From the NCBI RefSeq assembly GCF_014190775.1, contig NZ_JACHVP010000001.1, positions 124,001-188,000 on the forward strand: a stretch of 64,000 bases of DNA. The letters run 5' to 3'. The stretch is from Leifsonia aquatica (GTDB lineage: Bacteria > Actinomycetota > Actinomycetes > Actinomycetales > Microbacteriaceae). The translations under genes were made by a program, and so were the position numbers. Shown here piece by piece: positions 1-64,000 of the stretch. The first letter of the stretch is position 1, and each line of letters starts with the position of its first letter. Below the pieces are notes generated by a model that was given only the letters and a program-made list of their open reading frames with translations, had not been told where the DNA came from and made no database searches.

Positions 1-1248
1 CGCCACACCTTCACCGCCCGGGCGGTCAACGCGGTGGGCGAGTCGCTCGACACGACGCCGGTGCTCACCTGGGCCTACCAGCCTCCGGTCATCAGCGGCG
101 GCAGCAGCAGCACCGTCTACGACCCGGCGCGCACGAACGCGACGCAGGGCGTCATCTCGCTGTCGATCCAGTCGAGCGACGACACCAGCGGGTTCCAGAT
201 CAGCATCGACGGCAACCCCGTCGCGCAGATCCCGCGCAGCGGAGCGACGACCACGTGGACGGGGACGGCCTCCCCGGGATCGCGGAACGTCTCGGTCACG
301 CCGGTCAGCCAGTTCCAGCCGCCGCTCGGGTCGGGCAACACCGGCTCGGTGTGGGCGCAGTCGGTGCAGGTCTCGGGCTCGCCGATCGTCACGTCCAACG
401 GGTCCCTCGTCGCGTCGTCGAACACCGCGCTGCAGCTGAAGGACGTCGGGGTGGACGCGAACCACAGCGCCAAGGGCGTCAGCGTCCTCTACGCCGTGTG
501 GCGTGAGGGGTCGCCGCAGCCGTCGTGCTCCATGGACGGCAACGGCAATCCGGTGATGCCGGGCGGTCAGGCGTCGAACAACTTCGGCGGGCTGCAGGAG
601 TACACCAAGTACTTCGGGCAGGCGTGCGCCGCGAACGGGTTCGGCGCGGTCTCGACCGGCGTGCAGCAGGCGTACACCTTCACCGTCTCGCCCGGCGGCC
701 AGGGCGTCACCTACACGGTCGGCGTGGACCCGTCGCGCACGATCACCTCCGGCGCCTTCACCAGCGGCTACGAGTTCCTGAACGTGACCGCCCCGAACGT
801 GCCGCAGCGCAACCTCTTCGGTGTCTTCTACCGCATCAACGGCCAGCTGACCTCGAACTTCTCGCTCTCTCGCGACGTCGACCCGGGTCACATCACGTAC
901 AGCTACTGCTTCCTGAGCAGCACCAGCGCGTGCGGGGCGGAGGCCGACGTGACGTCGACGACCATCCCGACGACGGTCACCGTGAACGTGCCGACCGACT
1001 GCACGGCCGCTCCGACGAAGGACGACATCGTGTTCTCGGGCGCGGTGAAGTCGGCCAATGCGTACACGATCGACATCGCGAACGACACCGCGGCGCTGAC
1101 CGTGAGCTACAAGATCACCTTCACCGGCGCCTACGCGGCGCTCGGCGAACGGACACTGACCCGGTGCGGCGTCGCAGCCCCGACGAACCCGAACCCCGAC
1201 CCGGGGACCGGCGGCGGAGGCGGCTCCGGCGGCGGGACCGGCGGATGA
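1..1248 (+). CDS. C-terminal part of a fibronectin type III / Ig-like surface protein (5' end outside the window)
   Basis: The frame is open from base 1, so this is the last 415 residues of a larger protein; the GTG at 34 is only an internal valine. The first residues (FTARAVNAVGES) look like the closing strand of a fibronectin type III domain. The rest is Ser/Thr/Gly/Val-rich beta-type sequence typical of secreted multi-domain actinobacterial proteins, with a few cysteines, and it ends in a Pro- and Gly-rich tail. No C-terminal membrane segment or sorting signal is visible, so surface attachment is unknown. A MoxR gene follows after 55 bases and the T7SS genes lie further downstream, so a role in the envelope or as a secreted product of this locus is inferred from position only. 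Confidence 0.75.
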   Translation, partial: RHTFTARAVNAVGESLDTTPVLTWAYQPPVISGGSSSTVYDPARTNATQGVISLSIQSSDDTSGFQISIDGNPVAQIPRSGATTTWTGTASPGSRNVSVTPVSQFQPPLGSGNTGSVWAQSVQVSGSPIVTSNGSLVASSNTALQLKDVGVDANHSAKGVSVLYAVWREGSPQPSCSMDGNGNPVMPGGQASNNFGGLQEYTKYFGQACAANGFGAVSTGVQQAYTFTVSPGGQGVTYTVGVDPSRTITSGAFTSGYEFLNVTAPNVPQRNLFGVFYRINGQLTSNFSLSRDVDPGHITYSYCFLSSTSACGAEADVTSTTIPTTVTVNVPTDCTAAPTKDDIVFSGAVKSANAYTIDIANDTAALTVSYKITFTGAYAALGERTLTRCGVAAPTNPNPDPGTGGGGGSGGGTGG

Positions 1249-1303
1249 GCGACGCCATGACACCGAGACCGACACGACCGCGACCGACGACCAAGGAAGA
1301 CGC

Positions 1304-2269
1304 ATGACCATCACCCCCGAACAGACCGCCTGGTTCCAGTCGACCTTCGCCCAGCTCGTGGAGAACGTCGAGCAGGCGGTGCTCGGCAAGCGGCACATCG
1401 TCGAGCTCGTGTTCGCGACCCTCCTGAGCGAGGGCCACATCCTGCTCGAGGACGTCCCCGGCACGGGCAAGACGGCGCTCGCCCGCGCCCTCGGCCAGAC
1501 CATCCGCGGCACGTCGACGCGCATCCAGTTCACCCCCGACCTCCTGCCGGGCGACGTCACCGGCATCACGGTCTACGACCAGAAGCGCGGCGAGTTCGAG
1601 TTCCACACGGGCCCGATCTTCGCCAACGTGGTGCTGGCCGACGAGATCAACCGTGCCAGCCCGAAGACCCAGTCGGCGCTGCTGGAGGTCATGGAGGAGG
1701 GCCGCGTCACCGTCGACGGCGTCACCCGCCCCGTGGGTGTGCCGTTCGTCGTGATCGCGACGCAGAACCCGGTGGAGCAGGCCGGCACCTACCGGCTGCC
1801 CGAGGCGCAGCTCGACCGCTTCATGATCCGCGCGTCCATCGGCTACCCCGACGACGCGTCGACCCTGCGGATCCTGCAGGGCGCGATGCACCCGCGCCGC
1901 GAGGTTCCGGAGATCGTCGACGCCCAGCTGATCGTGACCATGTCCGACCTCGTCGCCGGCGTCTACAGCAGCCCGCTCGTGCTCGACTACATCATGCGGC
2001 TCATCGCGGCCACCCGCCGTGCGAGCGAGGTCAAGCTCGGTGTGAGCGTGCGCGGCGGCCTCGCCCTCGCACGCCTCGCCGCGACCTGGGCCGTCGCCCA
2101 CGGCCGCAGCTTCGTCACCCCCGACGACGTGCGCGACCTGGCCCTCCCGGTGCTCGCGCACCGCCTCGTGCTCAACCCGGACGCGGAGTTCGACGGTGTG
2201 ACCGCCGACGCCGTGATCGGGCAGATCCTGCTGGACGTCGAGGCGCCCGTGGAGAACGGAGCGGCCTGA
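1304..2269 (+). CDS. MoxR family AAA+ ATPase
   Basis: 321 residues, the usual MoxR length. It carries a Walker A motif (PGTGKTALARAL, about residues 51-62), a Walker B segment (VVLADEINRAS, about residues 109-119) and the sensor region QNPVEQAGTYRLPEAQLDRF. MoxR ATPases are cytoplasmic chaperone-like AAA+ proteins, often encoded with DUF58 and vWA proteins and thought to assemble or activate them. The ATG at 1304 follows AAGGAAG at good distance. The DUF58 gene starts five bases after the stop, so the two are almost certainly one transcript. The target protein is not shown by the sequence; the adjacent DUF58 and TgpA-like proteins are the obvious candidates. Confidence 0.93.
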   Translation: MTITPEQTAWFQSTFAQLVENVEQAVLGKRHIVELVFATLLSEGHILLEDVPGTGKTALARALGQTIRGTSTRIQFTPDLLPGDVTGITVYDQKRGEFEFHTGPIFANVVLADEINRASPKTQSALLEVMEEGRVTVDGVTRPVGVPFVVIATQNPVEQAGTYRLPEAQLDRFMIRASIGYPDDASTLRILQGAMHPRREVPEIVDAQLIVTMSDLVAGVYSSPLVLDYIMRLIAATRRASEVKLGVSVRGGLALARLAATWAVAHGRSFVTPDDVRDLALPVLAHRLVLNPDAEFDGVTADAVIGQILLDVEAPVENGAA

Positions 2270-2274
2270 GGCGG

Positions 2275-3648
2275 ATGGCAGAGTACGACGACACCTCCTC
2301 GCGGCTGACGCGCACCGTCACCGGCACGCGCACGCGTGCCTCGACGGTCACGAGCGTCACGAGGAGCAGCACCGGCATCGTCGAGGACGGCGTCTTCTGG
2401 GGCCGTGCGGCCGCGGCGGCCGTCGGCTCGGCGCTGCGCGCCTCCGCGCGCTGGTTGGCGGAGACCGTCACCGCGCCCGGGTGGCTCGTCGTGTGCGTGC
2501 TCATCGCCGGTGCCGTCGCCGGCTGGGTCGCCGGCTGGAGTCTCGGCTGGATCGTCGCCGCGGCCGCCGCGGCGCTGATCGTCGTCTGCGTCCCCTTTCT
2601 CCTCGGCTCGCACGACTACCGGGTGCAGCTCGCCCTCGACCGGGAGCGCGTGGTCGCGGGGGACGACGTCACCGGCAGCCTCGTGGTCCGCAACGCGGGC
2701 AGCAGGGCGTCGCTGCCCGGGCGCGTGGACGTGCCCATCGGCACCGGCCTCGCGGAGGCCTACGTGCCGCTGCTCGCCGCCGGCGCCGAGCACACCGAGC
2801 GTCTGTCGATCGCGGCTGCTCGACGCGGTGTCATCGACGTCGGCCCGGTCTCCGTGTCCCGCGGCGACCCGATCGGGCTGCTGCGGCGGGAGGCGCTCTG
2901 GCCCGAGGTCCACACGCTCCACGTGCATCCGGTGACCGCGCTCATCCCCGGCACGAGTGCCGGACTCATCCGCGACCTCGAGGGTCTCCCCACCAGCACG
3001 ATCGTCGACGCCGATCTCGCGTTCCACGCCATCCGCGACTATGTCCCCGGCGACTCCCGCCGTCACGTCCACTGGAAGTCGACGGCGAAGACCGGACGCC
3101 TGATGGTGCGGCAGTACGAGGAGGCGCGGCACTCGCGCATCGCCGTGACCATCGGCATCACGGCCGAGGAGGAGTACGAGTCGGACGACGAGTTCGAGCT
3201 CGCCGTCAGCGTCGCGGCGTCGCTCAGCCTGCAGGCCGTGCGCGACGGCCGCGATCTGGTCGTGACCACGAGCGCCGAGCGCCCGGAGCTGGTGCGCGGC
3301 GAGGTCGTGACCATCCGCACGCTGCCGACCCGCAACGCCGCCGCCATGCTCGACGGCTTCTCGGAGATCGAGCTGGCCGAGCGCGCCAGCCGCCTCGAAG
3401 ACGTCGCGAAGCTCACCGCCCAGTCGAACCCGAACCTCTCGGTCGTGTTCCTGGTCACGGGCGCGCACACCCCGCTCGGCCGGTTGCGCGGCGCCTCGAT
3501 CGCGTTCGGGCCGGACACGCAGTGCGTCGCGGTCCGCTGCGAGCTCGGCGCGGACCCGGCGTTCCGCCGCTTCGGTCCGATGAGCGTCCTGACCGTCGGC
3601 GCTCTCGACGACCTCGGCAAGCTGATCGCCCGCGGAGCCCTGCAGTGA
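2275..3648 (+). CDS. DUF58 domain membrane protein
   Basis: 457 residues. After a Thr/Arg/Ser-rich cytoplasmic start come two hydrophobic segments (about residues 75-115), then a beta-rich region and the DUF58 core, recognisable from RDYVPGDSRRHVHWKSTAKTGRLMVRQYEE (split: RDYVPGDSRRHVHW then KSTAKTGRLMVRQYEE), about residues 253-282. DUF58 proteins are companions of MoxR ATPases and resemble vWA folds; their biochemical role is not settled. Its stop overlaps the GTG start of the TgpA-like gene (GTGA), so translation of the two is coupled. The MoxR-DUF58-TgpA trio is a known conserved arrangement; its placement directly before FHA/PP2C and T7SS genes is what stands out here. Confidence 0.9.
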   Translation: MAEYDDTSSRLTRTVTGTRTRASTVTSVTRSSTGIVEDGVFWGRAAAAAVGSALRASARWLAETVTAPGWLVVCVLIAGAVAGWVAGWSLGWIVAAAAAALIVVCVPFLLGSHDYRVQLALDRERVVAGDDVTGSLVVRNAGSRASLPGRVDVPIGTGLAEAYVPLLAAGAEHTERLSIAAARRGVIDVGPVSVSRGDPIGLLRREALWPEVHTLHVHPVTALIPGTSAGLIRDLEGLPTSTIVDADLAFHAIRDYVPGDSRRHVHWKSTAKTGRLMVRQYEEARHSRIAVTIGITAEEEYESDDEFELAVSVAASLSLQAVRDGRDLVVTTSAERPELVRGEVVTIRTLPTRNAAAMLDGFSEIELAERASRLEDVAKLTAQSNPNLSVVFLVTGAHTPLGRLRGASIAFGPDTQCVAVRCELGADPAFRRFGPMSVLTVGALDDLGKLIARGALQ

Positions 3649-6188
3649 GCGCCCCGGTGGCAGGCGACGGAGCGCGGGCGGCAGCGCGCCGGGCCCGCAG
3701 ACAGCGCGCGGCCGCACTCCGGCCGGACGTGCCGCAGACGATCCTCGCCGTCGCCTACGTGCTGGTCGGCCTCGCGCTCGCCTGCGCCCTCGCGTGGCCG
3801 CTATACGAGACGCCGCGGCTCATCGCGGTCGCCGCCTACGCTGGTGTCGTCGGCGTCGGCACGGCCGTCGTGGCGCGGCTGCGACGCTGGCCCGCGTGGC
3901 TGCACATCGTCGTCGTGGCCGGCCTCTATCTGGTCGGCGTGGTGCCCCTCGCCGTGCCGTCGGCGCTGTCCTCGCCCCTCGGCGTGCTGCGCGGCCTCCT
4001 CGACGGGCTGACCGGCATCGTCCTGGGCTGGAAGCAGCTGCTCACCCTCGACCTGCCGGTCGGCCAGTACCAGGCGGTGCTGGTCCCGGTCTATGCGCTG
4101 TTGCTGATCGGCTCCGCGATCGCCGCGGCTCTGGCACTCTCGCCCGAGCGCCGGGCGGCTGCAGCCGTCCCGGTCGTCCTCGGGATGGGCGTCTTCGGCA
4201 TCGCGTTCGGGGCCACGGACCCCGGCGCCCCGTTCCTGCTGCTGGGCATCCGCATCGATGCGCCCCGGGAGGTGCTGCTCGGCCTGCTCCTGGTCGCGGC
4301 CTCCCTCGTCTGGCTGACACTGCGCGCTCAGCTGCGCCGTCGCGCCGCCCTCGCCGCCGCGCGCGGAACGGTCGGCGTGGTGCGCCAGGGTTCGGCCTCC
4401 GCAGGTGCCGCGGTCCGTCGCCGTCTGCTGGGCGCCGGACTCCTGATCGTCGCCCTGGCTGCGGGTCTGACCGCCGGGCCCGCACTCGCCGGCACGAGCA
4501 CGCGAGAGACGCTGCGCACCTCGACGGAGCCGCTGCTGGTCGTCCAGCAGCAGACCACGCCGCTCGGCCGCTACCGCGCGTCGTTCGAGAAGGACGCGTA
4601 CGACCGTGAGCTCTTCTCGGTCACGGGTGCGGGATCCGGCGTCGACCGGCTGCGGCTGGCCACCCTGGACGACTGGGACGGCGAGCACTTCCTCGTCTCG
4701 GGCGACACCCGCTTCTCGCGCCTGCCCGGCGGTTCGCCCGCGCCCGGCGCGCGGACCCTGACCGTCACCATCGGCGACGGGTACTCGGGGATCTGGCTGC
4801 CCATGCCGGCCGACACCCGCACGTCGCCCACGTTCAGTGGTCCGCGCGCCGCGGCGCTGACCGACGCCTTCTACCTCGACAAGCAGACCGGCGCCGGCAT
4901 CGACACCACACCGGGCACCGACGGGGCGCGCGGCGTACGCAGCGGTGACAGCTACGAGGTGCAGGGGACCGGCACCCCGGCCGTCCCGCTGGCGGACCCC
5001 GGCACCAGCAGCCTCGTCGACCTGAAGGCGCACCCCGAGCTCGCGGCGTGGCTGGAGGCCCAGGGGCAGCCCCGCACCGCCGACGGATTCGAGGAGCTCA
5101 TCTCCCGATTGCGCGACCGCGGCTACCTCAGCCACTCGCTCGCGGAGGACGACCAGGCGGCCAGCTGGATCGCCGCGCTGCGCAGCCAGTCCGCCTACCC
5201 GTTTGAGTCGAGCTTCGCCGGCCACTCCACCGCCCGGATCGAGGCCCTCTTCAGCCAGCTGCTCGAGCAGCAGAACCGGGTCGGGAGCGCGTCGAGCGCG
5301 GACCTGCTGGTGTCGGGAGTCGGCGACGACGAACAGTTCGCGGCAGCGGGCGCTCTGCTCGCGCGGGCGGTGGGCTACGAGTCCCGCGTCGTCGTCGGGG
5401 TGCGCATGGGCACGGGCGAGACGGGCGGCGTACCGAACTGCTCGGGCACGTGCACGGGAGCCAACCTGGCCGCGTGGATCGAGGTGCGTGCTCCCGGGTC
5501 GGGGGAGTGGACGACCGTCGACGTCGAGCCGCAGTTCAAGAAGGCTCCAACGCTCATCTCCCTCGACCACCAGTTGCCCAAGAACCCGACCGTCCCCGAG
5601 CAGCCGCAGGTCGGCACGGTGCTGCCGCCGGCCGCTCAGCACGACGACCGGGACGCGACCCGCGCCGTGGTGCAGGAGCAGCCCGAGTGGGTGACCGTGC
5701 TCCTGCGGGTGCTGACGATCATCGGCCTCGCCGTGGCGACGCTCCTGCTGCTGACGCTGCCGTTCCTGGTGCTCCTCATCGCGAAGCGGATGCGGCGTGG
5801 CCGCCGCCGTCACGCCCCCGTACCCGAGGTCGCCGTCGTGGGCGCCTGGGCCGAGCTGATCGACGCCCGGACCGACGGCGGGGATCCGGCGCTGCCGGGC
5901 ACGCGCCGCGATGTCGCGGCCGCGATCGGTTCTCCCGCCGCTATCGAGCTCGCCGCGCTCACGGACATCGCCGTGTTCGCCGAACATCCACCCACCCGGG
6001 AGGCGGCGGAGCGCGCCTGGGAGCTCCTCGACACCGAGCGCGCGCGTCTGCGCGCCGAGCGCGGACCGGTCCGGTCGCTGCTCGCCGCGATCAACCCCGC
6101 CTCCTTCGTGCGTGCCCTCGGACGCCCGCGTCTGCGACTCTCCTGGCGACTGCTCGCGGCGCCCCGAACCCGGAAGGCGAGCGCATGA
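3645..6188 (+). CDS. TgpA-like transglutaminase-domain membrane protein lacking the catalytic Cys and His
   Basis: 847 residues from the GTG at 3645, which overlaps the DUF58 stop. The frame is open further upstream only as a shadow of DUF58. The N-terminal half has about seven membrane segments (residues 25-265), then an extracytoplasmic region with a transglutaminase-like core (about 540-630), another membrane segment (about 680-710) and a cytoplasmic tail, as in TgpA (DUF3488) proteins. The usual core reads G-x-C-E-x-F-A, HAW and D; here the matching positions are GDDEQFA (Asp562 for Cys), AAWIEV (Ala610 for His) and Asp626 kept. The fold seems present but transamidation or protease chemistry should be absent, so a structural or ligand-binding role is inferred. 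ATGA coupling leads into the FHA gene. Confidence 0.85.
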   Translation: MSAPVAGDGARAAARRARRQRAAALRPDVPQTILAVAYVLVGLALACALAWPLYETPRLIAVAAYAGVVGVGTAVVARLRRWPAWLHIVVVAGLYLVGVVPLAVPSALSSPLGVLRGLLDGLTGIVLGWKQLLTLDLPVGQYQAVLVPVYALLLIGSAIAAALALSPERRAAAAVPVVLGMGVFGIAFGATDPGAPFLLLGIRIDAPREVLLGLLLVAASLVWLTLRAQLRRRAALAAARGTVGVVRQGSASAGAAVRRRLLGAGLLIVALAAGLTAGPALAGTSTRETLRTSTEPLLVVQQQTTPLGRYRASFEKDAYDRELFSVTGAGSGVDRLRLATLDDWDGEHFLVSGDTRFSRLPGGSPAPGARTLTVTIGDGYSGIWLPMPADTRTSPTFSGPRAAALTDAFYLDKQTGAGIDTTPGTDGARGVRSGDSYEVQGTGTPAVPLADPGTSSLVDLKAHPELAAWLEAQGQPRTADGFEELISRLRDRGYLSHSLAEDDQAASWIAALRSQSAYPFESSFAGHSTARIEALFSQLLEQQNRVGSASSADLLVSGVGDDEQFAAAGALLARAVGYESRVVVGVRMGTGETGGVPNCSGTCTGANLAAWIEVRAPGSGEWTTVDVEPQFKKAPTLISLDHQLPKNPTVPEQPQVGTVLPPAAQHDDRDATRAVVQEQPEWVTVLLRVLTIIGLAVATLLLLTLPFLVLLIAKRMRRGRRRHAPVPEVAVVGAWAELIDARTDGGDPALPGTRRDVAAAIGSPAAIELAALTDIAVFAEHPPTREAAERAWELLDTERARLRAERGPVRSLLAAINPASFVRALGRPRLRLSWRLLAAPRTRKASA

Positions 6189-7285
6189 CCGACAGCACCG
6201 CCACCCTCGTCGCCCTCTCGCTCATCGCGGGGCTCGTCGGCCTGATCATCGGGCTCGCGATCTTCCTCTGGTACGCCGCCGCGCTCTCCCGGGTGTTCGC
6301 CCGGCGCGGCGTGGAGCCGTGGCGCGCCTGGGTGCCCGTGCTCAACGAGGCCGAGATCCTGCGACTGGGAGGGCGCCCCGCGTGGACGGTCGTGTTCTTT
6401 CTCATCCCCGTCGTCTGCGTCTATGCGATCGTCCTGCGCGCCCTGGCCGCCGACCGGATCGGTCGCACCTTCGGCCGCGGAGCGGGCTCCACGGTGCTGG
6501 CCGTCCTGCTGCCGCCGGTCTGGGCGACCGTGCTGGCGTCGACCCGGGAGCCGGCCGCGACCGAGGAGCGTGCGCCCGCCCGGATCACGGAGCCGGAGCC
6601 GGAGCCGGTGCCGGAACCGGCGGTGGAGTTCGTCGCCGTGGCGACGATCGCGGAGCCTCCTGTCGCCGTCGTCCCGCCGGTCCCCATCGCGCCGCCGGTT
6701 GGCGCGGAGCCGCTGGACGCCATCGCGCCGCCTGCGGAACCCGTCGCCGACCTCCCGCCGATCCGCACCCCGTTCATGGACGCGCCGGCCGAGCCTCCGG
6801 CGCCGGAATCGCCCGAGCCCGAGCCGGAGTCGGCGCTCGAGCCCGAGCCGGAGTCGGCGCTCGAGCCCGTGGCAGTGCCCGAGCCCGTCTCCGTCGAGGA
6901 GAGCGTCGACATCGACGACGACGCGGCGGAGACGATCGTGGTCGAGCGCCCGGCCGTCGTCAGCTGGACCCTCGTCACCGACGACGGACGTCGCCACCCG
7001 CTGGAGGCCGACGTGGTCGTCCTGGGCCGCCGTCCGGCGGGGGAGGAGCCCGGCGTCCAGTACCTCGCCGTGCCCGACACCTCGCGCACCCTCTCGAAGC
7101 AGCACGCGTGTCTGACCCGGGAGGGGGACGGCTGGATCGTCACCGACCTCCAGTCCACGAACGGCGTGTTCCTCGACCTCGGCGGCGTCGAACGGCAGCT
7201 CGCGCCGGGCGACTCCGCCCCCGTCTCCGGACGGCTCCTACTGGGGACCGTCGGTCTGCACATCGAACGAGAGGACCGCCGATGA
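6185..7285 (+). CDS. Membrane-anchored FHA domain protein with a pThr-type switch motif
   Basis: 366 residues starting at the ATG that overlaps the previous stop. The N-terminus has three hydrophobic segments with WRAWVPVLNEAEILRLGG, like a DUF5684-type membrane region. A long Pro/Glu linker follows (about 125-245), containing an exact 24-bp tandem duplication. The FHA domain occupies about residues 275-350, with the hallmark pieces LGRRP, SRTLSKQHACL and DLQSTNGVF, so the Arg, Ser-x-x-His and Asn residues that grip phosphothreonine are present. Just before it, Thr250 sits in AAETIVVERP, the same motif repeated nine times in the protein two genes downstream. In GarA and OdhI an N-terminal phosphothreonine is bound by the protein's own FHA domain; the same switch is inferred here. 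ATGA overlap with the PP2C gene. Confidence 0.9.
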   Translation: MTDSTATLVALSLIAGLVGLIIGLAIFLWYAAALSRVFARRGVEPWRAWVPVLNEAEILRLGGRPAWTVVFFLIPVVCVYAIVLRALAADRIGRTFGRGAGSTVLAVLLPPVWATVLASTREPAATEERAPARITEPEPEPVPEPAVEFVAVATIAEPPVAVVPPVPIAPPVGAEPLDAIAPPAEPVADLPPIRTPFMDAPAEPPAPESPEPEPESALEPEPESALEPVAVPEPVSVEESVDIDDDAAETIVVERPAVVSWTLVTDDGRRHPLEADVVVLGRRPAGEEPGVQYLAVPDTSRTLSKQHACLTREGDGWIVTDLQSTNGVFLDLGGVERQLAPGDSAPVSGRLLLGTVGLHIEREDRR

Positions 7286-8097
7286 CAGCCGTCGTCTCCG
7301 GCGTGCAGCTGAGCGCCGACGCCCGCAGCGATGTGGGGCGCCGCCGGGCGGCGAACGAGGACTCCTGCCTCGCGATCGCACCGGTGTTCGCGGTGGCCGA
7401 CGGAATGGGCGGCCACGAGGCGGGCGCGCAGGCCAGTGCCGAGGTGGTCGGTGCCCTCCGCGACACACTGTGCATCGGCGGCCCCGTCGATCTGATGCAG
7501 GTGTCGACGGCGATCGACGAGGCCTCCCGTCGCACGGCTGCGCTGGCCGCAACGACCGCGCGGGGCGCCGGGAGCACACTCAGCGGCGTCATCCTGGTCG
7601 TGCACGAGGGGCGACCGCACTGGCTCATCGTCAACGTCGGCGACTCGCGGGTGTACCGCCTCATCGGCGGCTTCCTGGAGCAGTTGACCGTCGACCACTC
7701 GCTGGTGCAGGAGCGGATCGATGCGGGGGTGCTGCGCGACGACGAACGGGCGACGGCGCCCGACAAGAACGTGATCACGCGGGCCCTCGGTTCTGTGGAC
7801 GCACGCGCGGACAGCTGGCTCATGCCCGTGACCACGGGTGAGCGCCTATTGGTCTGCTCCGACGGTCTGCACGGCGAGCTCAGCGACGAGCAATTGCGCG
7901 AGATCCTCGTCGCGGGAGGCCGTCCCTCGGCCACGACGGCGGCACTGATCCAGGCGGCGAACCGCGCCGGAGGCCGCGACAACGTCACCGCAGTCGTCGT
8001 TGACGTGCTCGCGGGCGGCGACCCGGGTACCGCCGGTCCGGCCGACACCCGCGAGCCTTCCGAGTGGACCGACGATGGAGACACGGTGCCGGTATGA
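7282..8097 (+). CDS. PP2C-family Ser/Thr protein phosphatase
   Basis: 271 residues. All PP2C metal-binding motifs are present: RRAANEDS at the start, VADGMGGHEAG (about residues 33-43), VGDSRVYRL, CSDGL and GGRDNVT near the end. It lacks membrane segments, so it is a soluble cytoplasmic PstP/Stp-type enzyme that removes phosphate from Ser/Thr using Mn or Mg. It starts inside the stop of the FHA gene and its stop overlaps the start of the nine-threonine repeat protein (both ATGA), so reader, eraser and probable target are made from one coupled message. The matching kinase is not in the window and could lie upstream or elsewhere. Confidence 0.95.
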   Translation: MTAVVSGVQLSADARSDVGRRRAANEDSCLAIAPVFAVADGMGGHEAGAQASAEVVGALRDTLCIGGPVDLMQVSTAIDEASRRTAALAATTARGAGSTLSGVILVVHEGRPHWLIVNVGDSRVYRLIGGFLEQLTVDHSLVQERIDAGVLRDDERATAPDKNVITRALGSVDARADSWLMPVTTGERLLVCSDGLHGELSDEQLREILVAGGRPSATTAALIQAANRAGGRDNVTAVVVDVLAGGDPGTAGPADTREPSEWTDDGDTVPV

Positions 8098-9158
8098 GTC
8101 GCGACGACGAGCAGCAGGTGGACGAGTTCGGCGAACTGGACGAGCTAGACGCGCTGGACGAGCTCGACGAGACCATCATCGTCCGACGCGCGGACCCCGA
8201 GCCGAACCCGCTGGACGAGACCGTCGTGGTGCACCGGCCGGAGCCGGTGGACGAGACGGTGGTCGTAGAGCGCCGTGCCGCAGAGCCGGAGCCGGAGCCG
8301 GAGCCGGAACCGGAGCCGGAGCCGGAGCCGATCGACGAGACGGTCGTGGTCCAGCGCGCCGTCCCGGCACCGGAGCCCGAGCCCGAACCCGAACCCCTGG
8401 ACGAGACCGTCGTCGTGCGCCGGGTCTCGCCTCCCACCGAATCCGCTCCCGAGCAGGGCGCAACGGTCGCGCCGGTCGACCCGCCCGTCGTTCCCCGGCT
8501 CGCCGTCGCGTCGGCGCCATCAGCACCCGTGCCGGCACCAGAGCACGAGCCCCAGCCCGAGCTCCAGCCCGCGCCCGAGCCCGAGCCGCAGCCCGACCCG
8601 GAGCTCGACGACACGATCGTCACCCCACGTCCGCTGACCGACCCGGAGCTCGACGCGACTCGCGTGGTGCATCGCGAGGAGGGCGACGAGGTCGAGGCGA
8701 CCCGTGTCGTCCACCGTCCCGACGACGACGCGGAGACGCCGGTCGACGACTCCGACGACACGGTCATCGCCCGCCGTGCCGCCGGCACCGGCGCAGCCGG
8801 ATCGGAGGCGCCGGTCGTCCCGCCACGGACGCCCCTCCCGCGCACACGGCGCTCGCTCCGGGCCCAGCGCACGCCGATCGTGCTTCCGACCAGTGTGTCG
8901 CCGTCCATCCGCGCCGCCGAGGCGGTCGGGGCGAACGCGGTCGACACCTACGAGCCGCGTCCCATCCCTGCGCCGCCGGCTCCCGGCCCCGACCTCGGCT
9001 CGGGGCCCGACGCCACCCGCGCGGAAGCGCCGTCGATGAGCTCGGTGCGCCATTCCAGCCGGAGGGCCGGGTGGATCACCGTCGCGGGGATCGCCGGCGC
9101 CTGCGTCGTCTCGATCGGCGGCCTGATCGGGATCGCGGCCGTCGTCTTCGGCGGCTAA
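8094..9158 (+). CDS. Tail-anchored protein with nine acidic-Thr repeat motifs (candidate phosphothreonine scaffold)
   Basis: 354 residues, family not recognised. The first two thirds are Glu/Pro/Asp-rich and presumably unfolded. They contain nine motifs of the form (D/E)-(E/D/A)-T-x-(V/I)-x-x-R: DETIIVRR (Thr27), DETVVVHR (43), DETVVVER (55), DETVVVQR (83), DETVVVRR (105), DDTIVTPR (174), DATRVVHR (189), EATRVVHR (203) and DDTVIARR (223). Between them is an eight-fold Glu-Pro repeat. The end has a single hydrophobic segment (about 330-352) with basic residues before it, giving a tail-anchored topology with the repeats in the cytoplasm. The motif resembles the phosphorylated ETT-type sites of GarA/OdhI that FHA domains bind. 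The neighbouring FHA and PP2C genes support a multi-site scaffold; the function is inferred. Its stop overlaps the mycosin stop tail to tail (9155-9158). Confidence 0.85.
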   Translation: MSRDDEQQVDEFGELDELDALDELDETIIVRRADPEPNPLDETVVVHRPEPVDETVVVERRAAEPEPEPEPEPEPEPEPIDETVVVQRAVPAPEPEPEPEPLDETVVVRRVSPPTESAPEQGATVAPVDPPVVPRLAVASAPSAPVPAPEHEPQPELQPAPEPEPQPDPELDDTIVTPRPLTDPELDATRVVHREEGDEVEATRVVHRPDDDAETPVDDSDDTVIARRAAGTGAAGSEAPVVPPRTPLPRTRRSLRAQRTPIVLPTSVSPSIRAAEAVGANAVDTYEPRPIPAPPAPGPDLGSGPDATRAEAPSMSSVRHSSRRAGWITVAGIAGACVVSIGGLIGIAAVVFGG

Positions 9159-10468
9159 GACTCCGTCGTCGCTGCGGCCCGTCTCCGGCGCGCGAAGAGG
9201 ATGCTCAGCGCGGCGATGGCGGCCAGCAGGCTGCCACCGACGACCGAGATCGCCACCGCGATGGCCGACTGCCGAGCCTGGCTGTCGTCGTTCGCCCGTA
9301 CGCTGACCGCCCCGGCCGTCGCCGTGTCGTCCGCGGGCGTCGGGCCCGACGTGAAGGGATTGGGCGGTCCGGCCGTCTCAGCGCCGGGGACGAGCACCAT
9401 CGCCTCGTACGGCTGCACCACGCCCCACCCGGACTGGTCGTCGCGGGTGCCGGGGTGCGGGCGGATGGCGCTCGCGGTGAGACGGTACGCCCACTGAGCC
9501 GGCGTCTCGTCGGGATGCGCGGAGGCGACCAGCGCCGCGGCCGCCGCGACGTACGCGGTGGCGAAGCTGGTCGCCGGTGCGCTGGACGCGTACACGCAGT
9601 CCCCGCCGGTGTTCGCGGCCGTCAGGACGTTCTGGCCGGGGGCGCTCAGCGCGACGTGCGCACCGTGGATGCTGTCGTCGGTCACGACGCCGCTCGCCCC
9701 GGTCGCGGCGACGCCGAGGACGCCCGGGTAGCCGGCGGGATAGCGCACGCCGTCCTGCTGGTCCTTCTCCACTGCGAGGGAGGAGTCGCGGTTCCCCGCG
9801 CTGGCGACGACGAGACTGCCGTGCGCGGTCGCGTACGCCACCGCGTCGCGGAGGGCGGGATCGTCGACCGCGGTCGAGAGGGAGACGTTGATCACCTGGG
9901 CGTGGGCGTCCGCCGCGAAGCGGATGCCCGCAGCGAGACGGGAGATGCTGGGACCGGTGCCGGCAGCGACGGCCTGGTCGTCGGTGCCGGCGAAGACGCG
10001 CACGGACAGGATGCGCGCGTCGGGGGCGAGACCCTCCACCCCGGAGCCGTCCACGGTCTGCGCCGCGATCTCACCCGCGATGGCCGTGCCGTGCCCGTAG
10101 CCGTCCGCGTAGCCGGCCGAGCCGACCCCGTCGCCGACCAGATCGGTGCCTCCCGCGAGGACCCCGGACAGGTGCGGGTTCGCCGCATCCACTCCCGAGT
10201 CGACCACGGCGACAACGACGCCGGCGCCCCGCGTGACATCCCACGCGGAGGGTGCCTGGAGCTGGTTCAGCGCCGGAGGGCGCTGGGGGATGAGCGTCGC
10301 GGCGTCGGTGCAGCCGGTGTCGGCCGCGACGACGACCGAGGGGACGGAGGCGCCGCGCGCGACCGTGGCGCCGGGAGCGACCAGCGCGGCAGCCGGGGCC
10401 GAGCTGAGCAGCACAGCGACCGCCCCCGCGAGTCCCGCGACCGCGAACCGACCGCGAGGGCGGGTCAT
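9155..10468 (-). CDS. mycP: Mycosin-type S8 serine protease of the T7SS
   Basis: 437 residues with a signal peptide (MTRPRGRFAVAG onward), a subtilisin-type catalytic domain and a C-terminal membrane segment followed by an Arg-rich tail, the standard mycosin layout. The triad is visible as Asp90 (VVAVVDSGVD), His126 (GYGHGTAIAGE) and Ser301 (APATSFATAYVA), with the oxyanion Asn226 (VASAGNRD). Mycosins sit on the outer face of the membrane and are needed for stability and activity of the ESX machine. The start is the ATG that overlaps the eccB stop (ATGA, 10465-10468). The gene is last in the eccD-eccB-mycP operon. Confidence 0.93.
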   Translation of the reverse strand: MTRPRGRFAVAGLAGAVAVLLSSAPAAALVAPGATVARGASVPSVVVAADTGCTDAATLIPQRPPALNQLQAPSAWDVTRGAGVVVAVVDSGVDAANPHLSGVLAGGTDLVGDGVGSAGYADGYGHGTAIAGEIAAQTVDGSGVEGLAPDARILSVRVFAGTDDQAVAAGTGPSISRLAAGIRFAADAHAQVINVSLSTAVDDPALRDAVAYATAHGSLVVASAGNRDSSLAVEKDQQDGVRYPAGYPGVLGVAATGASGVVTDDSIHGAHVALSAPGQNVLTAANTGGDCVYASSAPATSFATAYVAAAAALVASAHPDETPAQWAYRLTASAIRPHPGTRDDQSGWGVVQPYEAMVLVPGAETAGPPNPFTSGPTPADDTATAGAVSVRANDDSQARQSAIAVAISVVGGSLLAAIAALSILFARRRRAAATTES

Positions 10469-11811
10469 CCGGCCGACGCGGTCGAGGTCGCCCCCGCGGC
10501 GGACGTGCTCAGTTCGGGGCCGCTCTTCAGCAGTGCCACCCAGCTCTGCTCGATCGTGCCGACGTCGTCGGGAGCGTAGCCGAGTCGTTTGACGGTCTCG
10601 TCGTCGGCTCCCGGCAGGGCGAAGGCCGTGCCCGTCGCGTCGACCAGGGTGAGCATCCCGGCGCTTCCGCTGCCGCGTCCCGCCGCATCCACGAGGGCGC
10701 CGTGGCCGGCCTGCACCGTGACGCCGGCTGTGGCCGTGCGCGACGACGGCGCCGTCGCGAGCACCGTGCGGGTTCCGCCGGAGTCCGCAGACAGCAGCGC
10801 GCAGGCGCGATCGCCCGAGGTGATCGAGGTGAAGCCGTCGGCGGGCCAGTCCGCACCGCCGGCGGGGGCCTTGGCGGTGTGCAGGCTCGCGACCGCCGAG
10901 GCGGAGACGTCGCGCACGGCCGTCATCGTCCGGCCGGAGCCGAGCTGGTAGAGCTGCCAGGCCAACGGGCTGAGCGTGGCGAGCGCACCGTCTGGCTGCA
11001 CGACGAAGCGCTGCTCGGCCGGGCTGCCCGAGGTGTGGACGACCTCTCCGACCAGCAGGGGCCCGTCGTCGAGCGCGCCGCCGGCGACCGGTGTCCCCGC
11101 GTCCGTGATGACGAGCGGCTCCAGCGGGGCGCCGGGCGAGAACAGGTTGAGCCAGTCCGACGAGACGCGGACCGGTGCGAGGGAGTCGATGCCGGCGGCG
11201 CGCAGCACGGCGTCGGCGTTCTCCCCGTCCACCCGGTAGCGCAGCCCGTCGGCGACGACCCAGCGGTCGCCGCCGTTCTCGACGACGACGGCGCGCGAGG
11301 TCGCGGTGGCGGCGGGGCGCGTGGCGATGGTCGTGGCGATGCCCGCGTCGTCGGTGACGCAGGCCGTCCAGCCGGTGTTCACGAGAGCGTCCGCGGCGGG
11401 GAGCGCGTCCGGAGCCCCGACGATCCCGACCGGGTCGGACACCTTGATGCCGGAGAGGGCGTGCGAGTCGGTCGTGATGACGGCGAAGCTGGAGGACGGG
11501 ATGAGGAGCCGGGCGCTCGCCGTGTTGATGACCGGGTGCAGCACGCCTTTGACGGAGACGTAGCGCGCGCCCGTGTCCTTGGCGATGACCATGCGGCCGT
11601 TCTGCCAGCCTTGTGGCAGGCCGGGCTGGATCAAGCCGTAGAACGCGCCGGCGAGGAGCACGGCCGCGGTCAGCACGACGGCGATGACGACCGCACGCAG
11701 CGGGCGGGCGGGCTCGAGCTCCTTGCCACCCGGCGCACCGCTGACGAAGGCCGTGAGCAGCCGTCGGCGCGAGAAGTTCTGGGCCTCGATGAGGTCGGTC
11801 TTGCTCGCCAC
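10465..11811 (-). CDS. eccB: Type VII secretion protein EccB
   Basis: 448 residues from a GTG start three bases after the eccD stop. A short cytoplasmic N-terminus containing EAQNFSRRRLLTAFVSG, the conserved EccB opening, is followed by one membrane helix (about residues 40-62) and a large extracytoplasmic domain of repeated beta segments with GDRWVVADGLRYRV-type units. EccB is part of the inner-membrane ESX core complex with EccC, EccD and EccE. No clear Shine-Dalgarno is seen, so expression probably depends on translation through from eccD. The C-terminus is Ala/Ser/Thr-rich. Confidence 0.93.
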   Translation of the reverse strand: MASKTDLIEAQNFSRRRLLTAFVSGAPGGKELEPARPLRAVVIAVVLTAAVLLAGAFYGLIQPGLPQGWQNGRMVIAKDTGARYVSVKGVLHPVINTASARLLIPSSSFAVITTDSHALSGIKVSDPVGIVGAPDALPAADALVNTGWTACVTDDAGIATTIATRPAATATSRAVVVENGGDRWVVADGLRYRVDGENADAVLRAAGIDSLAPVRVSSDWLNLFSPGAPLEPLVITDAGTPVAGGALDDGPLLVGEVVHTSGSPAEQRFVVQPDGALATLSPLAWQLYQLGSGRTMTAVRDVSASAVASLHTAKAPAGGADWPADGFTSITSGDRACALLSADSGGTRTVLATAPSSRTATAGVTVQAGHGALVDAAGRGSGSAGMLTLVDATGTAFALPGADDETVKRLGYAPDDVGTIEQSWVALLKSGPELSTSAAGATSTASAG

Positions 11812-11814
11812 CGA

Positions 11815-13155
11815 TCAGGCCAGTCCGGCCGCGATGACGCCGATCGGGAGCAGCAGAGCCAGGACGACCACCTCGGCGGTGTCCGCCAGCCGGCCGAGCC
11901 GGACGCGCACGCGCGGGTCGAGCAGCGTGACGACGATCGTGATGACCGTCACACCGCCGAGGACCGCGAGCAGGGCGGGGATGAGCGCGGGCTGGGCGAC
12001 CGCCACCGTGAGCCCGGTGGCGTCGATCCCGGCCGTCCCGAGCGCCATGAGGGTCAGCACGTTGCTGCGCGAGTAGCTCTGCCGGGCGGGGAACATCAAG
12101 CCGAGGAACGCCAGCGCGCAGAGGACGGCGCCGAGCGGTGTCGCCCCCGCGACGACCGGCGTCGAGGCCAGCACCGAGAGGCCGAGCGCGAGGCGGAGCG
12201 CGACGAGGGCGCGGTGGCCGGCCGCGGCGCGGCGGCGCACGTCCTCCGCGTCGATCGGCGCGGGAGTCGCGAACACCTCGCTGTCGCTCTGCGGGCTGAT
12301 CACCCGGAGCCGGGTCGAGCTGAGCGCGAGCCAGGGGAGAGCGTTGGCCAGCGTGGCGACGATGGCGACCGTGAGCGAGTACGCGGCGGTCTGAGCGTCC
12401 GGGATCAGGCCGGTGATCACGGCGGGGATGCCGACGGCGGCTCCTGCGGCGACGGGGACGAGCTGGAGCTCGGGACGATAGGGGGTCAGCGCGAGCGCAG
12501 CACCGCCGACGACCACGGCGCCGAGACCGGCGGCGGCGAGGGGCCAGCCCCAGAGGGACTCTCCGCCCGGGACGGCGAGGTAGCCGCTGACGGCGCCGAA
12601 CGCGGCGGCCGCGAGCCCGAGGCCGCAGCCCGCCTCCGGCTGTCCGACGCGCGACAGGACGGCGGAGGTGGTGAGGAGGAGCACGGCGCCGCAGATCGCG
12701 ACGATCAGGCCGATCGCGAGCGAGTTCCCCGCGGCGACCAGCAGCACGGCGCAGACGGCGAGCATCGTGAGGCTCACCGCGAGAGCGGTGCGGGTGTTGT
12801 CCGCGGCCGTCCACGGACGGTGCTGCTCGGCGGTGGCGTCGAGCACCGCCTCCACGATGTCGTCGTAGACGAGCGGCTCGGCGAGCAGAGCTCCTCGGGC
12901 CAGCGTGAGCAGCTCGCCCTCCTGGATGCCCTGGTCGAGCGCGCCGCGGCTCGGATCGACCGTGCTGCCGTCGGCGCGCTGCAAGGTGTATCCGACGTGC
13001 GTCATTGTCGGGTCGAGCACCCCGAGGCTGCGGGCGAAGCCCGGCATCAGCTCGATGAGCGGGAGGTGCGCGGGGACGCCGACGTCGAGTCGTCTGCCTT
13101 CGCTCTGGACCGAGATGCGCAGGAGCGCCCGAAGTGTGCTGACGGATTGACTCAC
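11815..13155 (-). CDS. eccD: Type VII secretion integral membrane protein EccD
   Basis: 446 residues. The N-terminal ~80 residues match the ubiquitin-like (YukD) domain of EccD (LRISVQSEGRRLDVGVPAHLPL, split: LRISVQSEGRR / LDVGVPAHLPL), followed by about eleven membrane helices. EccD forms the membrane pore vestibule of the ESX core. I chose the GTG at 13155 because AGGGGGAGG lies ten bases before it (13166-13174). An in-frame GTG at 13203 would add a Gly/Thr-rich extension and would be leaderless after TAGGAT (13212-13217). An 11-bp hairpin lies in the leader between that -10 box and the ribosome site. First gene of the eccD-eccB-mycP operon, divergent from the WXG100 genes. Confidence 0.92.
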   Translation of the reverse strand: MSQSVSTLRALLRISVQSEGRRLDVGVPAHLPLIELMPGFARSLGVLDPTMTHVGYTLQRADGSTVDPSRGALDQGIQEGELLTLARGALLAEPLVYDDIVEAVLDATAEQHRPWTAADNTRTALAVSLTMLAVCAVLLVAAGNSLAIGLIVAICGAVLLLTTSAVLSRVGQPEAGCGLGLAAAAFGAVSGYLAVPGGESLWGWPLAAAGLGAVVVGGAALALTPYRPELQLVPVAAGAAVGIPAVITGLIPDAQTAAYSLTVAIVATLANALPWLALSSTRLRVISPQSDSEVFATPAPIDAEDVRRRAAAGHRALVALRLALGLSVLASTPVVAGATPLGAVLCALAFLGLMFPARQSYSRSNVLTLMALGTAGIDATGLTVAVAQPALIPALLAVLGGVTVITIVVTLLDPRVRVRLGRLADTAEVVVLALLLPIGVIAAGLA

Positions 13156-13165
13156 CCGGTCCGTG

Positions 13166-13174
13166 CCTCCCCCT
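13166..13174 (-). promoter_or_regulatory. Strong ribosome binding site deciding the eccD start
   Basis: On the minus strand this reads AGGGGGAGG, ten bases before the GTG at 13155. It favours that start over the longer in-frame GTG at 13203. Confidence 0.65.
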
Positions 13175-13180
13175 GTAATC

Positions 13181-13206
13181 GGCGTGGCGGTGCCGACCGC
13201 CACGCC
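13181..13206 (-). promoter_or_regulatory. Leader hairpin before eccD
   Basis: GGCGTGGCGGT (13181-13191) and ACCGCCACGCC (13196-13206) form a perfect 11-bp stem with a four-base loop. On the eccD message it would lie directly upstream of the Shine-Dalgarno at 13166-13174 and downstream of the -10-like TAGGAT (13212-13217). It could modulate translation or mRNA stability; the regulator, if any, is unknown. Confidence 0.55.
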
Positions 13207-13400
13207 GTCTTATCCTAGCCAAGCCGACACGCCGTCGGCCCGCATGGGTGCTAGCACTGATATCCCCGTGAAGAGGTTGCACTCCCGCGGTATCGCCAAT
13301 AGCGTGGCGGGTGTCGACATGACCTCATGTGCACTTGCATGTCGGTGAGCTTGGGGGGTCTTGCCGTGCGTACCAGTGATGGAATCAGGAATGGAGTGTC

Positions 13401-13718
13401 ATGGTTGATGGAGTGATCTCAGCAGAAGAGGGCGCGCTCAAGCGCGGAGCCCAAGCGGTCGGGACGGCCAAGTCCGGAATCGACCAGCAGGTCAAGTTCG
13501 TCCGGGGCGAGATCGAGCAGCTCCGCGGCTTCTGGACCGGCGAGGCGGCGGGCGCGTTCTCGCAGCTGATGGCCCGCTGGGACGACGAGACGCGCAAGCT
13601 GAACGACGTGCTCATCACGCTCGAGGACGCCCTGAGCGGCACCGAGCGCGACCAGGTCAGCACGGAGGAGTCGCACCAGCAGACGATCTCCGGTCTCTCG
13701 TCGATGATGGGCTCCTGA
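13401..13718 (+). CDS. WXG100 family T7SS substrate (first)
   Basis: 105 residues, the size of ESAT-6/CFP-10 family proteins. The helical hairpin turn is Trp45-Thr46-Gly47 (LRGFWTGEAAGAF) in the middle of two predicted amphipathic helices. Such proteins are exported as dimers by EccC-driven T7SS and have no signal peptide. The ATG at 13401 has GGAG and AGGA upstream. A second WXG100 gene follows after 34 bases, so the pair probably forms a heterodimer. It is divergent from eccD, so machine and substrate transcripts can be set separately. Confidence 0.93.
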   Translation: MVDGVISAEEGALKRGAQAVGTAKSGIDQQVKFVRGEIEQLRGFWTGEAAGAFSQLMARWDDETRKLNDVLITLEDALSGTERDQVSTEESHQQTISGLSSMMGS

Positions 13719-13733
13719 GCCGGTACGGCTCAG
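13715..13733 (+). promoter_or_regulatory. Hairpin between the two WXG100 genes
   Basis: CTGAGCCG (13715-13722), loop GTA, CGGCTCAG (13726-13733): a perfect 8-bp stem that includes the stop codon of the first gene and ends six bases before the AAGGAAGG ribosome site of the second. It may act as an mRNA processing or stability element. There is no U-run, so it is not a standard terminator. Confidence 0.45.
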
Positions 13734-13752
13734 GCATAAGGAAGGTTTGAAC

Positions 13753-14043
13753 ATGCAGTCGATGTCAGTCGACCCCGGACAGCTCACCGCTCTCTCGGGC
13801 CAGATCCGCACCGGTGCCAACGGCATCAAGTCCCAGCTCGAGCAGCTCGAGTCCGAGGTCGGGAAGCTCCGCGCCTCCTGGGACGGCCAGGCGCAGACGG
13901 CGTACGACGACGCCCAGCGCAAGTGGACCCAGTCCCTCACCGCTCTGAACACGCTGCTCGAGCAGATCTCGAACAAGACCGACGAGATCTCTCAGCACTA
14001 CGTGTCGTCCGACAAGTCGTCCGCCGGGCGCTTCTCGCTCTGA
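13753..14043 (+). CDS. WXG100 family T7SS substrate (second)
   Basis: 96 residues from the ATG at 13753, which follows AAGGAAGG (13738-13745) at seven bases; the in-frame TTG six bases earlier lies too close to that site. The WXG motif is Trp43-Asp44-Gly45 (LRASWDGQAQTAYDDAQRKW), followed by a Tyr-rich helix. Tyr50-Asp51-Asp52 and the downstream helix are the usual second arm; a C-terminal Y-x-x-x-D/E export signal is not clearly present, so its partner may carry the signal. Probably co-exported with the first WXG100 protein. Confidence 0.93.
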   Translation: MQSMSVDPGQLTALSGQIRTGANGIKSQLEQLESEVGKLRASWDGQAQTAYDDAQRKWTQSLTALNTLLEQISNKTDEISQHYVSSDKSSAGRFSL

Positions 14044-14055
14044 ACGACGTCGCTC

Positions 14056-14091
14056 GCGGATCGGCACCGGACTCCTCCGGCGCCGGTCCGC
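14056..14091 (+). promoter_or_regulatory. Hairpin between second WXG100 gene and the 155-residue gene
   Basis: A 16-bp imperfect stem (arms 14056-14071 and 14076-14091, loop CTCC) with one G-U pair and one mismatch. It lies just after the second WXG100 stop and has only a short T stretch after it, so it may reduce read-through or protect the upstream message rather than stop transcription fully. Confidence 0.45.
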
Positions 14092-14131
14092 GAACGCGTT
14101 TCCGCGTAGTCCCGAGGAGGGGAGGGAACAG

Positions 14132-14599
14132 ATGACCAGTTCTGCGAAGAAGGTCGGAGTGGACGGCGAGACCGTCCTCGACCACGCCAAGCGGATCGAT
14201 GCGGCGACCGTCGCCGATGCTCCGAAGCTCGTCACCGAGTACCAGGTCGGCGGCAGCTCGGGCGGCTCGGCCGAGCCCGCTCTCGCGGGGTTCGTCGCCC
14301 AGCTCGGCAACACGCTCGACACGATCGCGGCCAACGCCACGCTGCTCAACAAGACGGTCGCCTCGAACACCGACGCCCTGCGCGACGCGGTGAAGACCCT
14401 GAACGCAGCCGACGACCAGGCGAAGGCGGACGCGCAGACGCTCCAGGCCGTGATCGACGACCAGCCGAAGCCGAAGGCCAAGGCGGCCGCACCGGCGACG
14501 CCGGCGGCCCCGGCGGCCCCCGCTGCGCCGGCGACGAGCGTCGACGGACAGAGCGCCGCCGAGTTCTTCCAGTCGAAGCAAGGCGGCCAGCACGGCTGA
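14132..14599 (+). CDS. Small helical protein of the T7SS cluster, no WXG motif
   Basis: 155 residues, family not recognised. The ATG at 14132 follows a strong GAGGAGGGGAGGG stretch. Residues 1-110 look helical with spaced hydrophobics (FVAQLGNTLDTIAANATLLNKTV is split as FVAQLGNTLDTIAANA / TLLNKTV), like many ESX-associated proteins. A Lys/Ala/Pro linker (about 112-135) and a short end (SAAEFFQSKQGGQHG) follow. There is no signal peptide or membrane segment. Its position as third gene after two WXG100 genes suggests a chaperone, a secreted partner or an LXG-like substrate; which of these cannot be decided from sequence. Confidence 0.75.
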   Translation: MTSSAKKVGVDGETVLDHAKRIDAATVADAPKLVTEYQVGGSSGGSAEPALAGFVAQLGNTLDTIAANATLLNKTVASNTDALRDAVKTLNAADDQAKADAQTLQAVIDDQPKPKAKAAAPATPAAPAAPAAPATSVDGQSAAEFFQSKQGGQHG

Positions 14600-14620
14600 C
14601 GCCCTTCGCGTCCCGACACG

Positions 14621-14659
14621 ACGAGAGCCCCGCGGATCCAGGATCCGCGGGGCTCTCGT
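14621..14659. terminator. Bidirectional terminator between the T7SS substrates and the MFS gene
   Basis: A perfect 19-bp inverted repeat (14621-14639 and 14641-14659) around a single A. It sits between a plus-strand gene ending at 14599 and a minus-strand gene ending at 14674, as expected for a shared terminator. Confidence 0.85.
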
Positions 14660-14673
14660 GGTTCAGCGGAGCG

Positions 14674-16077
14674 TCAGCTGACGTTGTCGGAGAAGTCGAT
14701 GTCCTTCGTCTCCTTGGAGAGGAGGAGGGCGATCAGCGTGAGCACACCCGCCAGCGACAGGTACACCCCGACCCAGACGGTGGATCCGCCGCCGACCGTC
14801 CACAGCCAGACCGCGATCGTCGGCGCGACGGCGGCACCGAGCACGCTCGACAGGTTGTAGGCGATGGCCGAGCCCGTGTAGCGCACGTTCGTCGGGAAGA
14901 GTTCGGGCAGCTCGGCGCCCATCGGGCCGAACGTGAGGCCCATGAGCGTGAAGCCGACGATGAGCAGCGCCATCGTGCCGACGGTCCCGCCCGCGAAGAG
15001 CGGGACGAACAGGAGGCCGAAGGCGATGATCCCGAGCGTGACCCAGATCAGCGTCTTGCGACGTCCGAAGCGTTCGGCGAGCGGCCCCGCGACCAGCGTG
15101 AAGATGCCGAAGAACACCACGCCGATGATGAGCATGATGAGGAAGTCGTTGCGCGTGTAGCCGAGGCCGGGCACGAACGTCGACGGGTCGAACGCCTTGC
15201 CGGCCTTTTCGGCTGCGGCACGAGCGGCGTCGGCGGATCCCGCAGTGGTGCCGTAGGTGAGCGTGAAGGCGGTCATCAGATAGAAGAGCACGTAGGTCGC
15301 CAGCATGATGAACGTGCCGAGGATGATCTGCCACCAGCTGGTCTTGAAGACCCGGGCGAGGGGCAGTTTCGCGACCTCGCCGTCGTCGACGACCTTCTGG
15401 AAGGCGGGCGTCTCCACCAGCTTGAGCCGCACGTAGAGGCCGACGATGACGAGCACCGCGCTGAGCAGGAACGGCACACGCCATCCCCAGGCCGCGAACG
15501 CGTCGGCGCTCATCGAGAGGTTCAGGATGAGGAAGAGCACGTTAGCGACGATGAAGCCGATCGGGGCGCCGAGCTGCGGGAAGGTGCCGTAGATGGCGCG
15601 CTTGCCGGCGGGGGCGTTCTCCGTCGCCAGCAGGGCCGCGCCACTCCACTCGCCGCCGAGTCCGAGACCCTGGCAGAAGCGCATCACGACGAGGAGGAAC
15701 GGGGCCCAGAACTCCCAGCCCGGGGTCTGCGCGGTGGGGAGGCAGCCGATCAGCACGGTCGCCACGCCCATCGTCAGCAGCGAGCCGACGAGGGTGCCCT
15801 TGCGCCCGATCCGGTCGCCGAAGTGACCGAAGAGGATGGAGCCGACGGGGCGCGCGATGAACGCGACGCCGAAGACGGCGAACGACGACAGCAGTGCGGC
15901 GGTCGGGTCCTCGCTGGTGAAGAACAGCGAGGGGAAGACCAGCACGGCCGCGGTCGCGTAGACGTAGAAGTCGTAGAACTCGATCGACGTGCCGATGAGG
16001 CTGGCGAGGATCACGCGGCCGCGGGTGTTCACGGGCTGCGGGGAGGGCGTTGGATTGACGGAGGCCGTCGTAGACAT
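14674..16077 (-). CDS. MFS transporter of the metabolite:H+ symporter (MHS) type
   Basis: 467 residues from the ATG at 16077 (GGAAGA upstream); a longer frame with Arg/Pro-rich codons upstream is not convincing. Twelve membrane helices are evident. The loop 2-3 motif is FGHFGDRIGRKGTL, and RFCQGLGLGGEWSGA and GAPIGF are hallmarks of the MHS subgroup (shikimate, proline/betaine, citrate, alpha-ketoglutarate symporters). A polar insert (about residues 275-300) lies in the middle loops. The substrate cannot be told from sequence. It stands alone between a terminator and a divergent small membrane protein gene. Confidence 0.88.
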   Translation of the reverse strand: MSTTASVNPTPSPQPVNTRGRVILASLIGTSIEFYDFYVYATAAVLVFPSLFFTSEDPTAALLSSFAVFGVAFIARPVGSILFGHFGDRIGRKGTLVGSLLTMGVATVLIGCLPTAQTPGWEFWAPFLLVVMRFCQGLGLGGEWSGAALLATENAPAGKRAIYGTFPQLGAPIGFIVANVLFLILNLSMSADAFAAWGWRVPFLLSAVLVIVGLYVRLKLVETPAFQKVVDDGEVAKLPLARVFKTSWWQIILGTFIMLATYVLFYLMTAFTLTYGTTAGSADAARAAAEKAGKAFDPSTFVPGLGYTRNDFLIMLIIGVVFFGIFTLVAGPLAERFGRRKTLIWVTLGIIAFGLLFVPLFAGGTVGTMALLIVGFTLMGLTFGPMGAELPELFPTNVRYTGSAIAYNLSSVLGAAVAPTIAVWLWTVGGGSTVWVGVYLSLAGVLTLIALLLSKETKDIDFSDNVS

Positions 16078-16256
16078 GCGTGGAATCTTCCGGGACGGGA
16101 GGCGAGACCGCGGTGAGTACGGGCGTCGATCGGGCGTCCGGAGCTGGTGAGGCGGGGAAAAGTGGAGGTGGAAGCGCTTGTGGCGCATCTTCCAGCTTAT
16201 GCGCGGACCGCGGGGCGCACGAATCCGCGCACCGCCCCGATCGCTAGGCTGGCCGC

Positions 16257-16685
16257 ATGGATACTCTGTTCAACGTCCTCCACGTGGTCGCGGCCGTCTT
16301 CATCGTCGGACCGATGGCCATCCTCCCGATGACGGCCATGCGCGCCGTGCGCGCGGGCAACGCCGGACAGGTCCAGGTGCTCGCCAAGTCGACGAACCTC
16401 ATGTCCCTGCTGTCGCTGCTCGTGATCGTCTTCGGGTTCGGCGCGATGAGCCTGGCCGACAAGAAGTACGACCTGAGCATCGTGACGCCGTGGATCCTGT
16501 GGTCGATCATCCTCTACGCCGTCGCTCTCGCCCTCACGCTCTTCCTCGTGGTGCCGACGATGCGTCGTGCCGGCGAGGCGATCGAGGGCGGGACCGTGGC
16601 GAAGTACCCGGCCATCGCGGCCGGATCGGGCGTCGCGTCCCTGCTCCTCGTCGCCGTCGTCGTGCTGATGGTCTGGAAGCCGTAG
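16257..16685 (+). CDS. DUF2269-like integral membrane protein
   Basis: 142 residues with four hydrophobic helices and short loops (MRAVRAGNAGQVQVLAKST between helices 1 and 2). It resembles the predicted four-helix DUF2269 family, whose function is unknown. The ATG comes six bases after TAGGCT (16245-16250), with no Shine-Dalgarno, so the message is probably leaderless. Convergent with ribH, whose stop is two bases beyond this one. Confidence 0.75.
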   Translation: MDTLFNVLHVVAAVFIVGPMAILPMTAMRAVRAGNAGQVQVLAKSTNLMSLLSLLVIVFGFGAMSLADKKYDLSIVTPWILWSIILYAVALALTLFLVVPTMRRAGEAIEGGTVAKYPAIAAGSGVASLLLVAVVVLMVWKP

Positions 16686-16687
16686 CC

Positions 16688-17164
16688 TCAGCCGCGCAGC
16701 TCGCGGAGGGTGATCGCGGTGGCGAGTGCGGCGTGGGCCGCCTCCTCGCCCTTGTCCTCCTTCGAGCCAGGGAGGCCCGCCCGGTCGATGCCCTGCGCCT
16801 CGTCGTCCAGCGTGAGCACGCCGAAGCCGACGGGCTTGCCGGTGTCGAGGGCGACCCGCGTGAGGCCGTCGGTCGCCGCCGCCGAGACGTACTCGAAGTG
16901 CGGGGTGCCGCCGCGGATGATGACGCCGAGTGCCACGACAGCGTCGGCGCCGGACTCCAGGGCCGTCTTGCTGACGACCGGGAGCTCGAAGCTGCCCGGC
17001 ACGCGCACCAGCGACCAGGTGGCGCCCGACGCCTCGAGCGTGCGCTGCGCGCCCGCGATCAGGCCGTCCGTGATCTCCTCGTGCCAGGTGCCGGCGACGA
17101 TCACGACATTCAGGCCGCTCCCGTCGATCGCCGCTGCCGCGTTGGGGGCTCCCGCTCCGCTCAT
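16688..17164 (-). CDS. ribH: 6,7-dimethyl-8-ribityllumazine synthase
   Basis: 158 residues. It condenses 5-amino-6-ribitylamino-uracil with 3,4-dihydroxy-2-butanone 4-phosphate. Family motifs: [28 protein letters not shown] (the His near residue 90 acts in catalysis), and [11 protein letters not shown]. The start is the ATG overlapping the ribBA stop (ATGA at 17161-17164). It is the last gene of the riboflavin operon, and the C-terminal [14 protein letters not shown] helix is complete. Confidence 0.96.
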
Positions 17165-18456
17165 CGTGTGGTCCTCTCCGCTGCGATCGCAGCCGTGTCG
17201 TCCATCGGGGTCTGGTCGATGCTCCCGATCGCGTGACCCATCCGGTCGCGCTTGGTCTCCAGGTAGCCCTCGTTGAAGGCGCCGACGCCGACCACGAGCG
17301 GCACCCGCTCGTCCACGTCGATGCCGTGCTCCTCGAGCTGGCGCACCTTCTCCGGGTTGTTGGTCAGCAGGCGTACGGACTCGATGCCGAGGTCCTGCAG
17401 GATGGCCGTGGCCGCGCCGTAGTCGCGGGCGTCGATCGGCAGGCCGAGCGCCAGGTTGGCGTCGAGCGTGTCGAGGCCGTCCTCCTGGAGCTTGTACGCG
17501 CGCAGCTTGTTGATGAGGCCGATGCCGCGCCCCTCGTGGCCGCGCAGGTAGACGACGACGCCGCCGTCGCGCTGGATCGTGTCGAGCGCCGCGTCGAGCT
17601 GCGGACCGCACTCGCACTTGAGCGAGCCGAACGCCTCCCCGGTGAGGCACTCCGAGTGCACGCGCACCAGGGTGCCGTTGGCTCCGGGCTCGCCCGCGAC
17701 GATCGCGACGTGGTCGGCGCCCGTCATGCGGTCCCGGTAGGCGCGCATCCGGAACGGCCCGTGCGTGGTCGGGACGGTCGTCTCGACCTCGAAGATCACG
17801 CGGGAGGACTCGGGGATGGGGGTGACCGGCGCCAGCGGCTGGTCGCAGTGGAACTCCTGCAGGTAGGCGATCAGCGCCTCGATGGTGACCACGAGCACGC
17901 CCTCGCGCTCGCCCAGCTCGATGAGTCCGGGCAGGCGCATCATCTCGCCGTCGTCCGCGACGATCTCCGAGATCGCGCCCACCGGCGTCAGCCCCGCGAG
18001 GGTGAGGAGGTCGACGGCGGCCTCGGTGTGGCCGTCGCGCTCCCGCACGCCGCCCTCCACCGCGCGCAGCGGCATGATGTGACCGGGGCGGTGCAGGCTG
18101 GCCGGCGTGGAATCCAGGTCGGCGAGCACGCGGAGCGTGTGCGCGCGGTCGGCGGCGCTGATGCCGGTCGAGAGGCGGTTCGCGGCGTCGACGCTCACCG
18201 TGTAGTTCGTTCCGCGGTCGTCCTCGTTGTTGGCGACCATCACCGGCAGGTCGAGACGGTCGGCGATCTCGTTGGTCATCGGAGCGCAGATGAAGCCGGA
18301 GGAGTTCTTCACCGTCCAGGCGATCCACTCCTGGCTGGCCAGCTCCGCGGCGATCACGACGTCGCCCTCGTTCTCGCGGCTCTCGTTGTCGACCACGATG
18401 ACGGGCCGGCCGAGGCGCAGCTCGGCGAGGGCCTCCGGGATGGTGGCGAGACTCAT
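17161..18456 (-). CDS. ribBA: Bifunctional 3,4-dihydroxy-2-butanone-4-phosphate synthase / GTP cyclohydrolase II
   Basis: 431 residues. The N-terminal RibB half (1-200) shows [12 protein letters not shown] and GHIMPLRA. The C-terminal RibA half has the zinc site [20 protein letters not shown], then [19 protein letters not shown] and LLTNNPEKV. It makes both riboflavin precursors, from ribulose 5-phosphate and from GTP. Both halves look intact, with no missing active residues. The ATG overlaps the ribE stop by four bases. Confidence 0.97.
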
Positions 18457-19079
18457 GACTCACTCCGTTCGTTCCGCTCGCCGAGTGCGAGCATGCGTTC
18501 CACGTGGCGGGCGAGGATGTCCGTCTCGATGTTGACGCGATCTCCGGGCGCGCGGTCGCCCAGCGTGGTCGCGGCGAGGGTCTCCGGGATGAGGGAGACC
18601 TCGAACCAGCCGTCCTCGCGTCCGCCGCCGACCTCGCTGACCGTGAGCGAGACGCCGTCGATCGCGATCGAGCCCTTGCGCACGACCAGGGCCGCGTGCT
18701 CCGGGTCGAGGCTGAGGCGCACCACGCGCCAGGCGCTGCCGTCGGTGACGGAGAGCACGGTCGCGGTGCCGTCGATGTGACCCTGCACGATGTGGCCGCC
18801 GAGTCGGTCGCCGACCTGCGCGGCGCGCTCGAGGTTGACACGGCGTCCCGGGGCGACGTCGTCGAGGGTGCTCATCGCGAGCGTCTCGGCCATCACGTCG
18901 GCCGTGAACGTCTGTGCATCCTGGCCGATCACGGTGAGGCAGACGCCGCTGACGGAGATGGAGTCGCCGTGCTTCGCATCGCTGACCGCGAGCGGTCCGC
19001 GGACGGTGATCCTGGCGGCGTCGGCCACGCGGTCGACGGCCGTGATCTCGCCGAGCTCTTCGATGATTCCGGTGAACAT
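18453..19079 (-). CDS. ribE: Riboflavin synthase alpha subunit
   Basis: 208 residues with the characteristic [10 protein letters not shown] start and two repeated lumazine-binding barrels (SVSGVCLTV in the first half, AIDGVSLTV in the second; [10 protein letters not shown]). It dismutates two 6,7-dimethyl-8-ribityllumazines to riboflavin. The start lies one base after the ribD stop. A short charged tail ([12 protein letters not shown]) overlaps the ribBA start. Confidence 0.96.
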
Positions 19080-19080
19080 G

Positions 19081-20118
19081 TCAGCCTTCCTGAGCGGAGT
19101 CGGGGGAGGAGGTGGCGGCGGGCACGGCGCGCACGTAGAGGTCGCCGCCGAGCTGCTCGACGCCGAGGATGCGCAGCCGCCGCTGCTCGCCGATCGTGCC
19201 GACGCCGATCTCGCCGAGCGCGAGACGGGGGCCGCCGATCAGGGTCGGCGCGAGGTAGATCGCGTACTCGTCGACGAGGCCGGCGGCGACGAAAGCGCTC
19301 GCCAGGGTGGGGCCGCCCTCGACGTAGACGCGGCGGTACCCGCGCTGGTGGAGGTCGGCGACCACGGCTTCGAGGTCGTGAGTGCCCTCGAAGACGACGG
19401 GGCGCGGGTGGCGGAAGACGGCCGCGTCGTTCGGGATGGCGCGGGTGCCGACGACGACGGGCGTCGGCTGCGTGGCGAGCAGCTCGCCGGCGTCTCCGCG
19501 GGCGGTGAGGCTCGGGTCGTCGGCGAGCACGGTGCCCGTGCCGACGACGATCGCGTCGGACGCTTCGCGCTGTTCGTGCACGCGCTGCCGGGCGGCCGCG
19601 CCGGTGATCCACTTGCTCGTGCCGTCGACGGCGGCCGCGCGCCCGTCCAGGCTGCTCGCCCACTTGACGGTGATGTGCGGCCGGCCGAGTCGTGCGGCCG
19701 TCAGCCAGTCGCCCAGGAACTCCTCGATCTCGGCGGCGAGCACGCCGCCGGTCACCACGACGCCGGCCTGGCGCAGGCGCTCGGCCCCGCCGCCGGAGTT
19801 GCGACCGGGGTCGTCGACGCCGTAGACGACCTCGGCGACGCCCGCGGCGATCAGCGCCTCGGAGCACGGGCCGGTCAGTCCCCAGTGGTTGCAGGGCTCC
19901 AGCGTGACGACGGCCGTCGCTCCCTGCGCGCCGCCCTCGGGCAGCTGGGAGAGCGCATCCACCTCGGCGTGCGAGGTGCCGGCGCCACGGTGCCAGCCTT
20001 CGGCGAGGACGCGGCCGTCGGCGGCGAGGATCACGCAGCCCACCCGCGGGTTCACGCCGGTGGCCGGGCCGTTCGCGGCCAGCTCGAGCGCGGTGCGCAT
20101 CGCTGCTTCCCGGGTCAT
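19081..20118 (-). CDS. ribD: Bifunctional diaminohydroxyphosphoribosylaminopyrimidine deaminase / 5-amino-6-(5-phosphoribosylamino)uracil reductase
   Basis: 345 residues from the ATG at 20118; AGGA lies about ten bases upstream on the minus strand. The N-terminal cytidine-deaminase fold has the zinc ligands in SHAEVDAL and PCNHWGLTGPC. The C-terminal reductase half has VKWASSLDGRAA and VEGGPTLASAF. First gene of the riboflavin operon, 77 bases downstream of the FMN riboswitch. Codons upstream of 20118 in this frame belong to the riboswitch leader, so the longer frame is rejected. Confidence 0.96.
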   Translation of the reverse strand: MTREAAMRTALELAANGPATGVNPRVGCVILAADGRVLAEGWHRGAGTSHAEVDALSQLPEGGAQGATAVVTLEPCNHWGLTGPCSEALIAAGVAEVVYGVDDPGRNSGGGAERLRQAGVVVTGGVLAAEIEEFLGDWLTAARLGRPHITVKWASSLDGRAAAVDGTSKWITGAAARQRVHEQREASDAIVVGTGTVLADDPSLTARGDAGELLATQPTPVVVGTRAIPNDAAVFRHPRPVVFEGTHDLEAVVADLHQRGYRRVYVEGGPTLASAFVAAGLVDEYAIYLAPTLIGGPRLALGEIGVGTIGEQRRLRILGVEQLGGDLYVRAVPAATSSPDSAQEG

Positions 20119-20195
20119 GGGATCGTCGTCCTGTCTGTCGAAGAGCGGACGTGTCCCGGGGTCGCGCGGGCGGCGGCCGTCACCGACCACCGCTT

Positions 20196-20349
20196 CGTGC
20201 TGCCTCCCATCCGGACTGAGCGCACGGGCCTGAGCCTGCACGCATTACCGTCGGTACCGGAATTCCACCGGTTCAGCAGGAGGCGTTCGCACGCCGCCCG
20301 CTCGCGGACTATGACCGCCGGTTCGGACTCTCACCGACCCCGGAGCACG
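20196..20349 (-). promoter_or_regulatory. FMN riboswitch (RFN element) of the riboflavin operon
   Basis: On the minus strand the conserved RFN blocks occur in order: GAGAGTCCG, ACCGGCGGT, AGTCCGCGA, GAACCGGTGGAATTCCGGT, ACCGACGGT and AGTCCGGATGGGAGG. The outer P1 stem is CGTGCT (20349-20344) with AGCACG (20201-20196). FMN binding in the leader would lower expression of ribD-ribE-ribBA-ribH. The 77 bases after it, up to the ribD start, probably hold the expression platform; I see no U-run, so translational control or Rho use is possible. Confidence 0.95.
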
Positions 20350-20390
20350 TTGTTCTGTTGTCGAGTGTAGTCAACGCCCCCGTGGCGGGA

Positions 20391-21389
20391 CTATTCCCGC
20401 GGCAACCCGGCGTCATCGTCGCGGGCCACCAGCGCGCGGGCCGTCCCCTCGTCGACGATGAGGTCGGTGATGAGGTCCGCCGCCAGCGCGCCGCGGAGGC
20501 TGTGCACCTTGGAGGGGCCGGAGACGATGCAGACGCGTCGCGGCACGCGCTTGATCAGGTCGATGTCGGGGCCGCTGGCGCGCTGGTTCAGCGGGATGTC
20601 GTGGTGGCTGCCGTCCTCGCGGAAGAACACGGTCGCGACGTCGCCGACGACGCCCGACTCGTCGAGCGACGCGTAGTCCTCCTGGCCCAGGTAGCCTCCC
20701 GCGTACACGTGCGACCGCACCTCGGAGAAGGGGGAGCCGAGGCCGAACAGCGCGACGTCCATCCGCTCCTGGATGTCGAGGATGCGCCGGGTGCTGCGCT
20801 CCCGCCACATCGCGACCTTGGTCTGCGGGTCGTCGAACAGGGCGGGCACGGGGAACTCCTGGATCGTGCCCGAGAACGTGTCGCCGAAGCGGCGCAGGAT
20901 CTCGGAGGCGTAGAGCACGCCGGTCGTATAGGTGTTGCCGGCGCCGTTGAGCTGCACGAACTCGATGTTGTGCAGTTCCTTCGGGATGAGGTGGCGGCTG
21001 AGGGCGCTCATGGTGGAGCCCCACGCCACCCCGACGGTCTGGTTCGAGTCGATGAAGCGGTCGAGAATCCGTGCAGCGGAGATGGCGACGCGCTCGAGCC
21101 GGTCGACGTCGCTGATGGCGCTCGGCATCGGGACGATGTGCGCCGCGATGCCGTAGCGGTCGTGGATCTCCTGCTGGATCCGGGTGGCCCGCTCGTGCGG
21201 CTGGGCGATCTGGATCGTGACCAGTCCGGAGGCGCGCGCGTAGCTGAGCAGCCGCGAGACGCTGGATCGCGACGTGTGCATCTCGTGCGCGATGGCCTCC
21301 ATCGTGAGGTCCTGCATGTAGTAGAGGTGGCCCGCCTTGAGGGCGTCGCGCACCTTGTCCGTGAGGGTGTCGGGTTCGGGGGAGGTCAT
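20391..21389 (-). CDS. SorC/DeoR-type transcriptional regulator, probably of the glycerol genes
   Basis: 332 residues from the ATG at 21389 (MTSPEPDTLTDKVRDALKAG); the longer frame runs antisense into glpD and is rejected. The N-terminus holds a winged HTH (DLTMEAIAHEMHTSRSSVSRLLSYARASGL, split at SRSSVS), and the rest is a SorC-type sugar-phosphate-binding effector domain (GVAWGSTMSALSRHL, QLNGAGNTYTTGVLYASEI, GLGSPFSEV). It is divergent from glpD. Two identical-armed palindromes before glpD and glpF are its likely operators, so it probably acts on the glycerol genes and responds to a phosphorylated intermediate; this link is inferred from position. Confidence 0.88.
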   Translation of the reverse strand: MTSPEPDTLTDKVRDALKAGHLYYMQDLTMEAIAHEMHTSRSSVSRLLSYARASGLVTIQIAQPHERATRIQQEIHDRYGIAAHIVPMPSAISDVDRLERVAISAARILDRFIDSNQTVGVAWGSTMSALSRHLIPKELHNIEFVQLNGAGNTYTTGVLYASEILRRFGDTFSGTIQEFPVPALFDDPQTKVAMWRERSTRRILDIQERMDVALFGLGSPFSEVRSHVYAGGYLGQEDYASLDESGVVGDVATVFFREDGSHHDIPLNQRASGPDIDLIKRVPRRVCIVSGPSKVHSLRGALAADLITDLIVDEGTARALVARDDDAGLPRE

Positions 21390-21418
21390 CGGGGTCGTCT
21401 TCTCGGATCGGGGAGCCC

Positions 21419-21432
21419 TGCACGTATGTGCA
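21419..21432. promoter_or_regulatory. Candidate operator upstream of glpD
   Basis: TGCACGTATGTGCA: arms TGCAC and GTGCA around four bases, in the 124-base gap between the regulator and glpD. The same arms recur before glpF (23254-23267). A half-match TGCACGTTTCAC starts at 21474, just beyond the -10-like GACTAT/TATAGC region. Confidence 0.65.
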
Positions 21433-21513
21433 TCGAGCTTGATCGAAGTTGTGCAGGCAACCAAGACTATAGCTGCACGTTTCACCCGATCGACAGAAAT
21501 ACAGGAGTCTCCC

Positions 21514-23253
21514 GTGACAGCGACGTCGAGCGTCCGCAGCGAGGTCAAGCGCCTCCAGGACCGTCCCACCGCCCAGGTCCTCATCATCGGCGGTGGCATC
21601 AACGGCCTCGGCACCTTCCGCGACCTGGCGCTCCAGGGCGTCGACGTGGTGCTCGTGGAGCGCAACGACTTCGTGTCGGGCGCGTCCGCCGCCTCCAGCC
21701 ACATGATCCACGGCGGCATCCGCTACCTCGAGAACGGCGAGTTCCGCCTGGTGAAGGAGTCGGTGACCGAGCGCAACGGCCTGCTCAAGATCGCGCCCCA
21801 CTACGTGAAGCCGCTGCAGACGACGATCCCGATCTACTCCACCTTCTCCGGCATCCTCGCCGCGCCGCTGCGGTTCCTCACGCACAAGCAGGGCAAGCCG
21901 AAAGAGCGCGGCGCGTTCCTCATCAAGACCGGCCTCACCATCTACGACGCGTTCTCGCGTGACGGCGGCAGCGTGCCCCGTCACAAGTTCCACGGCCGCA
22001 AGAAGTCCCTCGAGACGCTCCCCGAGCTGAACCCGGGCCTGAAGTACACCGCCACCTACTTCGACGCCTCCGTGCACGACCCGGAGCGGCTCGCGCTCGA
22101 CGTGCTCGCGGACGGCCTCGCCGCCGGTCCGCACGCCCGCGCCGTCAACTACGTGGAGGCCGTCGGCACCAAGGACGGCGGCGTGCTGGTGCGCGACCGC
22201 GAGTCCGGCGAGGAGTTCGCGATCTCCGCCGAGGTCGTCGTCAACGCCTCCGGACCCTGGACAGACCTCACCAACGAGGCGCTGGGCCAGGACACGAGCT
22301 TCATGGGCGGCACCAAGGGGTCGCACATCGTCCTCGACAACCAGCGCCTGCTCGAGGCCTGCCAGGGACGCGAGATGTTCTTCGAGAACAACGACGGCCG
22401 CATCGTCCTCATCTACCCGCTCAAGGGCCGGGTCATGGTCGGCACGACCGACATCGACGCGGACCTGAACGTGCCCGCGGTCTGCACCGAGGACGAGATC
22501 GATTACTTCATCGAACTCGTCTCGCACGTTTTCCCATCGATCCCGGTCACCCGCGAGCAGATCGTCTACAGCTTCTCCGGTGTCCGCCCTCTGCCGCACC
22601 ACGACGACACGGCGCCGGGATTCGTCTCCCGCGACTACCGCATCGTCCCCGGCACCCTCGCGGGCCTGGGAGACACCACGGTCCTCAGCCTCGTCGGCGG
22701 CAAGTGGACGACGTTCCGCGCCCTCTCCGAGCACCTCGCGAACGAGACCCTCGCCGCGCTCAAGACCGAGCGCCGACTCTCCACCCTCGGCCTCGCGATC
22801 GGCGGTGGCGCGGGCTTCCCGACCACGGCGCAGGCCGAACGGGACTGGATCGCCCGCTACGGCGCCGACGTCGGCACCGAGCGCGCGGCGCAGCTCCTGC
22901 ACCGCTACGGCACGAAGGCGACGTTCGTCATCGACGCGATCGCCGGCGCCGACGGCGACGACGCACCGCTCGCCGCGGCCCCCGACTACTCCCGCGCCGA
23001 GGTCGACTACCTGGTGCGCACGGAGCACGTCGCGCACCTCTCCGACGTCTTCCTGCGCCGCACCAGCCTCGCCTTCACCGGCGCGGTCAGTGGCCCGCTG
23101 GTCCACGAGATCGGCGAAATCACGGCAAACGCGCTCGGATGGTCGCCAAACCGGCGCTCCGAGGAGGAAGATGCGTTCATAGCGGAACTGGCAGCCGCCC
23201 ACCGGGTGCACCTCGTGTCCGGAGACGGGAGCGAAGCCGCGGCGCTCCGATAA
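21514..23253 (+). CDS. glpD: Glycerol-3-phosphate dehydrogenase, FAD-dependent
   Basis: 579 residues from the GTG at 21514, seven bases after CAGGAG. The FAD-binding dinucleotide motif is VLIIGGGINGLGTFRDLALQG (split: VLIIGGGING / LGTFRDLALQG) at about residues 21-41, and family signatures GASAASSHMIHGGIRYL and GGKWTTFR are present. It is a peripheral membrane enzyme oxidising glycerol 3-phosphate to dihydroxyacetone phosphate and passing electrons to quinone. Length matches the family. glpF and glpK follow; an operator-like palindrome begins right at the glpD stop, so glpF may have its own promoter. Confidence 0.96.
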   Translation: MTATSSVRSEVKRLQDRPTAQVLIIGGGINGLGTFRDLALQGVDVVLVERNDFVSGASAASSHMIHGGIRYLENGEFRLVKESVTERNGLLKIAPHYVKPLQTTIPIYSTFSGILAAPLRFLTHKQGKPKERGAFLIKTGLTIYDAFSRDGGSVPRHKFHGRKKSLETLPELNPGLKYTATYFDASVHDPERLALDVLADGLAAGPHARAVNYVEAVGTKDGGVLVRDRESGEEFAISAEVVVNASGPWTDLTNEALGQDTSFMGGTKGSHIVLDNQRLLEACQGREMFFENNDGRIVLIYPLKGRVMVGTTDIDADLNVPAVCTEDEIDYFIELVSHVFPSIPVTREQIVYSFSGVRPLPHHDDTAPGFVSRDYRIVPGTLAGLGDTTVLSLVGGKWTTFRALSEHLANETLAALKTERRLSTLGLAIGGGAGFPTTAQAERDWIARYGADVGTERAAQLLHRYGTKATFVIDAIAGADGDDAPLAAAPDYSRAEVDYLVRTEHVAHLSDVFLRRTSLAFTGAVSGPLVHEIGEITANALGWSPNRRSEEEDAFIAELAAAHRVHLVSGDGSEAAALR

Positions 23254-23267
23254 TGCACGAACGTGCA
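23254..23267. promoter_or_regulatory. Candidate operator upstream of glpF
   Basis: TGCACGAACGTGCA, a palindrome with six-base arms TGCACG/CGTGCA, directly after the glpD stop. It shares its TGCAC/GTGCA arms with the site before glpD. Confidence 0.65.
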
Positions 23268-23384
23268 TAGCACGGTCCTTGTCCGGGTCGGCACGGCCCA
23301 ATAGCGTTCAAGTGCCCACCCTGACTTGGATCACACCTCATCGCACAACAGGGTGCGGGTCAACCGAACAACTGGAAGGTCAAC

Positions 23385-24164
23385 GTGGACAATATCGGTG
23401 TAGATTTCCTGTCTGAGTTGGTGGGCACGGCAATGCTGGTCCTCCTCGGTACCGGTGTCGTGGCGAACGTCGCGCTCATCAAGAACAAGGGCTTCAACGG
23501 CGGGTTCCTGATGGTGAACATCGGCTGGGGTCTCGCGGTGTTCTCGGGCGTCGTCGTCGCTTACAACTCCGGCGCCCATCTGAACCCGGCGGTGACGCTC
23601 GGCCTCTGGGCGAATGGTGCGACACAGTTCGGCAACAAGGACGCCCACACGCTTGTGGACGTCAACTTCGTCACGATCGTGCTGTTCATTCTCGCTCAGC
23701 TGATCGGCGCCTTCATCGGCGCCGTGTTCACCTGGCTCGCGTACAAGAAGCACTTCGACGAGGAGCCCGACCCCGCCAACAAACTGGGCGTGTTCTCGAC
23801 CGGCCCCGCCATCCGCAGCTACGCCTGGAACCTCGTCACGGAGATCATCGGAACGTTCGTCCTGGTCTTCGTCGTGATCGGGTTCAGCCAGCAGCCCGGG
23901 ACCAACGTCGGCATGGGTGCTCTCGGCGCCCTTCCCGTCGCCCTGCTGGTGATCGCGATCGGCGCGAGCCTCGGTGGTCCGACCGGGTACGCGATCAACC
24001 CCGCCCGTGACCTCGGCCCGCGCCTTGCTCACGCCGTCCTCCCGATCAAGGGCAAGGGATCGAGCGACTGGTCGTACTCCTGGATCCCGATCGTCGGACC
24101 GATCATCGGCGGTCTGCTCGCCGGCTGGCTGGCCATCGTCCTTCTGCCGATGCTCTGGAAGTAG
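23385..24164 (+). CDS. glpF: Glycerol uptake facilitator (aquaglyceroporin)
   Basis: 259 residues from a GTG start with GGAAGG six bases upstream. Both half-helix motifs are present: SGAHLNPAVTLGL and GYAINPARDLGPR. The Asp after the second NPAR is the marker of glycerol-conducting members of the MIP family. Six membrane helices plus the two half helices are evident. It lets glycerol into the cell for phosphorylation by GlpK, encoded 81 bases downstream after a small hairpin. Confidence 0.95.
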   Translation: MDNIGVDFLSELVGTAMLVLLGTGVVANVALIKNKGFNGGFLMVNIGWGLAVFSGVVVAYNSGAHLNPAVTLGLWANGATQFGNKDAHTLVDVNFVTIVLFILAQLIGAFIGAVFTWLAYKKHFDEEPDPANKLGVFSTGPAIRSYAWNLVTEIIGTFVLVFVVIGFSQQPGTNVGMGALGALPVALLVIAIGASLGGPTGYAINPARDLGPRLAHAVLPIKGKGSSDWSYSWIPIVGPIIGGLLAGWLAIVLLPMLWK

Positions 24165-24183
24165 ACCTCCACAACACCCGGGT

Positions 24184-24209
24184 GGCCGGTCGGGGAAACT
24201 CGACCGGCC
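24184..24209 (+). terminator. Hairpin between glpF and glpK
   Basis: GGCCGGTCG (24184-24192) and CGACCGGCC (24201-24209) form a 9-bp GC-rich stem with an eight-base loop. It lacks a U-run and probably gives partial termination or mRNA processing ahead of glpK. Confidence 0.55.
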
Positions 24210-24245
24210 CTCATCAGCCCCACCCCCCAAACAAAGGAGTTACCT

Positions 24246-25766
24246 ATGGCCGACTACGTCGTCGCTATCGACCAGGGCACGACCAGCACCCGCGCCATCA
24301 TCTTCGACAAGTCCGGGTCGATCGTCTCGACCGGCCAGCTCGAGCACGAGCAGATCTTCCCGAAGGCGGGCTGGGTCGAGCACAACCCCGTCGAGATCTG
24401 GAACAACACCCGTGAGGTCATCGGCCAGGCGCTCTCGAAGGCCGACCTGACCCGTCACGACATCGCCGCGGTCGGCATCACCAACCAGCGCGAGACCGCG
24501 GTGGTCTGGGACAAGAACACCGGCGAGCCCGTCTACAACGCCATCGTCTGGCAGGACACCCGCACCCAGCCCATCGTCGACCGTCTCGCCGCTGACGGCG
24601 GTGTCGAGCGCTTCAAGCCGATCGTCGGCCTCCCGCTCGCCACCTACTTCTCCGGCACGAAGATCGTCTGGATCCTGGAGAACGTCGAGGGCGCCCGCGA
24701 GCGCGCCGAGCGCGGTGACCTGCTCTTCGGCACCACCGACAGCTGGGTCCTCTGGAACCTGACCGGCGGCGTCGACGGCGGCGTGCACGCGACCGACGTC
24801 ACCAACGCCTCCCGCACCCTCTTCATGGATCTCGAGACGCTGAGCTGGCGCGACGACATCCTGGAGGCGTTCAACGTCCCGAAGTCGATGCTCCCGGAGA
24901 TCAAGAGCTCCTCCGAGGTCTACGGCACCGTCGAGGCGTCGAGCCTGCTGCGCGAGGTGCCCGTCGCGGGCATCCTCGGCGACCAGCAGGCCGCCACCTT
25001 CGGCCAGGCGGCGTTCGACACGGGCGAGTCCAAGAACACCTACGGCACCGGTAACTTCCTCATCTTCAACACGGGTGAGGAGATCGTCCACTCCAAGAAC
25101 GGTCTGCTGACGACGCTCGGCTACAAGCTGGGCGACGAGAAGCCGCACTACGCCCTGGAGGGCTCGATCGCCGTCACCGGCTCGCTTGTGCAGTGGCTGC
25201 GCGACAACCTGGGCCTCATCTCCAGCGCACCGGAGATCGAGGAGCTGGCCAAGACGGTCGAGGACAACGGCGGCGCGTACTTCGTGCCGGCGTTCTCCGG
25301 CCTGTTCGCGCCGTACTGGCGGTCGGACGCGCGCGGCGCGCTCGTCGGCCTCACGCGGTACGTCAACAAGGGGCACATCGCCCGCGCGGCGCTGGAGGCC
25401 ACGGCCTTCCAGACGCGCGAGGTGCTCGACGCGGTCAACGCCGACTCCGGTGTCGACCTCACGGAGCTGAAGGTGGACGGCGGCATGATCGCCAACAACA
25501 CCCTCATGCAGTTCCAGGCCGACATCCTCGGCGTCCCCGTCATCCGCCCGGTCGTCGCCGAGACGACCGCGCTGGGTGCCGCGTACGCCGCCGGTCTCGC
25601 GGTGGGCTTCTGGGAGAACCTGGACGACCTCCGCAAGAACTGGCAGGAGGACAGCCGCTGGGAGCCGAAGATGGAGGACGCCGAGCGCGACCGCCAGTTG
25701 CGCCTCTGGAAGAAGGCCGTCACGAAGACCTTCGACTGGGTCGACGAGGACGTCGAGAACGCCTGA
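24246..25766 (+). CDS. glpK: Glycerol kinase
   Basis: 506 residues, the standard length. The FGGY-kinase opening ([17 protein letters not shown]), [24 protein letters not shown] and [19 protein letters not shown] (the C-terminal FGGY signature region) are all present. It phosphorylates glycerol with ATP and traps it in the cell. AAAGGAGTT sits six bases before the ATG at 24246. Last gene of the glp cluster, followed by a hairpin at 25784-25811. Confidence 0.97.
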
Positions 25767-25783
25767 TCGCCTCTCGCACGACG

Positions 25784-25811
25784 AGCGCCGCCTGGTCCGC
25801 CGGGCGGCGCT
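25784..25811 (+). terminator. Terminator after glpK
   Basis: AGCGCCGCC (25784-25792) pairs with GGCGGCGCT (25803-25811), followed by TCGCGTTTCC. The T-rich part is short, as usual in high-GC actinobacteria. Confidence 0.7.
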
Positions 25812-25904
25812 TCGCGTTTCCGCCGGGCCGGCTCCCAGGATCACCTCGCGGTTTCCTCATGGCTCCGAAAGCCCGTGCGCAGGTGAGGCGGCTACCGTCC
25901 TGGT

Positions 25905-27164
25905 GTGAGACATTCCTCGACCGCGGTCGCCGTCCGCCACGGACGCCTCGCCGCCCGCTCGGCGCGCGGGCCGCTCGCGCGCCTGATCGCGGCGGTGGTC
26001 GCGGTCGCCGTCGTGTCGGCGGGCGCCGTCACCGCATACGCCGTCGGGGACACGCTGCACTCGCTCAAGCCGTCGATCCACCTCGTCTCGGCGTCGGGCA
26101 AGACGGTCACGCCGCCCACGGTCGGCGCCGAGAGCGGGGCCGTGAACATCCTGCTCGCGGGGACGGACACCCGCACCGACCAGGGCGGCCAGTTCTCGAC
26201 CTCCGACGAGCTCGCCGGGAGTTCGGGGGCGGGCAACAACGACGTGACGATGGTCCTCCACCTCTCCGCCGACCACCAGCACGCGACGGTGATCAGCATC
26301 CCGCGCGATCTCATGGCGCCCATCCCGTCGTGCCCGACCTCGGACGGGCCGAGTTCAGCCGTCTCGAGCGGTCAGTTCAACACCACGCTCTCCATCGGCG
26401 GCCTGTCGTGCGTCGTGCTGGCGGCGGAGCAGCTCACCGGCTTGACCATCCCCTACGGCGCGGAGATCTCCTTCGACGGAGTGATCGCCATGTCCAATGC
26501 CGTCGGGGGAGTGACGGTGTGCCTGGCGTCCGCGGTGACGGACCCGTATGTCGGGCTCGACCTGTCGGCGGGGGAGCAGACGCTCGTCGGCGCTCAGGCG
26601 CTGGCGTTCGTCCGCAGCAGGCACGGTGTCGGCGACGGCAGCGACCTCGGCCGGATCAGCAACCAGCAGTTGTTCCTGTCCGCGCTGCTGCGCAAGGCGA
26701 CCAGCGCCGGCGTGCTGAGCAACCCGCTCACCCTCTACGGCCTCGCGAAGTCGGCGACCTCCAACATCCAGCTCTCCGACACCCTCGACTCGCCGACGAC
26801 CCTGGTGTCGATCGCGCTGGCGTTGAAGAGCGTGCCGCTCACCGATTTCGTCTTCGTGCAGTACCCGTCGATGACCGATCCGGACGACGTCAACCGGGTC
26901 GTCCCCGAGCCGACCGGGGTCGCGGCGTTGCAGCAGGCGCTCACGTCCGACACGCCGATCCAGCTGACCGGCACGACCGGCGCCGCCACCGAGGCCGCGC
27001 CCAGCACTCCGGCAGCGACGCCCACCCCGGCGGCGACGGCCCCCGCATCCACCGCGACCCCGACCGCGACTGCGACACCGGCCCCGACCACCACCTCCGT
27101 CGCGCTGCCGTCGACCGTCACCGGCCAGACCGCCGCCGAACAGACCTGCACCAAAGGCAACTGA
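25905..27164 (+). CDS. LytR-CpsA-Psr (LCP) family cell-wall glycopolymer transferase
   Basis: 419 residues from a GTG start. It has a cytoplasmic Arg-rich N-terminus, one membrane helix (about 24-47), and an extracytoplasmic LCP domain with NILLAGTDTRTD, TVISIPRDLM, and VRSRHGVGDGSDLGRISNQQ, which hold the Asp and Arg residues that bind polyprenyl-pyrophosphate donors. LCP proteins attach teichoic acid or arabinogalactan-like polymers to peptidoglycan. A low-complexity Ala/Thr/Pro tail (about 355-400) ends in a segment with one Cys. TACCGT (25893-25898) ends six bases before the GTG, so the message is probably leaderless. Convergent with the HAD gene. Confidence 0.92.
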   Translation: MRHSSTAVAVRHGRLAARSARGPLARLIAAVVAVAVVSAGAVTAYAVGDTLHSLKPSIHLVSASGKTVTPPTVGAESGAVNILLAGTDTRTDQGGQFSTSDELAGSSGAGNNDVTMVLHLSADHQHATVISIPRDLMAPIPSCPTSDGPSSAVSSGQFNTTLSIGGLSCVVLAAEQLTGLTIPYGAEISFDGVIAMSNAVGGVTVCLASAVTDPYVGLDLSAGEQTLVGAQALAFVRSRHGVGDGSDLGRISNQQLFLSALLRKATSAGVLSNPLTLYGLAKSATSNIQLSDTLDSPTTLVSIALALKSVPLTDFVFVQYPSMTDPDDVNRVVPEPTGVAALQQALTSDTPIQLTGTTGAATEAAPSTPAATPTPAATAPASTATPTATATPAPTTTSVALPSTVTGQTAAEQTCTKGN

Positions 27165-27188
27165 CGTCGCTCAACGCATGGCGCCGGA

Positions 27189-27923
27189 TCAGGAGACGAG
27201 CGCGTCCGTGAGTTCGTCGAGACCGCGGATGCGGAGTACTCCGAGAGCGTCAGCCTCCAGCGCGTCCGTCTCTTCCGGAGCCGCGTCGCGCCGATCGAGC
27301 CACACCCCGGTCAGCCCGGCCTGCGCGGCGCCGATCGCGTCCGTGCGCAGACGGTCGCCGACGTAGACGGCGTCTGCCGGGGCCACGTCGAACACGGTGC
27401 ACGCGTGGCGGAAGATCGCTGTGTCTGGTTTCGCGACGCCGACCTCCCCGGAGGCGATGAGCACCGGGATGCGCCGGTCCAGCCCGACGGACTCGACCTT
27501 GCGCCGCTGGAAGGCGAGGTCGCCGTTCGTGATGAGGCCGAAGCGCACTCCCGGGATCGCCGCCTCCAGGGCGTCGAGGCAGGGGAGGGTGTCGTCGTGG
27601 AGCGACCAGGCGGCGACGTAGTGCTCGAAGTAGGAGGCGAACCAGGCGCTCGCCTCGTCGGGCGAGAGGGCCACGCCGTGCCGGGCGGCGAAGTCGCGGG
27701 CGCGTGCCTGCCGCTGCCCCTCGAAGTCCAGCCGGCCGGCGAGGTACTCGTGGTAATGCTCCTCTTCGAGGTCGTGCCAGAGAGCCCCGAGCTCCGCCTC
27801 CTCGAGCATCCCGTAGGGCTCGCCGAGGGACGCGGTGTAGCGCCGGATCCCGAGCTGCACCGCCGCCCGATGGGCGAAGAGCGTGTCGTCGAGGTCGAAG
27901 AGCACCAGGGACGGCCGGCTCAC
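27189..27923 (-). CDS. HAD-superfamily hydrolase (YjjG/phosphatase type)
   Basis: 244 residues from a GTG that overlaps the upstream GNAT stop (GTGA). HAD motifs are in order: FDLDDTLF (motif I, Asp nucleophile and acid), LITNG (motif II), the Lys in GVAKPD, and VGDRLRTDAIGA (motif IV). The helical cap between motifs I and II places it in the C1-cap subfamily, which includes nucleotidases and 2-phosphoglycolate-type phosphatases. The substrate is unknown. Third gene of the trpS-GNAT-HAD unit. Confidence 0.88.
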   Translation of the reverse strand: MSRPSLVLFDLDDTLFAHRAAVQLGIRRYTASLGEPYGMLEEAELGALWHDLEEEHYHEYLAGRLDFEGQRQARARDFAARHGVALSPDEASAWFASYFEHYVAAWSLHDDTLPCLDALEAAIPGVRFGLITNGDLAFQRRKVESVGLDRRIPVLIASGEVGVAKPDTAIFRHACTVFDVAPADAVYVGDRLRTDAIGAAQAGLTGVWLDRRDAAPEETDALEADALGVLRIRGLDELTDALVS

Positions 27924-28513
27924 GCCACGGTCTCCGCGGGCCAGCCGTCGTTCGGGACGCGTGGGTCCGTGGCGAGCAGACCGGCCTGCCAGTCGTCGCG
28001 GCGCCGGCCGCGGTGTACCGCGCCCAGACGGCTCACGCCCTCGAAGGTGAAGCCGGCGCGGCGCGCGACGGCGGCGCTCGCGACGTTGCCCGCGAAGGCG
28101 TGCCAGACGATGCGCTGCAGGCCCAGACCGTCGGGCGCCGGGGCGAAGCCGTAATCCAGCGCGAGCGCGGTGGCCTCTGACATCAGACCGAGGCCGCGTG
28201 CTTCGGGGGCCAGCCAGAAGCCGATCTCAGCCGCGGAGTCCTCGATGCCGTGCAGCCCCATCATCCCGACCAGGTCGCTCCCGACGCGGATGCCCCACGT
28301 GTGGATGCGCCCGCTGGCCCATCCATCCGCGACGAACCCGTTCACGAACCCGATCGCGTCGTCCCGCGTGTACGGCGCGGGGACGGTCGTCCACTCGGCG
28401 ATCGCGGGGTCGACGCACAGCTCGGCGATCCGGTCGACGTCGGCGTCCGTGGGCACGGAGAGCACCACCCGCTGGCCCGTGAGCACCGCGGGCGCAGCGG
28501 ATGGCGTCGCCAT
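27920..28513 (-). CDS. GNAT family N-acetyltransferase (RimJ/RimL-like)
   Basis: 197 residues. The fold is recognisable from TGQRVVLSVPTDADVDRIAEL at the start (split: TGQRVVLSVP / TDADVDRIAEL), EIGFWLAPEARGLGLMSEAT (acetyl-CoA binding loop, here ARGLGL) and IVWHAFAGNVASAAVARRAGFTFEG. The last part is typical of RimJ/RimL-type enzymes acting on protein N-termini or small molecules; the substrate is not known. Start and trpS stop overlap by one base (TGATG), so it is coupled to trpS. Confidence 0.87.
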   Translation of the reverse strand: MATPSAAPAVLTGQRVVLSVPTDADVDRIAELCVDPAIAEWTTVPAPYTRDDAIGFVNGFVADGWASGRIHTWGIRVGSDLVGMMGLHGIEDSAAEIGFWLAPEARGLGLMSEATALALDYGFAPAPDGLGLQRIVWHAFAGNVASAAVARRAGFTFEGVSRLGAVHRGRRRDDWQAGLLATDPRVPNDGWPAETVA

Positions 28514-29523
28514 CAGCGGACCCGCCGCAGGAAGCCGACCTTGTCGTACACCTTGGCGAGGGTCGCCTCGGCGACCTCGTCGGCGCGAGCGGCGTTGTGG
28601 GCGAGGATGCGATCCAGCTCGGCCGGGTCGGCGAGCAGCTCGAGCGCGCGCTCGCGCACCGGGCCGAGCGCACCGACGACGACCTCGACGAGCCCCTTCT
28701 TGAAGTCTCCGTACCCCTTGCCCTCGTACTCCAGCTCGATCGACTGGATCGACCGGCCGCTGAGGGCGCCGTAGATGCTGAGCAGGTTCGAGATGCCGGG
28801 CTTGCCCTCGCGGTCGAACGACACGACGCCGTCGGTGTCGGTCACGGCACGCATGATCTTCTTGCGCGTCGCGTCCGGCTCGTCCAGCAGCCAGACGATG
28901 CCCGAGCCGGAGTCGGCGGACTTCGACATCTTCGACGACGGGTTCTGCAGGTCGTAGATACGGGCGCTCTCCTTGAGGGTGAGCGTCTGCGGTACGACGA
29001 AGGTCTCGCCGAACCGGCTGTTGAACCGCTCGGCGAGGTCGCGCGTCAGCTCGACGTGCTGACGCTGGTCGTCGCCGACCGGCACCACCTCGGCGTCGTA
29101 GAGCAGGATGTCGGCGGCCATCAGCACCGGGTAGGTGAAGAGGCCCACCGAGGTCGCGTCCGCGCCCTGCTTGGCGGACTTGTCCTTGAACTGCGTCATG
29201 CGTGCCGCCTCGCCGTAGCCGGTGATGGTGGCGAGCACCCACTGCAGCTGGGCGTGGGCGGCGACGTGCGACTGCACGTAGAGGGTGGAGGCGGACGGGT
29301 CGATGCCTGCCGCGATGTACTGCGCCGCGGTGCGGCGGGTCTTCTCGCGGAGCTCGGCAGGGTCCTGCGCGACGGTGATCGCGTGCATGTCGACGACGGA
29401 GAAGAACGCGTCGTGAGTGCTCTGCAGGTCTTTCCACTGCAGGAGCGCGCCGATGTAGTTGCCGAGGTGCAGCGAGTCGGCCGAGGGCTGCATGCCCGAG
29501 TAGAGGCGGGGGAGAGAGGTCAT
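28513..29523 (-). CDS. trpS: Tryptophanyl-tRNA synthetase
   Basis: 336 residues, normal for bacterial TrpRS. Class I signatures are the HIGH-like [15 protein letters not shown] near residue 15 and the KMSKS loop SSKMSKS around residue 200. It charges tRNA-Trp in the cytoplasm. The ATG at 29523 lies 32 bases after the exonuclease gene ends, so the two may be co-transcribed. No Trp-dependent leader (T-box or Trp-rich peptide) is visible in the short gap. Confidence 0.97.
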
Positions 29524-29555
29524 GTCCGTGCTTTCGATCGATGGATGCGGATGCT

Positions 29556-30392
29556 TCAGATGGCGTAGTCGACGACCACAGGGGTGTGGTCCGACCATCG
29601 CTCGTCGTAGGCGGCCGCACGGTCCACCGCGTAATCCTTCACCCGCGCCGCGAGGGCGGGGCTGGCCAGCTGGTAGTCGATACGCCAGCCGGTGTCGTTG
29701 TCGAACGCCTGTCCGCGCCACGACCACCAGGTGTAGGGGCCGTCGACATCGCCCGCGTGCTTGCGGCCCACATCGACCCAGCCGAGGCCGGCGCCGTCGT
29801 TGTAGCCGGGCTCGCCTTCCGCGCCGACGAAGCGGTCGAAGTACGCGCGCTCCTCGGGGAGGAACCCGGCGCGCTTGACGTTGCCCTTCCAATTCTTGAT
29901 GTCGAGGGTGCGGTGGCCCACGTTGAGGTCGCCCATCACGACGGCGAGCTCGTTGTGCTTCTGCAGCTCGGGCAGACGCTTCTCCATCGCGTCGAGGAAC
30001 TTGTACTTCTCGACCTGCTTCTCGGTGCCGGCCTCGCCCGAATGGACGTACGCGCTCACGACCGTGACCACGGTGCCGTTCACCTCGTAGTCGGCCTCGA
30101 GCCAGCGGCCGGCGCTGTCGAACTCCGACGGTCCGAGCTCCACCCGGTGGATCGCGGCACGGTGCCGGCTGGCGATCGCGACGCCGGCGCGCCCCTTCGC
30201 CGTCGCGGGGTCGTGCACGATGTCCCAGTCGGGGCCGAGGAGCTGTTCGAGGTCCTCGGTGGAGGCGCGCACCTCCTGGATGGCGAGGATGTCGACGTCG
30301 CGCCCGTCGAGCCAGCCGCCCATGCCCTTGCGGAACGCGGCGCGCACGCCGTTGGTGTTGATCGTCGCAATTCGCAGCGGTTTCGTGGGCAT
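29556..30392 (-). CDS. xthA: Exonuclease III / AP endonuclease
   Basis: 278 residues. EEP-fold motifs: [10 protein letters not shown] (Asn), LAIQEVRA (catalytic Glu for Mg), [13 protein letters not shown] (Asp/Asn), and WRIDYQLAS and WSDHTPVV near the end (Asp-His pair). It repairs abasic sites in base excision repair. TAGGCT (minus strand, 30399-30404) ends six bases before the ATG, and its TAG is the stop codon of the upstream brkB-like gene, so the gene probably has its own leaderless promoter overlapping that stop. Confidence 0.95.
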
Positions 30393-30398
30393 GGATCA

Positions 30399-30404
30399 AG
30401 CCTA
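30399..30404 (-). promoter_or_regulatory. -10 box of xthA overlapping the upstream stop codon
   Basis: TAGGCT on the minus strand, six bases before the xthA ATG. Its first three bases are the TAG stop of the YihY/BrkB gene. Confidence 0.5.
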
Positions 30405-31640
30405 CCGGTGGCCGCCGACGCTCCCCAGATCGAGCAGATCGTTGAGGCGGTGCTCCGCCTTCTCGACTTTGCGCTGGGCCGACAGCCGGCCGAACCAGTG
30501 CGCCTCGGCGAGCTCGGTGCGGGCGTCCGCGAGCTCCGCCCGCGCCACCACGACGCGCGCCTCGTGCTCTGCGGCGGCGCGTTCGGCGGCGGCCTGCTCG
30601 GGTGTCACCATCCGCGGCGAGAGTCCCCGGTCGAGCATCCCGACCGCGATCCACGAGGCCGAGAGCAGGATGACGCGCGAGACGAGGTTGAACCACAGCA
30701 GCAGACCGATGAACACGGCGAAGGTGGCGAGCAGCGGGTTCTTCGTCGCCCCGCCGAGCAGCACGCCGCCGAGCACGCTCAGACCGGCGAGGATCGCGGC
30801 GCCGAGAAGAACGCCGAAGAAGAGGTTGCGCCACGGGATGGCGACCCTCGCCATGACGCGGAACATCGCCCCGAGCGTGACGATGTTGAGGGCGACGGAC
30901 ACCACGAGACTGGAGATCCGGGTGATGACACTGGTCACGGCGGAGTCGGAGGGCAGGCCGACCAGATCGAGGAAGAACGTCAGGGCCTGCGTGCTGACGA
31001 TCGTCAGAGTCGCCGAGAAGATGAACACCAGGCCGAATCCGAGGGCGAGGAACAGGTCCCGGATCTTCTGCAGGACGTAGTTGGTGGTGTCCCTGCTCAG
31101 GCCGAACACCGCGCGGACGGCCTGGCGGGTGTAGTACAGCCAGCCGATTGCCGTCCAGAGCAGTCCGATCGCGGCGATGGCGCCGGCCCAGCCGAACGAG
31201 GTCGCCTGCTCGAGCTGCGTGGTGTCGATCACGCCCTGCGAGGTCGGGGTCGAGATGAGGCCCGGCACCGCACGGTTGATCAGCTCCACCAGGGCTTTGT
31301 AGATCTCGGGGTTGCCGGTCAGCCACAGGCCCGCCACCGAGAAGCCGAGCCACACGGCGGCGAAGACGGCGAACAGCGACTGGAAGCCCATCCCGGCCGC
31401 CCGCAGGTTGCCGTCCGAGTGGGAGTAGTTGATGTACACCCGGTACGGCCGGAGCGCCTGCACCCACTTGGCGACGTGGGAGACCCGCGCGACCGGCTTC
31501 TCCAGCCGCTCCTTGATCGGCTCCGCGGCGTCGCGGAACCGGTCCTTCAGGCTCTCCTCGGGCTCGACCGTCCCCTCGGCGCGCTGCAGAGCGGGGTCGG
31601 GGCTCACCGCCGCCGGTGCTGGTCGGGTCTTCTTGGCCAC
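30402..31640 (-). CDS. YihY/BrkB family inner-membrane protein
   Basis: 412 residues from the GTG at 31640. The core (about 75-350) has six or seven membrane helices with [30 protein letters not shown]-type sequence (split at GNLRAAG), [15 protein letters not shown] and [19 protein letters not shown], matching the YihY family of unclear function (often misnamed ribonuclease BN). The C-terminal ~60 residues are Ala/Glu/Arg-rich and likely form a cytoplasmic coiled coil. TATCCT ends six bases before the GTG, so it is probably leaderless and shares a 33-base divergent promoter region with the epimerase. Confidence 0.9.
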
Positions 31641-31673
31641 CGGTTCAGGATATCGAGCGCATAGGCTGGCGGG
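31641..31673. promoter_or_regulatory. Compact divergent leaderless promoters
   Basis: The 33-base gap holds TATCCT for the minus gene (31647-31652) and TAGGCT for the plus gene (31662-31667), each ending six bases before its start codon. The -35 region of each promoter, expected about 17 bases upstream of its -10, would fall on the start codon of the other gene. Confidence 0.6.
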
Positions 31674-32600
31674 ATGCCTTCTGCGATCATCCTCGGCGGA
31701 ACGGGGCTCCTGGGCCGGGCGACAGCCCTCCGGCTGGCCGCCTCCGGGTGGGACGTCTCGGTCACCGGTCGTGATCCCGAGCGGATGCCGGAGGCGCTCG
31801 CCGAGGCCGGCGTCCGGCATCTGCGTTCCGATCGCCGCGACCCGGCCGCTCTGGCCGGGACGCTCCGGGGAGGGGCCGATCTGCTGGTCGACGCGCTCTG
31901 CTTCACTGCGGACGACGCGCGGCTGCTGCTCCCGCACCTGGGCGGCGTCGGAGCGTCCGTCATGTTCTCCAGCAAGGCGGTCTACGTGGATGCGGACGGA
32001 CGCCACATCAACTCGGACGAGCGCCCGCGGTTCGGCGGTCCGGTGCGGGAGGACACCGACACGCTCGAACCCGCCTGGGACGGCCGCTACCAGAGCAGGG
32101 AGGGCTACGGGCGCAACAAGGTCGCGGCCGAGCGCGTGCTTCTGGAGAGCGGCCATCCCGTCACCGTGCTGCGGGCGTCGAAGGTTCACGGCGCGGGGGC
32201 GGCGTTCCCCCGCGAGTGGCACTTCGTGCGGCGCGTGCTGGACGGCCGGGCCGTCGTCCTGCTCGCCCATGGCGGCCGGGGCTACGACCACCCGACGGCA
32301 GCGGTGAACGCCGCGGCTCTCGTCGAGACGGCCGCAGACCATCCCGCTGCCCGCATCCTGAACGCGGCGGATCCGGATGTGCCGACCGGGCGCGATATCG
32401 CGCGCGTCGTGGCCGAGACGCTCGGGCACAACTGGGACGAGGTGCTGGTGGAGGGTGACGAGCAGGGCCGGCACCCGTGGGATGTCGTCCCCGGGATCGA
32501 ACTCGATCTGTCGGCCGCCACCGCCCTCGGCTATCGGCCCGTCGGCGCCTATGCGGAGACCGTGCGTCCGGCGATCGAGTGGGCGGCGTCGTTCGGTTGA
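31674..32600 (+). CDS. NAD-dependent epimerase/dehydratase family protein, probably C-terminally truncated
   Basis: 308 residues with the Rossmann motif GGTGLLGRATALRLAASG at the start, SSKAVYVDADG, and YGRNKVAAE, where the Tyr-x-x-x-Lys catalytic pair is kept. It belongs to the extended SDR group acting on nucleotide sugars or related compounds; the substrate is unknown. A leaderless start follows TAGGCT. After the UGA at 32598-32600 the same frame stays open for 25 codons of plausible coding sequence ending at 32678, so the gene may have gained a nonsense codon or rely on read-through (see separate entry). Confidence 0.85.
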   Translation: MPSAIILGGTGLLGRATALRLAASGWDVSVTGRDPERMPEALAEAGVRHLRSDRRDPAALAGTLRGGADLLVDALCFTADDARLLLPHLGGVGASVMFSSKAVYVDADGRHINSDERPRFGGPVREDTDTLEPAWDGRYQSREGYGRNKVAAERVLLESGHPVTVLRASKVHGAGAAFPREWHFVRRVLDGRAVVLLAHGGRGYDHPTAAVNAAALVETAADHPAARILNAADPDVPTGRDIARVVAETLGHNWDEVLVEGDEQGRHPWDVVPGIELDLSAATALGYRPVGAYAETVRPAIEWAASFG

Positions 32601-32678
32601 ACGCCACCGTGGGCGACGGAGGTCGACGAGGGCGACTTCGACTACGTCGGCGAGGACGCGTTCCTGCGGCGCCATTGA
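32601..32678 (+). other. In-frame continuation of the epimerase beyond its UGA
   Basis: Directly after the UGA the frame encodes 25 residues (beginning TPPWATEVDEGDFD and ending EDAFLRRH) and then a second TGA at 32676-32678. The acidic/aromatic composition (DFDYVGEDAFL) looks like a natural C-terminus of extended SDR proteins rather than random sequence. No start codon or ribosome site precedes it. Confidence 0.5.
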
Positions 32679-32708
32679 TCGCACCGCCTCGCGCCGGCGG
32701 AACGACGG

Positions 32709-32748
32709 AGCCCCGGCCGTCCGCGCGAGGAGCGCGTCGACCGGGGCT
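32709..32748. terminator. Terminator between epimerase and DUF4190 gene
   Basis: AGCCCCGG (32709-32716) pairs with CCGGGGCT (32741-32748), with further partial pairing inside (CGCGCG/CGCG). It lies between convergent genes and can serve both. Confidence 0.65.
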
Positions 32749-32760
32749 CTGTGGGTCGGC

Positions 32761-33078
32761 TCAGTACGAGTAGCTCGAGTAGCCCGAGGAGGCGGCGATC
32801 ACGCCGCCGACGATCGCGAAGATCACGGCGAGGATGATGAACGCGATGTAGACGTAGCCGATGATCAGGCCGGCGAGGGCCAGGCCGCGGCCGCTCTCGC
32901 CGGTGCGCTTGATCTGGCTGAGGGCGATGTGGCCGCAGATCACGCCCGCGAGCGGGAAGACGAACCCGCCGACGAGGGCGATGATCGCGAGGACGTTGGT
33001 GCCGCTCTTCTGCGTCGGGTACGGGGTGTAGCCGGCCGGGGGAGCGGGCGGGTAGGCGTTCGGGGTCTGGTCGGTCAT
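32761..33078 (-). CDS. DUF4190 domain membrane protein
   Basis: 105 residues. The N-terminal ~25 residues are Pro/Tyr/Gln/Thr-rich (NAYPPAPPAGYTPYP), followed by two membrane helices separated by GHIALSQIKRTGESGRGLAL (split: GHIALSQIKR / TGESGRGLAL), the DUF4190 signature. The end is Ser/Tyr-rich (SSGYSSYSY). The function of the family is unknown; proteins of this type are common small membrane proteins in actinobacteria. It probably shares a transcript with the 127-residue gene upstream. Confidence 0.85.
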   Translation of the reverse strand: MTDQTPNAYPPAPPAGYTPYPTQKSGTNVLAIIALVGGFVFPLAGVICGHIALSQIKRTGESGRGLALAGLIIGYVYIAFIILAVIFAIVGGVIAASSGYSSYSY

Positions 33079-33120
33079 GGTGAGGTGGCTCCGATTCGGG
33101 ATGCGGGGTCGGTGGCGGTG

Positions 33121-33152
33121 AGGTGTTGCTTCTGCGAGGTGTTACTTCTGCG
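33121..33152. repeat. 16-bp tandem duplication across a stop codon
   Basis: AGGTGTTGCTTCTGCG (33121-33136) and AGGTGTTACTTCTGCG (33137-33152) differ at one base. The second copy contains the stop codon (TAA on the minus strand) of the 127-residue gene; the first copy has CAA at that place. Confidence 0.8.
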
Positions 33153-33525
33153 AGATGCTGTCGGCCAGGATGCCCGCGGGGTGCAGGGTGGCCGCGATGG
33201 CGTTGGCGGTCTCTTGGAACGCCGTGTCGGTCTTGGCGGCGCCGATCGCGCCGCCCTTCAGCGCGCCTCCGGCCATGTTGCGGTTGAGGCGGGCCACCAG
33301 CCGGCCCTGCTGGTCGACCATGAAGTCGACGAGGAAGGTCAGCTGGAAGTTCTTGCCGGCGAAGGCGCCGAGCCAGAAGGTCGAGGCGGCGCTGCCACGC
33401 TTGGCGAGCAGGCCACCCGTCGGAGTGGAGGTGACGACGAAGCCCTCGGAGGCGAGGGCGGAGACGACGAGCTGCTTGGCAGCCTCGTGGTCGCCGAGCA
33501 GGAAGAAGTCGTGTGCGGACGCCAT
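33142..33525 (-). CDS. Conserved-looking hypothetical protein, 127 residues
   Basis: I do not recognise a family. The sequence alternates helices and strands (FFLLGDHEAAKQLVVSALASEGF is split as FFLLGDHEAAKQ / LVVSALASEGF, then FVVTSTPTGGLLAKRGS and NFQLTFLVDFMVDQQGRLVARL), suggesting one compact alpha/beta cytoplasmic domain. There are no membrane segments or metal motifs. The ATG at 33525 follows GAGGAA at a good distance. It is 63 bases upstream of the DUF4190 gene on the same strand. A 16-bp tandem duplication overlaps its stop codon. Confidence 0.75.
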   Translation of the reverse strand: MASAHDFFLLGDHEAAKQLVVSALASEGFVVTSTPTGGLLAKRGSAASTFWLGAFAGKNFQLTFLVDFMVDQQGRLVARLNRNMAGGALKGGAIGAAKTDTAFQETANAIAATLHPAGILADSISQK

Positions 33526-33647
33526 GGTTGTTCCTCGGGTTCGTAGTGGCTAGGTGGCCCCGGTGGGACGCACGATGTGTCACTCTAGCGGGGGACACGG
33601 TCTCTGCGCATCCTGCTGGGCCAGCGATATTCGCCCGCAGACGCGAA

Positions 33648-33677
33648 AACGCCCCCGGTCGCAGGACCGGGGGCGTT
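33648..33677 (-). terminator. Terminator of the sdh operon
   Basis: AACGCCCCCGGTC (33648-33660) and GACCGGGGGCGTT (33665-33677) form a perfect 13-bp stem with loop GCAG. On the minus strand it is followed by TTTTC, a good intrinsic terminator after sdhB. Confidence 0.88.
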
Positions 33678-33695
33678 CGTCGTCAGCGCGGACCG

Positions 33696-34457
33696 CTACG
33701 GCTTGCCGCGCATGATGGCCTGCTTGACCTCGGCGATCGCCTGCGTCACCTGGATGCCACGAGGGCAGGCATCGGTGCAGTTGAAGGTCGTGCGGCAGCG
33801 CCAGACGCCCTCCTTGTCGTTGAGGATGTCGAGGCGCACCTGCGCGTTGTCGTCGCGGGAGTCGAAGATGAACCGGTGCGCGTTCACGATGGCCGCCGGG
33901 CCGAAGTACTGGCCGTCGGTCCAGAACACGGGGCACGACGACGTGCACGCAGCGCACAGGATGCACTTGGTGGTGTCATCGAAGCGCGCACGGTCGGCGA
34001 CGGACTGGACGCGCTCCTTGCCCTTCTCCGGCTTGCTGTTCGCGACGAGGAACGGCTGCACCTCGCGGTAGCTCGCGAAGAACGGCTCCATGTCGACGAT
34101 GAGGTCCTTCTCCAGCGGCAGGCCCTTGATCGCCTCGACGTAGATCGGCTTGGAGATGTCCAGGTCCTTGATCAGCGTCTTGCAGGCGAGGCGGTTGCGG
34201 CCGTTGATGCGCATCGCGTCGGATCCGCAGATGCCGTGCGCGCAGGAGCGGCGGAAGGTCAGCGACCCGTCCTGCTCCCACTTGATCTTGTGCAGCGCGT
34301 CCAGGATGCGGTCCGTCGGGAACATCTCGACGTCGAAGTCCTGCCAGCGCGGCTCCGTGTCCACGTCCGGGTCGAAGCGACGGATGATCAGCGTCACCGT
34401 GAACGACTGGACGGGGGCTTCGGGAGCAGGGGGAGTCTCCAGTACGGCGGTCGACAT
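33696..34457 (-). CDS. sdhB: Succinate dehydrogenase iron-sulfur subunit
   Basis: 253 residues. The [2Fe-2S] region is RRSCAHGICGSDAMRING with a downstream Cys (LACKTL), and the [4Fe-4S] and [3Fe-4S] ligands are in CILCAACTSSCP and CTDACPRGI. It carries electrons from SdhA flavin to quinone at the membrane anchors. The ATG overlaps the sdhA stop by one base (TGATG). It is the last gene of the operon, followed by a strong terminator. Confidence 0.97.
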   Translation of the reverse strand: MSTAVLETPPAPEAPVQSFTVTLIIRRFDPDVDTEPRWQDFDVEMFPTDRILDALHKIKWEQDGSLTFRRSCAHGICGSDAMRINGRNRLACKTLIKDLDISKPIYVEAIKGLPLEKDLIVDMEPFFASYREVQPFLVANSKPEKGKERVQSVADRARFDDTTKCILCAACTSSCPVFWTDGQYFGPAAIVNAHRFIFDSRDDNAQVRLDILNDKEGVWRCRTTFNCTDACPRGIQVTQAIAEVKQAIMRGKP

Positions 34458-36262
34458 CAGTACTTCCTCTCCATGGGCTCGTAACGCGTCACGACGACCG
34501 GCTTCCAGTCGAGGGTGATGTGGTCCGCCGCGTCGGCGGAGTGGGGGTCACCGGTCAGGTAGGCCATCGTGTGCTGCATGTAGTTCTCGTCGTCGCGCTT
34601 CGGGTAGTCGTCGCGCATGTGTCCGCCGCGCGATTCCTTGCGGTTGCGGGCCGAGTAGACGACGACCTCGGCGAGGTCGAGCAGGAAGCCGAGTTCGACG
34701 GCCTCGAGCAGGTCGGTGTTGAACCGCTTGCCCTTGTCCTGCACGACGACGTTCTTGTAGCGCTCGCGGAGGCGGTGGATGGTCCCCGTGACCTGCTCGA
34801 GCGACTCGTCGGTGCGGAACACCTGGGCGTTCTTGTCCATCTCGTCCTGCAGCTCCTTGCGAATCGCGGCGATCCGCTCGGTGCCGGTGCCGGTGCGCAG
34901 GTCGTCGATGAGTCCGCGGACGAACGCGGCCGGGTCCTCCGGGAGGGGGACGGCGGTCGCGGTCTTGACGTACTCGACGGCGTTGTTGCCGGCGCGCTTG
35001 CCGAAGACGTTGATGTCGAGGAGCGAGTTGGTGCCCAGACGGTTCGAGCCGTGGACCGAGACGCAGGCGCACTCGCCCGCGGCGTAGAGGCCGGGTACGA
35101 CGGTGGTGTTGTCGCGCAGCACCTCGGCGTTGTTGTTGGTCGGGATGCCGCCCATCGCGTAGTGCGCGGTCGGCATGACCGGCACCGGCTCGACGACGGG
35201 GTCGACGCCGAGGTAGGTGCGGGCGAACTCGGTGATGTCCGGCAGCTTGGTCTCGAGGACCTCGGCGCCGAGGTGCGTGCAGTCGAGCAGCACGTAGTCC
35301 TTGTGCGGGCCGGCGCCGCGGCCCTCAGCGACCTCCTGGACCATGCAGCGCGCGACGATGTCACGCGGGGCGAGGTCCTTGATGGTCGGGGCGTAGCGCT
35401 CCATGAACCGCTCGCCGCTGGCGTTGCGGAGGATGGCGCCCTCGCCGCGCGCGCCCTCTGTGAGGAGGATGCCGAGGCCGGCCAGGCCGGTCGGGTGGAA
35501 CTGGAAGAACTCCATGTCCTCCAGCGGGAGCTTCTTGCGCCAGATGATCCCGACGCCGTCGCCCGTGAGGGTGTGCGCGTTGGAGGTCGTCTTGAAGATC
35601 TTGCCGAAGCCGCCGGTGGCGAAGATGATCGCCTTCGAGTGGAAGACGTGCAGCTCGCCGGTCGCCAGCTCGTAGGCGACGACGCCAGCGGGCTGGTCGA
35701 CGCCGTCGACCTCGTTCATGATCACGTCGAGCACGTAGAACTCGTTGAAGAAGTTGATGCCGAGCTTCACGCAGTTCTGGAACAGCGTCTGCAGGATCAT
35801 GTGGCCGGTACGGTCGGCCGCGTAGCAGGCGCGGCGGACCGGGGCCTTGCCGTGGTCGCGGGTGTGACCGCCGAAGCGGCGCTGGTCGATCTTGCCCTCG
35901 GGCGTGCGGTTGAACGGCAGGCCCATGTTCTCGAGGTCGATGACCGCGTCGATCGCCTCTTTGGCGAGGATCTCGGCGGCGTCCTGGTCGACGAGGTAGT
36001 CGCCGCCCTTGACGGTGTCGAAGGTGTGCCACTCCCAGCTGTCCTCCTCCACGTTGGCGAGCGCCGCGGCCATGCCGCCCTGCGCCGCGCCGGTGTGGGA
36101 GCGGGTGGGGTAGAGCTTCGAGATCACGGCCGTCTTGGCGTGCGGTCCGGCCTCGATGGCCGCCCGCATCCCGGCGCCGCCGGCGCCGACGATGACGATG
36201 TCGAACTCGTGGTAGTGGACGCCGTCGATGACGGTCGATTCAGAGGATTCAGTCGTAGTCAC
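34457..36262 (-). CDS. sdhA: Succinate dehydrogenase flavoprotein subunit
   Basis: 601 residues from a GTG start. FAD binding: [19 protein letters not shown] near residue 20; the flavinylation His lies in [14 protein letters not shown]. Active-site segments [23 protein letters not shown] and [20 protein letters not shown] are present. It oxidises succinate to fumarate in the TCA cycle and respiratory chain. A gap of 15 bases separates it from sdhD. Length and motifs are complete. Confidence 0.98.
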
Positions 36263-36277
36263 AGGTGCGGTTTTCCG

Positions 36278-36721
36278 TTACTTGACCGGGCAGAAGGACG
36301 GCAGCTGGTCGGCCGCGGCGCCCACCGGGCAGGGGTCGAAGGTGAAGATCACGAGGGTGCCGAGCACGACCATCACGACCACCGCGGCGAGGATCGCCCA
36401 GCGGAGGATGCGGTTCACCGTCTTGTTGTGCGCGTAGTCGTTGACGAGGGTGCGCATGCCGTTGCCGCCGTGGATCATGGCGAGCCAGAGCATGAGGAGG
36501 TCCCAGATCTGCCAGAACGGGGTCGCGTACTTGCCGGCGACGAAGGCGAAGTCGATCTGCTTGACGCCGTCGCCGAGCACGATGTTCACCAGGAGGTGGC
36601 CGAAGATCAGGACGATCAGCACGAGGCCGGAGAGCCGCATGTAGATCCAGCCCCACTTCTCCCAGTTGACGCCCTTGCGTGCCGGGCGGGCGGGGGAGCG
36701 GGGCGCTTCGATGGTCGTCAT
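36278..36721 (-). CDS. sdhD: Succinate dehydrogenase membrane anchor subunit SdhD
   Basis: 147 residues with three membrane helices. GHLLVNIVLGD in the first helix and LAMIHGGNGMRTLVNDYAHN around the second and following loop match actinobacterial SdhD; the His residues are candidate heme and quinone-site ligands. A C-terminal extension with two Cys (FDPCPVGAAADQLPSFCPVK) faces the outside by the three-helix count and could form a disulfide. It starts one base after the sdhC stop. Confidence 0.9.
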   Translation of the reverse strand: MTTIEAPRSPARPARKGVNWEKWGWIYMRLSGLVLIVLIFGHLLVNIVLGDGVKQIDFAFVAGKYATPFWQIWDLLMLWLAMIHGGNGMRTLVNDYAHNKTVNRILRWAILAAVVVMVVLGTLVIFTFDPCPVGAAADQLPSFCPVK

Positions 36722-36722
36722 G

Positions 36723-37139
36723 TCAGTGCCCCTCCGCGAAGATGTGCACGAGCTGCACGGGGATGAATCCGGCCATCAGGATCACCCAGAGGGCGATGAC
36801 GATCCAGAACATGGCGCGCTGGTACTTGACGCCCTTGCTCCAGAAGTCGATCAGGATGATCCGGATGCCGTTGAAGGCGTGGAACACGATGGCCGCCACG
36901 AGGGCGATCTCGCCGAGCCCCATGATGGGGTTCTTGTACGTCCCGATCACCGCGTTGTACGCCTCCGGGCTGACCCGGATGAGCGAGGTGTCGAGGATGT
37001 GCACGAGCAGGAAGAAGAAGATGGCGACGCCGGTGATGCGGTGAAGCACCCACGACCACATACCCTCGCGGCCGCGGTACAGCGTGCCGCCCGGCCGGTT
37101 CTTCGTCGGCTGCAGAGTCACTGCCGCTTGGTCTGGCAC
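36723..37139 (-). CDS. sdhC: Succinate dehydrogenase cytochrome b556 subunit SdhC
   Basis: 138 residues from the GTG at 37139, six bases after AGGGAGGG (37146-37153); the TTG at 37145 abuts that site and is rejected. Motifs GGTLYRGREGMWSWVLHRITGVA (split: GGTLYRGREGMW / SWVLHRITGVA) and VHILDTSLI plus HAFNGIRIILID carry the conserved His heme ligand and Ser/Arg quinone-site residues. Three membrane helices. First gene of sdhCDAB. The -10-like TAGACT lies at 37195-37200 and a 20-bp palindrome is further upstream. Confidence 0.93.
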   Translation of the reverse strand: MPDQAAVTLQPTKNRPGGTLYRGREGMWSWVLHRITGVAIFFFLLVHILDTSLIRVSPEAYNAVIGTYKNPIMGLGEIALVAAIVFHAFNGIRIILIDFWSKGVKYQRAMFWIVIALWVILMAGFIPVQLVHIFAEGH

Positions 37140-37239
37140 GAACAACCCTCCCTGGTTGCATGTCGCTTCATGAGGCGCGCTGAGCGCGTTGCCCAGTCTA
37201 TGCCGCGGGTCATCCGGGCGCTGCTTAGGGTGACCTCAG

Positions 37240-37259
37240 TTATCTCGACGTCGAGATAA
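37240..37259. promoter_or_regulatory. Perfect 20-bp palindrome upstream of sdhC and a divergent small gene
   Basis: TTATCTCGACGTCGAGATAA is its own reverse complement over all 20 bases. It lies in the 162-base divergent gap, about 60 bases upstream of the putative sdhC start of transcription and about 50 upstream of that of the small plus-strand gene. It looks like the operator of a homodimeric regulator; I cannot name the protein. Confidence 0.75.
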
Positions 37260-37266
37260 ACATCCC

Positions 37267-37294
37267 TTGCGTCGGCGGCGTGGAGGCGTACGTT
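37267..37294 (+). promoter_or_regulatory. Promoter of the 74-residue gene
   Basis: TTGCGT (37267-37272), a 16-base spacer and TACGTT (37289-37294), seven bases before the ATG. It predicts a leaderless message. Confidence 0.5.
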
Positions 37295-37301
37295 CCGACG
37301 C

Positions 37302-37526
37302 ATGACCCAAGACGAACCCGTCATGAACGGAAGCAACGATGCCGGAACCGGTGCCAAGGTCGCCGGCATCGTCGAACAGATGCGCGCGGACATGCAGCGG
37401 CTGCCGCGCGAGGACAGCGAGAAGGTCCTGCGTCAGCGCCTCGACGACGCCGGCATCCAGCTCGACGACGCCGAGATCTCCCGGATCGCCGCGGATGTGC
37501 AGAGCGGACCCTCGGTCGTCGACTGA
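37302..37526 (+). CDS. Small acidic helical protein, unknown function
   Basis: 74 residues, no recognised family. After a polar start (MTQDEPVMNGSNDAGTG) it is one amphipathic, charged helical stretch (VEQMRADMQRLPREDSEKVL, then RQRLDDAGIQLDDAEISRIAADV), suggesting a small soluble helical hairpin. The ATG at 37302 fits the leaderless promoter; a second ATG at 37323 is possible. It is divergent from sdhCDAB across a palindromic site and convergent with manC, whose stop lies 18 bases beyond. Confidence 0.7.
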   Translation: MTQDEPVMNGSNDAGTGAKVAGIVEQMRADMQRLPREDSEKVLRQRLDDAGIQLDDAEISRIAADVQSGPSVVD

Positions 37527-37544
37527 GGCTCCGCCCCTTCTGCG

Positions 37545-38669
37545 CTAGAGGACGTCGGTCGAGCCGGTGACCTTGAGCGCGTCCACGACGGCCTTCACGC
37601 GCTGCGCGTTCTCGCTGGTCGTCACCAGGAGGGCGTCCGGGGTGTCCACGACGACGATGTCCTTCACGCCGATCAGGCTGATCACCCGGTTGCTCTGGCT
37701 CACGACGATGCCGCTGGACGAGTCGGAGAGCACGCGGGCGTTCTCGCCGAGGATCGCCAGGTCGGACTTGCGGCCGCCGGAGTTCAGCTTGGCCAGCGAC
37801 GCGAAGTCTCCGACGTCGTCCCAGTCGAAGTAGCCGGGCACGACGGCGAGGCGTCCGGCCGCCGCAGCCGGCTCGGCGACCGTGTAGTCGATGGCGATCT
37901 TCTCGAGGCCGGGCCAGATGCGGTCGACGGCCGGCCCGCGCGTCGCCGGGTCGTCCCAGGCGGCGGCGAGCTCGAGCAGGCCGGCGTGGAGGTCGGGCTT
38001 GTTGCGACCGATCTCCTCGAGGAGGAGGTCGGCGCGGGAGATGAACATGCCCGCGTTCCAGAGATACGAGCCGTCGGCGACGTACGCCTCCGCCGTGGCG
38101 AGGTCGGGCTTCTCGACGAAGGAGTCGACGAGGCGGGCGGTCGGTGCACCCGCGATCTCGGCGGTCTCGCCGGCGGTGTGGATGTAGCCGAAACCGACGG
38201 CGGGCTCGGTGGGCTGGATGCCGATGGTGGTGATGTAGCCGGCGGCGGCGGCGTGCACGGCCTCCCGCACCGCGTGGCGGAAGCGGGCCTGGTCGCGGAT
38301 GACGTGGTCGGCGGCGAACGAGCCGATGATGACGCCCGGCTCGCGACGCTCCAGGATCGCGGCGGCCAGCCCGATAGCGGCGGTGGAGTCGCGTCCCTCG
38401 CTCTCGAGCACGACGTTCGGGTCGGCGAGGTCGGGGAGCTGGGCCTCGACCGCGGCGCGGTGCGCACGGCCGGTGACGACCATGATCCGCTGGTCGCCGG
38501 AGAGCGGCGTCAGGCGGTCCCAGGTGTCGCGCAGCAGTGTCTGCCCCGATCCGGTCAGGTCGTGCAGGAACTTGGGCGCGTCTGCGCGCGACAACGGCCA
38601 CAGCCGGGATCCGACGCCACCGGCGGGGATCACGCTGTAGAAGTGGTCGAGCGGGGTGCTGCGGCTCAT
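37545..38669 (-). CDS. manC: Mannose-1-phosphate guanylyltransferase
   Basis: 374 residues from the ATG at 38669. The pyrophosphorylase signature is VIPAGGVGSRLWPLSR (about residues 13-28), followed by FLHDLTGSGQTLLRDTWDRL (split: FLHDLTGSGQ / TLLRDTWDRL), GSFAADHVI, FVEKP and WNAGMFI. It makes GDP-mannose from mannose 1-phosphate and GTP, with no C-terminal isomerase domain. TATCCT (38677-38682) ends seven bases before the ATG, so it is probably leaderless. It is divergent from a GT4 mannosyltransferase-like gene, its likely consumer. Confidence 0.93.
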   Translation of the reverse strand: MSRSTPLDHFYSVIPAGGVGSRLWPLSRADAPKFLHDLTGSGQTLLRDTWDRLTPLSGDQRIMVVTGRAHRAAVEAQLPDLADPNVVLESEGRDSTAAIGLAAAILERREPGVIIGSFAADHVIRDQARFRHAVREAVHAAAAGYITTIGIQPTEPAVGFGYIHTAGETAEIAGAPTARLVDSFVEKPDLATAEAYVADGSYLWNAGMFISRADLLLEEIGRNKPDLHAGLLELAAAWDDPATRGPAVDRIWPGLEKIAIDYTVAEPAAAAGRLAVVPGYFDWDDVGDFASLAKLNSGGRKSDLAILGENARVLSDSSSGIVVSQSNRVISLIGVKDIVVVDTPDALLVTTSENAQRVKAVVDALKVTGSTDVL

Positions 38670-38755
38670 GCTGGACAGGATACCGATCGGCGCTGGACAT
38701 GCACCGTTCATCGCGGGGCAACGGCCGGGCAACCCCGGCTGCTTAGCGTGGCGGC

Positions 38756-39925
38756 ATGCGGGTTGCGGTGGTCAGCGAGAGCTTCCTCCCCACGGTCAAC
38801 GGGGTCACGAACAGCGTGCTGCGCGTGCTGGACCATCTGGCGGAGGCCGGGCACGAGGCGATCGTGATCTGCCCGGAGGCGGGGGCGCCGGCGGAGTACG
38901 CCGGCTTCCGCATCCACCAGGTCCCGTCCATCGCCTACCGACAGTTCCCGGTCGGGCTGCCGAGCCCGCAGGTGCAGCGCATCCTCGCCCGGTTCGCCCC
39001 GGACGTGCTCCACGCGGCCTCTCCCTTCTTCCTCGGTGCGCAGGCCATCGCCGCGGCGAACCGGCTGGGCGTGCCGTCGGTCGCCATCTACCAGACCGAC
39101 GTCGCCGGCTTCGCCCGCCGCAACGGGCTCGGGCTCACCTCCGCCATCGCCTGGAAGTACGTGCGCTGGGTGCACGAGGGCGCCGATCTCACGCTCGCCC
39201 CCTCCGCCGCCTCCGAGTACGACCTCCGCGACGCGGGCGTCTCGCGGATCGGCCGCTGGGGCCGTGGCGTCGACCTCGAGCGCTATCACCCCAACAAGCG
39301 GCGCACGAAGGCGGCGGTCGCGCTCCGCGACCGGCTCTCGCCCGACGGCGAGGTCGTCGTCGGATACGTGGGTCGCATCGCGCCGGAGAAGCAGGTGGAG
39401 CGGCTGCGGGCGTTGCGCGGCCTGCCCGGCGTCTCGGTCGCCATCGTCGGCGACGGACCCGCGCGCGACGCCGTCGAGCGCGAGCTGCGCGGAGTGCCCG
39501 TCACCTGGCTGGGGCGGCTGGGTGGGGACGACCTCGCCGCGGCGTACGCCTCCTTCGACCTCTTCGTCCACACCGGGTCGGAGGAGACCTTCGGCCAGAC
39601 CGTGCAGGAGGCGCACGCCTCCGGCCTGCCCGTCGTCGCCCCGCGTGCGGGCGGACCGGTCGACCTGGTCGAGCACGGCGTCGACGGGCTGCTCTTCCCG
39701 CCGTCCGACGAGCGGGCGCTGCGTGCCGCCGTCGCGATGATCGTCAGCGACACAGGCTTGCGGCTCCGGATGGGGGAGGCCGGGAGGCGGGCCGTCCTCG
39801 GCCGCGGCTGGGACGTCCTCTGCGGGGAGCTCGTCGGGCACTACGAGCGCGTGATCCTGAACGCATGCGCAGAGGCGGCGGAGAGCGGCGTCCAGCCGGT
39901 CGGCAGGCAGCGCGCGTACAGTTAG
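38756..39925 (+). CDS. GT4 glycosyltransferase, probably GDP-mannose-dependent
   Basis: 389 residues with the GT-B fold of family 4. The N-terminus VVSESFLPTVNGVTNSVLRVL is split as VVSESFLPTVNG / VTNSVLRVL and matches PimB/MgtA-type enzymes. The donor site holds GYVGRIAPEKQVE, GDGPARDAVE and HTGSEETFGQTVQEAHASGLPV (split at QTVQ; E-x7-E motif). Such enzymes put mannose on phosphatidylinositol or glucuronosyl-diacylglycerol at the inner face of the membrane. TAGCGT (38744-38749) ends six bases before the ATG. The 86-base gap to manC supports mannose as the sugar; acceptor unknown. Confidence 0.88.
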   Translation: MRVAVVSESFLPTVNGVTNSVLRVLDHLAEAGHEAIVICPEAGAPAEYAGFRIHQVPSIAYRQFPVGLPSPQVQRILARFAPDVLHAASPFFLGAQAIAAANRLGVPSVAIYQTDVAGFARRNGLGLTSAIAWKYVRWVHEGADLTLAPSAASEYDLRDAGVSRIGRWGRGVDLERYHPNKRRTKAAVALRDRLSPDGEVVVGYVGRIAPEKQVERLRALRGLPGVSVAIVGDGPARDAVERELRGVPVTWLGRLGGDDLAAAYASFDLFVHTGSEETFGQTVQEAHASGLPVVAPRAGGPVDLVEHGVDGLLFPPSDERALRAAVAMIVSDTGLRLRMGEAGRRAVLGRGWDVLCGELVGHYERVILNACAEAAESGVQPVGRQRAYS

Positions 39926-39977
39926 GTGGCCGCTCAGGCGGCCGTCCACCCTTCCGCACGCTCCCTGGAGGTGAACG

Positions 39978-41114
39978 ATGGCGAACATCAACCGACGCGG
40001 CATTCCCATGCCCTTCGTTTCCCGGTCGCGGAGGGTCGACCCTCCCAGTTCGATCGTCGCCCCGGAGCCCGCGCCCGGTTCGGCCCCGTCGCGCTCGAGC
40101 ATGGTGGACAGCGCGGTGTACCGCGGCGGCGTCCGCGTCGCGTCGCCGACCACGCTGGCCGAGACCTATCGCGCTCTCGACGCGACGCCCGACGGCGTGG
40201 CCTGGATCGGCCTCTACCGGCCGAGCGAGCGTGAGCTGATGTCGCTGGCTGAGGAGTTCAACCTCCACCCGCTCGCCATCGAGGACGCGATCGTCGCCCA
40301 CCAGCGGCCCAAGCTGGAACGCTACGACACGGTGCTCTTCGTCGTGCTCAAGGCGGCGAACTACCTCGACGTGCCCGAGGAGGTCGACTTCGGCGAGCTG
40401 CACCTCTTCGTCGGACCGAACTTCGTGATCACGGTGCGTCACAGCGAGTCGCCCGACCTCTCCACCGTGCGGCATCGCATGGAGGCGGAGCCCGAGCTGC
40501 TCTCGCTCGGCCCGCAGGCCGTGCTCTACGCGATCATCGACGCCGTCGTGGACGCGTACAGCCCGGTCGTCGCCGGGCTCGCGAACGACATCGACGAGAT
40601 CGAGACCCAGGTGTTCGGCGGGGATGCCCTCGTCTCCCGACGCATCTACGAGCTGTCCCGCGAGGTCATCGACTTCCAGCGCGCCACCCATCCGCTCTCC
40701 GCGGTGATGATCGCGCTCGAACGCGGCACGGCCAAGTACGGCGTCACCCAGGAGCTCGAACGCCGCCTGCGCGACGTCGCCGACCACCTCACGCAGGTGA
40801 ACGAGCGCGTGGACGGCTTCCGCTACCTGCTGCGCGACATCCTCACCGTGAACTCGACCCTGGTCTCCGAACGCCAGAACGAGGAGATGACCCGCCTCGC
40901 CCTCTCCACCCACGAGCAGGGCGAGCAGGTCAAGAAGATCTCCTCCTGGGCGGCGATCCTCTTCGCCCCGTCGCTCATCGCGGGCGTCTACGGCATGAAC
41001 TTCGAGCACATGCCCGAACTGGCATGGCAGTTCGGCTACCCCCTCGCGATCGTCGCGATGCTGGGGCTGAGCACGCTGCTCTACGTGCTGTTCAAGAAGC
41101 GCGGGTGGATGTAG
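39978..41114 (+). CDS. corA: CorA family magnesium/cobalt transporter
   Basis: 378 residues. A long soluble N-terminal domain is followed by two C-terminal membrane helices, with the pore signature YGMNF between helix 1 and helix 2 (about residue 338). The first ~45 residues are an extra Pro/Ser-rich extension. GGAGGTGA is well placed before the ATG at 39978. It forms a pentameric channel for Mg2+ uptake. A strong hairpin follows the gene. Confidence 0.94.
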   Translation: MANINRRGIPMPFVSRSRRVDPPSSIVAPEPAPGSAPSRSSMVDSAVYRGGVRVASPTTLAETYRALDATPDGVAWIGLYRPSERELMSLAEEFNLHPLAIEDAIVAHQRPKLERYDTVLFVVLKAANYLDVPEEVDFGELHLFVGPNFVITVRHSESPDLSTVRHRMEAEPELLSLGPQAVLYAIIDAVVDAYSPVVAGLANDIDEIETQVFGGDALVSRRIYELSREVIDFQRATHPLSAVMIALERGTAKYGVTQELERRLRDVADHLTQVNERVDGFRYLLRDILTVNSTLVSERQNEEMTRLALSTHEQGEQVKKISSWAAILFAPSLIAGVYGMNFEHMPELAWQFGYPLAIVAMLGLSTLLYVLFKKRGWM

Positions 41115-41133
41115 CGCGCGGTTCGACGGTCAA

Positions 41134-41177
41134 CGCGCCGTTGGTGGCTGCTCAAATGAGCAGTCGCCAACGGCGCG
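41134..41177 (+). terminator. Terminator after corA
   Basis: Arms 41134-41154 and 41157-41177 pair over 21 bases with two near-wobble positions, beginning CGCGCCGTTGG and ending CCAACGGCGCG, followed by CGCGTTTG. Confidence 0.8.
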
Positions 41178-41302
41178 CGCGTTTGTAACGCTTGCATGAA
41201 GAAGCCGGATTTTCGAACGGAGCGGTTCGTCACATTCGGTAACGTCAGTGCATACCCTGGCCGGCGGGCACCTGCGCCGGTCACGCATCTTGGAGGACAA
41301 CC

Positions 41303-42385
41303 TTGACAATCACAGCCCGTAAGGCCGGCCTCGTCGGTCTTGCAGCGACCGGCGTCATCGCGCTGCTCGCCGCGTGCTCCGCTGCACCGTCCGACAGCTC
41401 GTCGACCGGCGCCGCGAAGAGCGACTTCCTGCCCTGCATGGTCTCGGACTCGGGTGGATTCGACGACCACTCGTTCAACCAGCTCGGCTACGAGGGCCTC
41501 CAGGAGGCCGCCAAGTCGCTCAGCGTGGACTACAAGAAGGCCGAGTCGAAGAGCGAGAACGACTTCGCCCCGAACATCCAGAGCATGGTCGACCAGAACT
41601 GCAACCTGGTCGTCACCGTCGGCTTCCTGCTCGCCGACGCGACGAAGAAGGCCGCCGCGTCGAACCCTGACGTCAACTTCGCCATCATCGACGACAACTC
41701 GATCCAGGCCAAGAACGTCAAGCCGATCATCTTCGACACCGCCCAGGCGGCGTTCCTCGCCGGCTACGCGGCCGCGAGCTACTCGAAGACCGGCATCGTC
41801 GGCACCTTCGGCGGCATGCAGATCCCGACCGTCACCATCTTCATGGACGGCTTCGCGGACGGCGTGAAGTACTTCAACGACCAGAAGAGCAAGTCGGTCA
41901 AGGTCGTCGGCTGGGATGTCGACGCGCAGAACGGCTCCTTCACCGGTGGCTTCGACGCCAACGAGACCGCGAAGAACACGGCTCAGGGCATCATCGACCA
42001 GAACGCCGACGTGATCATGCCGGTCGGCGGCCCGATCTACCAGTCGGCCGCGCAGGCCATCAAGGACTCCGGCAAGTCGATCGCCATGGTCGGCGTCGAC
42101 GCCGACGTCTACGAGTCGGACCCGAGCGTCAAGGACCTGCTCCTCACCTCGGTCATGAAGGGCATGAAGCCCGCCACCAACGACGTCGTCAAGCAGGCCG
42201 CTGACGGCAAGTTCGACAGCACCCCGTACGTGGGCACGCTGAAGAACGACGGTGTCGGCCTCGCGCCGTTCCACGACTTCGCCTCGAAGGTCGACTCCGG
42301 CCTGCAGGGCGAGCTCGACAAGATCAAGGCCGGCATCATCGACGGCTCGATCAAGGTCACGTCGCCCTCGTCGCCCAAGCAGTAA
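41303..42385 (+). CDS. BMP-family substrate-binding lipoprotein (nucleoside importer)
   Basis: 360 residues from a TTG start with GGAGGA five bases upstream. The signal peptide ends in a lipobox, VIALLAACSA, with Cys25 as the lipidation site. The mature part has the BMP family opening (MVSDSGGFDDHSFNQLGYEGL is split as MVSDSGGFDDHSF / NQLGYEGL), typical of PnrA/BmpA purine-nucleoside binding proteins. It would capture nucleosides outside the membrane for the ABC ATPase and permeases encoded next. A hairpin after the gene probably lowers read-through, giving excess binding protein. Confidence 0.93.
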   Translation: MTITARKAGLVGLAATGVIALLAACSAAPSDSSSTGAAKSDFLPCMVSDSGGFDDHSFNQLGYEGLQEAAKSLSVDYKKAESKSENDFAPNIQSMVDQNCNLVVTVGFLLADATKKAAASNPDVNFAIIDDNSIQAKNVKPIIFDTAQAAFLAGYAAASYSKTGIVGTFGGMQIPTVTIFMDGFADGVKYFNDQKSKSVKVVGWDVDAQNGSFTGGFDANETAKNTAQGIIDQNADVIMPVGGPIYQSAAQAIKDSGKSIAMVGVDADVYESDPSVKDLLLTSVMKGMKPATNDVVKQAADGKFDSTPYVGTLKNDGVGLAPFHDFASKVDSGLQGELDKIKAGIIDGSIKVTSPSSPKQ

Positions 42386-42408
42386 CACAGCAACGACGGC
42401 AACACACT

Positions 42409-42443
42409 CGACGGGGAGGTCAGCGCCGCTGGCCTCCCCGTTG
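42409..42443 (+). terminator. Hairpin between binding protein and ABC ATPase
   Basis: Arms 42409-42425 and 42427-42443 pair over 17 bases with two G-U pairs. The sequence after it is only mildly T-rich, so partial termination is likely. A TAGATT at 42498-42503 could be a -10 for the downstream genes. Confidence 0.7.
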
Positions 42444-42596
42444 TCGTGCCCTTGTCCAGATGCTCATCTGAGCACAGACTGACATATGCGCAGAAGGTAG
42501 ATTGATCAGGCGCAACGAGGCCACCGCCGTTGTCGCGTGCCACCGCTCAATGTCTCTGTGCTCACCACGGGCGAGTAGAGAAGGAACCCCACCCGA

Positions 42597-44117
42597 ATGA
42601 AGCTCGAACTTCGCGGCATCACCAAACGGTTCGGTGCCCTGGTCGCCAACGACCACATCGACCTCACGGTCGAACCCGGCGAGATCCACTGCCTGCTCGG
42701 CGAGAACGGCGCAGGCAAGTCGACCCTCATGAACGTCCTCTACGGCCTCTACCAGGCCGAGGAGGGCGACATCCTGCTGGACGACGTCGTGCAGCACTTC
42801 GCCGGCCCCGGCGACGCCATGAAGGCCGGCATCGGCATGGTGCACCAGCACTTCATGCTGATCCCCGTCCTCACCGTCGCCGAGAACGTCATGCTCGGCC
42901 ACGAGCAGACGAAGTTCGGCGGTCGTCTCGACCTGGCCGCGGCCCGCGCGAAGGTGCGCGAGATCTCCGCCCGGTTCGGCTTCGACGTCGACCCGGACGC
43001 GCTGGTCGAAGACCTCCCCGTCGGCGTGCAGCAGCGCGTCGAGATCATCAAGGCGCTCTCCCAGAACGCGAAGGTGCTCGTCTTCGACGAGCCCACAGCC
43101 GTGCTGACCCCGCAGGAGACCGACGAGCTGATGGGCATCATGCGCCAGCTCAAGGAGCAGGGCACGGCGATCATCTTCATCACCCACAAGCTGCGCGAGG
43201 TGCGCGAGGTCGCCGACCGCATCACGGTCATCCGCCTCGGCAAGGTCGTCGGCGAGGCCGAACCCACCGCCACGAACGCCGAGATGGCGTCGATGATGGT
43301 CGGTCGCGCGGTCTCCCTCACGGTGCACAAGGAGCCGGCGGCGCCCGGCGACGCGGCGCTCGTGGTCACGGACCTCTCGGTGATCGACCCGATCGGCCAG
43401 CTCGTGGTCAACCGCGTGAGCTTCGAGGTCCGTGCGGGCGAGATCCTCGCCATCGCCGGCGTGCAGGGCAACGGTCAGACCGAGCTCACCGAAGCCATCC
43501 TCGGGCTGCAGCCCCGGGTCGAGGGCACGATCGTGCTCGACGGCAACGAGATCCAGGGGCAGAGCCCGCGCAAGGTTCTCGACGCCGGTGTCGGGTTCGT
43601 GCCGGAGGACCGCAACGAGGACGGCCTCGTCGGTGAGTTCAGCATCCAGGAGAACCTGATGCTGGACCGCTCGACCGGGGAGCCCTTCGTCAAGGCGGGC
43701 AACATCCAGTTCTCGTACCTCAAGCAGTTCGCCGAAGAGAAGGTGCGCGAGTTCGACGTGCGCACCCAGTCGATCGACACCGCCGTCGGCCGCCTCTCGG
43801 GCGGCAACGCGCAGAAGGTCGTGCTCGCCCGCGAGCTGAGCCGCGAGCTGCGGCTCTTCGTGGCGGCGCAGCCGACCCGCGGTCTGGACGTCGGCTCGAT
43901 CGAGTTCGTCCACAAGCGCATCGTCGAGACCCGCGATTCCGGCGTGCCGGTGATCGTCGTCTCGACCGAGCTCGACGAGGTCGCGGCGCTGGCCGACCGC
44001 ATCGCCGTCATGTACCGCGGGGGAATCGTTGGAATCGTGCCGGGGGACACGTCGCGAGACGTCCTCGGCCTCATGATGGCCGGCGAGTCGCCGGAGCAGG
44101 CAGGAGCAGCAGCATGA
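42597..44117 (+). CDS. ABC transporter ATPase with two nucleotide-binding domains (nucleoside import)
   Basis: 506 residues. First domain: Walker A GENGAGKST (about residues 36-44), signature-like VGVQQRVEI, Walker B VLVFDEPTAVL. Second domain: degenerate Walker A (GVQGNGQTEL), signature LSGGNAQKVVLAREL, and PTRGLDVGSIEFVHKRI in place of a full Walker B. This layout is that of the YufO/NupA and sugar (RbsA-type) ATPases. AAGGAA precedes the ATG. Overlaps the first permease gene by four bases (ATGA). Confidence 0.95.
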   Translation: MKLELRGITKRFGALVANDHIDLTVEPGEIHCLLGENGAGKSTLMNVLYGLYQAEEGDILLDDVVQHFAGPGDAMKAGIGMVHQHFMLIPVLTVAENVMLGHEQTKFGGRLDLAAARAKVREISARFGFDVDPDALVEDLPVGVQQRVEIIKALSQNAKVLVFDEPTAVLTPQETDELMGIMRQLKEQGTAIIFITHKLREVREVADRITVIRLGKVVGEAEPTATNAEMASMMVGRAVSLTVHKEPAAPGDAALVVTDLSVIDPIGQLVVNRVSFEVRAGEILAIAGVQGNGQTELTEAILGLQPRVEGTIVLDGNEIQGQSPRKVLDAGVGFVPEDRNEDGLVGEFSIQENLMLDRSTGEPFVKAGNIQFSYLKQFAEEKVREFDVRTQSIDTAVGRLSGGNAQKVVLARELSRELRLFVAAQPTRGLDVGSIEFVHKRIVETRDSGVPVIVVSTELDEVAALADRIAVMYRGGIVGIVPGDTSRDVLGLMMAGESPEQAGAAA

Positions 44118-45406
44118 CCGGGACCCCCACTCCCAGCCAGCCCATGGCGCCGACGCAACCGGCACCGGCCGGTCAGCCGGCCGGCAAGCCGGAGAACGAC
44201 GACCGCTGGAACAAGGCGGTCCGCGACATCATGGGCGGACCGGTGATCATCTCGATCCTCGCCGTGGTGCTCGCGCTCGTCGTCGGCGCGATCCTGATCG
44301 CCGCCACCGACCCCGAGGTGCAGAAGGCGGCGGGATACTTCTTCGCCCGCCCGGGCGACACGTTCAAGGCCATCTGGGACTCGGTCTCCAGCGCCTACGT
44401 GTCGATGTTCCAGGGAGCCATCTACAACTTCCGCCGGCCGACGTTCGCCGCCGGAATCCGGCCGCTGACGGAGACACTGACATTCGCCACACCGCTGATC
44501 GTCAGCGGTCTCGGCGTGGCCCTCGCCTTCCGCGTCGGCCTGTTCAACATCGGCGGCCAGGGACAGATCCTCATCGCCGCGGCCGCCTCGGCCTGGGTCG
44601 GCTTCTCGTGGAACCTGCCCCCGGTCATCCACCTCGTGCTCGCCGTCGTGGCGGGCATCGCGGGCGGCGCGATCTGGGCCGGCATCGTCGGCGTCCTGAA
44701 AGCGAGGACCGGCGCGCACGAAGTGATCGTGACGATCATGCTCAACTACATCGCCTTCTACCTGGTCGCGTACATGCTGCGCACCCAGGGCCTCCTGCAG
44801 GCGCCGGGCTCGAACAACCCGAAGGCGCCGGCGATCCACGCCAACGCGGTCTTCCCGCCGCTCTTCGGCGAGCAGTACAACCTCACCTGGGCATTCATCG
44901 TCGTGATCGCCGCGACGGTCTTCGTGTGGTGGCTGATCAACCGCTCGAGCCTCGGCTTCCGCTTCCGTGCCGTCGGCGAGAACCCGAACGCGGCCCGCGT
45001 CGCCGGCATCAACGTCAAGAACATCTACCTCTACGCGATGCTCATCGCGGGTGGCCTCGTCGGCATCGCCGGCGCGAGCCAGGCGCTCGGCGTCTTCCCG
45101 CAGGGCATCAGCTCGGGCGTGGACGCGGGGATCGGCTTCGACGCCATCACCGTCGCCCTGCTCGGCCGGTCCAAGCCGTGGGGCGTCTTCATCGCCGGTC
45201 TGCTCTTCGGGGCGCTCAAAGCCGGTGGCTTCACGATCCAGGCCGCGAACGACATCCCGATCGACATCGTCCTGGTGATGCAGTCGCTCATCGTCCTCTT
45301 CGTCGCCGCGCCGCCGTTGGTGCGCGCGATCTTCCGCCTGCCGACGCCCGGGAGCACTCCCCGGAGACAGCGTCCCATCGTCACGAAGGAGGTGGCGGCC
45401 AAGTGA
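44114..45406 (+). CDS. ABC transporter permease (nucleoside import), subunit 1
   Basis: 430 residues. A Pro/Thr/Gln-rich N-terminal ~35 residues is followed by eight to ten membrane helices of the BPD_transp_2 type, with GLFNIGGQGQILIAAAASAW, LKARTGAHEVIVTIMLNYIA (split at HEV) and RFRAVGENPNAARVAGINV, which are signatures of YufP/NupB-like permeases. It pairs with the next gene product to form the channel. Its stop overlaps the GTG start of the second permease. Confidence 0.94.
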   Translation: MTGTPTPSQPMAPTQPAPAGQPAGKPENDDRWNKAVRDIMGGPVIISILAVVLALVVGAILIAATDPEVQKAAGYFFARPGDTFKAIWDSVSSAYVSMFQGAIYNFRRPTFAAGIRPLTETLTFATPLIVSGLGVALAFRVGLFNIGGQGQILIAAAASAWVGFSWNLPPVIHLVLAVVAGIAGGAIWAGIVGVLKARTGAHEVIVTIMLNYIAFYLVAYMLRTQGLLQAPGSNNPKAPAIHANAVFPPLFGEQYNLTWAFIVVIAATVFVWWLINRSSLGFRFRAVGENPNAARVAGINVKNIYLYAMLIAGGLVGIAGASQALGVFPQGISSGVDAGIGFDAITVALLGRSKPWGVFIAGLLFGALKAGGFTIQAANDIPIDIVLVMQSLIVLFVAAPPLVRAIFRLPTPGSTPRRQRPIVTKEVAAK

Positions 45407-46692
45407 CCACCACGGCCCCCGTCATCCCGGACTCCGCGCCCATCGCGCTGGAGAAGGCAGAGATCCGCTCCTGGAAGGCCCCGATCGCCTTCGCGGTGTT
45501 CGTGGTCATCAGCCTCGTCCTGTTCCTCGGCTTCTCGCGCCACGGCCAGAGCACCTTCCGGTTCTCCGAGTCGTCCGACGCGGTCAAGCTCCCGAACCTC
45601 GTCGTCGACACGTTCTCGACGACGATCGTCGTGATCGTGATCCTCGCGATCATCACCGCCTGCAGCGCCTACCTCTCCTGGAACGCACGCAAGACGCCGA
45701 TCTGGCTCGTCGTCGTGTTCGCCCTGGCGTTCATGTTCGGCTTCCTCGCCTGGGCGGGCTCGGGCGAGCTGCCCGTCCCGGTCACCGGCCTCCTGCTCGG
45801 CACGATCAGCCTCTCGGTCCCGCTCGTGTTCGGCGCCCTGGGCGGCGTGATCTCGGAGCGCGGTGGCGTCGTCAACGTCGCCATCGAGGGCCAGCTGCTC
45901 GCCGGAGCGTTCGTGTCGGCCATGACCGCGACGCTCACCGGCAGCTGGGTCGTCGGCCTGCTGGCCGCGATGGTCGCCGGCGTGCTGGTCTCGTTCGTGC
46001 TCGCCGCCTTCGCCATCAAGTACCTGGTCGACCAGGTCATCGTCGGCGTCGTGCTCAACGTGCTGGTCACCGGTCTCACGAGCTTCTTCTACTCGCAGGT
46101 GCTCGCGGCCGACCCGTCGGCCCTCAACCACCCGCCGCGCCTGCCGGACTGGCCCATCCCGTTCCTGAGCGAGATCCCGATCATCGGGAAGGTGCTCTTC
46201 AACCAGACGATCATCGAGTACCTCATGTACATCGCGATCTTCGTGGTGTGGTTCGGTCTGTTCAAGACCCGCTGGGGACTGCGCCTCCGGTCGGTCGGCG
46301 AGCACCCGGAGGCCGCGGACACCGTCGGCATCAAGGTCAACAGCACGCGGTTCTGGAACGTCTCCCTCGCCGGAGCGATCGCCGGACTCGGCGGCGCGTA
46401 CTTCACGCTCGGCTCGGTCGGCGCCTTCTCCAAGGAGATGACCGCCGGACAGGGCTTCATCGCCCTGGCGGCCGTCATCTTCGGTCGCTGGGACCCGATC
46501 CGCGCCACCCTCGCGGCCCTGCTCTTCGGCTTCGCGTCGAACCTGCAGAACGTGCTCGGCATCATCGGCTCGCCCGTCCCGAGCGAGTTCATGCTCATGC
46601 TCCCGTACGTCGTGACGATCTTCGCGGTCGCCGGCCTCGTCGGGATGTCGCGGGCACCCGCCGCCGACGGCAAGCCCTACATCAAGTCATGA
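45403..46692 (+). CDS. ABC transporter permease (nucleoside import), subunit 2
   Basis: 429 residues from a GTG (45403) preceded by AAGGAGGTGG and overlapping the previous stop. About ten membrane helices; family signatures are ISERGGVVNVAIEGQLLAGA (exact membrane-coupled motif of YufQ/NupC), DQVIVGVVLNVLVTGLTSFF and RLRSVGEHPEAADTVGIKV. The first ~100 residues hold two extra helices. The cdd start overlaps its stop (ATGA), tying transport to salvage. Confidence 0.94.
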   Translation: MTTTAPVIPDSAPIALEKAEIRSWKAPIAFAVFVVISLVLFLGFSRHGQSTFRFSESSDAVKLPNLVVDTFSTTIVVIVILAIITACSAYLSWNARKTPIWLVVVFALAFMFGFLAWAGSGELPVPVTGLLLGTISLSVPLVFGALGGVISERGGVVNVAIEGQLLAGAFVSAMTATLTGSWVVGLLAAMVAGVLVSFVLAAFAIKYLVDQVIVGVVLNVLVTGLTSFFYSQVLAADPSALNHPPRLPDWPIPFLSEIPIIGKVLFNQTIIEYLMYIAIFVVWFGLFKTRWGLRLRSVGEHPEAADTVGIKVNSTRFWNVSLAGAIAGLGGAYFTLGSVGAFSKEMTAGQGFIALAAVIFGRWDPIRATLAALLFGFASNLQNVLGIIGSPVPSEFMLMLPYVVTIFAVAGLVGMSRAPAADGKPYIKS

Positions 46693-47102
46693 CCGCGCCG
46701 CAGATCGACTGGGAGGCGCTGCGCGTCTCCGCGACCGAGGCCATGTCGCACGCCTACGTCCCCTACTCGCAGTTCCCCGTGGGAGCGGCGGCGCTGGTCG
46801 ACGACGGGCGCATCGTCAGCGGCTGCAACGTGGAGAACGCCAGCTACGGCGTGACGCTCTGCGCCGAGTGCGGGCTGGTGTCCTCGCTCGCGATGACCGG
46901 CGGAGGGCGCCTCGTCGCCTTCACCTGCGTGAACGGCGGAGGCGACATCCTCATGCCGTGCGGGCGCTGCCGCCAGCTGCTCTACGAGCACTCCGCCGAG
47001 GGGATGCTGCTGCAGACCGTCTCCGGCATCCGCACGATCGACGAGGTGCTGCCCGACGCGTTCGGCCCGCGCCAGCTCGACGAGTACCGCAACAACGACT
47101 AG
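46689..47102 (+). CDS. cdd: Cytidine deaminase
   Basis: 137 residues, the homotetrameric short form. Zinc site: NVENASYGVTLCAECGLV (Cys and catalytic Glu) and PCGRCRQLL (two Cys). SQFPVGAAALV near residue 30 is the substrate loop. It deaminates cytidine and deoxycytidine to uridine forms. It starts inside the stop of the upstream permease gene, so imported nucleosides meet this enzyme directly. deoA follows after 12 bases. Confidence 0.96.
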   Translation: MTAPQIDWEALRVSATEAMSHAYVPYSQFPVGAAALVDDGRIVSGCNVENASYGVTLCAECGLVSSLAMTGGGRLVAFTCVNGGGDILMPCGRCRQLLYEHSAEGMLLQTVSGIRTIDEVLPDAFGPRQLDEYRNND

Positions 47103-47114
47103 GAATCAGATCCC

Positions 47115-48422
<1,308 letters not shown>

Positions 48423-48453
48423 ACCGCCCCGGCGAACCGATAGATTGAAGGAC

Positions 48454-49572
48454 ATGAGCGAACAGAACGCCGGGTACGCACTCGCCGACGGGACCGACAT
48501 CCGCGCACTGCCGAAGGTGTCGCTGCACGACCACCTCGACGGCGGCCTCCGCCCCTCGACGGTGATCGAGCTGGGCGACGCCATCGGCTTCGAGCTGCCG
48601 ACGACCGACCCGGTCGAGCTGGCCCGCTGGTTCGGCGAGAAGTCGAACTCTGGCTCGCTCGTCGAGTACCTCAAGACGTTCGATCTCACGACCGCCGTGA
48701 TGCAGACCCGCGAGGGTCTCACGCGCGTCGCCCGCGAGTTCGTGCAGGACCTCGGCGCCGACGGCGTCGTGTACGGCGAGATCCGCTGGGCGCCCGAGCA
48801 GCACCTGACCCGCGGCCTCAGCCTGGACGAGACCGTCGAGGCGGTGCAGGAGGGCATCGAGGCCGGCATCCAGGATGTGCGCGCCACCGGCAAGCGCATC
48901 CGCGTCGGCCAGCTCGTCAGCGCCATGCGCCACCTCGACCGCGGACTCGAGATCGCGCAGCTCGCCGTCCGTCACCGCGACAACGGCGTGGTCGGTTTCG
49001 ACATCGCCGGTCCCGAGGCGGGCTTCCCGCCCGCGAACCAGCGGGCCGCGTTCGACTACCTGGCCGAGAACTTCTTCCCGGCGACCGTGCACGCGGGGGA
49101 GGCGGACGGCCTCGACAGCATCCGCAGCGCCCTCCTCGACGGCCGCGCCCTGCGACTCGGCCACGGCGTGCGCATCGCGGAGGACATCTCCATCGAGCGC
49201 CAGGACGACGAGAACACGTACGTGACGCTCGGCACCCTCTCGCAGTGGGTCAAGGACCGCGAGATCGCGCTGGAGACCAGCCCGACCTCGAACCTGCAGA
49301 CCGGCGCCATCGCCGCCTGGGGCACCGACATCCTCGACCACCCGTTCGACCTGCTCTACCAGCTCGGCTTCCGCGTGACGGTGAACACCGACAACCGACT
49401 GATGAGCGGCACGACGCTGACCCGCGAGCTGAGCATCCTGGCCGACGCCTTCGCCTACGACCGCACCGACCTGGAGATCTTCCAGCTCAACGCGGCCGCC
49501 GGCGCGTTCCTCCCGCTGGAGGAACGTGAGGAGCTGGCGGACATCATCACAGCAGGTTTCGAGGGTTCCTGA
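48454..49572 (+). CDS. add: Adenosine deaminase
   Basis: 372 residues from the ATG at 48454. Metal and catalytic motifs: VSLHDHLDGGLRP (His-x-His), VHAGEADG (His and Glu), LGHGVRIAED and VTVNTDNRLMSGT (Asp pair). It converts adenosine to inosine for later phosphorolysis. Both GAAGGA and a TAGATT box (48441-48446, seven bases upstream) precede the start, so it may be expressed both from its own promoter and with deoA. Confidence 0.95.
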   Translation: MSEQNAGYALADGTDIRALPKVSLHDHLDGGLRPSTVIELGDAIGFELPTTDPVELARWFGEKSNSGSLVEYLKTFDLTTAVMQTREGLTRVAREFVQDLGADGVVYGEIRWAPEQHLTRGLSLDETVEAVQEGIEAGIQDVRATGKRIRVGQLVSAMRHLDRGLEIAQLAVRHRDNGVVGFDIAGPEAGFPPANQRAAFDYLAENFFPATVHAGEADGLDSIRSALLDGRALRLGHGVRIAEDISIERQDDENTYVTLGTLSQWVKDREIALETSPTSNLQTGAIAAWGTDILDHPFDLLYQLGFRVTVNTDNRLMSGTTLTRELSILADAFAYDRTDLEIFQLNAAAGAFLPLEEREELADIITAGFEGS

Positions 49573-49596
49573 CACGGCGACGGCTACGCTGGGATC

Positions 49597-50055
49597 ATGC
49601 CGCTGCCACCGCTGCCCGAATCCGCCGTCACCGTCGGGGCGCACGCCTCCGACTGGCGTGATGCGGTGCGGCTCGCGGGCGAGGCGCTGACCCGTTCTGG
49701 TGCGACCGAGCAGGGCTACGGCGACCGGATGATCCAGGTGATCGAGGAGTTCGGCGCGTACATCGTGATCGCTCCCGGCCTGGCCCTCGCGCACGCGCGC
49801 CCCGGCCCGGACGTGAACCACGACGGTCTCGCCGTCGTCACGCTCGACGAGCCGGTGGTGTTCGGCCACCCGCACAACGACCCGGTCTCGGTGGTGCTCG
49901 GCCTGGCCGTCTCCACTCCGGAGGCGCACGTGACGAGCGTCGCCGAGCTGGCGAACGTCTTCAACGATCCCGAGTCCATCCCCGCACTGGCGGCGGCGAA
50001 GGACGTGGCCGACGTGCAGCGTGTGCTCGCCCGCTCGGAGGAGAACGCCCGATGA
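49597..50055 (+). CDS. PTS EIIA component, mannitol/ascorbate (UlaC/MtlA) type
   Basis: 152 residues, a complete EIIA-2 fold. The phosphorylated His lies in APGLALAHARPGPDVN (about residue 66), with downstream VVTLDEPVVFGHPHNDPV typical of UlaC-like proteins. It accepts phosphate from HPr. TACGCT (49585-49590) ends six bases before the ATG, so it is probably leaderless. Its stop overlaps the IIB start (ATGA). No IIC gene is next to it. Confidence 0.9.
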   Translation: MPLPPLPESAVTVGAHASDWRDAVRLAGEALTRSGATEQGYGDRMIQVIEEFGAYIVIAPGLALAHARPGPDVNHDGLAVVTLDEPVVFGHPHNDPVSVVLGLAVSTPEAHVTSVAELANVFNDPESIPALAAAKDVADVQRVLARSEENAR

Positions 50056-50324
50056 AGATCGTCGCGATCTGCGGCGTCGGGCTCGGCACCTCCGGCATCC
50101 TCAAGGTCAACGCGGAACGGGTGCTGGACCGGCTGGGCATCGACGCCGACGTGACCGCGACCGACGTCGGCAGTCTGTCGGCCGCCGCCGCGGACGCCCA
50201 GGTCATCCTGTCGTCGCCGGAGCTCGTGGAGCGCATCGGCCCGACGAACGCCGACGTGATCGTCGTCGAGAACTACTTCGACCTCGACGAGCTGGAGCGC
50301 AAGCTCGACGAGGCGCTCGGCTAG
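50052..50324 (+). CDS. PTS EIIB component, ascorbate (UlaB) type
   Basis: 90 residues. The active-site Cys is in the P-loop CGVGLGTSGILKVN near the start, followed by an alpha/beta Rossmann-like fold of the lactose/ascorbate IIB family. It should receive phosphate from the IIA protein encoded by the overlapping upstream gene. The next gene is a convergent ArsR regulator, so no permease (IIC) is encoded here; the sugar is unknown, and a regulatory role is possible. Confidence 0.9.
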   Translation: MKIVAICGVGLGTSGILKVNAERVLDRLGIDADVTATDVGSLSAAAADAQVILSSPELVERIGPTNADVIVVENYFDLDELERKLDEALG

Positions 50325-50331
50325 CAGGCGG

Positions 50332-50634
50332 TCAGTCCGTCAGCAGCGCCTCGATCAGTCCGGGGAACCGGGCGTCGAGCTCGGCGCGGCGCAACTGGAT
50401 GTCGTGCGTGCGTCCGTTGACGATCGTGTTCGTGAGGCCCGCCTCGCGCAGCGTCTTGAAGTGGTGCGCCATGGTCGACTTCTGCACGTCGCATCCCCAC
50501 TCGGTGAGGGTCTTGGGATGGGGTTCGCCGTCGGCGAGGACGCGCACCATCTGCAGCCGTACCGGATCGGCGACGGCGCGGAGCAGATCCACCAGCTCGA
50601 CCGCGTCCATCGGCGGCGAGGGGTATTCGGTCAT
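50332..50634 (-). CDS. ArsR family transcriptional regulator
   Basis: 100 residues from the ATG at 50634; upstream codons in the frame overlap the operator and promoter of the divergent gene. The winged HTH is ADPVRLQMVRVLADGEPHPKTL (split: ADPVRLQMVRVL / ADGEPHPKTL), QKSTMAHHFKTLREAGL and the NTIVNGRTHDIQLRR wing. There are no clustered Cys of a metal-sensing site, so it is probably not a metal sensor. It is divergent from an MFS exporter whose promoter overlaps an inverted repeat; autoregulation is inferred. Confidence 0.88.
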   Translation of the reverse strand: MTEYPSPPMDAVELVDLLRAVADPVRLQMVRVLADGEPHPKTLTEWGCDVQKSTMAHHFKTLREAGLTNTIVNGRTHDIQLRRAELDARFPGLIEALLTD

Positions 50635-50646
50635 GCGGCGTCCAAT

Positions 50647-50666
50647 TGTTTGACAATCATCGAACA
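50647..50666. promoter_or_regulatory. Probable ArsR operator over the MFS promoter
   Basis: TGTTTGA (50647-50653) and TCGAACA (50660-50666) form an inverted repeat with one mismatch and six bases between. It overlaps the consensus -35 TTGACA (50650-50655) of the MFS gene. A second TCGAACA occurs in the first codons of the MFS gene (50695-50701). Confidence 0.65.
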
Positions 50667-50679
50667 GTCGCCCTACGCT
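50650..50679 (+). promoter_or_regulatory. Promoter of the MFS exporter gene
   Basis: TTGACA (50650-50655), an 18-base spacer and TACGCT (50674-50679), six bases before the ATG. Predicted leaderless. Confidence 0.6.
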
Positions 50680-50685
50680 GACCGT

Positions 50686-51885
50686 ATGACGACCATCGAA
50701 CAATCGTACCGCAGGACCACCCCGGCCCTCGTGGTCCTCGCGCTCGGCCTCTTCGTCGTGGGGACGAACGCGTTCGTCATCGCCGGCCTGCTGCCGCAGA
50801 TCGCCAGCACGCTCGGCACCAGCCCCTCGGCCGTCAGTGTGTCGATCACCACCTACTCCCTCGTCGTCGCGATCGCGGCACCGGCCGTCTCGATCCTGCT
50901 GCCGCGCGTGCCGCGCTCGACGCTGATGGGTGCCGGACTCGCCCTGTTCGCGGTCGGGACCGCCGTTGCGGCGCTCGCGCCCGATCTCGGCTGGTTCATC
51001 GCCGGGCGCACGTTCTCGGGCGTCGGCGGTGCCGCACTCGTCCCGACGGCCACCGCGGCAGCGGCGGCCCTCTCCGCCCCGGAGAAGCGGGGGCGGGCGC
51101 TCGCGCTGGTGGGTGCCGGCTTCACGCTCGCCACCGCGGTCGGCTCGCCGCTCGGCACGGCCCTCGGCGGCGTCGCCGGCTGGCGGTTCGCCCTCTGGTG
51201 CGTGGTGGCCCTCGGCGCGGTGCTCGCCGTCCTCATCCCGCTGCTGGTGCGGCGCGTGCCCCTGGCTCCACCCGCGACGCTGCGTCGGCGGCTCGCAACC
51301 CTCGCCGACCTGCGCGTGCTCGCGCTGCTCGCGACCACGGTGTTCATGATCGCGGGATTCAACATCGTCTACATCTTCTCCGCGGCGGTGACCCGCCCCT
51401 CCACCGGCGGCTCCGGCTCACTGCTGGCCGTCCTGCTGCTGGCCTACGGAGCGGCGGGCATCGTCGGCAACATCGTCGCCGGGCCGCTGACCGACCGGTT
51501 CGGCAGCCGAGCCGTCGCGGCCATCGCCCTCGTCGGCCAGGTCGTCGCGCTCGCGGTGCTGCCGTTCGTGGAGGCGTCGTTCGCGGCCTCCCTGGTCGTG
51601 TTCGCCCTCTGGGGGATCGCGGCGTTCGCGATCGCGATCCCCGTGCAGCACCGGCTGGTGCACGTGGACCCCGAGACCTCGGCGCTCGCGCTCTCGTGGT
51701 ACTCGACCGCGATGTACGTCGGAATCGCGATCGCGCCTCCCATCGGCTCCCTCGCGCTCGGCGCGGGAGGGGCGGAGGCGGTTCCGGTCGCGGGCGCCGT
51801 CGTGACCGTGGTGGCGCTGGCGGCGTTCCTGCTCAGCTACGCCGCCCGCGCCACCTTCCGGTCGCGGTCCGTCCCTACGCTGTGA
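50686..51885 (+). CDS. MFS exporter, drug/arabinose efflux (DHA1) type
   Basis: 399 residues with twelve membrane helices. The loop 2-3 and motif C regions are visible (FIAGRTFSGVGGAALVPTATAA is split as FIAGRTFSGVGG / AALVPTATAA; GFTLATAVGSPLGTALGG is the antiporter motif C region). It resembles the Cmx/AraJ/YdhP exporters; substrate unknown. Controlled most likely by the divergent ArsR protein. Its last 11 bases overlap the end of the convergent phosphosugar mutase gene (51875-51885). Confidence 0.88.
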   Translation: MTTIEQSYRRTTPALVVLALGLFVVGTNAFVIAGLLPQIASTLGTSPSAVSVSITTYSLVVAIAAPAVSILLPRVPRSTLMGAGLALFAVGTAVAALAPDLGWFIAGRTFSGVGGAALVPTATAAAAALSAPEKRGRALALVGAGFTLATAVGSPLGTALGGVAGWRFALWCVVALGAVLAVLIPLLVRRVPLAPPATLRRRLATLADLRVLALLATTVFMIAGFNIVYIFSAAVTRPSTGGSGSLLAVLLLAYGAAGIVGNIVAGPLTDRFGSRAVAAIALVGQVVALAVLPFVEASFAASLVVFALWGIAAFAIAIPVQHRLVHVDPETSALALSWYSTAMYVGIAIAPPIGSLALGAGGAEAVPVAGAVVTVVALAAFLLSYAARATFRSRSVPTL

Positions 51886-53578
51886 GGGCGCGCATCGCGT
51901 CGCCCAGCGCGGCGACCCGCGCGGTCGCCGTGGCCCGGCGCTCGTCGACGGTGCCCTCGTCGCTCGAGGCGTCGATGTAGATCTTCAGCTTCGGCTCGGT
52001 CCCGCTCGGGCGGACCATCACGCGCGAGCCATCGGCGAGGTGGATGCGCAGCACATCGCTCGGGGGGAGGCCCTCGAAGCCGTCGCGCAGATCGTCGATC
52101 TGCTCCACGCGGACATCGCCGAGCCGGCTCGGCGGCGTCGCACGCAGCGCGGCCATGATCTCGCCGATGCGCGAGAGGTCGGTCACGCGCAGCGAGATCT
52201 GATCGCTGGCGAAGTACCCGAACTTCTCGGCGAACGCGTCCAGGCGGTCGGCGATGCTCTGCCCCTGCGCGGCGAGCGTCGCCGCCAGGTCGAGCAGCGC
52301 GGTCGCCGCGGAGATGCCGTCCTTGTCGCGCACGGTCTCCGGGTTCACGAGGTAGCCCAGGGCCTCCTCGAAGCCGAAGATGAGCCCGGGCGCGCGCGAG
52401 ACCCACTTGAACCCGGTGAGGGTGTCGGCGAAGTCGAGGTGGTACGCGGTCGCCACCGCCGCGAGTGCAGGGGACGAGACGATCGAGCAGGCCAGCACGC
52501 CGCCGGGCGCGCCGTCTCCCGCGGACGCCTCGGCGAGTTCGGCGGCGCGCCAGCCGAGGAGCGCGCCGACCTCGTTGCCGCTCAGCCGGCGGTACCCCTG
52601 CTCCGACGCGTCCGGGATGGCGACGGCCAGCCGGTCGGCGTCCGGGTCGTTCGCGATGACGAGGTCGACGCCGGCGGCCCGGGCGGTCTCGAACGCGAGG
52701 TCCATCGCGCCCGGCTCCTCCGGGTTGGGGAACGACACGGTGGGGAAGGCGGGGTCCGGGTCGATCTGCGCCGCGACGACCTCGGGCTCGGCGAAACCTG
52801 CCGCCGCGAACACCTCGCGGGCCGTGCGCCAGCCCACGCCGTGCATGGCGGTGTAGGCGAACGAGACGGCGTCGCGCGGTGCATCGGTCGTCGCCAGCGC
52901 GGCGGTGGCCTCGATATAGGCGCGCTCGACGTCGTCGGACGCGATCTCGTACTGCTCCGAGCGCGGAAGGTCGAGCACGCTGCCCGAGGCGACGTCCAGG
53001 ATCTGCGCGGCGATCTCCGCGTCCGTCGGCGAGACGATCTGCGAGCCGTGATCCAGGCCGCCGAGGTAGACCTTGTAGCCGTTGTCGTTCGGCGGGTTGT
53101 GGCTGGCGGTGACCATCACTCCGGCGCTCACGTCGAGGTGCCGCACCGCGAACGCGAGGACGGGCGTCGGCAGCAGACGGGGGAGCAGCACGGCGCGCAC
53201 CCCGGCGCCCGCCATCAGCTCCGCGGTGTCCCGCGCGAAGACGTCCGAGTTCTTGCGGCCGTCGTAGCCGATGACGAGGGACGGCGTTCCGTCCTCCGCG
53301 TGCTCCAGCAGCCAGCGGGCGAAGCCGGCGGCGGCCTGCGAGACCAGCACGCGGTTCATCCGGTTGGGGCCGGCTGCAATCTCCCCGCGGAGGCCGGCGG
53401 TGCCGAAGGCGAGCCGGGTGTCGAACCGCGAGTGGAGGTCGGCCACGGCGTCCGCGTCGCCCTCGGCGGCGGAGGCGACCAGCGCCTCCAGCTCGGCGCG
53501 GGTCTCCGAATCCGGGTCCTGCTCCTGCCAGGCGCGCGCCGCGGCGAGCAGGCCGTCGGTGTCGAGCGCGGGGTTCAC
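51875..53578 (-). CDS. Phosphosugar mutase of the PGM2/PmmB type (probable phosphopentomutase)
   Basis: 567 residues from a GTG overlapping the punA stop (GTGA). Alpha-D-phosphohexomutase motifs: FGTAGLRGEI, the phosphoserine loop VTASHNPPNDNGYKVY, the metal-binding NDPDADRLAVAI, the sugar-binding FGFEEALGYL and the phosphate-binding RPSGTEPKLKIYI. The DNGYKVY form and length are those of PGM2-like enzymes, which convert ribose 1-phosphate to ribose 5-phosphate, rather than short phosphomannomutases. Coupled translation with a purine nucleoside phosphorylase, which makes ribose 1-phosphate, supports that role; it is often annotated as phosphomannomutase. Confidence 0.88.
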   Translation of the reverse strand: MNPALDTDGLLAAARAWQEQDPDSETRAELEALVASAAEGDADAVADLHSRFDTRLAFGTAGLRGEIAAGPNRMNRVLVSQAAAGFARWLLEHAEDGTPSLVIGYDGRKNSDVFARDTAELMAGAGVRAVLLPRLLPTPVLAFAVRHLDVSAGVMVTASHNPPNDNGYKVYLGGLDHGSQIVSPTDAEIAAQILDVASGSVLDLPRSEQYEIASDDVERAYIEATAALATTDAPRDAVSFAYTAMHGVGWRTAREVFAAAGFAEPEVVAAQIDPDPAFPTVSFPNPEEPGAMDLAFETARAAGVDLVIANDPDADRLAVAIPDASEQGYRRLSGNEVGALLGWRAAELAEASAGDGAPGGVLACSIVSSPALAAVATAYHLDFADTLTGFKWVSRAPGLIFGFEEALGYLVNPETVRDKDGISAATALLDLAATLAAQGQSIADRLDAFAEKFGYFASDQISLRVTDLSRIGEIMAALRATPPSRLGDVRVEQIDDLRDGFEGLPPSDVLRIHLADGSRVMVRPSGTEPKLKIYIDASSDEGTVDERRATATARVAALGDAMRALTA

Positions 53579-54408
53579 AGCGCCGCCACGATCCGGGCGA
53601 GGAGCGCGCTGATCACCGGCTCGGCCTCCTGGCCCGCCTCGATGACCTCGGCGTGGCTCAGCGGAGTCTTCTGGATGCCCGCGGCCAGGTTGGTGATGAG
53701 CGACATGCCCAGGATCTCCATCCCGGCCTGGCGCGCGGCGATCGCCTCCAGGGCGGTCGACATGCCGACGATGTGGCCGCCGATGGTCTTCGCCATCTGC
53801 ACCTCGGCCGGGGTCTCGTAGTGCGGTCCGCGGAACTGCGTGTACACGCCCTCGTCGAGCGACCCGTCGATCGACTTCGCGAGCTCGCGGAGGCGGCTCG
53901 AGTACAGGTCGGTCAGGTCGATGAAGGTCGCGCCCTCGAGCGGGGAGTCCGCGGTGAGGTTGATGTGGTCGCTGATCAGCACGGGCGTGCCGGGCTTCCA
54001 GTGCTCCTTGATGCCTCCCGCGCCGTTGGTGAGGATCATCGTGGTCGCACCCGTGGCGGCCGCCGTGCGCACGCTGTGCACGACCCGGCGCACGCCGTGC
54101 CCCTCGTAGTAGTGCGTGCGGGCGCCGATGACGAGGGCGCGCTTTCCGCTCGGCAGGAGCACCGAGCGCAGCGTGCCGACGTGGCCGGCCAGCGCGGGCT
54201 TGCCGAACCCGACGATCTCGGTGGCGGGGATGGTCGCGGTGGTCTCGCCGATGAGGTCCGCCGCCTTGCCCCAGCCGGAGCCGAGCGTGAGTGCGATGTC
54301 GTGCTTCTCGACGCCGGTCTTCTCGGCCAGTTGCTCCGCCGCCTGGCGGGCGATCGCGAACGGATCGGCCTGGGGGTCGTCGAGGGGATTCGTGTTCGTT
54401 TCGAGCAT
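53575..54408 (-). CDS. punA: Purine-nucleoside phosphorylase
   Basis: 277 residues of the trimeric (PNP/MTAP) family. Motifs: LGSGWGK (phosphate loop), RTHYYEGHG, ILTNGAGGI, DHINLTADSPLEG and YTQFRGPHYETPAE, with the purine-site Asn in LITNLAAGI. It splits inosine or guanosine with phosphate into base and ribose 1-phosphate. TAGAGT (54415-54420) ends six bases before the ATG, so the message is probably leaderless. The mutase gene is coupled downstream. Confidence 0.94.
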   Translation of the reverse strand: MLETNTNPLDDPQADPFAIARQAAEQLAEKTGVEKHDIALTLGSGWGKAADLIGETTATIPATEIVGFGKPALAGHVGTLRSVLLPSGKRALVIGARTHYYEGHGVRRVVHSVRTAAATGATTMILTNGAGGIKEHWKPGTPVLISDHINLTADSPLEGATFIDLTDLYSSRLRELAKSIDGSLDEGVYTQFRGPHYETPAEVQMAKTIGGHIVGMSTALEAIAARQAGMEILGMSLITNLAAGIQKTPLSHAEVIEAGQEAEPVISALLARIVAAL

Positions 54409-54492
54409 GAGCCAACTCTACTGAGCGCGCTGCGGGCGTCCAGGAGCGACGGGATGCGCATCGGCGCGTGCGCATGCGGAAGAATGGTGTGC

Positions 54493-55929
54493 ATGGCGGT
54501 TGAATTCGAGCGCAAGCAGCGCATCGCCGTGCTCGGCGGCGGACCGGGCGGCTACGAGGCGGCGATCGCGGGAGCGCAGCTCGGAGCCGACGTGACCCTG
54601 GTCGAGCGGTCGGGCGTCGGCGGCTCCGCCGTCATCACCGACGTTGTCCCCTCGAAGAGCCTCATCGCGACGGCGGAGGCCACCAACTCCATCGCCGAGG
54701 CGGCCGACCTCGGCGTGCAGTTCTACAGCCGCGGCGACCACGGCAAGCCCGTCCGTCCCGAGATCGCCGTCAACCTGGCCGCGGTCAACAAGCGCCTGAT
54801 GGGCCTCGCCCGTCAGCAGTCGGAGGACATGCGCGCCGAGCTCGTCCGCGCCGGCGTGAACATCGTCAACGGAGAGGGACGACTCGACGGCGACGGGGCG
54901 ATCATCGTCTCGACCGCCCGCGGCGGCTCCGGCACCGACTTCGATCGGGTCGAGGCCGACACGATCGTCATCGCCGTCGGCGCGCGCCCCCGCGTCCTGC
55001 CCAGCGCGGTCCCGGACGGGGAGCGCATCCTCACCTGGACGCAGCTCTACGACCTCGACGCCGTGCCCGAGCACCTCATCGTGGTGGGGTCCGGTGTCAC
55101 CGGCGCCGAGTTCGCCTCCGCCTACACGGCGCTCGGCTCGAAGGTCACGCTCATCTCCTCCCGCGACCAGGTGCTCCCGGGCGAGGACGCCGACGCGGCA
55201 CGCGTCATCGAGAACGTCTTCAAGCGCAACGGCATGCAGGTGCTCTCGAAGTCCCGCGCGGAGTCCGTCGTGCGCACCGAGAACGGCGTCGTCGCGACCC
55301 TCTCGGACGGCCGCACCGTCGAGGGCACCCACTGCCTCATGGCCGTCGGCTCCATCCCGAACACCACGGGCATCGGGCTCGAGGAGGCCGGCATCCAGCA
55401 GACGCCGTCCGGCCACATCCGCGTCAACCGCGTCGCGCGCACGTCCATCCCGAACATCTACGCGGCGGGCGACTGCTCCGACCTGCTGCCGCTGGCCTCC
55501 GTCGCCTCCATGCAGGGGCGCACGGCCGTCTTCCACGCCATGGGCGACGCGGTCAACCCGATCGAGCTGCGCAACGTGACCTCCAACATCTTCACGCAGC
55601 CCGAGATCGCGACCGTCGGCTGGAACCAGAAGCAGATCGAGGACGGCATCGCCCAGGGCGACATCTACAAGCTGCCGCTGAAGTCGAACCCGCGCGCCAA
55701 GATGCTCGGCCTGCGGGACGGCTTCGTGAAGCTGTTCGCCCGCACGGGCTCCGGCACCGTGATCGGCGGCGTCATCGTCGCCCCCCGCGCCTCGGAGCTG
55801 ATCTTCCCGCTCGCGCTCGCGGTGGAGCACCGCCTCACGGTCGACCAGGTCGCCCGTGCGTTCACCGTCTACCCCTCGCTCTCGGGCTCGATCTCGGACG
55901 CCGCGCGCGCCATGCACATCGTCCTCTGA
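54493..55929 (+). CDS. lpdA: LpdA-like NAD(P)H-quinone dehydrogenase (lipoamide dehydrogenase family without the redox cysteines)
   Basis: 478 residues. FAD motif IAVLGGGPGGYEAAI near the start, NAD(P) motif VVGSGVTGAEFASAY (about residues 197-211), and the ATG-like FAD segment IYAAGDC. The usual C-x4-C disulfide of lipoamide dehydrogenase (GGTCxxxGC) is replaced by GVGGSAVITDVVPSKSL, as in mycobacterial LpdA, which reduces quinones instead. Also the C-terminal His-Glu pair is missing at the expected HxxxxE place. The ATG at 54493 is chosen (GGAAGA nine bases upstream); an in-frame ATG at 54484 is possible. Confidence 0.9.
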   Translation: MAVEFERKQRIAVLGGGPGGYEAAIAGAQLGADVTLVERSGVGGSAVITDVVPSKSLIATAEATNSIAEAADLGVQFYSRGDHGKPVRPEIAVNLAAVNKRLMGLARQQSEDMRAELVRAGVNIVNGEGRLDGDGAIIVSTARGGSGTDFDRVEADTIVIAVGARPRVLPSAVPDGERILTWTQLYDLDAVPEHLIVVGSGVTGAEFASAYTALGSKVTLISSRDQVLPGEDADAARVIENVFKRNGMQVLSKSRAESVVRTENGVVATLSDGRTVEGTHCLMAVGSIPNTTGIGLEEAGIQQTPSGHIRVNRVARTSIPNIYAAGDCSDLLPLASVASMQGRTAVFHAMGDAVNPIELRNVTSNIFTQPEIATVGWNQKQIEDGIAQGDIYKLPLKSNPRAKMLGLRDGFVKLFARTGSGTVIGGVIVAPRASELIFPLALAVEHRLTVDQVARAFTVYPSLSGSISDAARAMHIVL

Positions 55930-55944
55930 GGTAGGGTCCGGGGC

Positions 55945-57612
55945 ATGGAGATCGGACTCGTCGTCGGCGTCCTCGCCGTCCTGGCCATCGCGGCCGCGAC
56001 CACCATCGGCCCGAAGTTCGGCGTCGCGTCCCCGCTGATCCTGGTCGTCGCGGGCATCCTCGTCAGCCTGCTGCCGTTCGTGGCCGCGGTGGACATCGAG
56101 CCGCAGTGGATCCTCGCCGGGATCCTCCCGCCCCTCCTGTACTCGGCGTCGGTGTCGATGCCGTCGATGAACTTCCGGCGGGAGTTCACGGCGATCGGCG
56201 GCCTCTCCGTGCTGCTCGTCGTGCTCAGCTCGGTGATCCTGGGCTTCTTCTTCTCCTGGGCCATCCCAGGGCTCGACCTCGCCTGGGGCATCGCGCTCGG
56301 CGCCATCGTCAGCCCGACGGACGCGGTCGCGACCTCCATCGTCAAGAAGAGCGGCGTCTCGCCTCGCGTGGTCGCCATCCTCGAGGGCGAGAGCCTGCTG
56401 AACGACGCGACCGCGCTGGTGCTGCTGCGGGCCGCGATCGCCGCAGCCGCCGCCTCCTTCGCGATCGGGACCGTCATCTGGACCTTCACCTACTCGGTCG
56501 CGATCGCCGTCGCCTTCGGCTGGGTCGTGGGCCGGGTCAACCTGTTCGTGCGAGCACGGGTGACGGATGCGACGGTCAACACGGTCATCTCGTTCACCGT
56601 CCCCTTCATCGCGTCGCTGCCCGCCGAGGCGCTCGGCGCCTCCGGCCTCGTCGCCGCCGTGGTGGCCGGTCTCGTGACCGGCAGGCGCGCGCCACGGGTG
56701 CTCTCGCCGCAGCACCGGCTGTCGGATGCCCAGAACTGGCGGACCGTGGAGCTCGTGCTGGAGGGCATGGTCTTCCTCACCATGGGCCTGCAGCTGTTCG
56801 GCATCGTGCAGAAGGTCGAGAAGGTGCACGAGGGCGTCCTCCCGGCTGCCCTCGTGGCGTCGGGCGCCCTGCTGCTGACCATCCTCGTGCGGGCGGCCTA
56901 TGTCGCACCGCTGCTGCGATCCCTCGGCAGCCGAGCGCGCCGGAGCGAGAAGCTCAGACCGCGCATCGAGACCATGCAGCAACGGATCGCGGACGCCGAC
57001 AACGATCCGAAGGCGCTCGTGCGGACCGGGGGACCCGGCAACGGGCGCGTTCCCTCCGAGAAGGACGTCGGGCGCTTCACGACCCGCCTGCGCCGCACCC
57101 TCGCCGACATCGACTACTTCACCGGCGCGCCCCTCGGCTGGCGGGAGGGCACCATCGTGGTCTGGGCCGGGATGCGCGGTGCGGTCACCGTCGCCGCGGC
57201 CCAGACCCTGCCGGTCGACGGGACCCCGTCCCGCCCCGTCCTCATCCTCATCGCGTTCCTCGTGGCCGCCGGATCGCTGCTCATCCAGGGCGGGACGATC
57301 GGCTGGTTGCTGAAACTGGTGAAGCCCGCCCAGGTGGATCGAGCGGCCCAGAACGAGGAGCGCCAGCGGGTGATGTCGATGCTGCAGGACGCCGCCAAGC
57401 ACATCCCCCTGCCCGAGTCGCGCGAGCGCACCCCTGAGAACATGGAGGTCATGAAGAAGTTCGCGCTCGACCGCCTGCACGCCCAGCGCACGGCCCTGCT
57501 CGACGCGCGCGACGACGGCACCTTCGACGCGGACGTGCTCGCCTCCGCCCTCACCAACCTCGACGCCGACGAGATCAGCATCTCCCTGAAGGGCTCACCC
57601 CCGGAGGACTGA
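55945..57612 (+). CDS. CPA1-family Na+/H+ antiporter
   Basis: 555 residues. Twelve or so membrane helices in the first ~450 residues, with SPTDAVATSIV (ion-binding Asp) and EGESLLNDATALVL (Asn-Asp motif), typical of the NhaP/YjcE subgroup. The remaining ~100 residues are a charged cytoplasmic tail. There is a polar loop (about 330-385) before the last helices. TAGGGT (55932-55937) ends seven bases before the ATG, so the message is probably leaderless. It follows lpdA after 15 bases but likely has its own promoter. Confidence 0.92.
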   Translation: MEIGLVVGVLAVLAIAAATTIGPKFGVASPLILVVAGILVSLLPFVAAVDIEPQWILAGILPPLLYSASVSMPSMNFRREFTAIGGLSVLLVVLSSVILGFFFSWAIPGLDLAWGIALGAIVSPTDAVATSIVKKSGVSPRVVAILEGESLLNDATALVLLRAAIAAAAASFAIGTVIWTFTYSVAIAVAFGWVVGRVNLFVRARVTDATVNTVISFTVPFIASLPAEALGASGLVAAVVAGLVTGRRAPRVLSPQHRLSDAQNWRTVELVLEGMVFLTMGLQLFGIVQKVEKVHEGVLPAALVASGALLLTILVRAAYVAPLLRSLGSRARRSEKLRPRIETMQQRIADADNDPKALVRTGGPGNGRVPSEKDVGRFTTRLRRTLADIDYFTGAPLGWREGTIVVWAGMRGAVTVAAAQTLPVDGTPSRPVLILIAFLVAAGSLLIQGGTIGWLLKLVKPAQVDRAAQNEERQRVMSMLQDAAKHIPLPESRERTPENMEVMKKFALDRLHAQRTALLDARDDGTFDADVLASALTNLDADEISISLKGSPPED

Positions 57613-57644
57613 ACGGCCGACGCCCGCGGCCTCGGTGTCGCCAC

Positions 57645-57726
57645 CGGAGGAGATTCCGGCCCCGCCTCCCCAGATCCCCTCCGTTTCCTGCCCGGGCTCG
57701 GTGTGTCGCGCGAATCCTCCTCCGTT
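57645..57726. repeat. CGGAGGAGAT / TCCTCCTCCGTT elements upstream of the DUF559-type gene
   Basis: CGGAGGAGAT at 57645-57654, the related ATCCCCTCCGTTT near 57675-57686 and inverted TCCTCCTCCGTT at 57715-57726 lie in the 185-base gap after the antiporter gene. The same core (AACGGAGGAGA) recurs at 58607-58617 and in the terminator at 58647-58691. The rest of the gap shows only weak hairpins and a lone TTATCCACA. Confidence 0.5.
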
Positions 57727-57797
57727 CCCAACAATGCGTTATCCACAGTTTCGGAGATCGGCCACCAACCGATCCCCAGCGTGGGGAGCATGGCCCC

Positions 57798-58649
57798 ATG
57801 CACTGGATGACCCTTCTCGACCAACTCGGCGGCGCTGCGACGACCAGACGGCTACGAGCGGCGGGTGCGTCCGAGCGCGCCCTCGCCCTCGCGATGGCCG
57901 ATGGTCTGCTGATTCGGCCGCGCCGCGGCGTTTACGGCCGGCCCGATCTTTCGCCTCAGGCCCTCTCGGCGCTCCGCATCGGCGGCCGACTCTCGTGCGT
58001 CTCGGCTGCGCGTTCCTACGGGCTGTGGGGAGGGACGGACGGCCGGCTCCACGTCACGCTGCCATCCCACGCCGGACGCGCCGGAGAGGCCGACGTGCGC
58101 CATTGGGAGACGAGCGAGCCGCATCCTGAGCTCTGGCGGGTCTCGTTCGAGGACTGCCTGCGTTCCGCGGTCAGGTGCGCCGACGAGGAGACTGCAGTCG
58201 CGGTCCTCGACACCGCGCTCTCGAGTGGCCGCGTGGCGCCGGCCCGCCTCACGCGGATCTTCGCCGAGGAACCTTTTCGCGTACGCACGATCGCGGCCAG
58301 GGCGAGGCCAGGTTCGGATTCGGGAGTCGAGTCGATCCTGCGTCAGCGTCTCCAGGCACGCGGCCATCTAATCGAGCAGCAGATCGCGGTGCCCGGAGTC
58401 GGCCGTGTCGATCTTCGGGTGGGTGGTTTCCTCCACGTCGAAGTCGACGGCTACGCGTACCACTCCGATCCCGCAGCGTTCGAACGCGACAGGCTGCGCG
58501 ACACTGCTCTCGAGCTTCAGGGCAGACGCCGCCTCCGGTTCACGGCGCGGCAGGTGCTGGAGAATGCGGATGCCGTTGTGGCGACCATCGAAAACATCGT
58601 CACGGCAACGGAGGAGACTTCGTCCGGCTCCACCCCGAAACGCAGGTAA
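57798..58649 (+). CDS. AbiEi-like winged helix plus DUF559/Vsr-type endonuclease-fold protein
   Basis: 283 residues. The N-terminus (about 1-50) is a winged helix like the AbiEi antitoxin domain (GGAATTRRLRAAGASERAL, then LIRPRRGVYGRPD). The C-terminus (about 175-270) has a PD-(D/E)xK-like pattern: SGVESILRQRL, GRVDLRVGGFLHVEVDGYAYH (split: GRVDLRVGGF / LHVEVDGYAYH) and RDRLRDTAL, matching DUF559-type proteins. Such genes are frequent singletons in actinobacteria with unknown role; a nuclease activity is possible but unproved. A second ATG at 57807 could be the start. Its GC looks slightly lower, and short AACGGAGGAGA repeats flank it. Confidence 0.8.
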   Translation: MHWMTLLDQLGGAATTRRLRAAGASERALALAMADGLLIRPRRGVYGRPDLSPQALSALRIGGRLSCVSAARSYGLWGGTDGRLHVTLPSHAGRAGEADVRHWETSEPHPELWRVSFEDCLRSAVRCADEETAVAVLDTALSSGRVAPARLTRIFAEEPFRVRTIAARARPGSDSGVESILRQRLQARGHLIEQQIAVPGVGRVDLRVGGFLHVEVDGYAYHSDPAAFERDRLRDTALELQGRRRLRFTARQVLENADAVVATIENIVTATEETSSGSTPKRR

Positions 58650-58691
58650 CGGAGGAGATCCGACTCGAAATGAGTCGGATCTCCTCCGTTA
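58647..58691. terminator. Perfect 20-bp stem terminator between DUF559-type gene and the carboxylase gene
   Basis: Arms 58647-58666 and 58672-58691 pair exactly over 20 bases with a five-base loop. The left arm begins with the TAA stop of the plus-strand gene. It lies between convergent genes and can act in both directions. The arms contain the AACGGAGGAGA core found elsewhere around this gene. Confidence 0.88.
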
Positions 58692-58704
58692 GCGGCGTGG
58701 AGCG

Positions 58705-60471
58705 CTAGACGATGTTGAGGAGGAGGTGGCCGGAGGAGACGGTCTCGCCGACGGCGGCGTTGATGCCTGCGATGGTGCCGTCCTTGTGGGCGGTCAGCGG
58801 CTGCTCCATCTTCATGGCTTCGAGGACGAGCACCAGGTCGCCCTTCACGACCTCGTCGCCGTCCGCGACGGCGACCTTGACGATCGTCGCCTGCATCGGA
58901 GCGGTGAGGGAGTCGCCGGTGGCGGTGTCGACCGCGCCCGAGCCGCCGCGACGGCGCGGGGCCGGAGCGGTGGAGGCCGACGCGGATCCGCCTCCGGTCA
59001 GGAGTTTCGCGGGGAGCGAGACCTCGATGCGCTTGCCCTCGACCTCGACGACGACGCTGCTGCGGCGCTCGGCCGGGGTCTGGTCGCCCAGTTCGCCCGA
59101 CCATGGCGCGATCTCGTTGTTCCACTCGGTCTCGATCCAGCGCGTGTAGATCGAGAACGGCTCGCCGTCCTGCGGGGCGAAGGCGGGGTCGCGGACGATG
59201 GCGCGGTGGAACGGGATGACGGTCGGCAGCCCGGCGACCTCGAACTCGTCGAGGGCGCGGCGCGACCGCTCGAGCGCCTCCTCGCGGTTGGCTCCGGTGA
59301 CGATGAGCTTCGCGAGCATGGAGTCGAACGATCCGCTGATCTCGTCGCCCGCCTGGATGCCGCTGTCGACGCGCACGCCGGGGCCGCCCGCGGGCTTGAA
59401 GACGTGCACGGGGCCGGGGGAGGGGATGAACCCGCGGCCGGCGTCCTCGCCGTTGATGCGGAACTCGAACGAGTGGCCGCGGGGCGCCGGGTCGTCGTAG
59501 TCGAGGGTGCCGCCTTCGGCGAGGCGGAACTGCTCGCGCACGAGGTCGATGCCGGTGACCTCCTCCGAGACGGGGTGCTCGACCTGGAGACGCGTGTTCA
59601 CCTCGAGGAAGGAGACCGTGCCGTCCTTGCCGATGAGGAACTCGCAGGTGCCGGCACCCTGGTAACCGACCTCCTTGAGGATGGCCTTGGAGGCGCTGTA
59701 GAGCTGCTCGGTCTGCTCGGTCGTGAGGAAGGGCGCGGGGGCCTCCTCGACGAGCTTCTGGTGGCGGCGCTGCAACGAGCAGTCGCGGGTGGAGACGACG
59801 ACCACATTGCCGTAGGCGTCGGCGAGGCACTGGGTCTCCACGTGGCGCGGCTGGTCGAGGTACTTCTCGACGAAGCACTCGCCGCGGCCGAAGGCGGCGA
59901 TGGCCTCGCGGGTGGCGGACTCGAACAGCTCCGCCACCTCGTCGCGCTCGCGGGCGACCTTGAGTCCGCGTCCGCCGCCGCCGAACGCCGCCTTGATGGC
60001 GACGGGCAGGCCGTACTGGTCGACGAACTCGAGCACCTCGGCGGCGTCGGCCACCGGGTTGAGGGTGCCGGGCGCGAGCGGGGCGCCGACCTTCTCGGCG
60101 ACGTGGCGCGCGGAGACCTTGTCGCCGAGACGCTCGATCGCCTCGGGCGACGGGCCGATCCAGGTCAGGCCCGCGGCGATGACGGCGCGGGCGAAGTCGG
60201 CGTTCTCGGCGAGGAAGCCGTAGCCGGGGTGCACGGCGTCGGCGCCGGACCTCCGGGCGATCGAGAGGAGCTTGTCGATGACCAGGTACGTCTCTGCACT
60301 GGTCGTGCCTTCGAGGGCGTACGCCTCGTCGGCGAGCTTCACGTGGAGGGCGTCGCGGTCCTGGTCGGCGTAGACGGCGACGGAGCCGATCCCGCTGTCC
60401 TGAGCGGCGCGGATGACGCGGACGGCGATCTCGCCCCGGTTTGCGATGAGGACCTTGCTGATGGCTGGCAC
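58705..60471 (-). CDS. Biotin carboxylase / biotin carboxyl carrier subunit of acyl-CoA carboxylase
   Basis: 588 residues from a GTG. Biotin carboxylase domain (about 1-450): [36 protein letters not shown] (glycine-rich ATP loop), [28 protein letters not shown] Ser/Ala/Pro linker (about 480-515) leads to the biotinyl domain with EAMKMEQPL (Lys near residue 554). It is the AccA3/BccA-type alpha chain that works with carboxyltransferase beta chains encoded elsewhere to make malonyl- or methylmalonyl-CoA. TAGGCT lies eight bases before the start, so it is perhaps leaderless. maf is upstream. Confidence 0.96.
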
Positions 60472-60550
60472 AGTTCTCTAGCCTATGCCGCCGAGCACCC
60501 CTCGTTTTGGACGATCCTCACAAAAATGGAACATCCGGCGATTGGAGGGT

Positions 60551-61186
60551 CTACAAACGGTTCCAGAGAGAGGTCCACTCGACATCGAGCTGGCGCACCA
60601 GCGTGCGCAGGGTGGAGAGCGAGAGCCCCACCACGGTGCTCGGGTCGCCCTCGACACTCGTGATGAACGGTCCGCCCAGGCTGTCGATCGTGAACGCGCC
60701 CGCCACCTCGAGCGGCTCACCGCTGGCGACGTACGCGTCGATCTCGGCGTCGGTGACGTCGGCGAAGGTCACGGAGGCGACCGCGGTCGCCCCGACCGAG
60801 CGGTTCTCCCGGCCGTCGCGGTGGTCGATCAGCCAGTGCCCGGAGTGCAGAACGCCGGTGCGGCCGCGCTGGGCGAGCCACCGCTGGCGCGCGATCTCGG
60901 GGCGGTGCGGCTTGCCGTGGATGAGCCCGTCGATCGCGAAGGCGGAGTCGCCGCCCAGGATCAGCCCGTCGATCGGCTCCCCGTCGAGCGTGCCGCGCAC
61001 GGCTTCGGCCTTCAGCCGTGCCAGGAGCTGCACCATCGCGGACGGGCCCAGCGGGCCGTGCTCCGCCTCGGCGGCGGCGACGGCGGCGGGCTCGTCGACG
61101 TGCGAGGGCACGACGACCGGCTCGATTCCCGCCGCGCGCAGCAGGGCGAGGCGGGCGGGGGATGTGGACGCGAGATAGAGGCGCAT
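60551..61186 (-). CDS. maf: Maf family nucleotide pyrophosphatase
   Basis: 211 residues. The family opening LYLASTSPARLALLRAAGI (standard form ASxSPRR), LILGGDSAFAIDG with the catalytic Asp, HGKPHRPEIA and the C-terminal SLGGPFITSVEGDPSTVVGLSL (split at SVEGD) are present. The first loop reads STSPARL instead of SPRRxxLL, a minor change. Maf proteins hydrolyse modified or canonical nucleoside triphosphates and act at septation. The ATG at 61186 follows AGGTGA. Divergent from the RNA methyltransferase gene; a carboxylase gene follows 80 bases downstream. Confidence 0.92.
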   Translation of the reverse strand: MRLYLASTSPARLALLRAAGIEPVVVPSHVDEPAAVAAAEAEHGPLGPSAMVQLLARLKAEAVRGTLDGEPIDGLILGGDSAFAIDGLIHGKPHRPEIARQRWLAQRGRTGVLHSGHWLIDHRDGRENRSVGATAVASVTFADVTDAEIDAYVASGEPLEVAGAFTIDSLGGPFITSVEGDPSTVVGLSLSTLRTLVRQLDVEWTSLWNRL

Positions 61187-61214
61187 GGTCACCTGTGTGT
61201 GGGATGCTCGAAGG

Positions 61215-62504
61215 ATGCCCCAGAACGATGAGGTCGACCTCGACATTACCAACGTCGCCCACGGCGGCGTGTTCGTCGCACGCCACGAAGGGCGGGTCGT
61301 CTTCGTGCCCGACACCCTGCCGGGCGAGCGGATCCGCGCGCGCATCTCCGACCGCACCCACGACCGCTTCTGGCGGGGCGAAGCCGTCGAGGTGATCGAC
61401 GCCGCCCCCGAGCGCCAGGAGCACGTCTGGGACGCCGCGTCGATCGACCGCGAGCCGGGCCAGCGCGCCGGCGGCGCCGAGTTCGGGCACATCCGCCTCA
61501 CGCACCAGCGCGAGCTCAAGCGACGCGTGATCGAGGACGCCCTCCAGCGCGCGGGCCGTCTCGACGCGGACACGATCGCGCAGGTGAGCCCGACCGGAGG
61601 CCGTGTCGAGGTGGAGCCGATCGAGGAGTCGCCTGACGGCACGGGATGGCGCACGCGGGTGCGCCTGCAGGTGGGCGACGACGGCCGGGTGGGCCCGTAC
61701 GCGGCGCGGACGCACACCATCATCCCGGTGCGCAGCCTCCCGCTCGCCACGGACGCCGTCCAGGAGGCGGCCCCCTTCGGTCAGACGTTCCCCGGCGCCG
61801 AATCGATCGACGTCGTGGCCACTTCGGGCGGTGCGGCCCACGTGCTCGTCAACGACGCTCCGATCCGCACCGGCAAGCGGCTCGCCCGCCCGCGCCGACG
61901 TCCCGTCCCGATCCGCGAGCGCGTCGGCGACCGCGAGTTCCGGCTCGACGCGCGCGGCTTCTGGCAGGTGCACCGGGGCGCGGCCTCGACCCTCACCGCG
62001 GCCGTGCAGGACGCGGTCGACGAAGCGCTGTTCGACCCGCGCGCCGCCAACCTCGACCTCTACGGCGGGGTCGGCCTGCTCGCCGCCGCGCTCGGCGACA
62101 AGTTCGGCTCCACGCTGCGAATCACCTCCGTGGAGAGCGACGAGGCGGCCACCGACGATGCAGCGGAGAACCTCGCGGACTGGGTCGGCGCCTCCGCGGT
62201 GACGGCCCGCGTCGAGCATTTCGCCGCCGACCTCGCCGCGAACGCCAGCGCGACCGACCGCGGCCGCCTCCGCGCCGCGACCGTCGTGCTCGACCCGCCC
62301 CGCTCGGGTGCTGGACGTGCCGTGGTCGAGTCCATCGCGTCGCTCCGCCCCGCCCAGATCGTCTATGTGGCCTGCGATCCCGTCGCGCTCGCCCGCGACC
62401 TCGCGTTCTTCGCCGAGCGCGGTTATCCGCTGCGCTCGCTGCGCGCATTCGACCTGTTCCCGAACACCCACCACGTGGAAGCGGTCGCCACGCTGACGCC
62501 CTGA
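61215..62504 (+). CDS. Class I SAM-dependent RNA methyltransferase (TrmA/RlmCD family)
   Basis: 429 residues. The N-terminal TRAM-like domain (VDLDITNVAHGGVFVARHEG, PGERIRARI) binds RNA. The C-terminal Rossmann domain has LDLYGGVGLLAAAL (SAM), VVLDPPRSGAGR (motif IV), and VYVACDPVALARDLAFF with the catalytic Cys in ACDP. These enzymes make 5-methyluridine in tRNA or 23S rRNA; which base is modified is unknown. The N-terminal Cys cluster of RlmD-type iron-sulfur enzymes is absent. Start ATG at 61215. Divergent from maf. Confidence 0.93.
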   Translation: MPQNDEVDLDITNVAHGGVFVARHEGRVVFVPDTLPGERIRARISDRTHDRFWRGEAVEVIDAAPERQEHVWDAASIDREPGQRAGGAEFGHIRLTHQRELKRRVIEDALQRAGRLDADTIAQVSPTGGRVEVEPIEESPDGTGWRTRVRLQVGDDGRVGPYAARTHTIIPVRSLPLATDAVQEAAPFGQTFPGAESIDVVATSGGAAHVLVNDAPIRTGKRLARPRRRPVPIRERVGDREFRLDARGFWQVHRGAASTLTAAVQDAVDEALFDPRAANLDLYGGVGLLAAALGDKFGSTLRITSVESDEAATDDAAENLADWVGASAVTARVEHFAADLAANASATDRGRLRAATVVLDPPRSGAGRAVVESIASLRPAQIVYVACDPVALARDLAFFAERGYPLRSLRAFDLFPNTHHVEAVATLTP

Positions 62505-62542
62505 CGGGGGACACCGGCCTCCGCACCACTACGATGAACCAC

Positions 62543-63202
62543 ATGGTGCGGGTTTCTATCGTCGACGATCACGAATCGGTGCGTCTGGGGCTGAAAGCGG
62601 CCTGCCAGGACGCCGGCTACGAGGTCGTCATCACCGCCGCGACGGTCGACGAATTCGTCGCCGAGCTGGGCGGCCAGGAGTGCGACGTCGTCGTCCTCGA
62701 TCTCTCGCTGGGCGACGGGTCGAAGGTGACCGACAACGTCAAGCGCGCGCAGGCGACCGGGGCGGCCGTGCTGGTGCACAGCATCGCCGACCGGGTGGCG
62801 AGTGTGCGCGAGGCGCTCGCCGCGGGCGCGGCCGGCGTCATCCCGAAGTCGTCGCCGACGACCACCGTGATGAACGCGATCGCCACCGTCGCGCGCGGCG
62901 ACGTGCTCAACAATTTGGAGTGGGCGACCGCGATCGACGCCGACAGCGACTTCGCGAAGGCCCAGCTCGGCCGGCGCGAGCGCGACGTCCTGCACCTCTA
63001 CGCATCGGGCCTGCCGCTGAAGGCGGTCGCGGCCCAGCTCGGGATCGCGAACTCGACCGCTCGCGAATACCTCGATCGCATCCGGGTCAAGTACGTGGAG
63101 GTCGGCCGCCCGGCCCCCACGAAGGTCGATCTGCTCCGGCGCGCGGTGGAAGACGGCATCCTGCCGGGTCTCGATCCCGACACGGGCAATGAGCGCGTCT
63201 GA
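62543..63202 (+). CDS. NarL/FixJ-type response regulator
   Basis: 219 residues. The receiver domain has IVDDHES (Asp8/Asp9), phosphorylation Asp53 in VVVLDLSLGDG and the Lys in GVIPKSSP. The output is a LuxR-type HTH (LGRRERDVLHLYASGLPLKAVAAQL is split as LGRRERDVLHLYASG / LPLKAVAAQL, then STAREYLDRI). The ATG at 62543 comes seven bases after TACGAT (62530-62535), which overlaps the alternative ATG at 62534, so the leaderless start is preferred. The sensor kinase start overlaps its end by 14 bases. Confidence 0.92.
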   Translation: MVRVSIVDDHESVRLGLKAACQDAGYEVVITAATVDEFVAELGGQECDVVVLDLSLGDGSKVTDNVKRAQATGAAVLVHSIADRVASVREALAAGAAGVIPKSSPTTTVMNAIATVARGDVLNNLEWATAIDADSDFAKAQLGRRERDVLHLYASGLPLKAVAAQLGIANSTAREYLDRIRVKYVEVGRPAPTKVDLLRRAVEDGILPGLDPDTGNERV

Positions 63203-64000
63203 CCTGGTGCGTCCCGGGACCGTTCCGGGAGCTCCGCGCGAGACGTCGAAGCCTCGCAACCCGCTGAGCCGGGCGCGCATCGAGCGCATCGCGGACCGCA
63301 CGGTCGCCGCCTTCGGTGTCGTCTTCGGCCTGCAGACCATCCCCACCGCCATCGCACAGCAGCACGTGCTCGTGCAGCCGTGGGGCCTCGTGATGACCGC
63401 CGTCATCTTCGGCGGGATCGTCGTGACGGTCCTGCTGGCGATCCTGCAGCGCTGGGTGAAGGGCGCGATGGCCGTCCTCGCCGTGCTGTACCTGGTCGCG
63501 ATCGTCACGTGGCCGTTCGTCGTCTCGGACCCCGCGGCCTTCACGGCGGACAAACCCTGGATCTGGTTCCTCTGCAACGTCTTCACGGCGTTCGCCGCGG
63601 TCGCATACCCCCTCTGGCTCGCCGTGGTCTACACGCTCATCGCGCCGATCGCCTACGGCGTGATCCGCGCGCTCCCGGCGGGCGGCGGCGTGGGCGCGGA
63701 GCTGGCGGGTCTCGACGCCGTGTACGCGATCATCCTCGGCGGTGCGATCCTGGCCATCATCGCGATGATGCGCCAGGCGTCGTCGGGCGTCGACGTCGCG
63801 CAGAGCCAGGCGCTCGCGCGGTACGCCACCGCGGTGCGCCAGCACGCCACCGAGGTCGAGCGGGTGCAGGTCGATGCGATCGTGCACGACAGCGTCCTGA
63901 CGACCCTGCTCTCCGCGGCCAGCGCTCGCAGTCCGGAGCAGAAGGAGCTGGCGGCGACGATGGCCGCCGATGCGATCGGACACCTCCATGCGGCCGAGGC
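63189..64000 (+). CDS. Sensor histidine kinase (3' end outside the window)
   Basis: The frame opens with ATG AGC at 63189 inside the response regulator gene and stays open to the window end (270 codons). After an Arg/Pro-rich cytoplasmic start there are about five or six membrane helices (about residues 40-195), then a dimerisation helix with the phospho-acceptor His233 in AIVHDSVLTTLLSAA, the HisKA_3-type D-x-V-L-T pattern of NarL-system kinases. The ATPase domain lies beyond the window. It pairs with the overlapping regulator; the signal is unknown, and no periplasmic sensor domain is seen. Confidence 0.88.
   Translation, partial: MSASDLVRPGTVPGAPRETSKPRNPLSRARIERIADRTVAAFGVVFGLQTIPTAIAQQHVLVQPWGLVMTAVIFGGIVVTVLLAILQRWVKGAMAVLAVLYLVAIVTWPFVVSDPAAFTADKPWIWFLCNVFTAFAAVAYPLWLAVVYTLIAPIAYGVIRALPAGGGVGAELAGLDAVYAIILGGAILAIIAMMRQASSGVDVAQSQALARYATAVRQHATEVERVQVDAIVHDSVLTTLLSAASARSPEQKELAATMAADAIGHLHAAE

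Follow-up and report, generated by a model that had tools for sequence, protein, structure and literature searches.

The protein that we analysed here, which is encoded in a stretch of 64,000 nt of the 4.4 Mb Leifsonia aquatica genome (GCF_014190775.1, contig NZ_JACHVP010000001.1, positions 124,001-188,000; hereafter the window), is most plausibly a tail-anchored phospho-threonine docking array that gathers the FHA-domain protein FHA2 around a PFNA-type machine, with a PP2C phosphatase reversing this state. It carries many near-identical Thr sites that match the site in FHA2's own linker, and because of this match we see in it a probable docking platform with many sites, serving the kinase, phosphatase and reader that are encoded with it.

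The array gene is the last of a long row of genes on one strand. Upstream of the window, an RDD/FHA protein, EccC, a Ser/Thr kinase and an Ig/cadherin-like protein are encoded in this order, and within the window the row continues with MoxR, DUF58, a transglutaminase-like protein, FHA2, PP2C and the array (Table 1). The big protein of 2010 aa matches bacterial Ig and cadherin-like models in Pfam, not FN3. A first-pass annotation of this DNA had described an FHA reader and a PP2C eraser directly upstream of the array gene, joined by ATGA overlaps; Pfam confirms both proteins, and both overlaps are present in the sequence (FHA2/PP2C at 7282-7285, PP2C/array at 8094-8097). It had also let the T7SS core follow the array. 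MycP, EccB and EccD are indeed confirmed there by Pfam, but they lie on the opposite strand and run towards the array gene, so that they are not downstream genes of the same operon. The putative writer missing from that set is the kinase of the same gene row. No Pfam family matches the 155-aa product of a gene further along in the window (14132-14599, + strand), which comes after two WXG100 genes.

Table 1. Features of the array locus in L. aquatica. Positions refer to the window unless preceded by L010.
Feature	Position	Strand	Remarks
EccC	L010 1978-5946	+	before the kinase gene, outside the window
Ser/Thr kinase gene	L010 6083-7219	+	before the Ig-like gene, outside the window
Bacterial Ig/cadherin-like protein, 3' end	1..1248	+	2010 aa; begins at L010 7216, before the window
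MoxR AAA+ ATPase	1304..2269	+	Pfam PF07726
DUF58 protein	2275..3648	+	Pfam PF01882
Transglutaminase-like protein (tgm type)	3645..6188	+	Pfam PF01841
FHA2	6185..7285	+	366 aa; N-terminal DUF5684 region PF18936, C-terminal FHA PF00498
Cis motif copy in FHA2 linker	6923..6952	+	residues 247-256 AAETIVVERP, Thr250, just before the FHA domain
PP2C phosphatase	7282..8097	+	Pfam PF13672; NCBIfam NF033484 below cut-off
Array gene	8094..9158	+	354 aa, nine [DE]xTx(V/I)xxR motifs, C-terminal membrane anchor at residues 333-351
Nine-motif stretch	8166..8777	+	residues 25-228 of the array protein
MycP (subtilase family)	9155-10468	-	Pfam; convergent with the array gene
EccB	10465-11811	-	Pfam; convergent with the array gene
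EccD	11815-13203	-	Pfam; convergent with the array gene

Nine motifs had been counted in the array protein by the first-pass annotation, and the strict pattern [DE].T.[VI]..R returns exactly these, with Thr 27, 43, 55, 83, 105, 174, 189, 203 and 223 at their centre. When the whole protein was shuffled 20,000 times, the mean was 0.057 strict motifs and the maximum 2, compared with 9 in the array, and 20,000 shuffles of residues 1-235 gave at most 3. The codons of the motif threonines are mixed (ACC 4, ACG 4, ACT 1) and the flanking codons vary too, so the repeats are not fresh copies at the DNA level. An origin of the repeats by chance or slippage was considered and is ruled out by the shuffles, the mixed Thr codons and the conservation described below. 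Residues 1-235 are high in Pro, Glu, Val and Asp, and the anchor is the sole strong hydrophobic segment of the protein with 3 residues remaining after it, in agreement with the Glu/Pro-rich region and the single C-terminal membrane helix annotated before. The motif stretch is probably cytosolic. The protein has no family match in Pfam or in NCBIfam and occupies a single place in the L. aquatica genome. The strict motif is absent from the other 15 cluster proteins; this pattern misses the copy in the FHA2 linker, where residue -2 is Ala.

Used as a query, the whole array protein has a low reach, with matches in 16/150 genomes of the family including L. aquatica, several of them through low-complexity sequence only, and arrays in relatives were therefore located by synteny. 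The 79 loci compared derive from a profile scan with FHA2, in which 80 of 207 confirmed candidates were taken; their titles are mostly Microbacteriaceae and they are mutually related. A PP2C gene defines a set of 42/79 loci. L115 was excluded from the array set, the frame picked there being a different protein, and the 52 array sequences include nine Microbacterium loci without a recognised PP2C. Ten relatives were furthermore picked from the 15 other genomes matched by the whole-protein search.

The co-occurrence of the motif gene with FHA and PP2C genes, one of the checks suggested by the first-pass annotation, is found throughout the PP2C set: in all 42 loci, the first gene behind FHA2 and PP2C whose product ends in a membrane helix contains at least one strict motif, rising to at least two in 39/42 and at least three in 34/42, and a rule blind to the motif chooses the identical gene in 42/42. 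Homologues without the conserved Thr, which would have spoken against the proposal of that annotation, are not what the relatives show, as judged by the residue X at the central position of a tight context, [DE]xX(V/I)(V/I)(V/I/A/L/M/T)x(R/K). Within the arrays of the 42 loci X is Thr in 114/116 cases and never Ser, and within all 52 array sequences it is Thr in 122/124; the looser context [DE]xXx(V/I)xxR gives Thr in 170/194 cases with Ser in 1 and Val in 6. The other open frames of the loci have Thr in 37/84 tight contexts, some of which are expected to be FHA2 linkers. Unlike the motif sites, the C-terminal part of the array proteins has Thr and Ser near parity (6.2% and 5.5%). FHA domains favour pThr over pSer.

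A second strong hydrophobic segment occurs in 0/52 array proteins, the tail behind the helix has a median of 3 and a maximum of 12 residues, and at least two Lys/Arg precede the helix, the C-terminal helix itself having been a selection rule for 51/52 of these proteins. With the looser motif rule, the number of motifs per array ranges from 1 to 9 across 51 loci. The nine Microbacterium loci in which no PP2C was recognised have weaker arrays, three of them with 0 strict motifs, and more distant forms comprise DDSTVLSSRR-type repeats in L169 and a short two-site form in L164. L033 has an array with no recognised PP2C and only an FHA-type match directly before it.

The reader carries the same site. 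Among the 70 loci with a readable FHA2 linker (9 loci were left out, mostly owing to cuts at contig ends, and L071 fell under the coverage rule despite a visible linker Thr), the linker Thr is found in 64, 63 by pattern and L097 by eye, and these include all 42 PP2C loci. Around the six FHA2 genes that lack it (L039, L042, L043, L047, L058 and L069), the sequence read shows neither PP2C nor MoxR. Array and linker agree in the consensus [DE]-x-T-V-V-V-x-R, and the array motifs are closer to the linker of their own locus than permuted ones, with 0/5000 permutations reaching the observed value both for 50 loci and for 25 loci taken one per group, a test that is confounded by descent because the relatives are not independent. 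Some lineages have an FHA2 with linker Thr and no adjacent array, for instance at loci beside rpsL. There, linker-Thr FHA2-type genes lie directly upstream of the S12 gene (L045, L078, L091, L098, L102, L103, L104 and L112), and S7 and EF-G come next where the contig continues, S12, S7 and EF-G being recognised by eye. Linkers with two tandem Thr motifs were seen in Microbacterium (L049, L052, L054, L055), those of L049 being VDKTVVTPRP and LDATVVVARK.

For the C-terminal domain of FHA2, AlphaFold2 and matches in the PDB both indicate the FHA fold. Residues G57, R58, S80, H83 and N102 (construct numbering), which we take to be the pThr-binding residues, are invariant in 37 sequences. The linker site is modelled at low confidence (mean pLDDT 63, residues 21-30), which neither supports nor excludes its docking. 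A sequence search of the PDB with the FHA stretch from the window alone matched CEP170 only, while the FHA profile matched 20 sequences including GarA, OdhI and TB39.8, GarA and OdhI not being at the top. FHA2 scores 17.0 bits against the OdhI family model NF041660 (cut-off 200) and 29.5 against the FhaB model NF049868 (cut-off 125), and thus lies outside both families. From the hydrophobic segments of its DUF5684 region, identified by eye, FHA2 appears to be a membrane protein.

Eraser and writer are likewise retained. A Thr site in the PP2C tail is found by a loose pattern in 39/42 loci, and by eye TT(I/V)PVR was seen near the PP2C end in 26/42; the PP2C in the window ends in ...DDGDTVPV, a degenerate form of the relatives' TT(I/V)PVR. 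A kinase with 58-69% identity to that of L. aquatica and adjoining the FN3/Ig gene is present in 10/10 relatives, and the kinase of one further relative shows 53% identity. PP2C was recognised in 9/10 of these relatives and T7SS genes are adjacent in 4/10. The kinase too appears to be a membrane protein, its hydrophobic segment, as judged by eye, forming the extreme C-terminus.

These components suggest the following mechanism. The co-encoded kinase would phosphorylate the array threonines as well as the linker threonine of FHA2, whose FHA domain could then bind either its own linker pThr in a closed, GarA/OdhI-like state or a pThr of the array in an open and clustered one; competition between array and cis site is to be expected, since the two kinds of site are near-identical. 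Through several such contacts the array would gather several FHA2 molecules around the Ig/FN3 protein, MoxR, DUF58 and the transglutaminase, and it may have an effect on MoxR, DUF58 and the transglutaminase. As FHA2 and the kinase both appear to be membrane proteins, the array would cluster them laterally within the membrane rather than recruit them to it. PP2C would reverse the phosphorylated state, and FHA2 might in turn recruit this phosphatase through the Thr site that its tail has in most relatives; where T7SS genes adjoin, as they do here, the cluster may act on secretion too. The full form of this scheme, in which a separate tail-anchored protein has acquired many copies of the reader's switch site, the kinase shifts FHA2 from a self-bound state into a membrane cluster and the phosphatase is brought in via its tail site, is a tentative proposal that we hold with considerably more reserve than the docking role as such.

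The first-pass annotation had proposed a candidate phospho-scaffold of the T7SS. Its core idea of a membrane-tethered multi-Thr array beside FHA and PP2C genes gains from the retained threonines, from the matching site in the FHA2 linker and from the kinase gene of the same row, whereas the T7SS link came out weaker. MycP/EccB/EccD are adjacent in 15/42 array loci, as convergent neighbours here, with EccC in one more (L046), all within the few kilobases read, and among the nine Microbacterium loci two (L090, L101) have an EccC match alongside. The array is not confined to genomes with EccB and EccD: among 41 array genomes (completeness not given; L083 left out), 19 are without EccB, 18 without EccD and 17 without both. 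Given this adjacency in 15/42 loci and the absence of both proteins from 17/41 genomes, T7SS genes are to be regarded, as far as gene content tells, as frequent neighbours and the T7SSa core not as the defining partner of the array; the kinase, the Ig/FN3 protein, MoxR, DUF58, the transglutaminase, FHA2 and PP2C accompany it more steadily. We discarded the view that a T7SS is altogether missing from the array genomes lacking EccB/EccD, as all 17 have matches to a divergent EccC-like ATPase and to WXG100, with the proviso that FtsK-type proteins also match EccC and that the weakest EccC-like match (G170) is uncertain. EccC-like frames of ~1500 aa, distant from the EccC of the present locus and located in genomes without EccB and EccD, were noted at L176 10837-15339 (-), L178 9926-14470 (-) and L177 7431-11984 (+), and these frames apparently represent a second T7SS type within this group. 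In L182 (1034-13904, +), a further MoxR-DUF58-TGM set lies directly beside an EccC-like gene; the array cluster of that genome is more than 500 kb away.

A specific phospho-scaffold of the T7SS, extended to T7SS types without EccB and EccD, could draw on these neighbourhoods, on the EccC gene just upstream of the L. aquatica kinase and the EccC-like frame ~3 kb upstream of the kinase in L107's genome (L176), which is itself without EccB and EccD, and on eight FHA2 genes without PP2C that sit beside T7SS genes; moreover, the available text of PMC11217815 already describes T7SS types with kinase, phosphatase and FHA. We nevertheless consider it rather unlikely, given the 17 genomes without EccB and EccD, the absence of EccC within the 6.8-13.7 kb upstream of the kinase read in ten relatives, the distance of more than 1 Mb between the EccC-like gene and the array in L081's genome, and the missing linker Thr in 5/8 of those T7SS-adjacent FHA2 genes.

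The near-identity of array and linker sites would also suit a competitive pThr sponge that mainly diverts FHA2 from its linker or from other partners, or keeps kinase and phosphatase occupied, with no cluster being formed. We judge this to be unlikely and slightly more so than the T7SS reading, since an FHA2 that is apparently a membrane protein, by eye, would be clustered by the binding of several copies as well. That the repeats are not phospho-sites at all and serve as short β or linear motifs that contact a different partner, Thr being kept for packing, or as a Pro/Glu spacer, strikes us as improbable by some distance: V-rich repeats could pair as strands, but Thr is not swapped for Ser and rarely for anything in the tight context, FHA2 has the same site ahead of its FHA domain and PP2C a related one in its tail, and the array gene is accompanied by those for kinase, phosphatase and FHA protein. 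The docking array that gathers FHA2 thus remains our preferred reading. To our knowledge, the known bacterial kinase/FHA switches rest on one or two threonines, and a conserved array repeating the reader's switch site would offer a clear example of multi-site phospho-scaffolding in bacteria. It would provide a wiring diagram of writer, eraser, reader and array for the PFNA-type gene set, which is poorly understood, and for the T7SS found in this group, together with a short peptide motif that can be tested directly.

In the titles and abstract beginnings of open-licence literature we found no published description of such a pThr array. The gene row itself has a relative in the PFNA operon of Bifidobacterium, for which the available part of PMC8430577 gives pkb2, fn3, aaa-atp, duf58 and tgm, to which some species add prpC, an unknown seventh gene and fha. 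The L. aquatica row keeps the order kinase, FN3/Ig, MoxR, DUF58 and TGM, as do 10/10 relatives, and differs in the order of the FHA and PP2C genes from what is described there. We rejected the notion that the seventh bifidobacterial gene is this array on the strength of one PFNA-like locus, L156 (family f4). Between its PP2C and FHA genes, probably the position of this seventh gene, a different repeat protein is encoded (8052-8663, -), whose repeated units contain NP (ENPEFGANVAVNP and similar); the FHA gene of L156 carries the linker site DWDSTVLSS. L157, a second PFNA-like locus, shows no clear gene after TGM.

In GarA and OdhI, as far as the accessible text of PMC2784874 and PMC12321487 goes, the N-terminus, once phosphorylated, docks onto the FHA domain of the same protein, and FHA2 shares with them a Thr motif N-terminal to the FHA domain. 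The first-pass annotation had likened the array motif to their sites, which agrees with the OdhI site VET14T15SVFR, where, counted from Thr14, an acidic residue at -1, Val at +3 and Arg at +5 take the same places as in the array motif (PMC2784874, in part). FHA2 differs by its DUF5684 region and by the separate tail-anchored protein that offers many site copies in trans. T7SSd and T7SSe comprise a kinase, an FHA protein, a PPM phosphatase (T7SSe) and the large Ig-like TsdI, and their TsdH/TseK, which combine one helix with a short cytoplasmic stretch that is unstructured, resemble the array in this description (PMC11217815, in part). DUF58 is not named in the main text of that source, nor are repeated Thr motifs in its section 9.

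The Pfam scan of 17 cluster proteins turned up no T6SS gene. Within the parts of the literature consulted, the closest worked-out mechanism we found is the T6SS threonine phosphorylation pathway of PpkA and Fha, in which Fha binds the kinase-dependent pThr of TssL Thr14 (PMC3953482). It shares with the proposed docking array a pThr on a membrane protein that is read by an FHA domain, and differs in that a single site on a T6SS core component takes the place of a multi-site array.
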